Source: Cladopsammia gracilis (lineage: Eukaryota > Cnidaria > Anthozoa > Scleractinia > Dendrophylliidae). From it: 64,000 nucleotides of DNA. The translations under genes were made by a program, and so were the position numbers. The notes below the pieces were generated by a model that was not told where the DNA came from, did no database searches, and saw only the letters and a program-made list of their open reading frames with translations. The stretch lies in NCBI GenBank assembly GCA_022457155.1, contig JAJGOT010001038.1:21001-85000 (forward strand). The letters run 5' to 3'. Below are positions 1-64,000 of the stretch, one piece after another (positions within the stretch are counted from its first letter, which is position 1; every line of letters starts with the position of its first letter).

Positions 1-797
1 GCCTTCCATGGCACCCTCAGGTCCTATTCAAGAGAGGCACAAAAACGCAATATTGTTACATTATACAGAATATGACGACCTTGGACAAAAAGCGTGTGCA
101 AAATGTCCTAGCTTCTCGGGGCCTAGCTTGCAATTGCCCATATGAACGTGTGAACGCACTGGATAACATACTTTATTATTCCACTATATGACGTCATTTC
201 ATCTTATAAGCTAATGAGAACACGCAAAATTTCCTCCTTTGTTTGTGATCTGGGTGTAAGCTTAGGTTAGCAGTCGCACTTGTAAAGTAACAAAACTTCA
301 TTAAAGTGTGTGCAAAATCTTCTAGCGCGTTGGGAACACCTAAGTCATGTGGTGGCTGCCTTATTTTGCTCATATTTTCCTTGGAATAAATGGTTGCTTC
401 AACGACGTACATGTTCTTGTTTTACTGTTTAATCATGAACAACAGTCGTGAAACAATTAGTATCGCTTTGGGTGGCTCAGTGGGATATCAAAGACTATTG
501 ATATCCAGCTCGGGTTTTCTCTGGAAAAACAAAAAGGTCGCATAAATACCTTCTTTTGGGAATCGTTTGCAAGAGCCTTTTCAATATACAGCCGTTCTTC
601 CTCAGAGATACATGAATCTTCGGACGGTGAATTTTTGACAACTTAAAACCAGACAATGGCCCACACCACACCAGTGGATCCTAAGGAGTAATATCAAGGG
701 ATCAAGGGATAGCCTAAGGGATAAGGGATATAATCAAGGGATAGTCTAAGGGATAAGGGATATAATCAAGGGATAGCCTAAGGGATACTCGACGAGC
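1..797. other. Intergenic sequence with a short tandem repeat
   Basis: No gene is recognised here. From about 690 to 788 a short AAGGGATA-containing unit (AAGGGATAGCCTAAGGGATA and close variants) is repeated about three times. The rest is AT-rich unique-looking sequence with only small, unsupported open frames. Confidence 0.5.
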
Positions 798-1033
798 ATG
801 GTGAACGAAGGTGAACATCGTTGCCGTTTTGCATTTACTTTGAAGAAAAAAATCCAAGTGAGCGCCGCTTTTTCCAACTGGAAACTATCCATGACGTTAG
901 GAATAGAGCATGGCCTCAGAATACGCGAAATGGGTACTCGGAGCTTTGCCACATCCGAGTAATGGTTCTGGTTCCAAGCACGTGGATCAACGCTTTAGAT
1001 GCATTTCACTGGAAGCAACTTTTTTTATAACAG
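798..1033 (+). pseudogene. Frameshifted copy of an unknown first exon
   Basis: This is the degenerate partner of the open exon at 53932-54167. The two match through ATG, body and the donor-like end AACAG|GTAATT. Relative to the other copy, this one has lost one base near 843-853 (a run of seven A), so the frame changes after about 17 codons and the intact reading cannot be restored without that base. The protein family is not recognised. The segment belongs to the larger duplicated block (about 790-6500 against 53905-57560). Confidence 0.5.
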
Positions 1034-1127
1034 GTAATTTCTAGTTATCCTGATGTCTTTTATTTTAAAGAAATCGCGAAATTCGTGCAAAATTGCCGGT
1101 TGGTACATTTTACGCTGTTTAATTGAT

Positions 1128-1235
1128 GGTTTGCAATCACGTGACCTTCAGTCCTGTCGGACTGAAATGACAAAGGCTATGGCGGCCATGTTGGTGCCAG
1201 AACAAAAGAAGTTCATCAAAATTCTTTTGTAGGTG

Positions 1236-1266
<31 letters not shown>

Positions 1267-1272
1267 CAAACC
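1128..1272. mobile_element. Short inverted-repeat element with CRE-like site (copy 1)
   Basis: The ends are inverted repeats (GGTTTGCA.. and ..TGCAAACC) and both halves contain the sequence reading ACATGGCCGCC towards the inside. The right end contains TGACGTCA. The equivalent place in the duplicated segment near 54270 lacks it, so it is an insertion. AATTG lies on both sides (1121-1125 and 1276-1280), a possible target duplication. Relatives are at 14792-14946 and 27490-27666. Confidence 0.7.
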
Positions 1273-1319
1273 AAGAATTGTTTTCGATATTTTGGAAAAG
1301 CAGGGTCAAGTACAAAGCT

Positions 1320-3345
1320 TCGACTTGATACAATAGAGAGCATTCATTATCACAGACTTGATACAATAGAGAGCATTCATTATCATAGACTTGATACAAT
1401 AGAGAGCATTCATTATCACAGACTTGATACAATAGAGAACATTCATTATCACAGACTTGATACAATAGAGAGCATTCATTATCACAGACTTGATACAATA
1501 GAGAGCATTCATTATCACAGACTTGATACAATAGAGAGCATTCATTATCACAGACTTGATACAATAGAGAGCATTCATTATCACAGACTTGATACAATAG
1601 AGAGCATTCATTATCATAGACTTGATACAATAGAGAGCATTCATTATCACAGACTTGATACAATAGAGAACATTCATTATCACAGACTTGATACAATAGA
1701 GAGCATTCATTATCACAGACTTGATACAATAGAGAGCATTCATTATCACAGACTTGATACAATAGAGAGCATTCATTATCACAGACTTGATACAATAGAG
1801 AGCATTCATTATCACAGACTTGATACAATAGAGAGCATTCATTATCGCAGACTTGATACAATAGAGAGCATTCATTATCACAGACTTGATACAATAGAGA
1901 GTATTCATTATCACAGACTTGATACAATAGAGAGCATTCATTATCATAGACTTGATACAATAGAGAGTATTCATTATCACAGACTTGATACAATAGAGAG
2001 CATTCATTATCACAGACTTGATACAATAGACAGCATTCATTATCACAGACTTGATACAATAGACAGCATTCATTATCACAGACTTGATACAATAGACAGC
2101 ATTCATTATCACAGACTTGATACAATAGAGAACATTCATTATCACAGACTTGATACAATAGAGAGCATTCATTATCGCAGACTTGATACAATAGAGAGCA
2201 TTCATTATCACAGACTTGATACAATAGAGAGCATTCATTATCACAGACTTGATACAATAGAGAGCATTCATTATCACAGACTTGATACAATAGAGAGCAT
2301 TCATTATCACAGACTTGATACAATAGAGAGCATTCATTATCGCAGACTTGATACAATAGAGAGCATTCATTATCACAGACTTGATACAATAGAGAGTATT
2401 CATTATCACAGACTTGATACAATAGAGAGCATTCATTATCATAGACTTGATACAATAGAGAGTATTCATTATCACAGACTTGATACAATAGAGAGCATTC
2501 ATTATCACAGACTTGATACAATAGACAGCATTCATTATCACAGACTTGATACAATAGACAGCATTCATTATCACAGACTTGATACAATAGACAGCATTCA
2601 TTATCACAGACTTGATACAATAGAGAACATTCATTATCACAGACTTGATACAATAGAGAGCATTCATTATCACAGACTTGATACAATTAAGAGAGCATTC
2701 ATTATCACAGACTTGATACAATTAAGAGAACATTCATTATCACTGACTTGATACAATAGAGAGCATTCATTATTACAGACTTGATACAATAGAGAGCATT
2801 CATTATCACAGACTTGATACAATAGAGAGCATTCATTATCACAGACTTGATACAATAGAGAGCATTCATTATCGCAGACTTGATACAATAGAGAGCATTC
2901 ATTATCACAGACTTGATACAATAGAGAGCATTCATTATCGCAGACTTGATACAATAGAGAGCATTCATTATCATAGACTTGATACAATAGAGAGTATTCA
3001 TTATCACAGACTTGATACAATAGAGAGCATTCATTATCACAGACTTGATACAATAGACAGCATTCATTATCACAGACTTGATACAATAGACAGCATTCAT
3101 TATCACAGACTTGATACAATAGACAGCATTCATTATCACAGACTTGATACAATAGAGAACATTCATTATCACAGACTTGATACAATAGAGAGCATTCATT
3201 ATCACAGACTTGATACAATTAAGAGAGCATTCATTATCACAGACTTGATACAATTAAGAGAACATTCATTATCACTGACTTGATACAATAGAGAGCATTC
3301 ATTATCACAGACTTGATACAATTAAGAGAGCATTCATTATCGCAG
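1320..3345. repeat. 33-bp minisatellite with higher-order structure
   Basis: About 60 copies of a 33-bp unit (ACTTGATACAATAGAGAGCA plus 13 bases). Because 33 is divisible by three and the unit lacks stops in several frames, long false reading frames appear on both strands. Variant units recur as blocks: three consecutive GACAGC variants followed by a GAGAAC variant occur near 2033-2130, 2525-2625 and 3055-3155, about 495 and 530 bp apart, so blocks of about 15 units were copied. Units with an extra AATTAAG occur near 2690, 2725, 3220 and 3255. The paralogous segment (about 54326-54360) contains just one copy of this unit. Confidence 0.95.
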
Positions 3346-3411
3346 ACTTTTTCAAGAAGCTTTCAAGATGTGCAAAAAGGAGCGATTTAAGAATACCCGA
3401 CCACTAATTCC

Positions 3412-3579
3412 CTATTTTCGAATTGCCCATAATACACTTTATTTGCCACCCAAATTTTGCATAAACAATTGTTCTGAAATGCTCTTGAGAATATGCAGGC
3501 CTCCCAAGAGCATTTACAAACAATACTTTATGCAAAATTAGGGGGGCAAACAAAGTGTATTATGGGCAATTCGAAAATA
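3412..3579. mobile_element. Palindromic MITE absent from the paralogous segment
   Basis: Long inverted repeats: CTATTTTCGAATTGCCCATA at the left and its complement at the right, with a small central loop around AGAATATGCAGG. The equivalent position in the duplicated segment (about 54395-54410) runs straight from the flank to ATGATATCCC, which shows insertion after duplication. Confidence 0.75.
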
Positions 3580-3769
3580 AAGAATTTATCATGATATCCC
3601 TAAACGTTTGGAAGAACGAGGCATATGAAAACAAAAGAAAACATTCATATTCAATGACATGCAAATAAGTGGTCGGGTATTCTACAGTTTTGCTCAAAAA
3701 TAACGAAAGTTAAACCTACATGAAAATAAAAGGCATTGGGGTGCCTGTGAGAAATACTTAGTTAAAATT

Positions 3770-4080
3770 ACAATTTAACAAACATGTTTTATTCAAAGGA
3801 AAAATCTGTGATAGGTGGTTCTAATTTTTCAGTTTGAGGGTAAAATCCAAAGTGTGACTATTCAAATGCCACCATAAAGCTAATGAGCAGTACTGTCCTG
3901 TAGTACTGTTTATTATACTGTCCTGTGGTACTGTTTATTATACTGTCCTGTAGTACTGTTTATTATACTGTCCTGTAGTACTGTTTATTATACTGTCCTG
4001 TGGTACTGTTTATTGTGCTGTTCAAAGTGGTTCTAATTTTTTAGTTTGGGGGTTTGAAATCCTAGTGTGTAACCATTCAA
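3770..4080. repeat. Tandem repeat of the TACTGTTTATTAT family
   Basis: Short sub-repeats of about 26 bp (TACTGTCCTGTAGTACTGTT plus TATTA) sit inside one or two longer monomers with AAGGTGGTTCTAA-like and GTGACCATTCAAATG-like blocks. The same family occurs at 44600-45000, 47400-47640, 50416-50690 and 54700-54930. Confidence 0.7.
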
Positions 4081-4088
4081 ATGGGTAA

Positions 4089-4210
4089 GATTTTCGTGTA
4101 ACCCCACGCATTAATTATGCATGTATGTCCTATTTTTTTTGTTAGGTGTTCTGTTGTTTCAGTTTAAAGAACGGTATGCATAACTAATGTATGGGGTTAT
4201 ACGGAAATCT
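4089..4210. mobile_element. Small palindromic MITE
   Basis: Inverted ends GATTTTCGTGTAACCCCACG and its imperfect complement around 4185-4210 (GGGGTTATACGGAAATC), with a T-rich centre. No matching sequence was seen at the equivalent place of the paralogous segment. No clear target duplication was established. Confidence 0.5.
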
Positions 4211-4790
4211 CAATATATAACATAATAAGAAAGTGACCACTCGACAGCTTTTATTTTAATAGTCACACTAAAGAAGTTCATCCACATTCATTAAAAGGTG
4301 ATTAACCCAATGTCCGAGCCCTGGGAATGAATGGGGTAAGCCCCCAGGGGTTGGGGGGGGGGGGAGGTGGGTACTCAGGTGTAATAGTGGGTTGTAATAG
4401 TAATATTACAATGTAATAGTGGGTTGGGAACGGGAGCGGGTATTCAGGTGTAATAGTGGCGGGGAGGAAAGCCCCAGGGGTTGGGGGGTTGGGTACTTAG
4501 GTGTAATAGTGACGGGGAGGAAATCCCCCAGGAGTTCGGAGGGGGGAAGGGGTACTCAGGTGTAAATGCAGGTGGAGATGCGAAGACCTTTTTGGTTTGA
4601 AATTTGTTATATGAAGACTTTTTGTGGTGACCTTGTTGGGGTGAACAATTTTGGTGAGGACGTTTATGGGGGGCTTTTTGGGGGTTCTGAGCCGTTGGGA
4701 CATTTTTAAAGGACTTTTTTGCCCAATTTGGCCTCATTTCTTTTTTTGCGGATCCAGAGCAAAATCGCAAAAATACAAAATTTCAATTTC

Positions 4791-4898
<108 letters not shown>

Positions 4899-6500
4899 TT
4901 TTCAAGATCAAAACAAATTTCTGTGAAAAAGGCGAAATCTTAAGGCGGGGGTAGACCTGAATGCCATTTTTACGCCGCTTAACAGGGGTTTAATGAAAAT
5001 ATCTTGTTCGCGTTTCAAGCAATCCAAAAACGCTTTGTTCATCTCATGAATCTATGTTATGGGTTGTTTTGTAAATTTTTGGCTGATTTTTAGGTATGTT
5101 TGGGAGGAAATAGTTTTTCTCAAAGGATTTGTAAAATTTTAAGAAATAAGATTTATTGAGGATAAATGAACCAAAATAGTCCGCTAGCAAGCAACCTGGG
5201 CTGCTCTTGCGTCAGTTTGCGTGCATATCAACTGTCCGTTGCTGTTCCAATGATCATTTTCCTTTTTCTATCCCTTTTTAAACCTCTAAAAATTTCATTC
5301 AAATTCAGGTAAACAGCCCATAACATAGATTCATGAGATGTTCTAAGCGTTTTTAAATTGCTTGAAACGTGAACGAGATATTTCCTCTCTCTCTGTCGAT
5401 TCGATGTCGTAGTCCGTTGCTTCAATAAGCTTATACAGATTCTCTTTTGTGACAAAACCTCGTAAAACACACATCTCGGCCCATGATAGCACACTGATTG
5501 GGAATAATTATTGAAATACAATTATATCCAATTTTCCTTCATGCATTGCCTGCATTCAGACGAATATTTCTTGAGTCCTTCAATGTGTGGTCAATCTTCA
5601 ACAGGCGCAATATGCGTGACCTGCCTCGTTTCCAGTCCAGCCTCGATTGCAAAACTTAAAGGGCACACGGGACTCAGCCTTGCGTGACAAGGAAGAAAGT
5701 TTGTCAGAATGAGCAATAAACGCGTAATTTTTCAGCCTTTTGTTTGCTTGAGGACTAACATTTGGTGGCAATTTGAACCATTTTTTTTTTTCAATAAGGC
5801 AAAGTTTAACAAGCAAAAGCCAAATTATGGCCTGAACGCAGCTTTTGATCGCAGTTTTACTAGTGTTTCGTCGAAGAGTATTTCTTCTAAACTCCTTCCA
5901 TCTTCAGTGATTGCTTTGTGAGGTAAGCATGGTTTTGTTTATTTTGATTCAATCGATACACATATTTTTAAACATAGAAACGATAATTTTGTTTTCTAAT
6001 AAGGTTTTACAAACTGGTCTTCCTTGGATTTATATCCCCACTCTTGGATTTAAACAGGATGGCATATAAAAAACTGACGGTATAGTTGGTATAAATCACA
6101 ACGCAAAACTAAGAAGGCGAACAATCGAAAAGAACAAGTGACATAAATTAGGCAGAATCGAACCAAATTTGCAAAAATCGTAACCTATTTTACATGTCTG
6201 ATGAATCTCAGTCTTTTATATGAAGTTATCCTAATTATAAGTAAAATTCCATATTCCGTAATAACACTTTTTCTCGAGCGTTTCAAGTTACCCCAAAACA
6301 CAATTACTGAGATTATAGCTTTTTTTTTTTATAGATTTTCTCACGAGGCAGCCTTGCGTGAACAGGAAGAAATGTTGTCAAAATAGAAAACAAACATGTA
6401 ATTTTTCAACCCTTTTGAAGAGATGGCGGCACGTTCTTGCGCTTCTTGCAAAACTGAAAAAAGAGGCAAGTCATAAACAGTAATTACAGTCGATTTCCCA

Positions 6501-6755
6501 TCCCGCATTCCGGCCTAATATGAGATCCGCTTTTGAATTTCTCTAAAATGGCTGATGTACTTATTCAAATAAGACCCCATTCACATTGAACATGTTAATA
6601 ATAATAAATAATAACTGTTTATTCACAAATTTCATTAAGAAACGTGAAAAGGAGATAGAAGAGGTTATCCCTTTCTAGTTTATCTCCCTCCCTAGACTAG
6701 TAACTAGAGCATAAGTAAACAAAAAATATACACATCACATTTCAAACTATAAAAT
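6501..6755. other. Unassigned intergenic sequence
   Basis: AT-rich sequence between the end of the duplicated block and a retrotransposon fragment. It probably contains the 3' untranslated tail of that fragment (AATAATAATAAATAATAA near 6597, read on the minus strand as its 3' end). No gene is seen. Confidence 0.4.
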
Positions 6756-7085
6756 AAATTTAAGATAAATAGCGTCTGAGCTTGTTCTTAAAAATGTTCA
6801 AATTTTCTGCTTCGGCGATTTCTTTTGGCAATTTATTCCATGCGTCGATTATGCGAATAAAAAAGAATATTTGTAACTATTTAGTGTTGCGGATTTGGAC
6901 TTGAGTTTCAAACGGTGGCTGGCTCTTAAGGGTTTTGTTAAACCAAGTTGTTTTCAATCTCTATCTTGAATACTTTTTAAAAGCATAAGATAAAATGCAT
7001 AAGATTCAGAATACCAGGAAAGTTTTAATAGTCCGTCGTAGTCAATAAGTTTTCGTTCGGTGATATTTTTACTTCAAATGTCACG
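6756..7085 (-). pseudogene. Non-LTR retrotransposon 3' coding fragment
   Basis: On the minus strand one frame reads ATLNSYKYSFFIRIIDAWNK, then LPKEIAEAENLNIFKNKLRR, then a stop. This is the typical C-terminal tail of CR1/L2/Jockey-type reverse transcriptases (W-N-x-LP, then a basic K-x-K-L-R-R-Y-L end). Upstream, in a partly shifted frame, ERKLIDYDGLLKLSWYSES fits the preceding part of the same family. No catalytic motifs are present; it is a 5'-truncated relic. Confidence 0.7.
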
Positions 7086-7198
7086 AGAACTTTCGAGATA
7101 GTTTTCCATTAATCAGCATTTGAAGACCGAGTCAAAGTCGATTAAAAATTTTTGTATTTCACTTGCCCGCCGACACAGCACCACAGTTTCTTTGGAAA

Positions 7199-7640
7199 CA
7201 AACCCTTTTAGCGAAAAGGACTGGAACAAGCGACGGGCATATTCACTCGGCTATTTATTTTAACAAACCCTTTTAGCGAAAAGGGCTGGAAAAAGTGACG
7301 GGCATATTCACTCGGCTATTTATTATAACAAACCCTTTTAGCGAAAAGGACTGGAATAAGCAACGGGCATATTCACTCGGCTATTTATTTTAACAAACCC
7401 TTTTAGCGAAAAGGGCTGGAAAAAGTGACGGGCATATTCACTCGGCTATTTATTATAACAAACCCTTTTAGCGAAAAGGACTGGAATAAGCGACGGGCAT
7501 ATTCACTCGGCTATTTATTATAACAAACCCTTTTAGCGAAAAAGGACTGGAATAAGCGACGGGCATATTCACTCGGCTATTTATTGTAACAAACCCTTTT
7601 AGCGAAAAAGGACTGGAATAAGCGACGGGCATATTCACTC
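7199..7640. repeat. 65-bp tandem repeat, seven copies
   Basis: Units begin CAAACCCTTTTAGCGAAAAG at 7199, 7264, 7329, 7394, 7459, 7524 and 7590, giving a period of 65 (66 once, one extra A). The units differ by only a few bases, so the array is young. Alternating variants (GGGCTGGAAAAAGTGACG against GGACTGGAATAAGCGACG) suggest a two-unit step in part of the array. Confidence 0.95.
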
Positions 7641-8476
7641 AAGGGTATTTTCGGCGCACTAGACACAATAATGAAATAAATTCCCTCAGTAACTTTGATT
7701 CTAGATTTCTTGCGCGCTTACACTAAACCTGTAATTTTCGAAACACTCTGTTTACATTCAAGTTGATTCAGGTCTGATGAACAAATGAGTTTGAAGTATA
7801 GGTAAGAAATTTAAAAAATGTAGCCTAATAATTCGGCTGAGATCGACAGCCGGTTTATTTAGGTCCTTTTCAGTCAACATTAAGGTCTTGTAGAATACTG
7901 AAAATATATATTTTTCTTAAACACTGAGTAATTCAGTGTACCAAATTCAATACATATACTTGAATACGGTTGCGACTTTAGACTACTCTGAGTTAATCAG
8001 TCTTCAACCCGGGAAGGGGGGGGGGGGCTCCCTATGATGGGCTATACGGGGATGCTCCGCCCGAAAGGGGTGCCATTTTTAGGCTGGAGGTATTTAAAAG
8101 GGAAGGGATTTCGCGAGTTGAATATAGAAAAGGGTAGGAAAAACTGTTATTAAGGTATTAAAATGGTCTTTCAAAATATCTCAAACAAACGCTAGTGGTA
8201 GTGCTAATGGTAACACTTGATGTTTTTCCCCGTACAAAACCCTGTTGAGCCTTGTTGAGTACCGCCCCTTCACCCCCCCTCCTGGGTCGGCAATGCCAAG
8301 ATCACCTTTTGTCTTACAAGTCAGGGATGTAAATATCATCACAAAAGGTTTTCCATCTCGTATATTTTCAAGTTCTACAATAAAGTAAACCAAAGACCGG
8401 AACTCCAAGCTAACCTTTATACACGAACAAATTTGTTTAACATCGTCAGTTCACTTGTGAGGAGCGGAGAGTGAAG
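7641..8476. promoter_or_regulatory. Upstream region of the collagen/EAR gene
   Basis: This holds the expected promoter and 5' leader of the gene starting at 8477. A guanine run (about 8013-8024) and a complementary-looking cytosine-rich part (about 8262-8285) suggest that much of 7990-8310 is an inserted repeat. CTTTATACACG near 8414-8424 could be a TATA-like element, but this was not established. Confidence 0.3.
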
Positions 8477-11400
8477 ATGTTTCGTTTGTTCTTCTTGTTG
8501 GCTTTGGCCAGTTTCTTGGCCGGTTCCTTCGGAACATCGCAGAACAAATCTTCAAATCAGGTAAAGTCAAAGTAACAATTCTAAGCCCTATAGTATTCAA
8601 TTTTTTCCTCATTGGTAAAAATAGTTAAAATTTCTAGACCCCGATCTCCTTGAGCTTGTCTTTCAGTATCTCGATCGCTTCCAGTTACAGAAACGGTAAC
8701 ATTTATCTCGTTTTTGAGCTAAAAGGTGGACTTCGTTTCTGATGATCTTACGGCAATAAACCAGGAAATTTTTCTGAACAGCAACTTAGGTGCGCCAAGG
8801 CAAATTAATGAAGTTATTTTTCTTTTTATCAGATCAGTTCTGCTTCTCACGGTTTTGTTCAAATTCTCGTCTGTTCATTAAACTCTCGATAAAAGCAAAG
8901 TTGCGAAAAGCAGTATCGGAGAAAAAGATTCAGTGGATGCTATAAATTTTCTGCGCGCAGTTTCATCGTTGATCAGCATGAAAAACTATTTTGCTAATGT
9001 TGTGTTCCCAGTGCATCTTGGGTAGTTCCAGTCCTTTGTGGGGGCAAACGACCAGTTTTTGAAATTTTAATTTTGGCCGTTTGCCCCCACAAAGGACTAG
9101 AACTACCCAAGATGCACTAGGAACACGACATTAGCAAAATAGTCTAATCCCAGTCTTCTCGCGTGATAAAATCAACGCCTGGCGAATAATTTGCAAACCC
9201 TCAATTTGATTGTTATTCTTGGCCGAGGCGCCAATTTAGGTTTATTTTGCTCAAAAATACCAGTGTTTGAGTCCCAGACTAATGCCCAAGCAGCGGATGT
9301 TCAATGAGAGAAGTTTTTAAGGAGAGTCAGCGATATTCTGGTTCAAAATCGCGTATATTTTAGAATGGATATCACATTCGAAGAAAGTAAGTTTTTTCAA
9401 TATTATCACTCATTAACAGTTAACGAATTGGCTTTCATTACAGTATAGGCAGTACAGTTAACGAGTCGCTTTCATTACAGTATAGGCAGTTTTTGTTACT
9501 TTCAATACCAAAATGATACAATTCCTTCTTTGTAGCGATAATTCTATGTAGAAATTTGAAAGTTGGTGGTATAGATTGTTTTTTTTTTTTTTTTTTTGTG
9601 ATAGCAAACTGAATGGGGGTACAGTTCTATAACTTTGTTTTTTTTATGTGATATGGCAACTTCTAATAATAAATAGTTAACTATTTTACAGCAGAAAAAT
9701 AATTTTCGATTTTACCAATTTAAAAAAGTTGGACGGTACATTTATGTAAGCTTGTGAGTTTTTCTTGTTTTGACAATCTTTTAATGGGGAACCTGTGATC
9801 ATCATAGGCTGCTGTTTTCAACCAAATATTATGCTTCTTGTTAATTTGGAGCGGGTATGTTAAAAAATAGTCTGGAGAATTTCAAATTGGGTTCCTTTAA
9901 GTGTTTCTGGCTAATATTTTTATACATGTAGTTTTATTGAAGAAAAAAAGATTTTTAGTCTTTCTAACAAGTCTCTGAAATGATTGACCATGAAAGGTTT
10001 TCTCGCAAAATAAATTGTTTGATTTAATACCGTTTTTTAATACTGTTTTTTTAATACTGTTTTTTTCTGTTTTTGGCAGACTGTTTTTTTTTTAATTACA
10101 CTTCAAAGAATAAAAACACATTGTTACATTTGTACATTACTTCAGTAAACAGTGGTAATTAGCTTATGAAGAAAATTCAGTGTTTAAAAATAAAGTGGCA
10201 CAAATTGTTTTTTTTTTATGTGGAAGGTGATCAGGATCTACTAGCTTTACAGGGATACAATTAAAGGAATGCAATGTTTTTATATTAATTTCAGTAACTG
10301 TCTTGTCCTCAGTGCAGTTCTAGGCACTACATAGTCATCAGAACTTCATCATTCCCTGGTTCTGTTCTTTCAAAAAATTACTTCTGGGGTGGAAGTTTTC
10401 TTACTGACAATAAAACACAATTCCCCTGATTTTAAGAGTTGCAACTTAAAGGTTGCTTTTTACCTCATGCGCGAAGCACCATGAGGTCATAAAATGGGCT
10501 TCGTTTTTCTTGTTATTTTTATTTTTTGTGTCATGATTTTGCATGCAAATTTATGCACGCATATTTTAGTGACCAGGTCCTCGGGTCACCAGCATATTCT
10601 ACAAAAATGGCTGCCGCGCTCGGCATGAGCTTGGTTTTTAAAACTGTAGTTTCATGTCATCGGATTAATAACTCACATTTGAAATATTCAAAATGGAAAG
10701 AGAAAGCTTTAAAGAATATCCATTAAGCCACTATGGTGGAGAAAAAGGAGAGCTTTCAGCAACTAAATCTTCGAGGAAATTCATACGCTTTTATCAGTGC
10801 GGGGGCGATCAAAACCGAAGAAGCAGATTTCATACACATGAGGGATTTTACTGTAAAAGAAATTACAATTTTTTGGTGAGAATTTATGTTGATATCAATC
10901 TGTGTTCTGGTTAGTTTTGGAGAAATATTTATAAAACATGCTAAAATTCAATCGTAATGGCATCTTATATTTACATGTAAACAAAATATCTAACTTCACA
11001 CGCGTCGCCTACGCAAAAGATGTCTGTGTATGTTTTGCAATTTTCATTTCCCAATCAGTTTCTAGGGCAATTTTCGATACAACTTGTGTATTTTATTCAA
11101 AAATTAGTCATACTAGTAATTCTAGACCGAGTAAAAGTTTTTGTGCACGGTCGCATATTATTCTGTTATTGAGATTCGCTAAAATTGAAAAAAAATAGCC
11201 CGGTTGTTTGCTGATTTCATTGCTTTTAAAAGTAGTCTTTTCAAATGTAACGGAAATAAGTCACGGTTTGGGAAATAAAAGACGAGTGTGTATTTGATCG
11301 GGAATCAATAAATTAAATATTCAAAGCGAGTACAGAAAACGTGTTTTAGCGTGTTCTTTAGTGTGTCACGCAAAATTCGTTGAGGTGAGAACGGGTGCGT

Positions 11401-14400
11401 GACTTGTTCAAAACAAACCATAAAACTTGCTTACGCAAGCGCATGAGTGTAGGCTACAATAGTAGCCTCCTAAAGTCTTATTTTTGAACGGACCAGTCTG
11501 AATCAGTTTTTCATCCCTTTACATTGTAACATTTTGGTTCAGATATAAGGGAAATGGGTTTGTTTTTCGAGTCAAAAATACAGTAGTTTTTGCTGCAGAT
11601 TTTGAGTCACAGCCAGTGGAATGGGAGGGGGGGGGGGGGTATTTAATGTTGTTGACAGAACCTACATGTACAACTGTATTCAGGGGATACTCTTTTGACA
11701 ATAGTTGAAATGTCTTCTTTTTTTTGTGGTGAGGTACATTTTTTTGTTGTGCTTTAATTTATATTTAAAAAGTAGCCACCACTTTTCCATCTGTTTTAGA
11801 CTAATGGTCCCATAACAAAACCAAAAGGCTGTGAAGTTGTACCACATGCTGGTTGCTGTAAAGATGGTATGTAAAAATGACCAAAATATGTTCAAAAGGA
11901 GCGAGTCATTATTGAGTTTGCTGTGTTTTTTGAAATCAGATGATCTCAGATTATTTCAATTTTCCTTTAAAATACTTATCAAATTTTTGACAGGCAAAGA
12001 TGGAAGAGATGGACAAAATGGTGAGTTGACCAATGCATATTTAAGCTCATTACATTGATTTGGATGTTTGATTTTAACCATTTCTCATTTTCCTGCCAGT
12101 AGAGCATTAGTTTCAAATGAAGTCACTTGTATTAATGTAATTTTTTCTTCTCACACAGGAAAAGATGGGCGCGATGGTGTGAATGGTAATTGTCTTCAAT
12201 TTTGTGTATAATTATAGAATTATTTATCACAGTTTTAAATGTACGTCTAAGAAGTTGTCTTAATGCAAAGTAACTATTTGTAAATTAAAAATAATATTGG
12301 ACAGTGATTAAATCAAGTATTGAATTTAGAATCATGATGATCACAGAAAGACTAAAATATATCCAATTATAATGTTGTGATAATATTGGGGAACTTAATA
12401 GCAACCAACAATTATTGCCACCAGGTAACATCCTTTATTTTAAATAAATATGCTGTAATGAGCTATACTTTAATGAGCTAAGTGTATTAGAGCAGTGTTC
12501 AATTTAGTGTGGTAAAATCAAAACCAAAGTAATTACTCTGACCAATTACAGCAGTTGTGAACAATCCAATGAACTAATCAGAGTTCAAAGCAATTACATG
12601 ATGGCGACGCCAAGCACGGGAAAACACATGAAAGCTTGTCACAATTGGGTTTGGTTTTACTTCTGATTGGTTGAGAAAGTGGCACAAGATTTTTTAGCCA
12701 ATCACAAAGCGTAGCAATGAAAAACCAAAGAAATTTTGTAATTACTTTTGACACTCAATTGAAAACTGCTCTAGAGCACATTAATAAAGGTTACTTTCTT
12801 ACTTAGAAATACTTAACAGCAAAAAACACGAACACTTTATTTATACACAGAGTAGTGAACCGGCTAAAGTTGTAGCATTTGATGAACAGCTAGTTAATTT
12901 ACTGTGATGAAAATAAACTAAAATCCCAGTATACTAAGGAACAGTTAAGTTAAAATGATGCAAGATACAAGATATTATATAATGGCTGTGATAAAACAGA
13001 ATTATACCAGTTAATTAATACCAATAAGATAACTTGAGAAATAATAAATTATACAATTTGCAATTTCTGTCAATTGTCAAGTGGCCTGGATTTTCCTTAG
13101 ATATTACAATTCTGGGCCCCTGGCAGTGACTTTGATAAATTAGGGCAATTGCTGTACATATATTTCCACATCACCAGCTATACTTAAAAAATTGTGCAGA
13201 CAGCCTTGCAACTTTTAATTTGCCCTTGAAATTTGATGGCTGACAAGCGTTAATCAGTTAAACACGTATTCACATTTCCTTTGGATCATTGTTTTTAACA
13301 CAGGAAAAGATGGCCGTGATGGACGAGATGGAACAAGTAGAGGAAAGGTTGGCCAATTTAGTAGTTATTTTGTTAAGAATAAAAGTTAAAGGGCTACTCT
13401 TAACTCAAACTGATTAATGTTTTGGCCTTTTTCTTGGCTGACATCACCTGAGAAATTCACATTATGGCATACTGTGAAACAGCTAGTCAAAGTCTGGGGT
13501 GTCTCAATTAACTCAGACCTTGAAAACTCACCTCATTTTAGTCATACCCCCAAGACATGCAGACCCCTGGGTGTCTCGAAAACTCAGACCGCCGCCCCCC
13601 CCCCCAAAAAAAAATAATAATAATTTAGTGATCTACAAGTACTTAAGTCTCCTGTTGCGACATGGATAATCCTCCAACATAATGGCACATGACCTCTGAC
13701 CCCGTGTCCAACAGCAATTTCCTCTTGCTCTAGATCGTTGTTGTTGAATGATGGTAAGCCAGTAATACTTATTCTAGGAATAATTAATTTTTTGCCTTCA
13801 TTGTAAAGCACAGCAACTTAAAACTCATGATCTAAGCTGTAGGGACAGACCATTTAATTTTTGTCTCCTTTTTTCATGTGCTTTCTTGTGCATGATTTTT
13901 TTTCTCTAAAATTTCTTCTGCAGGAAATTTTTTTGCTCAAATACGAGCCAGCGATGTGTAGAGCATTTCTTATTCACAATTTGGCTGACAGGGGCCTTTG
14001 ATTTGGTCTGGAAACTTGTTTACAAAATGGTTATAACATTAAAGGGAAAATGTTACTTTAGAAATTTGAAGGTTTGTACGAATTACAGAAAAGTGAAATT
14101 GTACATACAGCTATTAACAGAAAGATTTACCAAATACAGAGTGTATTCTGGTCTGTGGGATGATAACTTACTGTTCTGACTCTTTCTTCAAGAACGACAA
14201 AAGGGGTGTTATTGTGGCATATCCAAGCCACTTATCTCACTCACTAAAAGCACATTTATGTTACCATGGTAACCAAGAGATGTTGTTTTATCTTTCAGGG
14301 AGTGAAAGGCGAAGCAGGGATGCCAGGACGGGATGGGAATCCTGGGATTAAGGTATTTATGTTCTGTATTTTATTTTTAATTTAAACTGAAATTAATATT

Positions 14401-17400
14401 ATTTAACAATCTAAAGATTACCAGTATTCTTCTGTTACTTAGTAAATTTTCCTGGAGACTAAACAATGAAAATCCCTGCCCTATCCCAGACTTGCTACTA
14501 CCGGTATTAGAACTGTATCACTATTAATGTTTTTAATGGAAAACCAGTTTCTGTCAACAATCTTGCTGCGATGATTTTATTTCCATTTAGGGAAGCCTCA
14601 TTCTTTTTCAAGTTTCCATTCCTATTCTTGACTTATAATAATTCTTCAAACCACTGACCATTTTATTGGCAAATGATACCCTATTGTAGACCAACTCTCT
14701 AATTTCTATACCCTATAGCTATCCCTGACTAAACTGCTTGTAAACCATACCCTTCACAGCGGCTCATAATCATATAGCTTATGTTATTCTTGGTTTGCAT
14801 CCACGTGTCAAGGGGGCCATGTTGGTGGTCAATACAATACAATTTTTTTTGCAGAATTTGCATGAAAAAAGAGTTTAGTTCCCAGCGGAGAGAAACGGTT
14901 TTGTTCTTGACCACCAACATGGCCGCCGTAACGTCATGTGCAAACCAGCAACATGAGAGCAACCTCCCCCTGGGGAAGTTTACACTGTAAGCTGCCTGTA
15001 AAGTTTTAATAGGCCACTCCGAAAAATACCATGATAATCTTTTTTGTGCAGGCTCAGCCTCACCGGGGTGTAATTCTTTGTTAGAATGGCACAATGGAAT
15101 TCAGAGTACACGTAGGAATGGCAGGATGTAGCATTGTGTGTTTGTATGTATACAAATGTGCACCGTATGCAAATTACCAAGAAGTTGAAGCATAGCATGT
15201 GTAGTTTGTGCTGAAAATAAAAGAAATTGGAAAAATCAGGCTTACATCAAGCACCACCCAAACCTGCACTTTAAAGAGTATTATGGTATTTTTCATAGTT
15301 TCTGGAGTGGGGAATAATATTTTTTCCTTTATTCATATGAGTTTGTGTCATAATTATGTTTTAATTATAAAAGGGAGAGAAGGGAGAACCTGGCATAGGA
15401 GGAAACAGTGGCAATGTTATTATTAATTGTGATATATTCTCACTGGGGCTACCAACTAACAATGCCTCAGGATGTAATATTAAGATATGGGATAGGCCAG
15501 CCCGAGGCGGTAGTGAGTAGGTAGCTCCCTGGAGCGTGCGCTATCATCGCTGCGGGGAGGAGGGAGGGGCGTACTAAACTAATCCTCCCCGAGCGCCATG
15601 AAAGGACTTTTGAGGTTATGAAGGACTGATCGCACCAGAATAAGATTATATAGCCAACAACGTGCCGGAGGTTGCGCAACCCATTCCCACGCTACTATTC
15701 TTGGGGTTTTAAGTTACGTAATATGTTGAACTTCGCCATTGTTTGAAGGAATCCCCGGTGAGAATAGTGATATATTCTCACTGGGGCTACCAACTAACAA
15801 TGCCTCAGGATGTAATATTAAGATATGGGATAGGCCAGCCCTTCGGCTAAAGCTCCCTGGCAACTCACCCGAAGCAGAGTGTGCTAGGAAAAACCAGAGT
15901 GGAAGCACCAAAATGTAGACTTTCCTCCCAAAACTCAGAAATACGGTAAGCATGAAGCAGAGGATCATGAAGATAATGTGTCCTCCTCCCATAACTCAGA
16001 AAATCCTCCCTCCTTGTAGGTAGACTTGCCGCAAACTAAAACCGGCAAAACGGACTTGGAGAAGGTCAGCTAACTAACCTTGTGGTAGCACTGAATTAAT
16101 GGAAGGGAGCCTTATAATAAGAAAACAGGACAGAAAAAATAGTAACTGCGCTGTAAGCCACATTTGAGTACTAACGGCTACCACCGCTACAAGGGCACAG
16201 GAAGTAAAGAGAACTGTAACTGTAACTGTAACTGTAAGGCAACAGCCCTAGTTAGGATAACGTTGTAGAATCTTTTTCCAACCCCTGGACGTCGCAAGTC
16301 TGACTGTGAATGTCTGACTACCTCCAAAAACAAAAGAAAACAACAAAAAGGTTTTGGTTTCCAAAAAGTACCGTGTTAGCCAAGACCGTAACCAATAACA
16401 TGGAAACTTGATGTAATGGGGCACCGGGGCCGCCGCGCTTTGGGGTAACCCTACATAATACCAGCAAGCAGACAAAACGTAGGCGCACAGCCTAATTCCG
16501 AGCATTGAGGAAAAAACATAAAAAGAAACACCGCTAAGAGATGGGTATAACCCCAAAGCGAAGCAACCCCGAAATACCCCGTCCAGGGACAGAGCAATGA
16601 AGGATATTAGACAATCCCTTCGAGGAAGCTTCGCAAAAAAGGCCACCCACGAAAAAAGACAGAATACAAACTATAGACGGACACTAAAAGATAACACAGC
16701 GTTAGAAAACAGACTAGAATTGAAGTCCACTAAGGTAGGTCTGGAAGAGCTCCCCAGGCAAACGCGTTGCTGGCGGGAAATTACATATAGCAGCGCAAAA
16801 CACAACTCCAATTAACAGCTAAAACAAAGCAGCCGTGAAAAATTGCGAAAGGCCGCGCAAATAAAAAATACCTTGCCAAATTATGTAGTGAAAGGGTCCA
16901 TTCACAACGCAAACATACGTGCTAGCGACAAATTCCATGACCAGCGCAAACAAATCCGTTAGTGAAAATATCCCTTTAACAGCGTAAACACACTAGTTCG
17001 CGAGAGCTCCATAGACCCGCGAGACAAATTTGCTAATGAAAAAATCCGTTAAACAGTGCAAACATAGCTCGTGGACAATCCAATTAGCAAGGAAAGCATA
17101 TATGTTCGTGGAAATTCGCTTGACCAGCGCAAATAAATTTTTCTAGTGAAAAAGTCCGTAAAACGGCGCAGAAACATATTCGCCAAGGGAAAACTTGATA
17201 CAACCGCGTAAACACATTCGTTTGTGAGAAGAGGTCCATTTACCAGTGCAAACAATGTTGCCAGAGAAAAAAGTCCACATAACAGCGTAAACAAGAGAAA
17301 CACATACGCTCGAGAACTCCATACGACAGCGGAAACACATACGCTTGTAAAAATTTCCGTTAAACAGCGCGAACACATTCGCTCATGAAAAGTACAATAT

Positions 17401-20400
17401 AACAGCGCGAGCGTATTCGCTAGTGCAAATTCCGTTAACCATCGTAAGCATAGTTTTTATTAGCTCATGAAAGACCATCTAACAGCGCAAACATATTCGC
17501 TCGTGAAAATTCCATTAAACAGTGTAAACGGACTCGCCGGCCCGTGAAAAATTCCATCTAACAACGCAAACATATTCGCTCGTGAAAGTTCCATACATAC
17601 ATACATATAACATATAACATATAACAGCGCAAGCATATTCGCTCCGGAAGGTTCGGTATAACAGCGTAAACATATTCGCTCGTGAAAGTTCCATTAAGCA
17701 TTGTAAACATATTCGCTCGTGATAATTCCATCTAACAGCGCAAACATTCGCACGTGAAAGTTCCATATAACAGCATAAACATACTCGCTCGTGGAAGTTC
17801 CGTATACCAGCGTAAACATATTCGCTCGTGAAAATTCCATTAAACTGTGCAAACATATTCGCTCGAAAAAATTTTATGATGAAAAGTACTATATAACAGC
17901 GAAAAACATATTCGCTCGTGAAAGTTTTATATAACAGCGTAAACATATTCGCTCGTGAAAATTCCATCCAACAGCGAAACATATTCGCTCGTGAAAGTTC
18001 CATATAACAGCGTAAACATATTCGCTCGTGGAAATTATCTAGCAGCGTAAACGTATTCGCTCGTGAAAATTCCATCCAACAGCGAAACATATTCGCTCGT
18101 GAAAATTCCATCTAACAGCGTAAACATATTCGCTCGTGAAAATTATTTAGCAGCGTAAACGTATTCGCTCGTGAAAATTCCATCCGACAGCGAAACATAT
18201 TCGCTCGTGAAAGTTCCAAATAACAGAGTAAACATATTCGCTCGTGGAAATTATCTAGCAGCGTAAACGTATTCGCTCGTGAAAATTCCATCCAACAGCG
18301 AAACATATTCGCTCGTGAAAATTCCATCTAACAGCGTAAACATATTCGCTCGTGAAAATTATTTAGCAGCGTAAACATATTCGCTCGTGAAAATTCCATC
18401 CAACAGCGAAACATATTCGCTCGTGAAAGTTCCATATAACAGCGTAAACATATTCGCTCGTGGAAATTATCTAGCAGCGTAAACGTATTCGCTCGTGAAA
18501 ATTCCATCCAACAGCGAAACATATTCGCTCGTGAAAATTCCATCTAACAGCGTAAACATATTCGCTCGTGAAAATTATTTAGCAGCGTAAACATATTCGC
18601 TCGTGAAAATTCCATCCAACAGCGAAACATATTCGCTCGTGAAAGTTCCATATAACAGCGTAAACATATTCGCTCGTGGAAATTATCTAGCAGCGTAAAC
18701 GTATTCGCTCGTGAAAATTCCATCCAACAGCGAAACATATTCGCTCGTGAAAATTCCATCTAACAGCGTAAACATATTCGCTCGTGAAAATTATTTAGCA
18801 GCGTAAACGTATTCGCTCGTGAAAATTCCATCCGACAGCGAAACATATTCGCTCGTGAAAGTTCCAAATAACAGAGTAAACATATTCGCTCGTGGAAATT
18901 ATCTAGCAGCGTAAACGTATTCGCTCGTGAAAATTCCATCCAACAGCGAAACATATTCGCTCGTGAAAATTCCATCTAACAGCGTAAACATATTCGCTCG
19001 TGAAAATTATTTAGCAGCGTAAACATATTCGCTCGTGAAAATTCCATCCAACAGCGAAACATATTCGCTCGTGAAAGTTCCATATAACAGCGTAAACATA
19101 TTCGCTCGTGGAAATTATCTAGCAGCGTAAACGTATTCGCTCGTGAAAATTCCATCCAACAGCGAAACATATTCGCTCGTGAAAATTCCATCTAACAGCG
19201 TAAACATATTCGCTCGTGAAAATTATTTAGCAGCGTAAACATATTCGCTCGTGAAAATTCCATCCAACAGCGAAACATATTCGCTCGTGAAAGTTCCATA
19301 TAACAGCGTAAACATATTCGCTCGTGGAAATTATCTAGCAGCGTAAACGTATTCGCTCGTGAAAATTCCATCCAACAGCGAAACATATTCGCTCGTGAAA
19401 ATTCCATCTAACAGCGTAAACATATTCGCTCGTGAAAATTATTTAGCAGCGTAAACGTATTCGCTCGTGAAAATTCCATCCGACAGCGAAACATATTCGC
19501 TCGTGAAAGTTCCAAATAACAGAGTAAACATATTCGCTCGTGGAAATTTTGTATAACAGCGTAAACATATTCGCTAGTGGAAGTTCCGCGCGTCTAACAC
19601 CGTAAACATATTCGCTAGTGGAAGTTCCATTAAACAGCGAAACATATTCGCTCGTGAAAATTTCACCTAACAGCGAAACATATTCGCTCGCGAAAATTCC
19701 ATCTAACAGCGTAAACATATTCGCTCGTGAAAATTATTTAGCAGCGTAAACGTATTCGCTCGTGAAAATTCCATCCAACAGCGAAACATATTCGCTCGTG
19801 AAAGTTCCATATAACAGCGTAAACATATTCGCTCGTGGAAATTATCTACACACTAAATTCAAAAGATCTGTTTCAGCCCCAAAAATGGGGCCGTTTCGGT
19901 GAGTAAAATACAGTGCTATTTTTGGGGCTAATTTAGCTCCGTTTTAGTAGAGCTGTTTTGGCCCTAACCACCAGAGTCGAAATAGCTCTATTGAAGGGGC
20001 TAAAAGTACCATATATAGGAGCTGTTTTGGAAAAATGGGGGGCTGTTTTGGTTTTTGAAAGGGCTGAAATAGCCGTTGAAAGGAACCAAAACAGCCCATT
20101 TTTGGCCAATTCGAACCCATCGTTCAGAGTTAAAATGGCCATCATTTTAGGGCTGATTTAGCCCTAAACTATCGCCAAAACAAGCCTACATTGCAGATCT
20201 GAATCAGTAGCAATGGGTTCGAAACGGTACCTATATCAGATCTGTTTTAGACCCTCGTTGGTCTAAAATGACTATACTGGAAGGGTTAAATCAGCTAAAA
20301 GTTGGAGCTGTTTTGGTTTTTAAAAGGGTTGAAATAGTTGTGAAAAGAGCCAAAACGACCCAATTTTAGCCATGGTTCAGAGTTAAAATGGCCATCATTT

Positions 20401-23400
20401 TTGGGCTGATTTAGCCCTAAACTATCGCCAAAACAAGCCTACATTACAGATCTGAATCAGTTGCATTGGGTTGGGAACATGGACCAACTTTTGTGGCCGA
20501 GTCAGCCCAGATTGCACCAAAATAAAACAACATTTTAGGTTTGAATCAGCATCATTGTACCAAATCGGTGGCACAACTACACATATATTAGGCATCGTCA
20601 AAATTTTCGAGCCATATCATAACCGTTAAAAATAATAACGCATTGATGTTGGTATAACAGGTAATGCAATTTAAATGCTGCAATAAATACACATGTACTT
20701 ATATAAGACATAAGTATTTTAACCAAAACGCAATATTTAATAATATTATCTTACACTGCCTTTCCAAGCTAAACAAGTAGCATCAATATTTCATGTTATT
20801 TTTAACAGCAAGGTAGAAAAATACTGTAAAAAATTGCTTTACCAATTAAGTATGTATGTAACTTGGATTAAATTTTAAAAAAATTCATGTTGATATCCCA
20901 AGACATACATACAGTCAAACCTCCGCTAACGAACACCTCCCATAGGCGGACACCTCCCATAAGTGGACACTTAGTCATGGTCCCAGCCACATACAAAACT
21001 ACATTTTTAACCTCCCATAAGCGGACACCTCTCTTAAACGGACACTTTTTCTGGTCCCGATGGTGTCCGTTTACGGGAGGTTCGACTGTACATGTAATAT
21101 ATCAGTGCAGTGTCAACAAGTTTATATTGTTATATATTGTTAATATAATATTGTTGTATTGTTTATGGTGCTGAAAAAGCCATCAATAAAACAATCTATC
21201 TAAAAAAAAAAACAGCTTAAAGGCCCAGTATCACCCATTCGGCTCTCGGTTGTTTGTTTTTGTTTTCAAACGACGAGCTCGCTTGTGATTGGCTCTTTCG
21301 GGAATTTTCGATTGCGTTAAATTCAATCGTAGACGCATTGGGCGCGCAATGCAATTTGGGTGACACTGGGCCTTTAAACTGAGCCAACACAATAACATAC
21401 TGACTAATGGAGTGAAATCCATGCTTCCCAATGTGCATTACAAGTAAACTATGGTAAAAACAAAAGGGCTGCAAAGTATGCAAGTTGATATGATAAAAGT
21501 CTTTGGAATCTGTTTGCCGATCTGCACATCATTTTCTCTACCTGTGCAGTGCCAAATTAACTGTCCTAAACAGAGTTAGATATATTCTTCTCAACCTGAA
21601 GCCATTCATTGTTTACCTTTGCAAAGAATGCGTGCAAGCATGCAAATTCCTCAATTATTAACCCTTTGAGCCCCAATAGTGAGTAGCATCAATCAGAAAG
21701 GTTATGACAATCAGGGATATGATATTTTCACAACTTCTCCCTGCCACTGGTAAAATAAATGTATACAATGAGAAGAAAGGATAATTTGTATTTTTATACA
21801 ATGTATTGGGGATGAAAGGGTTAAGGCAATGTAACATGGGCAACATTTATGAGCAAATTGTTGCAAAAGAAGTTGTTTGATTTTGCTGCCCATATTAGCC
21901 TGCAGAAACGCTTAAAAAGAATTATGCCTGTTCTGCAGGCTAGGCCATATTGACTTCACCTTCATAAGTCAGCAATGTCATTGAAATATGTGTTTACAGC
22001 CAACAATTTATGTCCACTGCCAATCAACAATAAGGATTGCTCCAGGAAAGAGAGGATGGCCTTGCTGTCTTTATACACTATATTGTATATGTAGAATGAT
22101 GACAGAAAGGCCACAATGCTGTCCACAATATTTCCTGAGGGATACGGCATATTTGCCCCTCACAAACAATATACAGTTGGTCTATGCAAAAATTATCTCC
22201 CACGGCAACAATCTGTGGCTGTACAAAGCCATGCAGCTCATCGTCTATTGCAGCTGTTCTCTACAAAGGAACAAATGAAAACAAAATACTTTAAAATTGA
22301 AGTACATAGTCACAATTGCATAATTTAAATGTATGTACCAGCGCAGGTACCAGGGTACCAACTGCAATGAAGAAAACTGGCAACTCAAAGTTTCACTTCA
22401 TACAACAACCATGAATGGCTATCTTGATTTTATGACTGCCTATTTCCTTTGTGGAGCTGACAACCTCAAAGCTTAATGACAGCCCTGATGTCCATGTACT
22501 CTAATGTTATCAATAGGTAACTAAGATATATGTATGCTTAAATTCTCAAATAAAAGTTCAAAAATTACATCCAATCACCAATAAACACTGTTGGACCCAA
22601 TCAAAAAAATTTACAAAATAATACAAAATAATAATTATTATTATTATTATTAATTATTATTAATTTGATCCAGAATATAACCCACTTTATGGATACCCAC
22701 CTGATACAGACATTCCGGCAACCTCGTTCCCAGGGCCTCTCTCTCTTCAGCTACGTCATCAACGGGAGAGACCCTGGTTGTGGCTGGTCACGTGCCACCC
22801 TGTGACAAAATATTTTCCATTAGGGTAGGGTCAATAACTACTTTCGTTGATCTTCTCGAACGAACAGAAGACAAAAGAAATGCCTGTCAAAGGGCTCATT
22901 CGTTCAAACACACAGGCATTTAACATTTTAATATGTACACCTTTGAAAGCCTCCAGTCACCTTCTAAATTCAACAAAGGTAAAAAGAGCCAGATTTTTAT
23001 TCATCCAGATTTGAATTCGATATTGCCTAAACAAAATATAACATCACACAAATCAGCACATCGTTGCTTTATAAAAATGATGCTTTTATTGACCAGAATG
23101 TAATAATTCTTGTAGTTTGTGTGCTGCATTCACGTCTAAATCTTAGCTTGCAGATAAAATATAAAACAGTGGCGGATCCAAGGGGGAGGGACAGGGGGTC
23201 TGTACCCCGTTTTTTGAATTTGTTTTTTTACAACTTGCTTGACACTGAAATTCTTGCATATCACTATTCAACTGGTTGATTGATTTTTTTTTTAATGAAA
23301 CGCGTGTTGCATTTTACCACTAAACTAATTTTAAATTGTGTTTTGGGTACCCTCTTATAGTCTGTTCGCAAAGTAGTACTGCCCGACTGGCGTTAACAGA

Positions 23401-26400
23401 AACACGTGCTGGTCCCTTTACAAGTAGAATTCATGTACATGGTAAGGGGTCAAGGAAACTGATGTTAAATCAGGATTATAATGTGCAACTGCGACTGAGG
23501 GAGAGGTGTGGAGAAGTTTGGACCCCCCCCCCCCCCCTAATAAAAAATTCCTGGATCTGGCTCTGTAAAATTTAATCTGTATAGTGTTGCCCAATGTAAT
23601 ATATTGATCTTGTCAACAACTCGGTGAATTGATTTCGATAAAATAAAGCATAAGGATAAAGATTACCTCTGTATTCACATACTTAGGAGCCTGATACTGG
23701 CTTAATGTTAAATTCAGCTCAGTTCGCGGCATTTGCCAGTGCGAAATATTGACCGTTGCGGCGTTTGTTTCCATCCCTGAAGAAACAAGGTTTTTTAACA
23801 TGCTTTCCGTCGCTCAGAAACGTTTTGGCTGAGTTGACAACAACATGAACGGGTTGAAGGTCAAAAATACTTGTGCGATAACGAAATGCTTGGCTATAAG
23901 CTTGTTCTGATGACCAGGAATAACTCAAAACACTTCTCCCCTTTCTCGTTAAGCGACAATTATATACATGTACTTTACTACCACTCCCCTAACAAACTTT
24001 TGTTAGCACCCAGTTTCTGGGAGCCACATGACCAGCCGCAACCAGGGTCTCTCCCGATGATGACGTAGCTGATGAGAGAGAGGCCCTGGGAACGAGGTTG
24101 ACATTCCGGAATTTGGAAATCATATGAAAATTGAAACGGGAATCAAGAGTTTGTAAATTGATTTGAAAGGTCACAATTGCAAAAATTGAGAGTTCAATTA
24201 ATAATTTATTGAAACACCACTAGAATGATAAACTTTAGATACTCACAGAAAACATTGTAAACACCTCCTGCTGACACCCCCTTCCCTTCTGCTTAAGTAC
24301 TTTGTTGAGTATGATCAGTACTGTTTGATCTATTACTCCTGTTGAAATAATACAAATCAGAATATTATTAATACTAAAGGCATACCTGTATGACACACAG
24401 GAAACCCTCAATTTCACATTTGCAATCAAATGATAATCAAAGTCAAACTCAAAAACTAATTTTAATCCTACCAGCGACTTATTTCAATGTCTTTGTTACT
24501 GTGTATTTCTGGCCAAACATAATAAATGAACAAAGAGGCTACAGTGGTCCAAAGGTAAGGGGTACAATCTATGATTGTTTTAAAGTTAAGTGATTAAGTC
24601 TGTGACCTTCAATGCAATAAAAATTATAAGACTGATGCTTAAAGCCTGGTTCACACTAGTGACATAACATAACAGCAAATGCAAAACACAACATTTATCA
24701 ATGTTTTGTCACCAGTGTGAACAACACAACCCAACAAAAAAAAAAGAAACATAATGACATAAACATAAGGACATAAGGATAAAAGTGATCTTTTCTTGAT
24801 GTTGTTATGTCCATGTTCTTATGTCATTATGTCAGTAGTGTGAACCAGGCTTAACAGGAGCCCAGTAGTGGTTTAATTGTATATTTTTTAATTACTATTT
24901 TTATGGTTGCCACAAAATGAACATGAAAATTGTTGGCATTATTTTTGGTGATCATAGTTTGGAATCTGAGCTGGAAAGAGAAGCAAAGAGAACCATACCC
25001 AGCTGCTTGAGGTGTCCAAAATTCTTTTATCTTTCAAACAAGGGTACGTCTGCACAATAAGCTTGGCAACATGTACTCTCTCTGCCTTACTGGGGTATCG
25101 TGTGTAATTGAGGATGGCTATACAAATGTCCCGAATGTACTCGTTTTGAAGGTTGACTGTCAGTTGGCCTGCCTTCAACCCATCTTCCACAGCTGCTGAA
25201 AACTAAGAAAAGGTGTCACGTTAAGAGACAGTACATTATTTTGTCTATTTGAATAAATATATTGTAGATCAAGCCTATCCTTAGCTGTCACTTTCAATAG
25301 GAAATAAACAATTTTTAAGAACTTATGCTGAAATATACCATGATAACCAAAATTGAAGGGGTGAGTGGAATAAAGCCCTAAGTGAATTCTGATCAACTGC
25401 TAGCTTCTCCTTCCAGTTTGTCTTGTCTATGCTTATATAACAAAAAAGGAGAACTTGGCTATAGATCACGAGTCACTTAGGGCCTTATCCCAAACTGGAA
25501 TAAGGCCTTCAGTGACTCCTGATCTGAAACCAAATTCTCCCTTTGTTGCATGAGCATACACAAGACAAACAAACTCAATCTGACCAACCATAGAGCGTGT
25601 ATTTCTTTGAACATTGTTATATACATTTTAAAAATATCATTCCTTAACTTTCTGTACTCACACGGGTTGGAAGTTGAAACTTAGAAAATCCAATCAGTCA
25701 CCTAAAAATTAACAACAAATAAATGATAGTGCGCTGTTTGTCTGCTATAACAATGGGAATAACACCTTTATTAATATTTACCATCAATTACATGTATCAT
25801 CATAAGACATCATTGCATGCATCCCAAACTAAACTGAGTAGTCCCTTTCCAACTACATTAAGTAAAGGACAATGAACCTTCTTGTTTAAACCATATTAAC
25901 TTGAATAATAGCACAGATTGATTATTTTTATGCAACCAAAAGTGCAAATTTATTTATGGGGGGCGGGGGTTAATTGAAGAGTAGCTATTTTATTCAAAGA
26001 AATATGGTATTCAAATTCCAAACAGCAAGAACACTATTACCCCTACATTTCTGCAACAAGGAAGGTTATCCACAATTTTTATTCATTATTTTGCCAGGAA
26101 ACTTAAGGAAAAATCAGCTTAGGATTTCATCTAATTTAGTACAACCTACAGGATGCCAGATTATCACTGTCTGGGTAAAAGCCTATGTGTGTTTATGATA
26201 CATGTAGCAATACTGAATGTAATTTACACATTAGTAATAGCCTCAATATCCCTTATCAATACCTCAAATGCAGGTCTTTTATACCTGCTCATGCAGGTCA
26301 TAGCTAATCTTTCAATCAAGTCTGATTTCAAGTGTTTAGCAATTTTGCTAGCCATATAACCAAAGCTGTATACATCTGATGCTGGTCCAGGGACATATTC

Positions 26401-29400
26401 ACCTTCATACTGTGCTGGATCAATATGTTTATAACATGACTTATACCTTGCTCGTTCATTTACGGGAATGTTTTTTACCTTAGTATCCTTAATTTGACAT
26501 GCTTTATTGAAATCTATTATCTTAGGTTGCCATACTCCAGAGCTCGAAAGTGCAATCAAAATATTATCTCCTTTAATATCATTGTGTACAATTCCTTTTG
26601 AATGGAGACAATAAAATCCCTGACAACATTGCATTAAAATTTGAAACCAGGACTTTTCAGTGATGCAAACATCTACTGATTGAAGAGCTCTAAAAATTGT
26701 AAGTGGATGCATGCCCCCATCAGACACTCCACAAACCTACAATACAAGCAATGATATTATGTGTCTCCCCCAAAACAACACCAAAAACAAAGGGAAATGC
26801 TGGATGAGAAATTTGAGCAAGAAGGGAGGCTTCTTGAACAACAGCTTCTTTTGATGTCAATTGATTATAATGCTTAACTGCAACTCTAACAGATTCTCCA
26901 CTAACTGCCAACGACATCAGTTTACAAATGCCAAACCTTCCTTGACCTAGAACAATTTCATTATCATGACTGTCTTTCACAACTGACAGTTGATCTTGCT
27001 TGACTTCTCTAACAAAATTTGATTTAACAGCATCTTTTTCTTTCAGAGTTTGAATCTTTCTTTCCAACAATTTAACCATTTTTTGGAAGAATTGACAGCC
27101 TTTCATTTCATTAATTGTAGCTATCATTTCTGTCATTGTTTTTTGTCTAACTATGAGCCTTGATTTCTTTTTTAAAGATCTTTGCCTTTTCCGCCTTTCC
27201 TTTCTCTTCATTTGAACTTTTAACTTCTACAACAAAAGCACATTATTTTATTTCAGGACAAATGCTATAATAATGTGAATAAAAAAATGTCACAATCCTG
27301 TATTTTTTTTTAAAAAATAAAATCTTACATATTGCATCTGTTGTAACACGATAAGCAATGCCTTTGACAGGGGACACCTCAGCGTAAAGCTTCATTCCCA
27401 ACTGACATATACCTCTATCATAGTACAGCATAGCAACAAAACCAAAACATACAAAAAGATGAAATGCAAATTAATTATAATCTTGAATATAGAGCGTATG
27501 CACTCACGTGGCAAGCAGCTATGCAAATTTATTGGAACAAAAGAAAGTGTTAACATAAGAAAAGCGTTCAAATCCCACAGGATTGTTTTGGTACACCAAC
27601 ATGGCCGCCGTTCTATTGTTTTGGTACACCAATATGGCCGCCGTGACGTCATGTGCATACGCTCTATTGCATCTGTTGTAACATGATAAGCAATGCTTTT
27701 AAGAGGGGACACCTCAGCGTAAAGCTTCATTCCCAACTGGCATATACCTCGATCATAGTACAGCATAGCAACAAAACCAAAACATACAAAAAGATGAAAT
27801 AGAAATTGATTATAGTCTTGAATATTGCGTCTGTAGTAACATGATAAGCAATGCTTTTAAGAGGGGACACCTCAGCGTAAAGCTTCATTCCCAACTGGCA
27901 TATACCTTGACCATAGTACAGCATAGCAACAAAACCAAAACATGCAAAAAGATGAAATAGAAATTGAATATAGTCTTGAATATTGCATCTGTTGTAACAT
28001 GATGAGCAATGCTTTTAAGAGGGGACACCTCAGCGTAAAGCTTCATTCCCAACTGGCATATACCTTGATCATAGTACAGCATAGCAACAAAACCAAAACA
28101 TGCAAAAAGATGAAATAGAAATTGAATATAGTCTTGAATATTGCATCTGTTGTAACATGATGAGCAATGCTTTTAAGAGGGGACACCTCAGCGTAAAGCT
28201 TCATTCCCAACTGGCATATACCTTGATCATAGTACAGCATAGCAACAAAACCAAAACATACAAAAAGATGAAATAAAAATTGATCATAATATTTGCAACT
28301 ATTGTAACATGGCAGACTGGATGCAGTCAGCAGTACTTTTATTGTATTCTGTATAATTTGTATTGCAGAAACTTAACAGTTTTCTTCAAGAATGTACAGT
28401 ACATGTACAAGTTTGGACAAATCTATATTTTCTTATGGCATGTCTCATCTGTTTTCTTGACAGGAATGATACCGATATCCTAGCTTTTTGTTGCCGGTAC
28501 TGTTACTTTAAAGATTGCAACTCAGGTGTCTAAACATTAATTTTGTCAGCTTTTTTGAATTACATTTACTACAGTGTATTCTGACATTGCAAAAGGAGAG
28601 GGGGAACGGGGTGTCCCAATGTAAAATGTCCTAGTCAGTGATTTACTGTTAAGTTTTATAATACACATTGGAATTTCACTAACTTTTCCCTTTGGTGTTT
28701 CCTTTCTTGTGGACACCTTCTCTGCATCACACTTTCCATCTCCATCCTGTAACAAATTTAAACCAAAAAATGAACCTGGTGTTACAGTGATTTGTGACAC
28801 ATGTATCACTAGCGATCTGTGTATCACCAGCAGGGAAACACAAAACACTGACACTATGTATCCAAGCCTTCAATGGCATCACAAAAATGAAAAAGGTAGA
28901 TTCAATACAATATTATGAATGCCTAAGAATTTGGGCTTTGCAGGGGGGGGGGGGGGGGATACAAATATCTCTAATAATAATGTGTTTAGGTAAACACACC
29001 TAAAAATATCAACGTTCAAAGTCAGGGGGGCACCCCTCTGTGGGGTGTCCCAATGTAAAATGTCCTAGTGATTTACTGTTAAGTTATATAATACACTTAA
29101 AGCATTGGAATTTCACTAACTTTTCCCTTTGGTGTTTCCTTTCTTGTGACCACCTTCTCTGCATCACACTTTCCATCTCCATCCTGGAACAAATTTAAAC
29201 AAAAAAAATGAACCTGGTGTTACAGTGATTTGTGACACATGTATCACTGGCGATCTGTGTATCACCAGCAGGGAAACACAAACCACTGACACTATGTATC
29301 CAAGCCTTCAATGGCATCACAAAAATGAAAAAGGTAGAGTCAATACATATGAATGCCTAAGAATTTGGGCTTTGGAGGTGGGGGGATACAAATATCTCTA

Positions 29401-32400
29401 ATAATATGTGTTTTGGTAAACACACCTCTAAATATATCAACGTTCAAAGTCTGCCCCCCCCCCCCCCCCCCCCCCCCCGTCCTCTCCACCCCTCTTTTGA
29501 CATCTTACCGGACTCGAAGTTGATGCAGCCTCATCGCCTGCCGATTTCGGGGATTCACTAGCGGCCGATTTTTTGCTCACTCTCACATCTTCCGAAATGG
29601 TTGGGAAAGAAAAAGAAAATCACAAGTTACTTTCAGTGCCGACTATGAATCGCTTGCACGAAAACAGCTGAAACAAATCAAATAAAGCACTTAAGAAACA
29701 AAATGTTTTCTAATTTGCTATAAGGAAACTGGATTTGAAAATGCATCCGTTCTTTCGCTTGTAAACCGCTCAAAAAATGGCATAAAGTGAAGGAAATCTC
29801 GAGACAAATTCGTTAAGATCCTCCCGCCAGCTCCTCCCGCCACAAATCAGTAAAACGTGACATGCGCATTTGGTGTATGAGCATCCGCGGGATTATGGGA
29901 CGGGTTCGCTTCCAGACCCTTTCGTTCATAGCTATTGGCGGTGGCGGGAAATAACATCAGGCACGGAACTGAGATCTCACCTGGATGTCCTCCCTCTCTT
30001 CTACAAGAACTCCCACAAGGCGCTTGAATTTTGATCTTTCTTTAAAGTTTGGGAAATAAAAACGACACTCCTTTTCATCCCGATACAGTGAGACCACATC
30101 CTCGCCGTCAAGCTGATCATCTAAAAGGATGTAAGAATGTTCAAGACAAATTATCACGGAGCACGTGGGCTTTTACGAACTATCGAAAGCGAAAGCATGC
30201 ACGATCACTTACCTGCAATTCTGTCGATGGTTTCAACAGAAAATTTGTTTCCTGTCATCCAGGACTTGACTTCTGATGAATCAAATGTCTCATCGAAAGA
30301 TCTCTCCATTTTAGTTTGTAATAAGAACTGGTTGAAACGAGCTTTGAACGTCATCTCCTTCCAGAACGGACTCGGTTCAGCGATCAGTTTTATACATGTA
30401 GTTTCTTGACACAGTTTCCAAAACAAACGATTGTTGGCTGCTACAAGTCTGAACAGCATGCCAAGTTTCATTTGAAAATGGTTTATCTTTGAAGCAAAAA
30501 ACGCGTTTTCCTGGGTCTGGCAGTTATAATTTGCGAGAGTGTGGAAGTTAAAATTCCTTAGTTCCTCCACGTTGGATAGATTTCCGCTGTGCAGCAACGT
30601 CTGTAGACTCATTTTAACCTCGAAAGTTGTTTTGTTTACCCGTTGCGCAGAGTCTGTCCGTTGCGGTTATCCTTACATAACAAACTTGGTTATCTTAGGT
30701 ATATTAAACACCTCTGGATGACCAGGTTTAGAAACCTGATGGTCTATCCTTTGTAGGGAACAATTTAACAAGGCGTACTTTTACATATAGCGCAACACAT
30801 TTATGGGGATTTGATAACCTTTTTAATGATTATTTTCATGTTCAGTCTGGTCAATAAAGATCAATCCTTGGAAAGATAGTGGTGCATGCATGTGTGCGTG
30901 AGGACTTACTGTATCAGTTTATTAGTGTTGAACTTAATAAAATAGACATTGCAGCGAAATTAGTTTTATTATATGTAGTCGTCCAGGACGATCACCCAGA
31001 GAGTAGATGTGTCGGTGATTTATATTCCGGCACTGATTCAGTACTATCAAGTTCCAAAATGGCCCTTAAGTTAAGGACCATTTTGTGTTCAATAGAAGTG
31101 GCTCTACCAGTCTGGGTCAAAACGGGTCTATTGATAAGGGCCAATATGTACCTTAGAGCTGAATTGATTTCTGGAAGTGGACTGAAACGGTTTTTGATGG
31201 GGCTGAAATGGTTTTTGATGAGGCTGATTCAGACCAATTTCTCAAAATAGCCCCACAAAGGGCCGAATCAGCTCCAGGGGTCATAGAGCTGAATCGACAC
31301 TTTGGGGCTGAAACAGTTCTTTTGAATTTAGTGTGTAGCAGCGTAAACGTATTCGCTCGTGAAAAATTCCATCCAACAGCGAAACATATTCGCTCGTGAA
31401 AATTCCATCTAACAGCGTAAACATATTCGCTCGTGAAAATTATTTAGCAGCGTAAACGTATTCGCTCGTGAAAATTCCATCCGACAGCGAAACATATTCG
31501 CTCGGGAAAGTTCCAAATAAGGCCTACGGCAAACGTCGAACTTCCCATGTGCCGAATCTAATGCAAATGAGCAAAATCTATTGTTCTTGCTCATTTGAAT
31601 TAGATTCGGCACATGTTAAGTTCGACGTTTGCCCTAGGCCTAACAGAGTAAACATATTCGCTCGTGGAAAATTTTGTATAACAGCGTAAACATATTCGCT
31701 AGTGGAAGTTCCGCGCGTCTAACAGCGTAAACATATTCGCTAGTGGAAGTTCCATTAAACAGCGGAAACATATTCGCTCGTGAAAGTTCCATATAACAGC
31801 GTAAACATGTTCGCTTGCGAAAGTTCCAATAAACAACGTAAGCAAATTCGCTCGTGAAAATTCCATCCAACAACCCAAAAAATAACCCGGTTAAAATAAC
31901 TCGGAAAAAAGTGAAATAACCGAGTTAATTTTATGAGCGGCCGCACTTTAAAACGTGAGAGATAATGTTATAATTTGCTGGCGAGAGCTACACAAAACAA
32001 TACGAATAATGAGCGAAAACAATACCTCTGCACGTGCATTTTTATATTGTTATTGCTAGTAAAAATTCCATAACAGCGCAAACACATTCGCTCAGTGAAA
32101 CAATTTCATTACACAGCGTGAACATATGAGCTAATGAAAAAAATTGTACGAAACAAGGCCAAAAGTAAGAAGCTACAGGAATGCGAGCGAAAAACTCCAA
32201 GCTAGTAACAAACTTAAAGGCTTGCGAACCACAAAGATAGTACAATTCCCGGCCTAACATAGAGAAAAGCGAACGGCACACTTACCGGGAATAACTGGGA
32301 CATGTGCTATGGTGAAAACAAAACAAAAACCGTGGCGCAGCGATGATACAGGACTGAGGGCTTGAACGTACTTAACTAATCCTCCCCGAGCGCCATGAAA

Positions 32401-35400
32401 GGACTTTTGAGGTTATGAAGGACTGATCGCACCAGAATAAGATTATATAGCCAACAACGTGCCGGAGGTTGCGCAACCCATTCCCACGCTACTATTCTTG
32501 GGGTTTTAAGTTACGTAATATGTTGAACTTCGCCATTGTTTGAAGGAATCCCCGGTGAGAATAATTTTATGTTTTAAGGGAGAGAAGGGTGAACCAATGC
32601 AGGCATAGGAGGAAACAGCGGCAATGTTATAATTAATTATTTTATGTTTTGAAGGGAGAGAAGGGTGAACCAGGCATAGGAGGAAACAGTGGCAATGTTA
32701 TAATTAATTATTTTATGTTTTAAGGGAGAGAAGGGTGAACCAGGCATAGGAGGAAACAGCGACAATGTTATAATTAATTATTTTATGTTTTAAGGGAGAG
32801 AAGGGTGAACCAGGTATTGGAGGAAACAGTGACAATGTTATAATTATTTTATGTTTTAAGGGAGAGAAGGGTGAACCAGGTATAGGAGGAAACAGTGGCA
32901 ATGTTATAATTAATTATTTTGTTTTAAGGGAGAGAAGGTAGAACCAGGCATGGGAGGAAACAGTGGCAATGTTATAATTAATTATTTTATGTTTTGAGGG
33001 AGAGAAGGGTGAACCAGGCATAGGAGGAAACAGTGGCAATGTTATAATTAATTATTTTATGTTTTAAGGGAGAGAAGGGTGAACCAGGCATGGGAGGAAA
33101 CAGTGGCAATGTTATAATTAATTATTTTATGTTTTAAGGGAGAGAAGGGTGAACCATGCAGTCATAGGAGGAAACAGTGGCAATGTTATAATTAATTATT
33201 TTATGTTTTAAGGGAGAGAAGGGTGAACCAGGCATAGGAGGAAACAGCGACAATGTTATAATTAATTATTTTATGTTTTAAGGGAGAGAAGGGTGAACCA
33301 GGTATAGGAGGAAACAGTGGCAATGTTATAATTAATTATTTTATGTTTTAAGGGAGAGAAGGTAGAACCAGGCATGGGAGGAAACAGTGGCAATGTTATA
33401 ATTAATTATTTTATGTTTTGAGGGAGAGAAGGGTGAACCAGGCATAGGAGGAAACAGTGGCAATGTTATAATTAATTATTTTATGTTTTAAGGGAGAAAA
33501 GGGTGAACCAGGCATAGGAGGAAACAGTGGCAATGTTATAATTAATTATTTTATGTTTTAAGGGAGAGAAGGGTGAACCAGGCATGGGAGGAAACAGTGG
33601 CAATGTTATAATTAATTATTTTATGTTTTAAGGGAGAGAAGGGTGAACCATGCAGTCATAGGAGGAAACAGTGGCAATGTTATAATTAATTATTTTATGT
33701 TTTAAGGGAGAGAAGGGTGAACCAGGCATAGGAGGAAACAGCGACAATGTTATAATTAATTATTTTATGTTTTAAGGGAGAGAAGGGTGAACCAGGCATA
33801 GGAGGAAACAGTGGCAATGTTATAATTAATTATTTTATGTTTTAAGGGAGAGAAGGGTGAACCAGGCATAGGAGGAAACAGTGGCAATGTTATAATTAAT
33901 TATTTTATGTTTTAAGGGAGAGAAGGGTGAACCAGGTATAGGAGGAAACAGTGACAATGTTATAATTAATTATTTTATGTTTTAAGGGAGAGAAGGGTGA
34001 ACCAGTTATAGGAGGAAACAGTGGCAATGTTATATAATTAATTATTTTATGTTTTAAGGGAGAGAAGGGTGAACCAGGCATGGGAGGAAACAGTGGCAAT
34101 GTTATATAATTAATTATTTTATGTTTTAAGGGAGAGAAGGGTGAACCATGCAGTCATAGGAGGAAACAGTGGCAATGTTATAATTAATTATTTTATGTTT
34201 TAAGGGAGAGAAGGGTGAACCAGGTATAGGAGGAAACAGTGACAATGTTATAATTAATTATTTTATGTTTTAAGGGAGAGAAGGGTGAACCAGTTATAGG
34301 AGGAAAAAGTGGCAATGTTATAATTAATTATTTTATGTTTTAAGGGAGAGAAGGGTGAACCAGTTATAGGAGGAAACAGTGGCAATGTTATATAATTAAT
34401 TATTTTATGTTTTAAGGGAGAGAAGGGTGAACCAGGCATGGGAGGAAACAGTGGCAATGTTATATAATTAATTATTTTATGTTTTAAGGGAGAGAAGGGT
34501 GAACCAGGCATGGGAGGAAACAGTGGCAATGTTATAATTAATTATTTTATGTTTTAAGGGAGAGAAGGGTGAACCATGCAGTCATAGGAGGAAACAGTGG
34601 CAATGTTATAATTAATTATTTTATGTTTTAAGGGAGAGAAGGGTGAACCAGGCATAGGAGGAAACAGCGACAATGTTATAATTAATTATTTTATGTTTTA
34701 AGGGAGAGAAGGGTGAACCAGGTATAGGAGGAAACAGTGCCAATGTTATAATTAATTATTTTATGTTTTAAGGGAGAGAAGGGTGAACCAGGTATAGGAG
34801 GAAACAGTGGCAATGTTATAATTAATTATTTTATGTTTTAAGGGAGAGAAGGTAGAACCAGGCATGGGAGGAAACAGTGGCAATGTTATAATTAATTATT
34901 TTATGTTTTGAGGGAGAGAAGGGTGAACCAGGCATAGGAGGAAACAGTGGCAATGTTATAATTAATTATTTTATGTTTTAAGGGAGAAAAGGGTGAACCT
35001 GTCTGAGGCATAGGAGGAAACAGTGGCAATGTTATAATTAATTATTTTATGTTTTAAGGGAGAGAAGGGTGAACCAGGCATAGGAGAAAACAGTGGCAAT
35101 GTTATAATTAATTATTTTATGTTTTAAGGGAGAGAAGGGTGAACCAGGCATAGGAGGAAACAGTGGCAATGTTATAATTAATTATTTTATGTTTTGAGGG
35201 AGAGAAGGGTGAACCAGGCATAGGAGGAAACAGTGGCAATGTTATAATTAATTATTTTATGTTTTAAGGGAGAGAAGGGTGAACCAGGCATGGGAGGAAA
35301 CAGTGGCAATGTTATAATTAATTATTTTATGTTTTAAGGGAGAGAAGGGTGAACCAGGCATAGGAGGAAACAGTGGCAATGTTATAATTAATTATTTTAT

Positions 35401-38400
35401 GTTTTAAGGGAGAGAAGGGTGAACCAGGCATGGGAGGAAACAGTGGCAATGTTATAATTAATTATTTTATGTTTTAAGGGAGAGAAGGGTGAACCATGCA
35501 GTCATAGGAGGAAACAGTGGCAATGTTATAATTAATTATTTTATGTTTTAAGGGAGAGAAGGGTGAACCAGGCATAGGAGGAAACAGCGACAATGTTATA
35601 ATTAATTATTTTATGTTTTAAGGGAGAGAAGGGTGAACCAGGTATAGGAGGAAACAGTGACAATGTTATAACTAATTATTTTATGTTTTAAGGGAGAGAA
35701 GGGTGAACCAGGTATAGGAGGAAACAGTGGCAATGTTGTAATTAATTATTTTATGTTTTAAGGGAGAGAAGGTAGAACCAGGCATGGGAGGAAACAGTGG
35801 CAATGTTATAATTAATTATTTTATGTTTTGAGGGAGAGAAGGGTGAACCAGGCATAGGAGGAAACAGTGGCAATGTTATAATTAATTATTTTATGTTTTA
35901 AGGGAGAAAAGGGTGAACCAGGCATAGTAGGAAACAGTGGCAATGTTATAATTAATTATTTTATGTTTTAAGGGAGAGAAGGGTGAACCAGGCATAGGAG
36001 GAAAAAGTGGCAATGTTATTCTTAATTATTTTTGTTTTAAGGGAGAGAAGGGTGAACCAGGCATAGGAGGAAACAGTGCATGGCAATGTTATAATTAATT
36101 ATTTTATGTTTTAAGGGAGAGAAGGGTGAACCAGGTATAGGAGGAAACAGTGGCAATGTTGTAATTAATTATTTTATGTTTTAAGGGAGAGAAGGTAGAA
36201 CCAGGCATGGGAGGAAACAGTGGCAATGTTATAATTAATTATTTTATGTTTTGAGGGAGAGAAGGGTGAACCAGGCATAGGAGGAAACAGTGGCAATGTT
36301 AGCATAAAAGTAAGCACTGTGATTTGCATTTTTTTTAAAAAGACAAGTAAAAAAAAAATAAAGAAATTAATCTTCCTAACCCAAGAAGAAATTTTAAACT
36401 TTCATTCCTATTCAGTTTAGTGTACTTTTGTTAAAAAGGAGAAATTGTTTTTTTAAATGTTGTGCTAATACATGTATCAATACTGCAGGTAGTAAACAAT
36501 ATAAAATTCCAAGAATTATTCAATAATTTTTTAATATTATCCTTTCTGGGAATTCTAATGTATAGGATCAAAAAACTGCACTGGTCTGTTTTCTGTTTTA
36601 ATATAATTATAGTGGTGTTATCACAGGCATCTAACCCAGCTCCTAGCATGAGAAACCTCATATTGAGTGTCTTTTTGAGATCAGTTTGTAATGACTTTGG
36701 TGTGTCATGTCATGTCACTTAGGCATAACATACACTGTAACAGCAGCCCTTCGTGTGAGAAGCCATGTTGCATACATTTGTAACAGTGCAAATTATACAG
36801 GTTTATATGGGAATTTAATGAACATATTATTGGGAACAGTATAGGAAATAAAAACACAATAAAAATGCCTTACCTTACCCCCAATGTATTACTTGTTTCT
36901 GCTTGGGCCATTTTGGAGTGATTCCAGAGAGTTTTAGTTTCACGGATTTCTCTCTTATATAAAAAGTAGAGAAATCAGTGAAACTAAATAGTAAAACACT
37001 TACACAAAGCCAACTGTTATACGGTTTCTCACACTAGGAGCTAGTGTGACCTGTGCTTTTCTTCCTTAAAATATTTCAAGCTAATAGAATGCTTCATAAT
37101 TTAATTTATATTTGAGCTCAACATGGTGAATCAGTGCAAGAAAAATTAAAGTGTTTTTAAACATGACCCTGAAGATGACTTCTGCTCAGGCTTTCAAAAT
37201 GTCAGTCATTGTTAACAACAACAATAACAAAAGATCACACTACATTTTTTCTTTAATGTCGTTAATAAATGTGCCGTAAATTTTACCTTTTTTCTGAGGG
37301 CGAGAAAGGATCTCCTGGACACAAAGGACCACATGGAGAAAAAGGACAACAAGGACAGAAAGGAATGCCTGGAACATGTGATGCAAAGGTAATTTTATTG
37401 CAAACAACTACCAATACCACTTTATTTACCTGCTTGTTAAACTATACCTGTTGCAAAAATATGTATTAGAGGACCTTTCATACTCATAAAGAAATTATGC
37501 AAGTCATTTAAAGTTGGCCTGCCTGGTTTCTTTCCCAAGATTGCCATGGGTGTGTGGGACTTCGGGTTGCAAGACAGAGTAAAGAGCTTTTGTTTTCATG
37601 CTCTCAGGAAAAAACAAACTCAGATGGCGCACAAAGCAATATCTCTATGTTTTGTAATTTTCGTCTTTGCTACTCAACTTTTTAAGTGCATGCACTTTTT
37701 ATTAAAAAAGATATCAAAGAATGGAATGACTTTTGTCAAGCAAGGAGAAGAAACTGAGAGATTTAAGTCAAATAAAGGCAGAAAAAAAAAACCTGTCAAT
37801 ACACCGAATGCAAATATCACGGCCAATTTAGTATTCTTTATGTTAATTAGCCTGACTGGCCTCGTTAGCATGTGCAAAGTTCAAAGGATTGTTTACTCTA
37901 AAATGAGGCTAGTCAGGCTAATTAACATACATATAAAAGAATGATAAATCGGCCGCCATATTTGCATTCGGTGTATGATATATAACAGTTTGTCTTTAAA
38001 ATAGTCATGATTCAAAAATTAACAATTTTTTTTATTGTACTGTATTGCTCTTTATTCATTAATTTTTCAGGGCTCATCTTCCAGTAAACCAGTATGTTGT
38101 GCGCTCGGTAAGAACATTTTACATCTTTAACATTGTTTTAAGTTATCTAATCACTTTACAGAACCGAACGTTTCGGTCATGACTAAGATCTGGATGAAAT
38201 TGTTTATCATTTTCCTGAACTTTTATTTGTGACACGTTTTTTGTTACTAATTTCAAGCATTGCTGAACCTAATTATAAGTTTTCTGCAGTGATTGCACTG
38301 TAAATAATTCATAATCTAATATATTTATAAAATGTCACATTCGAGCAGGTTAGACTATACAAGTTGCATATACAATGAACATCCTAGGAAGTTAATTTTG

Positions 38401-40918
38401 TTTTCTCTTCTCATTACTTGGTTTCCATATTCTACAGTCGTGAGCATTTGATTTTGACTGGCCCCAAGGGAAACGGTGAGTTTTGTTTCCCTGAGACCCT
38501 CGCTGAGGGGAAACAAAACTCGCTTTTTTTCCCGTGGGGCCAGTCTTAAGTGTTTTGTTATACCTCCTAACTCAAAAATAGAAAAAAATATGTGTCAAGT
38601 TTATTTCAAAATGTTACAAATTACAAATGCAGATTTGCAGTGGTTTCAAGGCGCACGACCTGATCACGTGTGAGTCGAAAGTTCAAGTTGTTGTTTCCAA
38701 AGGGAGTTAGTGAGTTTTGTTCGCCCTGGCGAGTTAGACTGTTTTGACCTATGGCACGTGACACATTCTTGTCCAATCAAAAAGGCGTTTGAGTTGTGAG
38801 GTATAGAGTTTTAGTCCAGTAAAGATGATGTAAGACAGCATTACAAAGCGACTCTACACGGAGATCAAAGGTTGTATGTTTTCGTTCGTTTGTTAAGAGG
38901 AGAAAGCAGCTGCTGAATGGACAATAGACCATTTTACAGTTTTCTTTTTAGTGTCCTGGCCTTTGAGTGGAAGCGAGACTGAAGTTGACCTTGTTATGAT
39001 ACAGACCTTGGAGTTTTCAGATGTAAATTTAGTTGGTTAGCATGCATGAGAAAAGCGTTATTAACATATGAAAGGCAGAAAGGTTTGTATCAAAGCAAGG
39101 TCACCTTCAGCTTCGCTTCCACTCAAAGGCAAGGTCACCAAGCACACAACTGTAAAATGGACTATTCCATTAATAGAATTGTCCATTCAGCAGCTGCTGG
39201 ATGAAAAACATACAACAAGCTTTGATCTCCGTGTAGAGTCGCTTTGTAATGCTGTCTTACATCATCTTTAGTGGACTAACATTATGTATAAGCGCATTCA
39301 AAAAGGGAGGTGTTACCCAAAAAAAAATACTTCGAGCCACCTTAATTATATGTTCTGGAAAATGTGGTTCTTATTAAAGCGCTCTTAAAGGTGGTTCTTA
39401 TTAAAGCGCTCTTAGTGGTGCATCCCCTCTTAGGAGGGGATGCACCTCTAAGGAATAACGTAACCACGTTTTTTTTTTCTTTTCTTTGCAGAATACCAGT
39501 TATATTAGAAAGATGCAGGTCATCTCGGGGAGGGGGGGGGGGGGGGGTGCGCACCCCCTGCACCCCCCTAGATCCGCCCCTGTACAAGGAAAACGGCTTA
39601 TGACAGTAGAAAAAAACTATTTTACGTTCTCAAAACGTTCGTGAAAAAAAAAAAAAAACAACAAAAGAATAGAGTATACTACCAAGGACAATGAATAAGT
39701 ACGATTTGACAATTTCCAGTTTTGTTATTATGCTCGCTTATTCAGTATAGGACCCTGGTAACAGCGAAAAAAAAACCAGCTTTTCTCCAAACCGCGCTTA
39801 CAGGCTTTCTCTTATGTTTCCATTTTAACTTAGATTGTTCAACCGGTTTTCACTTCTTTGAGAAGTTTCAAGATCTACCAACCCGAGGAGCATCAGATGT
39901 GGAACATTTCACCATTGATGGGAGTCCCTTTCTTGCTTTTGCAAACAATTATGGCGACATTAACAAACGCAAGACAGGCTCCATGATCTATAAGATGGAC
40001 GAGTCAAGGGGAAAATTTACTTTGTATCAGACCCTGCAAACTAGAGGAGCTCATGGCCTTGATTACTTTTCTATCGCTGATAAACATTTCCTTGCTGTGG
40101 CTAATAATTACGATGGAACGTACCAACTGGACTCGGTAATTTATCAGTGGAATGGAAAGCTGTTTGTCGTCTTTCAGAAACTACCCACAAAAGGAGCAGG
40201 TCACTTGACATTTTTCAAGATAAATGGCGAAAATTATCTCGCAGTGGCAAACCACTATGACGGTAGTACCAATTCTATAAAGTCAGTCATCTACAAATGG
40301 AGCAGCGGCAAGTTTAACAAGTTTCAGGAGATACCAACTGAGGGTGTCATGGGATGTGAAGCTTTTGTAATAAACAATGACACTTTCATCGCATTTGCAA
40401 ACTATTACAACTCTCAACAGAAGAGTTCTGTTCAGTCCACTGTGTTCAAGTGGTCAGGAGGACACTTTGTCAAACTACAGTCTCTTCAGACTTATGCAGC
40501 ATGGGATGTGAAATCATTCAACATCAATGGCCACACATTCCTCGCCTTTGCCAACCACTACTCTGGAAGTAAATACAACACCGACTCCTTCATTTACAAG
40601 TGGGATGACAACAAGTTCGCTCTGTTCCAGTCCATTCCTACTCGTGGAGCCTTCGCCTGGCATCCATTTGTGATCAGCGGTCAAACGTACCTGGGTGTGG
40701 CCAATAACCATGGTGACAGTCAGAAACACAACACTCAGTCAGTTGTGTACCAGGCCTCTGGAGCGCGGTTCATCAAGTACCAAGAGCTTCCAACACACGG
40801 AGCGTTTGATATGACGTCATTTGAGTTCAAAGGTCATACCTACCTGGCAGTGGCAAACAATTACGACAGTCAGAAAAGAAAACACAACATCAACAGCGCC
40901 TTGTACAAGTGGGTATAG
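8477..40918 (+). CDS. Secreted collagen-like / EAR-repeat protein, complete spliced gene
   Basis: Coding exons: 8477-8560, 11800-11866, 11994-12020, 12159-12185, 13304-13347, 14299-14352, 36256-36309, 37299-37388, 38071-38107, 39834-40918. All have AG acceptors and GT donors, all phases agree, and the sum is 1569 bp (522 residues plus stop). Residues 1-19 form a signal peptide (MFRLFFLLALASFLAGSFG). Residues 29-50 hold three cysteines (CEVVPHAGCCKD). Residues 51-149 are about 31 Gly-X-Y triplets with two breaks (RGK, SIK), in exons of 27, 54 and 90 bp typical of collagen genes. A Cys cluster follows (GTCDAK, VCCALDC), then seven EAR repeats. EAR repeats fold as beta-propellers; the collagen part likely makes it trimeric, with the cysteines locking the chains. 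Extracellular adhesion or matrix role is inferred. The 14353-36255 intron is greatly enlarged by repeats and transposons. Confidence 0.88.
8561..11799 (+). other. Intron 1 of the collagen/EAR gene
   Basis: 3.24 kb from GTAAAGTC to CTGTTTTAG. It contains one palindromic MITE (8996-9142), a T-run at about 9580-9597 and otherwise AT-rich sequence. Short open frames at 10526-11198 have no family features and are taken as chance. Confidence 0.7.
8996..9142. mobile_element. Palindromic MITE in intron 1
   Basis: Nearly perfect inverted repeat: CTATTTTGCTAATGTTGTGT to the right matches the complement of ..ACGACATTAGCAAAATAG, and both arms contain the AAGATGCACT / AGTGCATCTT and TTTGCCCCCACAAAG blocks. 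The central loop is about 20 bp (TTTTTGAAATTTTAATTTT). It can fold into a hairpin over about 60 bp per arm. Confidence 0.8.
12488..12773. mobile_element. MITE with TAGAGCAGT ends in an intron
   Basis: Inverted ends TAGAGCAGTGTTCAATT and AATTGAAAACTGCTCTA enclose about 286 bp with further imperfect inverted similarity (CCAAAGTAATTACT against AATTACTTTTG). It lies between collagen exons 12185 and 13304. Confidence 0.7.
14792..14946. mobile_element. Short inverted-repeat element with CRE-like site (copy 2)
   Basis: Same family as 1128-1272: ends GGTTTGCA and TGCAAACC, inner CCATGTTGGTGGTCAA and its complement TTGACCACCAACATGG, and a right-end GTAACGTCATGTGC in place of TGACGTCA. It lies in the long intron after exon 14352. 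Confidence 0.7.
15374..15428 (+). repeat. First, detached copy of the 70-bp collagen-exon array
   Basis: GGAGAGAAGGGAGAACCTGG continues as Gly-Glu-Lys-Gly-Glu-Pro-Gly-Ile-Gly-Gly-Asn-Ser-Gly-Asn, preceded by an AAG acceptor-like end. It then runs into GTTATTATTAATT instead of the GTTAGCATAAAA|GTAAGC end of the working exon at 36256-36309, so it has no donor. It is the left part of the array, separated from the rest by the 17-kb insertion 15429-32563. Confidence 0.85.
15429..15766. mobile_element. Short unit of a head-to-tail element with TATTCTCAC ends
   Basis: Starts GTGATATATTCTCACTGGGG and ends CCCCGGTGAGAATA, so TATTCTCAC(T/C)GGGG is an inverted subterminal repeat. Its first about 75 bp match the start of the next unit (15767 on), and its last about 190 bp (15576-15766) match 32373-32563 without visible differences. 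It appears to be an internally deleted copy joined directly to a long copy. Confidence 0.7.
16020..16890. other. Element interior without recognised gene
   Basis: Left interior of the satellite-bearing element. The longest open frame (16248-16646, minus strand) shows no domain features and its composition looks like chance. A short CTGTAA repeat occurs at about 16214-16239. Confidence 0.5.
16890..19848. repeat. 36-bp satellite with 216/648-bp higher-order repeats, left part
   Basis: Monomers of 35-37 bp share CATATTCGCTCGTGAAAATT and end in CAACAGCG-type blocks. Up to about 17890 they are diverged; from about 17900 they form perfect-looking higher-order units of 216 bp (six monomers). A marked variant unit (CCGACAGCG...AAATAACAGAG) recurs near 18180, 18828 and 19476, so every third 216-bp unit is special and the true period is 648 bp. 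All reading frames here are products of the repeat. Confidence 0.95.
20912..21088. mobile_element. MITE, pogo/Tigger-type ends, TA duplication
   Basis: Ends CAGTCAAACCTCCGCTAACG and ..TTTACGGGAGGTTCGACTG, flanked by TA at 20910-20911 and 21089-21090. The inside repeats AAGCGGACACCTC-type blocks. A similar degraded element with GACGGCCACCTC and GAGAGGTTCGATTGTA is at about 46055-46215. Confidence 0.8.
21221..21373. mobile_element. MITE with TTAA duplication
   Basis: Ends AGGCCCAGTATCACCC and GGGTGACACTGGGCCT, flanked by TTAA at 21217-21220 and 21374-21377. TTAA duplication is typical of piggyBac and Kolobok families. Confidence 0.8.
22719..24100. mobile_element. 1.4-kb element with 9-bp target duplication (Mutator-like)
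   Basis: Ends CAACCTCGTTCCCAGGGCCT and its complement, continuing through CTCTCTC, then imperfectly through the ACGTCATCA region. The flanks carry ACATTCCGG at 22710-22718 and 24101-24109, an exact 9-bp duplication characteristic of Mutator-like transposons. The inside has no transposase. A second inserted repeat (GTGGCGGATCCA .. TGGATCTGGCTCTG, about 23170-23567) lies within it. Confidence 0.85.
24643..24850. mobile_element. MITE with GCCTGGTTCACACTA ends
   Basis: Inverted ends GCCTGGTTCACACTAGTGAC and its imperfect complement, flanked by TTAA at 24639-24642 and 24851-24854. The inside is rich in ACATAA / TTATGT blocks that pair with each other. Confidence 0.75.
26224..30612 (-). CDS. Kinase-type multi-exon gene inside the giant element
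   Basis: Minus-strand exons in order: 30612-30213 (starts MSLQTLLHSGNLSNVEELRN, phase 1 end), 30120-29981 (joins in phase, ...RDEKECRFYFPNFKERSKFK...), about 29588-29509 (Ser/Ala-rich), 29183-29121 and its duplicate 28746-28684 (DGDGKCDAEKVVTRKETPKG), the 158-bp exon array 28240-27327, and the kinase part 27226-26224. The kinase shows a glycine loop LGQGRFGICKL, a VAVKHYN lysine, a catalytic loop IVHNDIKGDNIL (HRD to HND, Asp kept), and IIDFNKAC (DFG to DFN), then SDVYSFGYM and a stop. A basic coiled region precedes it. Frames change at about 26720-26727 (IIACIVG to VCGVSDGG), needing a mini-intron or marking a frameshift. The N-terminal part is not recognised. It may be a pseudokinase. Confidence 0.55.
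27327..28250 (-). repeat. 158-bp tandem array of an exon
   Basis: Five copies, period 158 (reference points 28240, 28082, 27924, 27766, 27431), the last interval enlarged by a 177-bp MITE (27490-27666). Each copy reads YYDQGICQLGMKLYAEVSPL on the minus strand. Only the copy nearest the kinase exons (27431-27327) ends with a donor, GCAATAT|GTAAGA; the others read on into ATTCAAGAC. It therefore looks like one working exon and four decoys, or a set of alternative starts. Confidence 0.85.
27490..27666. mobile_element. Short inverted-repeat element with CRE-like site (copy 3)
   Basis: Ends TAGAGCGTATGCAC and GTGCATACGCTCTA. The right part contains ATGGCCGCCGTGACGTCATG as in the copies at 1128 and 14792. 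The insertion lengthens one 158-bp unit by exactly 177 bp; the undisturbed neighbours read GAATATTGCATCTG. Confidence 0.85.
28600..29460. repeat. Tandem duplication of about 435 bp including an exon
   Basis: 28610-29030 and 29042-29450 match closely (GGGGTGTCCCAATGTAAAAT start, shared 63-bp exon, shared ACATGTATCACT block). Each has a homopolymer tract: guanines at about 28943-28958 and cytosines at about 29455-29478. Confidence 0.85.
31336..31870. repeat. 36-bp satellite, right part
   Basis: Continues the array of 16890-19848 after the giant element: TAGCAGCGTAAACGTATTCG and following monomers. The special CCGACAGCG variant recurs at about 31480. Weak outlying monomers also occur at about 32060-32130. 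Confidence 0.9.
31521..31640. mobile_element. 120-bp palindromic MITE with TAA duplication
   Basis: Ends GGCCTACGGCAAACGTCGAA and its near complement, flanked by TAA at 31518-31520 and 31641-31643. The unoccupied satellite monomer reads CCAAATAACAGAG. A 3-bp TAA duplication fits PIF/Harbinger-type elements. Confidence 0.9.
32575..36309 (+). repeat. 70-bp array made from a collagen exon and its acceptor
   Basis: About 53 units, mostly 70 bp (some 72 with an extra TA, some with small insertions such as TGCAGTC). Each unit is TTTTAAG (an acceptor), then GGAGAGAAGGGTGAACCAGG continuing as Gly-X-Y codons to GGCAAT, then GTTATAATTAATTATTTTATG. Only the last unit (36256-36309) ends GTTAGCATAAAA|GTAAGC and makes a 54-bp collagen exon that fits the gene's phase. 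Blocks of variant units (GTAGAACCAGGCATGGG, CATGCAGTCATAGG, CGACAATG) recur in the same order, so multi-unit blocks were copied. Confidence 0.95.
37802..37973. mobile_element. MITE with TA duplication
   Basis: Ends CACCGAATGCAAATAT and ATATTTGCATTCGGTG, flanked by TA at 37800-37801 and 37974-37975. An inner pair of inverted blocks, TTAGCCTGACTGGCCTCGTT and ATGAGGCTAGTCAGGCTAA, extends the hairpin. Confidence 0.85.
38456..38553. repeat. Short hairpin-forming inverted repeat
   Basis: GACTGGCCCCAAGGGAAA with GTGAGTTTTGTTTCCC at the left pairs with GGGGAAACAAAACTCGC and CCGTGGGGCCAGTC at the right. No target duplication was defined. Confidence 0.6.
38809..39280. mobile_element. About 470-bp inverted-repeat element
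   Basis: Left arm GTCCAGTAAAGATGATGTAA onwards pairs with the right arm ending CATCATCTTTAGTGGAC. Pairing continues through the AAAGCGACTCTACACGGAGA, CAGCAGCTGCTGAATGG-like and GCCTTTGAGTGGAAGCG blocks, so each arm is over 150 bp. Confidence 0.8.
39834..40918 (+). CDS. EAR-repeat exon (seven repeats) with stop codon
   Basis: The exon starts after TTTTAACTTAG in phase 1, completing an Asp codon with the last base of exon 38071-38107 (reading DCSTGF). Repeat cores are FEKFQDLPTRGA, TLYQTLQTRGA, VVFQKLPTKGA, NKFQEIPTEGV, VKLQSLQTYAA, ALFQSIPTRGA and IKYQELPTHGA, each followed by F-x-I/F-x-G-x-x-(Y/F)-L-(A/G)-(V/F)-A-N. Seven repeats is the number expected for a closed EAR/EPTP propeller, as in TSPEAR, LGI and VLGR1 proteins. 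All repeats are intact and the frame is clean, arguing for an active gene. An open frame continues upstream to 39722, but codons before 39834 are intron because they lack repeat similarity and the splice phase fits at 39834. Confidence 0.93.
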
Positions 40919-41280
40919 AGCCAAGAACGGAAAATCTGAATCCAAGCAAAAAACAACAACAACGGGGACTATGTTAATTTAAAATCGTGAGACATTTCAT
41001 TTTTGTAATCAGTTAGAAGAAATATTGATAGTAATTTGAATGAGGTGCATGGGTAAGATCAAAACAGTTGTCAAAATACACTAGGATAAAGGTGAAAAAT
41101 CGTTTGCAACTTAACGGGCTCTAAATGAAAAGTTATTTTTGTTATCTGTAAGTCAAGGGAAGCTTTAACCAACTGTAATTGTCAATAATGAATCCCGTTA
41201 AGTCGAAAAGTATTGGATAGAAGAAGTTGATTTTTTTCTTGCCTAGTAACCATGCATGATGTATAGTTGCTTAAGGTAAC

Positions 41281-41286
41281 AATAAA
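41281..41286 (+). terminator. Polyadenylation signal of the collagen/EAR gene
   Basis: AATAAA lies 363 bp after the stop codon at 40918, followed by AGCTGTGCTTGG and then a T/G-containing stretch (TTGTCTGATCTTG). It is the first perfect hexamer noticed after the stop, so it is the best candidate for the 3' end. Confidence 0.5.
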
Positions 41287-41330
41287 GCTGTGCTTGGAAC
41301 ATAACAAACTTGTCTGATCTTGAAATCAAG

Positions 41331-44110
41331 CTAAACTGAACATCCTTTGTTCAGAGAAATTCAAACATTGGTTTGAGTTGGTAGAACATGAAGCCCAGAT
41401 GGCTTCAACGGGTTGTTTCTCCACGTTCATTCTGTTCCAGCAGGATGCCTCTCAGTGTAGTTTATTATCGTCAAAAAACCAGACAAGAAAAAAAGAAAAG
41501 GATAAGCTTACAAACGGGAATCATCTTGAAAGGTAGGAATATATTCTTTCTAATAATTAATGATCAGGTACACCAAAAAAAGAATCAAAACGCTCCTGCA
41601 AACTATCCAATTTGTTTCTTGATTACCGCGGTGACATTTTCAGTTAAACTGAGTTATCCTTTACTGAATCGATTTCACAACCAACCAACCAACGAGCTTA
41701 GGGTTAAAATATCTTCAGTGAAAATATGGTTCATTTGGATGCGCAATTCTAGTGACCTGTAATTGTGACGTTTGGAATGTGCCTTGTGAAAAAAAACCTT
41801 AATCTAATCAAGCAAACTGAACATCCTTTGTTTAGACCATTTGAAACATTGGTGTGAGTTGCTAGAACAAGAAGACCTTAGGGCTTTATCAGCGGGCTGT
41901 TTCTCTTTAAGTTCTTTCTTTTCCTTCCGGCAGGATGCCTCGTCAGTGTAGTTTATTATCATCAAGAAAGCAGAAAAGAAAAAAAAAGCAAGAGACGAGC
42001 AAACAAACGGGAATCAGCTTATAAAGGTGGGAATATATTTTTCCATTAATTAATAATAAGATACACCTCCAATTTGTTTCTTGTCTACTGCGATGACATT
42101 GACTGCGGCCACACTATAGTAGTTATAACCGGGTTATTTTCAATTAACTGGTTTAACAAAATTACTGATGCGGCCGCGTATTTTTGGCGTTCACCGAATT
42201 TAAACCGTGATAGCGGTTACCATGGAAATTAATTTAAGAACAATAGATTTTTTAACCGAGTTATGTTTTTTCAAACCACCTCGCTGGGTAGTTTAGTGCA
42301 GGTTAACTTTCCCGATCTGTCGATCTTCGCTTCGATGTTGGCTCCCTGTTGAATTCGTAGGGACGACTTTCGATTTCAAATAGAGAAAGGAAAACCGTCG
42401 TGTGTTTACGTTTTCCACAAAACCTTTTAATTTGATCATTCGACGATTTTGTCTTGCAGGGAATACCAAAATGTAACGTGCATGTGCAGAGGCATTGTGT
42501 TTGGTCATTAATCCTATTGTTTTGTGCCGCTCTCGCTGCCTTCCCCGTCGTGGTTGCTGCACGACGGATGCTTTGCTAGGCTGAGTTGAGCCTAATGTCC
42601 AGTTCGAAGAAAAAAAAGGGGGGAGGGGGTCTTGAGCGTGAATTGAACTCAATACTCCGGACTGCGATGCATGGCGCTAGACCACTAGACCATCGAGGAA
42701 TAATCCTTAATTAAGAGTAAATTTTATTATTTCAAGGTAGATACGCATTAAAACGCGTGTCTCGATTGGAAAATCCTTTTAGATCGATTTTAATGTTGCA
42801 TTGCATTAAAGACTCCAAATGCAAAACATCTTCAAGCTTATTGTTGTTTATATTCGTTTACAACAAATTAGTTATTGCTATCGATGGATTCACGTTATTC
42901 TTGTTACGAAACGCATTCGCAACAATTAGCATTACATCACTAAGTTTACAGCTGATGGAAGGTATGAGCGGGTGAGTTACCGATAACCCGTTCATTACGC
43001 TTGCGCATATTCACGGGTTAAAAATGGGTCGTCCGAGGGGACACCATTCCCAAGGGAATAATAGAAGGGCTGCTGTTCGTGTCGTTTTAGGTACAAACGT
43101 GAAAAACCAGACAGAAACTTGCTCGGGATGCGCGAAAATTTGTCGCCAACGGAAAAGTCTGAAATTCTAATTCGTGAAAATTTGTGTGCTTTTACATTTT
43201 CAGACAACGTCCATGTAAATGCAGTGATTTGGAAGTGGGGAAGAAATCGGAATGGAAAATGGAACGGATCAATAAACTGGGATCACAGAATCGCATGTAA
43301 AGGCATGAGGAACGCATTTAAAGGTATACCTGTGAGAAATTGGACATAATTCAGTACTATTAGCTTACTTGAAGTTTTAAAAAGTTGTGGCTAATTTTAA
43401 TTTTGTAACGTTTTGGAAAACGAACACTAGATTTATTGATGTCGGCACGGCTGGTTTGTTAATAAGACAGACCTGATACCAATTCTCTGACATTCTGCAT
43501 TAAATAGCACTTACCTGCACTGAATCGCAATAGGTGAACTACTGTTTGCGTCGTCATTAGGGATGGGGCGATTTAACCGGTTTGGAATGCTTGAACTAAA
43601 TTTCTTCAGAGCAATTTAAACAGTGATGTGACTTTGTAGAACAAGAAGCCCTAACGGTTTTACAACCGGACCGTTTCTCAACGTTATTTCTTCTTCTTCA
43701 GGATTTTCCCGGTATATTTTGTTATCATCAAGAAACCAGACAAGAAAACAGAGGGCAAGCAAACAAATGAGAAACACCTTACTTCCTCTAAAGGTAGGAT
43801 GTTAAAGTTTCCTCGTCATTGATAATTGGGAACTTGTGAACTTGTGGTTGCGAATGTCTCACCATTTGTAGAAAATAAATATAAAATTGTAGAAACTGAC
43901 AAATCTTAGTGGATTCATGAAGTTTGCCTCGAAATTTTGCTTTACAACCTGGGTGTTTCTCAACGTTGATTCATTTCCTTTAGGGTGCAAGTTCGTTATC
44001 ATCAAAAAACCAGTCAACATGACAAGCAAAAGAACGAGATCTTACCTGATGTAAATTAAAAGGTAGGATATTAGATTTCTAATATTTAATATTAAGTTAC
44101 ACTATAAAAT
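41331..44110 (+). repeat. Four dispersed copies of a ~230-bp unit
   Basis: Copies at about 41331-41575, 41812-42070, 43605-43830 and 43910-44110 share AAACTGAACATCCTTTGTT, GTTTCTC(C/A)ACGTT, a pyrimidine stretch ending CAG, TTATCATCAAGAAACCAGAC and AAAGGTAGGA. Each thus contains an acceptor-like and a donor-like site around a lysine-rich stretch, but stops and length changes differ between copies, so no exon is claimed. A separate ~58-bp duplication (GAGAATAGGGCTGC) is at 44115-44245. Confidence 0.6.
42628..42702 (-). pseudogene. tRNA-like sequence, possibly SINE-related
   Basis: Minus strand TCCTCGATGGTCTAGTGGTC resembles the 5' end and A box of a tRNA, and GAGTTCAATTCACGCTC resembles the B box/T arm. 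Spacing is tRNA-like, but the anticodon stem does not pair well, so it is a tRNA-derived relic rather than a working gene. Confidence 0.4.
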
Positions 44111-44599
44111 AAGTACACTTTTGTTGAGTGAACTTTCATCAATGTTCCTTCATCTCCGTAGGGGAGAATAGGGCTGCTGAGCGAACTATCATCAATGTTC
44201 CTTTATCTCCTTAGGGGAGAATAGGGCTGCAGAGCGAACTATCCAATTTGTTTATTGTTTACCGTGACATGTTTGGTTTGTATTTTTTACCTCGGGGGCA
44301 TTTTAAGTTCCCTTTTAAGCAAATTAGCCAGGTCAAACCTTGATTCGGGTAATACTTTTCTAAATTCTAAGAAAGTGACCTTTAAATGAAACCAAATAAG
44401 CAGTATTTTCCTGTGACCCTCGATTCGCAATCGTCTTGATCTCTTTCGTAACCTAATATTAACACATAGGAGATTTGTAGATAATAATTAATATAGGGAA
44501 ATTGTGATTTTAAAAATACCACACAAATTCAATGTTTTTCTTTAAAAATATGCAAAATACCGTGGTCCAACTTTGAGCACAACTTCGTTGTTTAAGTCG

Positions 44600-45000
44600 T
44601 CGTTAAAATGAAGGCTAATAAGTAATACTGTCCTGTGGTACTGTTTATTATGTTCTACCAGGTGGTTCTAACTTTTGATTCTGTGGGCGAAATATTCTAA
44701 GAAGTGACCATTCAAATTAAAGCTACTAAGCAGTACTTTTCTGCTGTGGTACTGTTTATTATGCTGCACAAGGTGGTTCAAAATTTTGAGTCTATGAAAA
44801 AAGTCTTACAGTGTGACCATTCAAATGAAAGCTATTGAGCAGTACTTTCCTGTGATAGTGTTTTTTATGCTGTACAAGGTGGTTCTAAGTTTTGATTCTG
44901 TTGATAAAGTCCTACAGTGTGACCATTCAAATGAAAGCTAATGAGCAGTACTTTTCTGTGGTAGTGTTTATTATGCTGCACAAGGTGGTTCTAAGTTTTC
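44600..45000. repeat. ~108-bp tandem repeat, about four units
   Basis: Units contain GTGGTACTGTTTATTATGCT, CAAGGTGGTTCTAA, a TCTG(T/A)(G/T)-A-AA(G/A)TCCTA block and GTGACCATTCAAATGAAAGC. The same monomer forms arrays at 47400-47640 and 50416-50690 (one array split by a retrotransposon) and inside both copies of the segmental duplication. Confidence 0.85.
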
Positions 45001-45027
45001 TCCTTTTTAAGCTATTAAAGGATGTGA

Positions 45028-47205
45028 GTGTCTGGCCACGGCTACTTTGTATATGCCCCAGAGGTGAGCACTACTTTGTATATGCCCCAGAGGTGAGCAC
45101 TACTTTGTATATGCCCCAGAGGTGAGCACTACTTTGTATATGCCCCAGAGGTGAGCACTACTTTGCCAGTCTTTGTATATGCCCCAGAGGTGAGCACTAC
45201 TTTGCCAGTCTTTGTATATGTCCCAGAGGTGAGCACTACTTTGCCAGTCTTTGTATATGCCCCAGAGGTGAGCACTACTTTGCCAGTCTTTGTATATGCC
45301 CCAGAGGTGAGCACTACTTTGCCAGTCTTTGTATATGCCCCAGAGGTGAGCACTACTTTGCCAGTCTTTGTATATGCCCCAGAGGTGAGCACTACTTTGC
45401 TAGTCTTTGTATATGCCCCGGAGGTGAGCACTACTTTGCTAGTCTTTGTATATGCCCCAGAGGTGAGCACTACTTTGCCAGTCTTATAGTCTGTGAACAG
45501 GCTCACTTTAATTTATAATTATCTCACTAGGGAGTTGAATTACTACAAGAACAACCCAAGAGAATTGAGGATTGTGGTTACCATCCTTATCCTGCCTCAA
45601 TCCCAGCACAAGCTGAAATTGGTGACCAAAATCGTGAGAGTGCTTACAGCCTCACAGTTTTCACTGACTTTTGGAATTAACGCTATATCCATGCCAGGAT
45701 AAAAAAATAAAAATAATTAAATCACTTTATTTTAAGTGTCAAAGTATTTAGCACTGTAGTGCTAACTGGGGACACTAAAAATCATTGAAATAAATATCTA
45801 AAGTAAACTAAACATTGTTAAGAATCCCAACTGGTAGGAGACAGACCAGTTGGTTGTTTACATAGTGAGGTCAACAATTCGAACAAGGGACTTCCACTTA
45901 ATCAGGAAGGTTTGTTGTTACTTTCAGTCTGTGTATGAAATTCCAAGGTGTTGTAATTCAGCTGAAAGCTAACTAATGATCGCTACTTTTCGGTTGTATT
46001 TATTTTGTGGGACTTTTTTATTTTAAATCTTAGAACAGTTCTATTTAGAACCTTTACTGACGGCCACCTCCCCATAACGGCCACCTCTCCACAACAGCCA
46101 TGTTTTCTTGTCCAGACTTCTCATTCACTCACTCAAATCCTCTAATTGATAATCTTCCTATAACAGCCAAAGGTCTGTCCGAAGGTGACTGTTGTAGAGA
46201 GGTTCGATTGTATTTAAAATATCATGTCTTGTTGTTTTGTAGGTGTATCCCACAATAGTTCGATCACTTGGTCTCGGCACCGCCAGTGGTGTTGCTCGGG
46301 TAGGAGCCATGTTAACGCCATACATAGCTCAGGTGAGGAACATCACATAACCTTTTTTTACTTCTGTTAAGTAAATGTGCATTTTTTTTATTTCACATTA
46401 CCTGAGGTCTGTTTTTAGTTCAACATATATTGCTCCGACCAATCAGGGCAAACATTGCTCCATGTTACCCAATACGTTTTGTACCCATACGTTTTCCTGT
46501 GTTGTGCACCGGTTTCCTGCTTTCCCGTGTTTGATACCGGTTCATGTTTTTCCTCCACTTAACACCAGTTGTACATTCCGCATTTGTCATGGGTTGCATG
46601 TTTCCCGCGCTGCATGTTTCCCGCGCTGCATGTTTCCCGCGCTGCATGTTTCCCGCGCTGCATGTTTCCCGCGCTGCATGTTTCCCGCGCTGCATGTTTC
46701 CCACGCTGCATGTTTCCCGCGCTTTGTAACGGTTGCATTTTCTGATTGGCAAAATTTGATGGGTTTGTTTTTGCTTTTAAATTTCTTATCTATTCAGATT
46801 TTTTGAAGAGACAGAATTAAAATAACTCACTTGGTTTTTATAAACTGTATGTGTAACTGTAGTTAATTAAGTTAGATACACGGCATTCATGGAAAACAGG
46901 TATAGTTTAGTGCAATTTTGAGTAGTATTTTTAAGAGACTCTTAGATATGTATTTATTATTATTAAATATTGTTATGTAGTTATACTTTATATGTAACAA
47001 AAAAACCTGATGAATTTTTTACCGTGTTAAAATAAAGATTTGAGATTTGAGATGTGATTAAATAGTGCCCGTTTCCTCTTTATTCCTGTAGGTATTGGTC
47101 AGGGTTTCATTTCATTTCACTATTGGTGTTTATATAGCAGTAAGCCTGATGGCTTTTGTCGCAACACTTCTTCTTCCTTACGAAACCAAAGGACGTCCCA
47201 TGCAG
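45028..47205 (+). CDS. SV2/SVOP-like transporter, 3' exons
   Basis: Three coding pieces: one ending GYFVYAPE at 45063 (donor GTGAGC), 46243-46332 ([30 protein letters not shown]) and 47092-47205 ([38 protein letters not shown]). The last two are phase 0 at both ends with clean AG/GT borders. The joined motif Y-A-P-E-V-Y-P-T-x-x-R and the final ETKG are hallmarks of the C-terminal half of SV2-related (SVOP) and SLC22 major-facilitator transporters; two membrane helices lie in these exons. The exact start of the first piece is uncertain (candidate acceptor near 45027). A possible terminal exon is GAAACGTGA at 51252 after TTTTTACAG, giving Glu-Thr-stop. Upstream exons were not found in the window. 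Confidence 0.65.
45042..45485 (+). repeat. 29/39-bp minisatellite made from an exon end and its splice donor
   Basis: Twelve copies of TTTGTATATGCCCCAGAGGT followed by GAGCACTAC. GAG|GTGAGC occurs at 45061, 45090, 45119, 45148, 45187, 45226, 45265, 45304, 45343, 45382, 45421 and 45460. The first three intervals are 29 bp, the rest 39 bp (with TTGCCAGTC or TTGCTAGTC added). The array therefore repeats the transporter's YFVYAPE exon end together with the 5' splice site. Reading on from donor 1 meets TGA within the next unit. Confidence 0.92.
46055..46215. mobile_element. Degraded MITE related to 20912-21088
   Basis: Contains GACGGCCACCTCCCCATAAC and GAGAGGTTCGATTGTA; the left end is poorly preserved. 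It lies in the intron just before the transporter exon at 46243. Confidence 0.5.
46594..46723. repeat. 16-bp tandem repeat
   Basis: About eight units of GCATGTTTCCCGCGCT, one with CACGCT. It lies in the intron between transporter exons 46332 and 47092. Confidence 0.95.
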
Positions 47206-47399
47206 GTCAGTATCACAAACATTTGTTGGTTTCCAGTTCAAGTTAAGTGTATCTCAAGTTAGAGCTTGAATCAAGCGCACTTGAGATTTTCAAGAAGCGC
47301 TTCTGAAAATTGGAGTTAATACCTGATAACTGAGAAAGTGTTTTGCTGGAACATAGGCTGTCAGTCACTAGCAATATTTTTGCGCCGTCGCACAAGTCT

Positions 47400-47640
47400 T
47401 AGTACTTTCCTGTGGTACTGTTTATTATGCTGTACAAGGTGGTTCTAACTTTTGTTTCTGTAAATGAGATCCTAAAGTATGACCATTCAAATGAAAGCTA
47501 CTGAGCAGTACTTTCCTGTGGTACTGTTTATTATGCTGTACAAGGTGGTTCTAACTTTTGAGTCTGTGGATGAAATCCTAAAGTGTGATCATTCAAATGA
47601 AAGCTACTGAGCAGTACTTTCCTGTGGTACTGTTTATTAT
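47400..47640. repeat. ~108-bp repeat array, left part
   Basis: Two and a fraction units, ending GGTACTGTTTATTAT at 47626-47640, which is the left target duplication of the retrotransposon that follows. Confidence 0.85.
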
Positions 47641-50415
47641 TTTTTTTTTCTTTATTTTTTTTTATTATTTTTTTTAATTTACCACTTATTTTATTTACAA
47701 TGTTCATACTGATAAATACTAAAAGTATAATCTCGATTCCAACAAGTAAATACAGTCCAAGTGGTGTTAAGTATTTGAAATTTAAGTAAAAACAACAACA
47801 ACAACAACAACAACAACAAAAAAAAAGGAACTAGGAACTAGGAACTAGATTATTACAGAAATTATAATATGAAAAGAGAGAAAAAATTGCAAGCTTAACT
47901 ATGTAGAAGACAATTACTGTTAAATAAAATGTTTCCAATTCCTATTAAAATTGTCAATGGTTTTGCTTTTGTATGCTATTTGTTGTAAAATTTCGAGTTT
48001 GCTTTTAAGTAGAGAAGGGAAGCAGTCAAAGGGAACATCATCGCTGTCTTGGATAGTTGACAGGTTTCAGAGTCACATATCTTCATGCGGAAAAGCGAAT
48101 ATCTAGTTGGAAGTATATTGTGAATAATTTTATATTGAAAAATTTCAAGTTTTGTTTCGAGCGTGGTAGCAAGGGGAGGTTATAAACACTCTTTAAGCAT
48201 TCTTTCGAGAAGCCATATCGTAATAATTTTTGTTCAGCAGTGGGAGGTTGAAACTGGTGGTCTCTAATTGCTGCATAGACAACACGGGTGGTGAAATCTT
48301 TGGGCATTGGACGTTGTTGTAACACATTGTCATTTTCGATCGGGATTTTTGTTCTTTTAATTTCGCGTCTCCAGTTTCGTGGAATGGCGCTTATTAAACC
48401 GTAGTAAGTTGTAAATGGCACGCGAAGTTGGAAGGCTGTTTGAAATTTGTCATATGTCAAAAAGTTAAGATTTTCGTCAAGCAGGTCTTTGATGTATGTG
48501 ATTCCAAATTGATGCCATTGTTTAAAGTAGATCATGTGTTTGTTTATCAGAATGTCTTTATTATTCTAGATGATTTCACTTTGTTTATATTTATTTTCTT
48601 CTGAGATGATAAGTTTGTTTTCTTGCCAGTTCTTTAGTATTTCAAGATAGAAGGGTGGTACATCATTCAGATCCAGTAATTTAATGTTGTAGTTACAATT
48701 GAGTAAGAAAGGAAGACCACCATATTCCTTAAAGAAATGTTCGATTAAAGTTCTCCAGGAGGAGTTGGAGTTTTGTCGTATTCTTTGAATCCAGGCAATT
48801 TTGAGCGCGGTGTTCATTATTTCAAAGTCGATCATTTTTAAGCCACCTTTATTTTTTTCGCCAATCACTGTCGTTTTCTTAATTTTTGGGGGTTTGCCTT
48901 CCCAAATAAAATTAAAAATCATGCTGTTGATAGCGTTTGAAAACTTTGTGGGTAAAGTAAGATTGGAGCTGTTGAAAATTAACTTAGATAAGGCTAGGGT
49001 TTTGACGATATTTATTCTGCCGATTAAAGTAAGTTTCCTATTTTTCCAGATATTTAAAATCTTTTCCATATTTCGCAATTTTTCGTCGAAATTGAGCTTA
49101 TCGGCCTTACTATTGTCGTATGAAAAGAAAACACCTAATGTGCAGATGGGATCGATGGGCCAGTTGAAATTAAAAGGGGTTTCACGTTTATCTTTCCACT
49201 TGCCAAGCCACATAGCTTCGGTTTTGGACGTGTTGACTTCTAAGCCAGAAACAACTTTAAATTTATTTAGCAGCTCAATTAAATGGCCGACAGATTCTGT
49301 GTCACTAAGAAACACTGTGGTATCATCTGTATACATGGTCGTTTTAATTTCGAGATTTCCTATCGTTATTCCTTTAATGTGAGCGTGACTTTTAATGGCT
49401 CTCGCGAGGAGGTCCAGGCCAATGACAAAAAGGAGACCTGATAGTGGACAACCTTGTCTCACACCACGCTTTAAGGAAAAGAAATGAGAAGCGTGGCCGT
49501 TGTTAAGAACACAGCTAATAATATTGGAGTATATAGTCCTAAACCATTGTAGAAATTCCGGTCCAAAATTAAAGAGCAGGAGAGCTTTCTCCAAGTACTT
49601 CCACTCAATGGTATCAAAAGCTTTTCGGAAATCCACGAAAACAGCGATGCCGGGCGAATTTTGTTTTTCCAAGTAGAACATTAGATCTTGTATTAATCGA
49701 ATGTTTTCTCCGATGTAACGTCCTTTTACGTAGCCGGTTTGGTCGGGATTTATAATTTTGGGTAATACTTTGTCTAAGCGATTTGCCAATACTTTAGTAA
49801 GAATTTTGTAGTCGACATTCAAAAGAGATATCGGTCTAAGGTTTTCAAGGATGGTATTATCTTTGTACTTTTTTTGGAATAAGAGAAATTATTCCTCGCC
49901 GCTGGGATATCGACATGGAACCGTTTGTGAACGCGTAATTAAAACTTTTAACGATTAGCGATTTTAGTTCTGGCCAGAAATATTTTAAAAATTCAGATGT
50001 CAGGCCGTCAGCCCCGGGGTTTTGGCAGCAGCAAAATCTTTTAAAGCTTTAAAAGCTTCAATCTCTGTAATTAAACCTTCACACGAGGCTTGATCGTAGT
50101 CGGACAAAGTCGGGATGTTGTTTGGATTAAAGAATACACCGTTATCTGGGTTGTCGGCACAATAAGATTCTTGTGATTCGTATAAAGATTTGTAAAACTT
50201 ACTTTGTTCTTCTAAAATATCGAGCTGGTTCCGGTTAGTGATAACAGTACCATTTTTAAGCTTTAGTTTGGAAATAACTTTTTTAGAGTGGTTTCGTTTT
50301 TCAAGGTTTAAAAAGTATTTGTTGTTACGCTCTCCTTGTTCGTGCCATCTTGTCCGGCGTCTAAGAATGGTGCCACGAGTTTTGAGTGCCGTTATTTTTT
50401 CGAGACGAGCTCGAA
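47641..50415 (-). mobile_element. 5'-truncated L1/Tx1-type retrotransposon with 15-bp target duplication
   Basis: GGTACTGTTTATTAT occurs at 47626-47640 and 50416-50430; removing the insert restores a normal ~108-bp repeat unit. On the minus strand the 3' end is at 47641 (A-rich tail seen as T-rich sequence on the plus strand), preceded by a (CAA)n-like tract at about 47789-47820. The 5' part is cut off inside the region between endonuclease and reverse transcriptase. The segment upstream of 49822 still encodes recognisable pieces (e.g. LTSEFLKYFWPELKSLI, NTILENLRPISLL) in shifted frames. Confidence 0.93.
48083..49822 (-). pseudogene. Reverse transcriptase of the L1/Tx1-type element
   Basis: Frame 49822-48566 (418 aa) reads NVDYKILTKVLANRLDKVLP, NPDQTGYVKGRYIGENIRLI, FVDFRKAFDTIEW, RGVRQGCPLSGLLF, MYTDDTTVFLSDTES and LGVFFSYD, the ordered motifs of an L1-type reverse transcriptase. 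The catalytic box reads YTDD, keeping both Asp residues. A TAG codon at 48566-48568 interrupts it, and the same frame continues from 48535 to 48083 with WHQFGITYIKDLLDENLNFL, the usual post-RT domain. After 48083 the frame is lost. One stop codon and 5' truncation make it inactive. Confidence 0.92.
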
Positions 50416-50690
50416 GGTACTGTTTATTATGCTGTACAAGGTGGTTCTAACTTTTGTGTCTGTGGATGAAATCCTAAAGTGTGACCATTCAGAGTAAAGC
50501 TATTGAGCAGTACTTTTCCTGTGGTACTGTTTATTATGCTGTACAAGGTGGTTCTAACTTTTGTGTCTGTGGATGAAATCCTAAAGTGTGATCATTCAAA
50601 TACAAGCTATCGAGGATTCCTTTTTGTGTTACTATTTATTATGCTGTACAAGATGGTTATATCTTTTGATTCTAGATTAAATTCTGGTTC
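50416..50690. repeat. ~108-bp repeat array, right part
   Basis: Starts with the right target duplication and continues for about two and a half units (GCTGTACAAGGTGGTTCTAA, GTGACCATTCAGAGTAAAGC and so on) before fading at about 50690. Confidence 0.85.
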
Positions 50691-50799
50691 AAATAACAAC
50701 AATTTATTTTGGGTAAATAAGGAAACTCACAGCTTGTCTTTTCCACCCGTTGGTGTTCTGAGAAATATGCTATTTTTTCAAAAGTTAAATCTTTGTTCA

Positions 50800-51165
50800 T
50801 GTTTCACTTGAAAGGTAAGGCACTAGCCGGCCTGTTTTGAAAATTGTGTGTAACTTATTTTTAAAAATGTAAGCCCGAAATGGAATATGACTGCGTTCGG
50901 TCTGTTGCTGCGGTTCACTTGAAAAGTGCGGGACCCAAACGACGTTTAGCAACTCAGTTTTTATATTTTTATATTGGTGGTAATCAGGATATTTAAAATA
51001 AACAACGAAGCATGCATGACTTGTAAAATCTGAAAGATATCGTCGTTTTGACAATGCACCACCCCTGGGCTGACCTGTTTTAGCAAATGCCCCACCCTTG
51101 GAATGGAAAAGTTATAAAATGCCCGACAAATGAGCGGGCTTGGAATTGACATAGCCATTAAGCGT
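50800..51165 (-). repeat. Dispersed repeat with GAGCGGGCTTGGAA end (copy 1)
   Basis: Matches the region 60995-61375 in opposite orientation (shared CCTTACCTTTCAAGTG, TTTTCAAAACAGGCC, AAAAACTGAG, TGCTTCGTTGTTTATTTTAA, GGGGCATTTGCTAAAA and TCGGGCATTTTATAAC blocks) and, over its end, 61860-61973. It covers the intron/3' region of the transporter gene. Confidence 0.8.
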
Positions 51166-52408
51166 ATAGTTTATAGTTATGTTGCTTCAGTGACTGACAA
51201 AAACCTGACAAAGTGTTATAATTTTGTCTTTCTTTAATTCTCTTTTTACAGGAAACGTGATCAGTTATTTCTGGAGAGGCGTTTGCAGTTTTATTTTAAG
51301 TGCATTGGCGATAAAAGTAGATTAGTCTTTCAATGGTCTTTACAAGGCTGCTGTTAACGGAGATTTAGATTTATTAGAGCTTCTTGCATAGGTTGGGTAT
51401 TTTCTCGAGATGGTATGAATTTTTTATTGACAGAAATTTTCAATTCTATTTTTAGAATAGTGTAAGAAATCAAGGTATATTTTGATTGCCATTATGTTTT
51501 ACTATGAAGGCATTTTCATATCGCAAAGTAATCTGGATTGTGTGTTATGCAACCTTTTTAGGATCTTAGCTTGTTCGAATCTTTTATGACAAACTTTTGG
51601 AAACTCCTTTTTGTGGCCTTTTTACAATCCTTTTCGAACCTCTTGGTCGATTCTCTCGGAAGTCGATTCGCCCGGAATGAAAGTCGATTCACCCGGAATG
51701 AATACAGATTCGCCCAGTCCGTTACTTTTCTTAACGAACACACTGAGTGCTTCCTATCTTAGCTGCTTGACGAGTTCATTACTATATGAAGGACTATGTA
51801 TGCAAGCAAAGGAATTAATCTTATCGAGATGTTACATTTAGTCGTCATGTTACGCATTTAGCGTTTACTAGTGTCAAATTGAGGACTCGGGCGAATCGAC
51901 CGATTACTATTGTACTACCGCTAAGAGAAAGGCGATTGTACACATAACTTTATTGTTAGCCTGCGTAGCAGTAGCCTTCAACACAGGAGTCCTTAGGGTT
52001 TTTCACGCGCTTTCCCCCGGCGCGACCCCGGCGTAATTACGTAGACGTAAACTTTGGCGCAGGAAATGGTGCGATTCACGGTCGCGCGTTGAAGCGTTGA
52101 AGCGCTTGCGCGCGACTCGAGGTCTCGCAATTTCACCAGGCTGGTGCAATACCGCGTGGTAAAATATATATATTTCTGTATTTATTGCTATATTTATTGG
52201 GATAGGGGAGAAGGAGTTAATAATAAACGTTTATTACCAAGTTCCCCATAATAAGATTTATTAGTAATGGTGTATTTGAATAATTTTAAAAATTCTCCTT
52301 ATGGTGCAATTGTATTTTGCAAAAAGAATGTGATAAATAAAAGAGGGTTGAATAACTTTAAAAGTTGTTTTTGTCCCTTTAACCACTTTTCTCAGAGGTG
52401 AAAATATA
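51166..52408. other. Unassigned sequence after the transporter
   Basis: Includes the candidate last transporter exon (51252-51260), three short repeats of CGATTC(G/A)CCCGGAATGA at 51663-51722, and a GC-rich dispersed repeat at about 51958-52150 (CCCCCGGCGCGACCCCGGCG). No other gene is supported. Confidence 0.4.
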
Positions 52409-53239
52409 GCCTGCCGCACACTTGAGGAAAGTGCTGAGCAAAATTCCTCGCGAGGTAGTGAGCTCAGCTGTTTCCTCAAGTGTGCGCTGGAGTTTTTGTG
52501 AGTTTTTTGCCTCGCGACCAATGAAACGGAGAGCTATATAATGCATGGAAGCAAAAAAGGGAGAAGAATGGGATGTAAGCGCAACTATAGGCCCTCAAGT
52601 GAAGGAGAAATGTAAAAACGCAAGACGATGAATTGAAAAAGGAGTTTAAAAAAAACGCCATAAGCATTTTGATTAAATACAAACAAACAAAAACAAACTA
52701 AACTTCTTGATCATTGATAATTTGCAATTCACGGCACTTTAGTGAGCTCACTAAAAACTTATTAATAAACAACACATATTGATGATATGAAAATATATTT
52801 ATCTGCTCAGTTGGTCTGTCATTCTCGTCAGGGGCACAGTGACACAGACCCGGTAGAGAGATTAATTCTAACAAAACATTCCTCCCGAAATAATAAAAAT
52901 GCCCACGAGAGACAGGAAAACTTCGATGATTTATATATCATATTATATTAATTTATCTCCTTGTCCACCATCTTGAATGTCGAGCTTGAAATCACGTGAG
53001 CTCGCCTTTCAATTTTATTGGATAATCGATTTATTTGGCTCGGCCAGATTCTCGCGACGCCCGCACACGATGAGGAATTTGTCTCACGAGGCAAAAAACA
53101 GCAAACACGACAGAAACTGGCCTCACGACCTCGCGAGGCGACAAACTCACAAAAACTCCAGCGCACACTTGAGGAAACAGCTAGGCTAACTACCTCGCGA
53201 GGAATTTTGCTCAGCACTGTCCTCAAGTGTGCGGCAGGC
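52409..53239. mobile_element. 831-bp inverted-repeat element
   Basis: Ends GCCTGCCGCACACTTGAGGA and its complement; pairing continues for over 110 bp through GTGCTGAGCAAAATTCCTCG and the GTGAGTTTTTTGCCTCGCGA region. No transposase is present. Flanks ATA and TTA suggest a 2-3 bp duplication but it is not exact. Confidence 0.85.
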
Positions 53240-53931
53240 TTATGACAATTTTACAGTCAACAATTCTTGTATCTCTACCTCTGCAATACTAACTCCTCCA
53301 AAAGACGAACAGTTGAACGGTCACTTGGTTTTCGCCCGATTCTCAGACGGTGCGAGGTCGCGAAGAGTCTTTTAATAATTCTATTCGCAAACCTCTTTAT
53401 TGATTAATTATATTGCTATTTATTACGGGAACCTTGGTTATGCCAAGTTTGGTGGAGATAATGCACTAGTGATTGTTCAGATTCACCCTGTTTTCACAAT
53501 GTTGAAATGTTGAAAAGTTATCTTTCTCCAGCAGAAACGAATGTGAACGGAAATTGCAAAATCCCCCCCCCCCCCCTCTCCCCCCGCTAATTTCTTCCGC
53601 TCTCCCCCAGCAATGTGAATCCCACATCCCGCTCCTGTTTTCCCGGTTTCTACTCCATATTCCCTCCACTAATTCCACCTCAATCAAACTTGTCGGTATT
53701 TCCTCGTTAATTTTTCCCATTCTTCGACCAATACAAAAAGTGTTCGTTGTCTTTTGTTGCCCCGTTTTCTAATTCCCCTAGGCATATCATCAAAACTTTG
53801 GAAGAGGAGCTATTGCACGTGCAAATGGTTTTAAATTTGCCACGAAATCAAAAAAGATTGATTTGAATTTTAAAATGAATATTCATTTGATTTTTTCTTC
53901 CCGACACCTTTTACCTCGACGACGAAAGAAC

Positions 53932-54167
53932 ATGGCGAACGAAGGTGAACATAAATGCCGTTTTGTAGTAACTTTGAAGGAAAAAACTCCAAGTGAGCGC
54001 CGCTTGTTCCAGTTGGAAACCACCCTTGACGTTAAGAATACAGCATGGCCTCAGAATACGCGAAACGAGTACTCAGAGCTTTGCCACATCCGAGCTATGG
54101 TCATGGTTCCAAGCACGTGGATCAACGCTTTAGATGTATTTCGCTGGAGGCAACTTCTTTATAACAG
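53932..54167 (+). CDS. Open exon of unknown protein
   Basis: Starts MANEGEHKCRFVVTLKEKTP and stays open for 78 codons to LLYNR, where AACAG|GTAATT is a good donor; without splicing the frame stops at once. The copy at 798-1033 is frameshifted. The family is not recognised. Charged, soluble, no signal peptide. A following exon could not be found, so expression is unproven. Confidence 0.4.
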
Positions 54168-54469
54168 GTAATTTCTAGTTATCCTTAGATCTTTTATTTT
54201 CGCGGAGTTTATGGAATTCGCGAAAATCGTGCAAAACTGGTTTGGTAAATTTTACGCTGTTAAATTTATTCGATATTTGAGGGTTTAAATCTTGGAAAAG
54301 TAGGGTCAATTACAAAGTTTCAACTTGAGACAATAGAGAGCATTTATTTACGCAGACTTGTTCACGAAGCTTCCAACATGTACAAAAATAGGAGCGATTT
54401 TAGTAATTTACCATGATATCCCTAAACGTTTGGTAGAACGAGGCTTATGACAACAAAAGAATAGGTAAA

Positions 54470-54615
54470 CGCTTTTTCGTTTGTCTCACGATGGAGTCAC
54501 TTTAAGATGTTGATCGCGACGTTTCGACTGCTATTACTGCTAGTCTTCATCAGGCGATGAGGTCGATTGGTTACGTGTCGCTTATGTAGCACGTTGGCTT
54601 GTTGCCATTGGTGCA
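54470..54615. mobile_element. Retroelement-like insertion in copy 2
   Basis: Present in copy 2 but not at the equivalent place in copy 1 (near 3645). Contains CGACGTTTCGACTGC and CTAGTCTTCATCAGGCGATG, which resemble terminal sequence of Penelope-like retroelements as remembered. No coding part remains. Confidence 0.35.
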
Positions 54616-57007
54616 TTCAATGACATGCAAATAAGTGGCCGGATATTCTACAGTTCAGCCGAAAATACAATTTAACAAAGATTTTTTTATTTACGTCAGT
54701 GCAGTTGTTTCTTATTACTGTTTGTTATGCTGTGGATTCTGTGAAAGGTGGCTCTAATTTTTTTAGTTTGGGGGTAAAATCCCAGAGTGTGATCATTCAA
54801 ATGCCTCTAAGAAGCTATTGAGCAGTACTGTCCTGTGGTACTGTTTGTTAGTTTGGGGGTAAAATCCTAGTGTGTGACTGTTCAAATGTAAGCTCTTCAG
54901 CAGTTCTTTCTTGTGGTGCTCTTTGTCAAACTGGAATTTTGCAATTTTAATGCAGAATTTTAATTTTGGCCATTATCAGCAGTAAAGAAGTTTAAGGTTC
55001 GGGTTTCACACTCAGACCACCTTACAGAACCAGGAGCCTATTATGGACTCCTGACACAACATAGCATTGTAGGAAAGTAACCAATCAACAGCTTTCATTT
55101 TAATAGTCGCACTTTAGACCCTTTTAATAAATACCAGAATGCATCATATTCCGTTCTCGATGTCAAATGTATTATTTTGAATCGTAAAGAGAATTCAAAA
55201 GAAAATGTTTGACGTCATTAGCGGAAAATGATGCATCGTGGTATTTATTAAAATTGTCTATAAGTTCATCCACATCAATTAAAAGTTGATTAACTCAATG
55301 TCCAACCCTGGGAATGAAAGGGATAAGACCCCAGGGTTTGGGAGGGGGGGGGGATACTCGGGTGCAATAGTGATGGGGGAGGTGCGAAGACCACTTTTGG
55401 GTTTGAAATTTGTTATATGAAGACTTTTTGTGGTGACATTTTTGGGGTGAACAATTTTGGCGAGGACGCTTATGGAGGGCTTTTTGGGGGTTCTGAGCCG
55501 TTGGACATTGTTGGGATCTAGTTTTTGGTGTCTAAAAATTTGGCCTCATTTTTTTTCTTTCTTTCTTTTTTCCTTTCAAGATCAAAACAAATTTCTGTGA
55601 AAAAGGCAACGTATTAAGGCTACGTTATGGGGTGTTTTGTAAATTTTGGGGTAAATTTTGGTTATGTTTGGGTGGTAATAGTTTTTCTCAAAGGATTGGG
55701 GTAGGGAGAGTAGAGTCCCACCCTCACCGGTCCACCCGCACGAGAGAGCTCTTAATGAGCTAATGATGCTGAAAGCTTTATATAAGAGGCGACAGCGTCT
55801 TTTCCTCCCATGCATGTGGGACACATTTCTTTCCCTGTTTTGGTGCTGACATAACAATAAACTGCAAGGCTGATTTGACTACGTAAAAAAGAAGACTTTG
55901 CAAGACACCAATACGACAAAACCGATAAAGGAGGGTAGCAACCGCGGACAGCAGTCATAAACAGCAGTCATAACGTCATATCATAAAATTATTGTTTTCA
56001 TTCATAACTCTGGCAGGCAGACGTCTTGAACTCGTGGATTTCTTGGCATCTATTCTATTTGCTTGATGTCGATTACATCAGGGAGTTTCTTGGAAAAGTT
56101 TGTTTTAAGCTTTAAGTCGTGATGCTTCAATAAGCTTATACACTCAGATTCTTCTCTCTTGTGACAAAACCTCGTACAACACACAACTCGGCCCACGATA
56201 GCATACCGATTATGAAATTATGGAAATACACTGATATCCAATTTTTCTTCCTGCGTTTCCAGCATTCTGAAGAATATTTCTTGAGTCGTTCAATGTGTGG
56301 ACAATCGTCGTCAATCTTCACCAGGCGTAATATGCGTGACTTGCCTCGTTTCCAGTCCAACCTCGGCACACTGGGACTCAGCCTTGCGTGACAAGGAACA
56401 AGTAATTTTTCAGCCTTTTGTTTGCTAAAGGACAAAAAATTAGTGGCAATTTGAACCATTTTTCTTTAATAAGGCAAGGTTTTACAAGCAAAAGCCAAAT
56501 TATGGCCTAAACGCAGCTTTTGATCGCAGATTTTCCTGTGTTTTACGATGATTATTTTTATATTTTATATTCTTCAAAACCGACTTCCATAAAAATGATA
56601 TCGATTGCTTTGCGAGGTAAGCTTGGTTTGTTTGTTTTGGTTCAATGCAATATACATATTATTAAACATAGAAGCGATATTTTTGTTCTCTAATACGTTT
56701 TTACAAACTGGTCAACCTTGGATTGATATCGCCACTCTTGGATTTCAAAACGACATGTGCATGTAAATAAGGCCGGAATAGTTTATAGAAATCACAACAC
56801 CATACTAAAGAAGGCGAACCATGGGAAAAAAAAGTGACATAAATTAGGCAAAATCGAACCAAATTTGCAAAACTGGTAACCTATTTTACATGTCTGATGA
56901 ATCTCAGTCTTTTATATGAAGTTCATACCCTAATTATAAGTAAAATTCCATATTCACATGATAACACTTTTTCTCGAGCGTTTTCCGTTACCCAACGACA
57001 CGACTGA

Positions 57008-57388
57008 GGCCCCGTCCACACGTATACGTTTACGTTCGTAAACGCATATTTTTTAATCTAAAACGATCCCGTCCACACGAAGCCAGCCATCGTTTACGAT
57101 TCGTTTTCACCTGTCCACACGTAAACGCTAAAACGATACGTAAACGCTAAAAATCTGCATTGAGCATACGCCTTAAACAGCTGTGACATCAGCGTTTACG
57201 AAAATATCCGTTTACGCTGTCCACACGTAAACGAGTATACGGCGTTTTCGAAAATAACCAATTTGGAGAGCGTTTTCGAAAATATCCGTTTAGGGTGACC
57301 GTTTTCATCGTTTACGTGTGGACAGGAGGCCTAAACGCATAAAAAAGTATGCGTTTACGAACGTAAACGTATACGTGTGGACGGGGCC
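57008..57388. mobile_element. 381-bp palindromic element with empty-site proof
   Basis: Ends GGCCCCGTCCACACGTATAC and its exact complement, flanked by TGA at 57005-57007 and 57389-57391 (or CTGAG if the end base is counted as target). Copy 1 of the duplication reads ATTACTGAGATTATAGC at 6304-6320 without it. The interior repeats CGTTTACG and GTCCACACGTAAACG blocks. Confidence 0.93.
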
Positions 57389-57825
57389 TGAGATTATAGC
57401 TTTTTATCGATTTTCTCCGGATGTGCGTGAAAAGGAAGAAATGTTGTCAAATGGAAAACACTGAAACGTGTAATTTTTCAACCTTTTTGAGCAGATGGCG
57501 GCACTTTTTTCGTTTTATGCGAAACTTATAAAAAAAAAGAGCAAGTTTTAACAAACAAAATCCAAATTTCAACCGGTTATAGCTTTTGATCGCAGCTTTT
57601 CCAGTATTTTCGAATGAGACTGTGCACTGATATCTTCCTTCAGGAACATCATTTTGCATTGATTGTGTGGTAAACTTGGTTTGTTTATTTTAGTTTATTT
57701 TAGTCAAAAGTTTATTTTAACACTTTAGGATGCGCTCCTAAACAGATTTGTAGAGAAGGATTTTTCGGATTTGCGGTTTCCAGAGGAACGCAAAATCCAA
57801 AAATAGATTTAATACCATGGATTAC

Positions 57826-58363
57826 CCCAAGGTTCCGTTCTGGGACCCTTGCTTTTTCTCTTGTATATTAATGATCTATATAAATCATCAAATAAGCTTC
57901 AGTTTTACTTGTTCGCCGAAGAGACTAGTCCTATAGGCTAACTTATGCAAACGGAGATCTTGGAAAACTTGAAACTGAGATTAACGATCGGAAGAGCTTT
58001 TCAAAGCTGTGCTCGTGGCTGGCAGTCAATAAATTAACTTTGAATATTGAAAAAACTACTTATATCATCTTTCATCCACGCCAAAAGACTATTCCTTTTT
58101 ATCCTATAAATATCAAAATAATTGATTATAATTCAAATACCAGTCAACCGTTAGAAATGAAAAATTATATTAGATATCTTGGTATACTCATTGATTCGAA
58201 CCATTCACGGAAATTTCATATAGATTACATTTGTCAAAAAATCAGTAAAATAATCGGAATGATCGCCAAGCTCATGCAGACATTTTGTTCCCCGTCATGT
58301 ACTCCTCACTCTAAGTTATGGTATCTGCGCTTAGGGTCATGCTGCTGAAACGCATCTTCATAA
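57826..58363 (+). pseudogene. CR1/L2/Jockey-type reverse transcriptase, left part
   Basis: Reads [20 protein letters not shown], then [18 protein letters not shown] replaces the catalytic F-A-D-D. It continues in shifted frames with VNKLTLNIEKTTYIIFHPRQ and IRYLGILIDSNHSRKFHIDY, and ends at YGICA(stop)GHAAETHLHN. TAG replaces a conserved Trp codon. At 58364 the sequence enters the TTAA-flanked palindromic element; the rest of the protein resumes at 63368. Confidence 0.85.
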
Positions 58364-59660
58364 TTAAGAGAGAATTTCTCTGGAGACCGCGTGAGATCAG
58401 AAAAATGTGGCACATGCTTCGAAAATTCCATACCGTCATATTTAGTTTAGAGATACCCTATGGAAAGTCAGTAACTGTGGTGGGATTTTTTTGTGCAAAT
58501 CTATTTTTGATTTCAAGAAAATTCTCAAAACCTGTAACGGACCCCATCGCCATGAAATGGTTGAAATGAAAGCGATGAATATGAGTACAAGAACTGATCT
58601 CGTTAAAAGCGCACAGGGAAGCAAGGCTTTCCCAAATTTGAGCAATTGTGTAGGAGGCATTAACAAATGATTTGAGCTAATAACAGGCTTTGTATTTAAA
58701 TTTCTGAATTAACGGTGAGTGTTTGAAAATCGCTCATATTTCATTATTTAAAAATTGCATTTTGGAGCGGTTTTTCAAGAAATATTTTCCCTATGCGGTA
58801 TAACTCAGAATCGCTTTAAATTGCAGTTTTGGAAACGTGGATATAGTGCTCTTTTCAAGGAAACTAAAAAACGTTTGGGCCTCTTAATTACTGCAAAAAA
58901 AAAGCCCGTGTCATTTCGAGGAAATCGCAACATCGACTTGTCAACAACCGCAAATAATCGAATTACGCTTGTTGTTATTGAAGCCAAAATTCCGACGAAA
59001 ACTTATCGCTTTACACCATACTAGATCAGAGACATAGTATAACGAGCTTACCTTGCATAGCCAGTGGTTGAAGGTTGGTTTTATCCCTATTTTTGTTTCA
59101 AATGGCCATCTTCGCTCCAACAGGTTTATCAAATCACGCAACCAGTAAATGTTGCCGAAGGCAATTTCTCGGAAACATCGCTTTTCTCGACAGTTCCAAC
59201 CACAGTATTTCAGCTTCCATTCAGCTATTATATACATTGGACTTGATTGCAAAATAAAGCGTGACGATTTGAACGTTTGAAGTGTCTATAGTGGCAAGTG
59301 AGTTTAACAAAGTTGGCAGTTCAAAACGAACAAGGAACTGATCATGAGCCGTTCATGTCACGCAACAGACTGTGTACACAACATGGTCACAGGACTCCCA
59401 GCAAAACTGGCATTGTTCGTATTTTTCTTTTCTTCCACCATTATGATGCAGCTGTTTATTAAAGAATACGAATTTATTACCCCTTATTAACGAAATGTGA
59501 AACAAATCGTCTATTGGCAGCACTAAACTGACCCACGACGCTTTGAAAACTGTCTTGTTATAAAAACATACAAGTGAATACAAACCCCCGCTGTGCAGAT
59601 TTATTTTTGGTATTCACCAGATATAAATGAAATAATATGTACATATTGGCTAAGTGGGAG

Positions 59661-59692
59661 GGCCGGATGGGAAAATATTTGGCTCGAGGTCC

Positions 59693-59732
<40 letters not shown>

Positions 59733-59761
59733 TCGAGAGCCAAATATTTTCCCATCCGGCC
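59661..59761. mobile_element. 101-bp palindromic MITE in the left arm
   Basis: GGCCGGATGGGAAAATATTT and its complement at 59742-59761 are the ends; GGCTC(G/T)(A/C)G(G/A)TC and GTACGGACC-like blocks pair inside. It is missing from the right arm. Confidence 0.75.
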
Positions 59762-60069
59762 CGACCTAATTAAGTCAATAAGTATTTTATCATATGACCA
59801 ATTTGGAGACAACATTACTTAAAATTTTAACGCGCGAGGCCCTCCGCTTTTGTAGTAGGGCCCTACGGCTTTTTCCGGCCCCGCTCGCGCAAATGCGTAC
59901 GGCCCTCATACGGGAATTTCATCAATGGTTTTGCAAAGAAAAAGCTCGCAGGGCCGTACGGGTCACATAATAAATAAATAATAAACCAATGGTTTATTAA
60001 ATTTCAGAAATATATTCACTTGCGCAGTGGTTTATATAAGATACGATGATACCACAACTACTAATGCTA

Positions 60070-60994
60070 TAACGGACTACAACAAGTTCGGAAATTCAAG
60101 CAGGGCTCTAACCTCTTTTAACTGGTTACGGAATATGTAACAAAATTGAAATCTGCGTGTTGCTTCTATTATGGCAGGATATGGATAACGCCCTAGTCGT
60201 CTTGTAGCCTTCCGGATTCAGCGGGGGAAGCTTTCAATATTCAGTTAATTATTCTTTATGATGTGTTAGTAGCCTGTACCAGAGGAAATTGATCAGGGAA
60301 CGGGCACTGAAAACTAGATTTTTGTCATTCTGGAATCAATGCGCTCGAATGCGGTGCAAAGTTCAAGGATTGGAATGGCAACCTTCCTCGGACGCCGCGT
60401 TCATACCAGCGACACTGCCCAGGTACAGTGTCCACTCACACACCAGAGGTAGGTCCATCTTGTTCCAGGTGCTCCGGATGGGTGCCCAGAATTGGGGAAC
60501 AGCACGAAAGTATTGGAGGCGAAATGACGGTGAGGGGACCGCGTCCCCTCTCATCGCGTCTGCTTTGCTCGCTATTTTTGGTAGTTTCTTGGTGTTGCGG
60601 ATGGTGTGATCACCAAATGACGTAAAAAAAAAGATTCAAAAGACACTGAACAATACCCACACCACAACACAAAAGATAACCAACAATGGCTTCCGCAACA
60701 CCAAGAAGCACCCCAATTTTTACACGCCATTCCCCTATTATGTGGGTCTTTCCCATTGTCTGAATTCCTGGAACAGGCTATATTGTAAGTCTGAACGCGA
60801 ACTATTCGGAGACACAAAATGGCAGTAGTAACAGTACATCTGAACATGTAAGTGAGGACGCTCCTATTGCGACAATCAATACAATACACGCTCTTCGAAA
60901 TCGCAGGCACTTGACATGCACCGCGCACTTCACGTACACTTCACGTGCATTCCACTTGCACTTCACACGTTTCAACACCCGATTTTTATGCGCA
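60070..60994. other. Unique centre of the palindromic element
   Basis: No gene recognised. GGTAGTTTCTTGGTGTTGCG.. at 60580-60604 and GCTTCCGCAACACCAAGAAG at 60689-60708 form an inverted pair. Open frames at 60289-60609 and 60572-60928 lack domain features. Confidence 0.4.
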
Positions 60995-61375
60995 GCCATT
61001 TTTTGAAGAAATTTTTTTTTTTAAGCAGCCATTTTTTTGAGTTCCGTAACCGCTCATCCCCCCCCCCCCCCCCCCCCCACCCTCCGGGAATTTGTCGGGC
61101 ATTTTATAACTTTTCCTTCCCAAGGATGGGGCATTTGCTAAAATAGGTCAGCCCGGGGGTGGGGCATTGTCAAAACAACGTTATCTTATGGATATTAAAT
61201 TCGTACATGCTTCGTTGTTTATTTTAATTTTTCTGATCTCCCCCAGTATAAAAATATAAAAACTGAGGCGATAAATGTCGCTTCAGTCCTGCACTTTCCA
61301 AGTGAAAATATTAAAGTTTCACACAATTTTCAAAACAGGCCACCTATTGCCTTACCTTTCAAGTGCCACGGAAGA
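60995..61375 (+). repeat. Dispersed repeat (copy 2)
   Basis: Same family as 50800-51165 but in the other orientation. It begins with a cytosine run (61057-61079) after CCGCTCATC and continues to CCTTACCTTTCAAGTGCCAC. It lies in the unique centre of the palindromic element. Confidence 0.8.
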
Positions 61376-61749
61376 TAATATCTATATCGCGGCAAATTTT
61401 CAATTTTTGTTGACGTCTTATTTGCCAACATTCATGGCCTTGGTGTCTTCGTGATTTGTCGCAACAGATCTGTCTATTTAAAAATTCAATAGCAACTTCA
61501 CTTGAAAAAGCGTTTCAATCAACGGCGACCTTACCGTGTAAATGGATTGAACGTAAGCATAGTTTTAATCAAAATTAATAACATTAACAACGAGAATCGA
61601 CAGGAAATTATTGGAGTCAAAAGTTTTGTGGAAACATAACAAAAATATTTAGAACGAATGAGGGAACGGATATAAGTAATACTGAGCCAAGGTAGAACGA
61701 AAGAATTCCTAGTTTGAATAAAGATCCATTTATTTGTGAGCAATTATTG

Positions 61750-61973
61750 CTTCCATCAATAATCATTGAAATAAAAATTTTGATCTTGTCCCATGGTCAA
61801 GCATTTACACTCTTTCAGATGCCCCACCGTGGGGATTTGTACATATAAGCTGACCCCATCGTGGGGCATTTGTAACTCTTTAAAAATAAAAAGACAAATG
61901 CCCGACAAATGCCCGGGGGGTGGGGGAGGGGGGGGGGGGGAGATGAGCGGGCTTGGAACTGCCGGAGCCATTA
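61750..61973 (-). repeat. Dispersed repeat (copy 3, partial)
   Basis: On the minus strand it starts AATGGCTCCGGCAGTTCCAA, GCCCGCTCATC, a cytosine/guanine run, then ACAAATGCCCCACGATGGGG. Only the first part matches the other two copies. It marks the inner end of the right arm. Confidence 0.7.
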
Positions 61974-63367
61974 GTAGTTGTGGTATCTGCGCAAGTGAAT
62001 ATATTTCTGAAATTTAATAAACCATTGGTTTATTAAACAGCTGATGATAAAAATGTTGTCATCGTTTACTTAGAGTGGACTTAACTTCATGTATTTCATT
62101 TATATCTGGTGAATACCAAAAATAAATCTGTACAGCGGGGGTTTGTATTCACTTGTATGGTTTTATACCAAGACAGTTTTCAAAGCGTTGTGGGTCAGTT
62201 TAGTGTTGCCAATAGACGATTTGTTTCACAGTTCGTTCATAAGGGGTATTAAATTCGTATTCTTTAATAAACAGCTGCAGCATAAAACTGAAGATGCAAT
62301 GGTGGAACAAAAGAAAAGTACGAACAATGCCAGTTTTGCTGGGAGTCCTGTGACCATGCTGTGTACACAGTCTCGTTGCGTGACATGAACGGCTCATGAT
62401 CAGTTCCTTGTTTCGTTTTGAACTGCCAACTTTGTTAAACTCACTTGCCACTATAAACACTTCAAACGTTCAAATCGTCACGCTTTATTTTGCAATCAAG
62501 TCCAAGGTATATAATAGCTGAATGGAAGCTGAAATATGGTTGGAACTGTCGAGAAAAGCGATGTTTCCGAGAAAGTGCCTTCGGCAACATTTACTGGTTG
62601 CGTCATTTGATAAACCTGTTGGAGCGAAGATGGCCATTTGAAACGAAAATAGGGATAAAACCAACCTTCAACCACTGGCTATGCAAGGTAAGCTCGTTAT
62701 ACTATGTCTCTGATCTAGTATGGTGTAAAGCGATAAGATTTCGTCGGAATTTTGGCTTCAATAACAGCAAGCGTAATTTGATTATTTGCGGTTGTTGACA
62801 AGTCGATGTTGCGATTTCCTCGAAATGACACGGGCTTTTTCTTTGCAGTAGTTAAGAGGCCCAAACGTTTTTTAGTTTCCTTGAAAAGAGCACTATATCC
62901 ACGTTTCCAAAACTGCAATTTAAAGCGATTCTGAGTTATACCGCATAGGGAAAATATTTCTTGAAAAACCGCTCCAAAATGCAATTTTTTGATAATGAAA
63001 TATGACCGATTTTCAAACACTCACCGTTAATTCAGAAATGTAACTACAAAACCTGTTATAAGCTCAAATCATTTGTTAATACCTCCTACACAATTGTTCA
63101 AATTGGGGAAAGCCTTGCTTCCCTGTGCGCTTTTAACGAGAACCTGTATTGTGCTCATATTCGGCGCTCTTATTTCGGCTATTTCATGGCGATGGGGGGA
63201 CCGTTAGAGTTTTTGAGATTTTCTAGAAATGAAAAATAGATTTGAGCAAAAAAATACCACCACGTTTATTGACTCACCATGGGCTATCTTTGAGCTAAAC
63301 ATGAGGGTAGGGAAATTTTGCATCATGTGCCACCTCTCACGCGGTCAGGGAAAAAAGGCTCTCTTAA

Positions 63368-63860
63368 ACTGCTAAATACTGTCTAGTTCTCCAGAAGAGA
63401 GCCCTTAGGCTAATGTTCTTCACTGATCCGAGAACTCATGCAGTCCCATTGTTCTTAGAAACAAAACAGTTGCCAATATCGTTCTTGCTTTTGAGCAAAT
63501 GAGCCTTTTAATGTACGACGTCCATAATAATCTCGCTCCTGATAACATTAAGAATATGTTCAAATTGTCTTCTGTCCACAGCCACCGGACTAGATCTGTT
63601 ACAAATAATTATGTTGAGCAAGTTAGAACTGAAAATATGAAGCGAGCCTTCCCTATTTCCGGTCTGATTTGGAACAGCCGTATCCCACTTTCTATCAAAA
63701 CACTTAACAAAAATCAATTTAAAAGAGAACTAAAGGGATAAGTCTTTGAAATTCTGGAGAAAGAGGACAATTATATTAGAATTTCTGATATTAGAGTGCA
63801 ACTTTTAAAACCATAACATTCTGTTCTTCCGGTATTATCTACAGTCTGCCTTCCTTTCTC
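63368..63860 (+). pseudogene. CR1/L2/Jockey-type reverse transcriptase, right part
   Basis: Resumes the protein broken at 58363: KYCLVLQKRALRLMFFTDPR, THAVPLFLETKQLPISFLLL, a TGA, then MYDVHNNLAPDNIKNMFKLS, IWNSRIPLSIKTLNKNQFKR and a stop at 63739-63741. This is the standard C-terminal region of the family. Several in-frame stops show that it was already dead or has decayed. Confidence 0.85.
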
Positions 63861-63915
63861 ACTCTGGCTATAAACTGCACGACAAACTAGATTGCTTCTA
63901 GGATTGTTCGTTTAA

Positions 63916-63918
<3 letters not shown>

Positions 63919-63964
<46 letters not shown>
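63919..63964. repeat. (TA)n microsatellite
   Basis: About 23 TA units near the window end. Confidence 0.95.
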
Positions 63965-63966
<2 letters not shown>

Positions 63967-64000
63967 CTACAGGTGAGTTCCACACTGATGTATCCGGAAT

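Follow-up and report, generated by a model that had tools for sequence, protein, structure and literature searches.

Structure of the element

The window, a 64,000-nucleotide stretch of a contig from the coral Cladopsammia gracilis, carries an 11.5-kb element at 19849-31335 that lies between two TA dinucleotides and is bounded by terminal inverted repeats, the left and right ends being identical at 34 of their 35 outer bases. A sequence-only reading of this DNA had held that the ends, the duplication and an intact empty site in satellite DNA define the element exactly, and all three bear this out: the flanks joined with one TA form a 60-mer that is matched by seven satellite units in the window, with one mismatch each. 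The 36-bp ends of that reading are indeed inverted but come to 35 bp, the 36th base being mismatched. Along the window the features are:

19847..19848, target-site duplication, left copy (TA); sequence, empty site, matching duplications at 12 other distinct insertions
19849..19883, + strand, left terminal inverted repeat, 35 bp, starting CACACTAAATTCAAAAGA; 34/35 as in the right end, boundary the same in other copies
19884..20568, subterminal repeat field of the left side, with GRGCTGWWW motifs facing both ways and a 109-bp duplicated block; motif counts, self-comparison
20914..21089, MITE-like nested stretch with inverted repeats; element positions 1065-1241 form a gap in the comparison of copies, inverted ends by eye
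21965..22275, - strand, remains of 'SAMD3-like' C-terminal exon with a stop and a frameshift inside; tblastn to P0018/P0019
22718..24100, nested stretch with inverted ends of about 80 bp; self-comparison
24253..24342, - strand, 'SAMD3-like' exon matching P0018 318-347; tblastn
24999..25202, - strand, 'SAMD3-like' exon matching P0018 76-143; tblastn
26224..27226, - strand, kinase exon, coiled coil and protein-kinase domain with a frameshift and a stop inside; Pfam scan, comparison of copies
27330..28283, intronic array, unit about 158 bp, split by the next stretch; self-comparison
27490..27665, nested inverted-repeat stretch; gap 7642-7817 of the element, ends inspected
28684..28746, - strand, linker exon, duplicated second copy; splice sites and frame read, 438-bp duplication
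29121..29183, - strand, linker exon, first copy; sequence reading
29509..29588, - strand, linker exon (DVRVSKKSAASE...), by eye like the linker of P0012 and P0019
29981..30120, - strand, second half of a weak SAM-like exon pair; sequence reading, sub-cut-off SAM match
30213..30612, - strand, first exon, with an ATG and a GTAAGT donor at its end; sequence reading
31036..31300, right subterminal repeat field; motif counts
31301..31335, - strand, right terminal inverted repeat, 35 bp; comparison with the left end
31336..31337, target-site duplication, right copy (TA); sequence, empty site

The subterminal repeats of the element are of the GGGCTGAAA type. As the sequence-only reading had noted, such repeats lie on both sides, dense at the ends and rare in the interior: G[G/A]GCTG[A/T]3 is found nine times in the left 720 bp and five times in the right 300 bp, against a single occurrence in the 10,467-bp interior and two in the 52,513 bp outside the element. 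With the outer 36 bp of each end omitted, the counts of eight (left) and four (right) were reached in 0 of 1000 first-order Markov samples. The repeats are putative transposase-binding sites. The nested stretch at 20914..21089 is missing from copies L010, L017 and L023, and that at 27490..27665 has no match in any of the other 16 long copies in the comparison.

Copies across the genome

The search for further copies with the same ends, proposed with the sequence-only reading, finds the element's ends at 22 loci and both ends at 16 of them; 14 of these measure 10.2-12.9 kb, one 3.4 kb and one 29.9 kb. The concern that there might be no second copy thus falls away, with 38 CACAC-type ends (36 exact, two with one mismatch) at the 22 loci and none for a reversed-pattern control. 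The right end alone, at an identity of at least 92%, is found at 20 places, all within these loci, and 37 of the 38 long-family termini begin with CAC, the exception being the left end of C1076. Common left flanks make C71/C1151 and C658/C1353 probably two haplotypes of one insertion each.

Of the 14 distinct insertions with both ends read, 13 lie in a perfect 2-bp duplication; the flanks of L023 do not match. The duplicated sequence is TA at seven insertions, CA at three, TG at two and AA at one; 'TA-flanked', as the element had been described, is hence right for the window copy but not for the family. Divergence among copies is 0-2%, in the left end and in the kinase region alike, and three different insertions, C1151, C546 and C427, show no difference across some 951 bp at their left ends. 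The family is young, its spread lying 0-2% divergence in the past.

Kinase-free short elements with related ends are present in the genome. Related CACTG...CAGTG elements of 303-304 bp have a matching 2-bp duplication in three of the four read (TG, TA, TG), the flanks of the fourth being unmatched (CA versus TG), while L027-L029 (453-474 bp), each with TG to the left and right, have one flank in common and are counted as one site.

The cargo genes

Kinase sequence is present at 19 of the 22 family loci. To the question whether the kinase is always inside, the answer is mostly yes; one copy that lacks it, L025, sits between a proper TA duplication. Among the 120 of 234 candidates scored, all 19 close kinase matches in the genome lie within the family, those beyond it are at most 37% identical, and the assembly yielded no parental gene for the kinase; a recent capture would lead one to expect such a gene, so the failure to find it counts against one. 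Intact relatives are found elsewhere, P0001 being 91% and P0002-P0008 47-64% identical. Viral contigs hold no exact match to the element's ends and one distant kinase locus (26%).

One kinase stop is common to 16 of the 17 long copies read (15 distinct insertions), and all 17 have a deletion in the coiled coil relative to P0001. L023 lacks the stop and keeps an open kinase frame of 291 codons. Variant codons of the kinase are nonsynonymous and synonymous at 13:8, too few to show neutrality. 'SAMD3-like' is a provisional label, the SAM_3 score being 17.1 bits against a Pfam cut-off of 22.6; residues 144-317 of this protein, its middle exons, were undetected in the element copies, and the best locus outside the family, C1059, is 55% identical to P0018. 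Searched as protein, the first exon pair gave no significant match among 15 candidates. P0012, a kinase protein, and P0019, a SAMD3-like one, have a similar linker ahead of different C-terminal halves.

Because nearly all of the long copies read have the stop in common, all have the coiled-coil deletion and the middle SAMD3-like exons go undetected, the cargo genes look like passengers that were defective before the family spread. The kinase in particular looks like passenger DNA here, given the inactivating stop and the properly inserted, kinase-free L025, which for this genome largely settles in favour of cargo the earlier question of whether it is cargo or part of the mobility system. Of the 'intron-containing kinase and SAMD3-like genes' described from the sequence, the spliced cargo is real, but it consists largely of pseudogenes.

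Transposase search

The region 19000-32500 holds 72 stop-to-stop ORFs of at least 60 codons, 62 of which touch the element. A Pfam scan of all 62, two in part, finds no transposase domain in the window copy, consistent with the earlier remark that none was visible; apart from the kinase, matches are weak and all under their cut-offs. CACTA-type transposase matches exist elsewhere in the genome, Transposase_21 (PF02992) giving 56 matches with 55 above cut-off, but the full-length relative that had been looked for, with a DDE transposase and the same ends, was not found. The ends listed, among them 100 of a set of 173, are all more than 20 kb from each of the 56 PF02992 places, the closest approach being 21 kb on C124. 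No such ends occur in the 3.4-kb surroundings of eight of the 56 (L046-L053), and by eye no transposase ORF was recognised at the CACTG-type loci L042-L045, L054 and L055 or at the right-end-like locus L056. A motif cluster beside a transposase at L051 looks like an unrelated MITE and was rejected as a partner.

Classification and mechanism

Multiple short subterminal repeats at both ends are a trait of plant CACTA elements. The coral element combines such repeats (nine and five motifs against one in the interior) with 5'-CAC...GTG-3' termini and, at 13 of 14 distinct insertions, a duplication of the 2-3 bp size and variable sequence of CACTA/EnSpm (CMC) elements, a combination that fits this group. 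Published CACTA elements have invariable CAC/GTG termini and 2-bp duplications, according to passages of PMC6004678, and the rule for the CMCT clade excerpted from PMC12730594 is CA..TG ends with a 2-5 bp duplication. Against a plain CACTA assignment, the long-family termini are CACAC, not CACTA or CACTG, CACTG being the start of the related short elements. Pack-TIR or Pack-TYPE elements hold host-gene-like sequence between their ends and no transposase, as here; a parental gene elsewhere, also expected of them, was not found, the matches outside the family being the distant kinases and C1059 described above.

We read the element as a large non-autonomous 'Pack-CACTA' of CACTA/EnSpm type, moved in trans with gene passengers aboard, at a probability of roughly 0.84. 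A CACTA transposase made elsewhere in the genome would bind the ends and the subterminal repeats, excise the element and insert it, duplicating 2 bp. The cargo would stem from capture, an ancestor having engulfed an intron-containing gene with linker exons, kinase and 'SAMD3-like' C-terminus. The copy that founded the present family would already have lost the middle SAMD3-like exons and borne the kinase deletion, and nearly all copies would descend from a founder that also bore the kinase stop.

Two proteins from one transcript are known from En/Spm, and it is conceivable, if unlikely, that the kinase/SAMD3-like unit is an accessory gene of the element's own, the copies here being defective descendants of relatives in which one alternatively spliced transcript gives the kinase and a regulatory protein aiding mobility. 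The element might belong to a CACTA lineage of cnidarians in which functional members encode, again in one such transcript, a kinase and a SAM-like partner as equipment of their own, the kinase taking part in transposition or controlling it. Only defective derivatives would be left in this genome, which would explain why the kinase was found nowhere outside the element; this is a doubtful proposition. The confinement of all 19 close kinase loci to the family, the intact relatives elsewhere, the similar linker of P0012 and P0019 and the open frame of L023 speak for an accessory gene, whereas both halves were already damaged when the family spread, L025 inserted with a proper duplication while lacking the kinase and SAMD3-like halves alike, and short kinase-free elements with related ends exist.

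Beside the Pack-CACTA reading, a Tc1/mariner or pogo-like element, suggested by TA at seven of 13 matched sites, is most improbable, since CA, TG and AA at the other six contradict a TA-specific duplication, the termini are CAC...GTG and no such transposase domain occurs in the 62 ORFs. Hardly any weight falls on an assembly inversion artefact, which the sequence-only reading had considered, or on segmental duplication merely resembling mobility: C71/C1151, C658/C1353 and the short L027-L029 do share flanks, but other pairs among 20 left flanks reach at most 60% identity when 200 bp are compared ungapped, every long insertion with both ends read, except L023, has a duplication of its own, and an empty site exists.

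Comparison with known elements and significance

Elements of this kind are known; so large a one in so many copies is unusual in animals. In the papers listed on CACTA/EnSpm, SAMD3 and transposons, neither titles nor abstract openings name it. As far as the excerpt of PMC1947982 describes it, the soybean CACTA element Tgm-Express1 is likewise filled with intron-containing gene fragments, but it measures 5.7 kb and holds five unrelated captured host gene fragments, whereas the 11.5-kb coral element has mainly one apparent gene unit and about 20 insertions, and a search of the assembly found no parental gene for its kinase. Animal Pack-TIRs, in passages of PMC8277862, are non-autonomous TIR elements that duplicate internal gene sequence, some of which have transposed repeatedly and have distinct duplications. 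The 370 reported there include 323 hAT or TcMariner elements, four of the total are described as multicopy, and the example from a frog has 291 bp of cargo and sits on three chromosomes. In the coral, by contrast, the remains of a multi-exon gene lie between CACTA-like ends at 19 loci. The CMC/CACTA MITEs and ENS1_Cis of the excerpted PMC6004678 differ from the long family with CACAC termini, the MITEs being short and free of cargo. An accessory enzyme gene is also carried by TET/JBP-bearing fungal DNA transposons, including EnSpm, of the same broad clade, but in the parts of PMC12730594 describing them these encode a transposase and the gene is proposed to help escape silencing, while the coral element shows no transposase and its enzyme gene is defective.

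The element keeps the remains of a gene whose host locus was not found in the assembly, and annotation pipelines would probably call its copies kinase genes. A young family has taken a 10-13 kb block with remains of an intron-containing gene to about 20 sites, and large gene capture and amplification by a CACTA-like element, known in soybean, thus seems to occur in animals too.

Ends, copies and target sites

The segment at 19849-31335 of the window, in contig C401 of the 877.8-Mb genome, is a genuine element. Its terminal inverted repeats are identical at 34 of 35 bases, TA stands on either side, and its joined flanks share 59 of 60 bases with each of seven satellite units of the window, bearing out the exact ends, duplication and satellite empty site claimed in the sequence-only reading. 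The subterminal motif GRGCTGWWW is more than 100 times denser at the ends of this copy than in its interior.

Searching the genome with the 32-bp end, allowing up to two mismatches and using the reversed sequence as control, gives 98 places against 0 for the control. Sorted by hand, these comprise 38 ends of the long, CACAC-type family (36 exact, two with one mismatch) and 60 others, 56 of which are CACTG. The long-type ends fall at 22 loci, 16 of them two-ended, so that the further copies to be sought through the element ends do exist; 14 of the 16 measure 10.2-12.9 kb, one 3.4 kb (L025, internally deleted) and one 29.9 kb. A 296-bp right-end query matches 20 places at 92% or more, every one among the 22 loci, while a left-end query (first 252 bp) gives at least 74 matches, including at least 18 with an identity of 98% or higher, both lower bounds from 40 of 221 candidates scored. 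The 20 left-end places retrieved, taken together with the window copy, comprise 17 long copies bearing kinase sequence, the deleted copy L025 and the three short elements L027-L029. CACTG ends, where read, mostly enclose elements of 303-304 bp. Other related elements are L027-L029, of 453-474 bp, and L055, a CACTG-ended element of 3.9 kb with TA at both flanks and other repeats inside.

The 29.9-kb copy in contig C1353 carries an insert that starts with inverted-repeat-like sequence; judged by eye from roughly 1 kb of this copy alone (L024, from about 8949; the copy in C658 is L021), the insert also has a reverse-strand frame resembling a polinton/Maverick type-B DNA polymerase. At C268:111358-129044, a 6,481-bp spacing occurs three times, carrying related element ends in a single orientation, as if an element end had joined a large tandem unit.

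Right ends were retrieved for 12 other long copies, those of L017, L025 and the window copy being already readable, and L011 and L020 are one insertion. A perfect 2-bp duplication is present in 13 of 14 distinct insertions (TA 7, CA 3, TG 2, AA 1), the sole exception being the mismatched L023; the count covers loci read on both flanks, which leaves out C124, C186, C658, C761, C779, C1285 and C1353. Because all four dinucleotides occur among the matched insertions, the target-site duplication of the long family is 2 bp without fixed sequence, and the description "TA-flanked" holds for the window copy but not for the family. In the 303-304-bp elements the duplications match in three of four cases and differ in one.

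The long family is young: copies diverge by up to about 2%, alike at the left end and the kinase region, and L011, L018 and L019 lie at different places yet are identical across about 951 bp.

Cargo genes

Features of the element:
Minus strand, first exon with start codon
Minus strand, SAM-like exon pair, weak
Minus strand, linker exons
Minus strand, kinase exon (Pkinase, E 2.4e-13)
Minus strand, exons of a protein with intact relatives P0018 and P0019

The kinase relative P0012 and the SAMD3-like P0019, compared by eye, have a similar linker followed by different C-terminal halves; these two database proteins suggest that in other species a single, alternatively spliced gene may encode both. 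The search for the middle SAMD3-like exons found none in the element copies. An element intron (27330-28283) holds an array of an approximately 158-bp unit, its layout varying among copies.

The window kinase is interrupted by one frameshift and one stop. Kinase sequence is present in 17 long copies, the window copy included; since the flanks are common to L011/L020 and to L021/L024, these represent 15 distinct insertions. The identical stop recurs in 16 of the 17, and a coiled-coil deletion relative to the kinase relative P0001 in all of them; L023 lacks the stop and retains a 291-codon frame. These common defects are older than the family's spread. Kinase variant codons (13 nonsynonymous, 8 synonymous) prove nothing about constraint, and the cargo is not visibly maintained in the long family. 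The kinase had been proposed as either cargo or part of the mobility system; stop and deletion favour cargo over machinery, and in this genome it looks like a passenger.

All kinase matches above 80% identity, on 19 contigs, fall at loci with long-family ends, 17 directly read and two (C124, C1285) assigned by coordinates. The kinase is thus inside at 19 of 22 end-bearing loci, though not always, L025 being without it; the other three include C186 and C779, whose insides were left out. Beyond the family, kinase matches reach at most 37% identity among the 120 of 234 candidates scored, and no parental gene was found among these in an assembly that may be incomplete. The closest SAMD3-like locus beyond the family is in C1059. 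Open frames 33-34% identical to the SAMD3-like C-terminus, with near-equal scores, occur at many loci, in C302, C961, C1295, C408, C483, C629, C1017 and C1341, and may represent a further gene family that is mobile or has expanded.

Transposase and mechanism

None of the 62 open reading frames of at least 60 codons in the window copy contains a transposase domain, in agreement with the earlier remark that none is visible. Candidates for a partner exist, since the genome holds 56 Transposase_21 matches, 55 exceeding the cut-off and 12 stop-free within open frames of at least 800 codons. The mechanism with most support is cut-and-paste in trans, in which a CACTA-type transposase would recognise the element ends, and probably also the subterminal repeats, and move the long elements. 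None of the 56 places lies within 20 kb of the ends listed (100 of 173 in one search), and the surroundings of eight (3.4 kb each) show no link to long-family ends; the suggested DDE-transposase relative with the same ends was therefore not found among them. This link is the chief gap in the mechanism, and placement in the CACTA family is probable, if incomplete without the partner transposase.

Other features of the window

A tandem array at 32560-36301 has about 53 copies of a 70-bp unit, with 17 occurrences of an exact 35-base core. The unit contains an acceptor-like site, then an in-frame collagen-like stretch (GEKGEPGIGGNS), and looks as if a collagen-gene intron and mini-exon had turned satellite. 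Minus-strand frames at 48086-50446 resemble, by eye, a non-LTR retrotransposon reverse transcriptase.

Comparison with known systems

CACTA elements such as the tunicate ENS1_Cis are described with CAC...GTG termini and 2-bp duplications (PMC6004678), and one account of the wider clade gives CA..TG termini and duplications of 2-5 bp (PMC12730594). In soybean, a CACTA element is known to have captured fragments of spliced genes (PMC1947982). Multicopy animal Pack-TIRs are presented as rare, the example given being small (PMC8277862); the giant-transposon review cites one survey with 0 Pack-MULEs above 7 kb, and lower transposition efficiency with cargo above 6 kb (PMC6431247). Against that survey and those rare Pack-TIRs, the long family is large (mostly 10.2-12.9 kb) and unusually multicopy; it is therefore of a kind already known, and unusual for animals in size and copy number.
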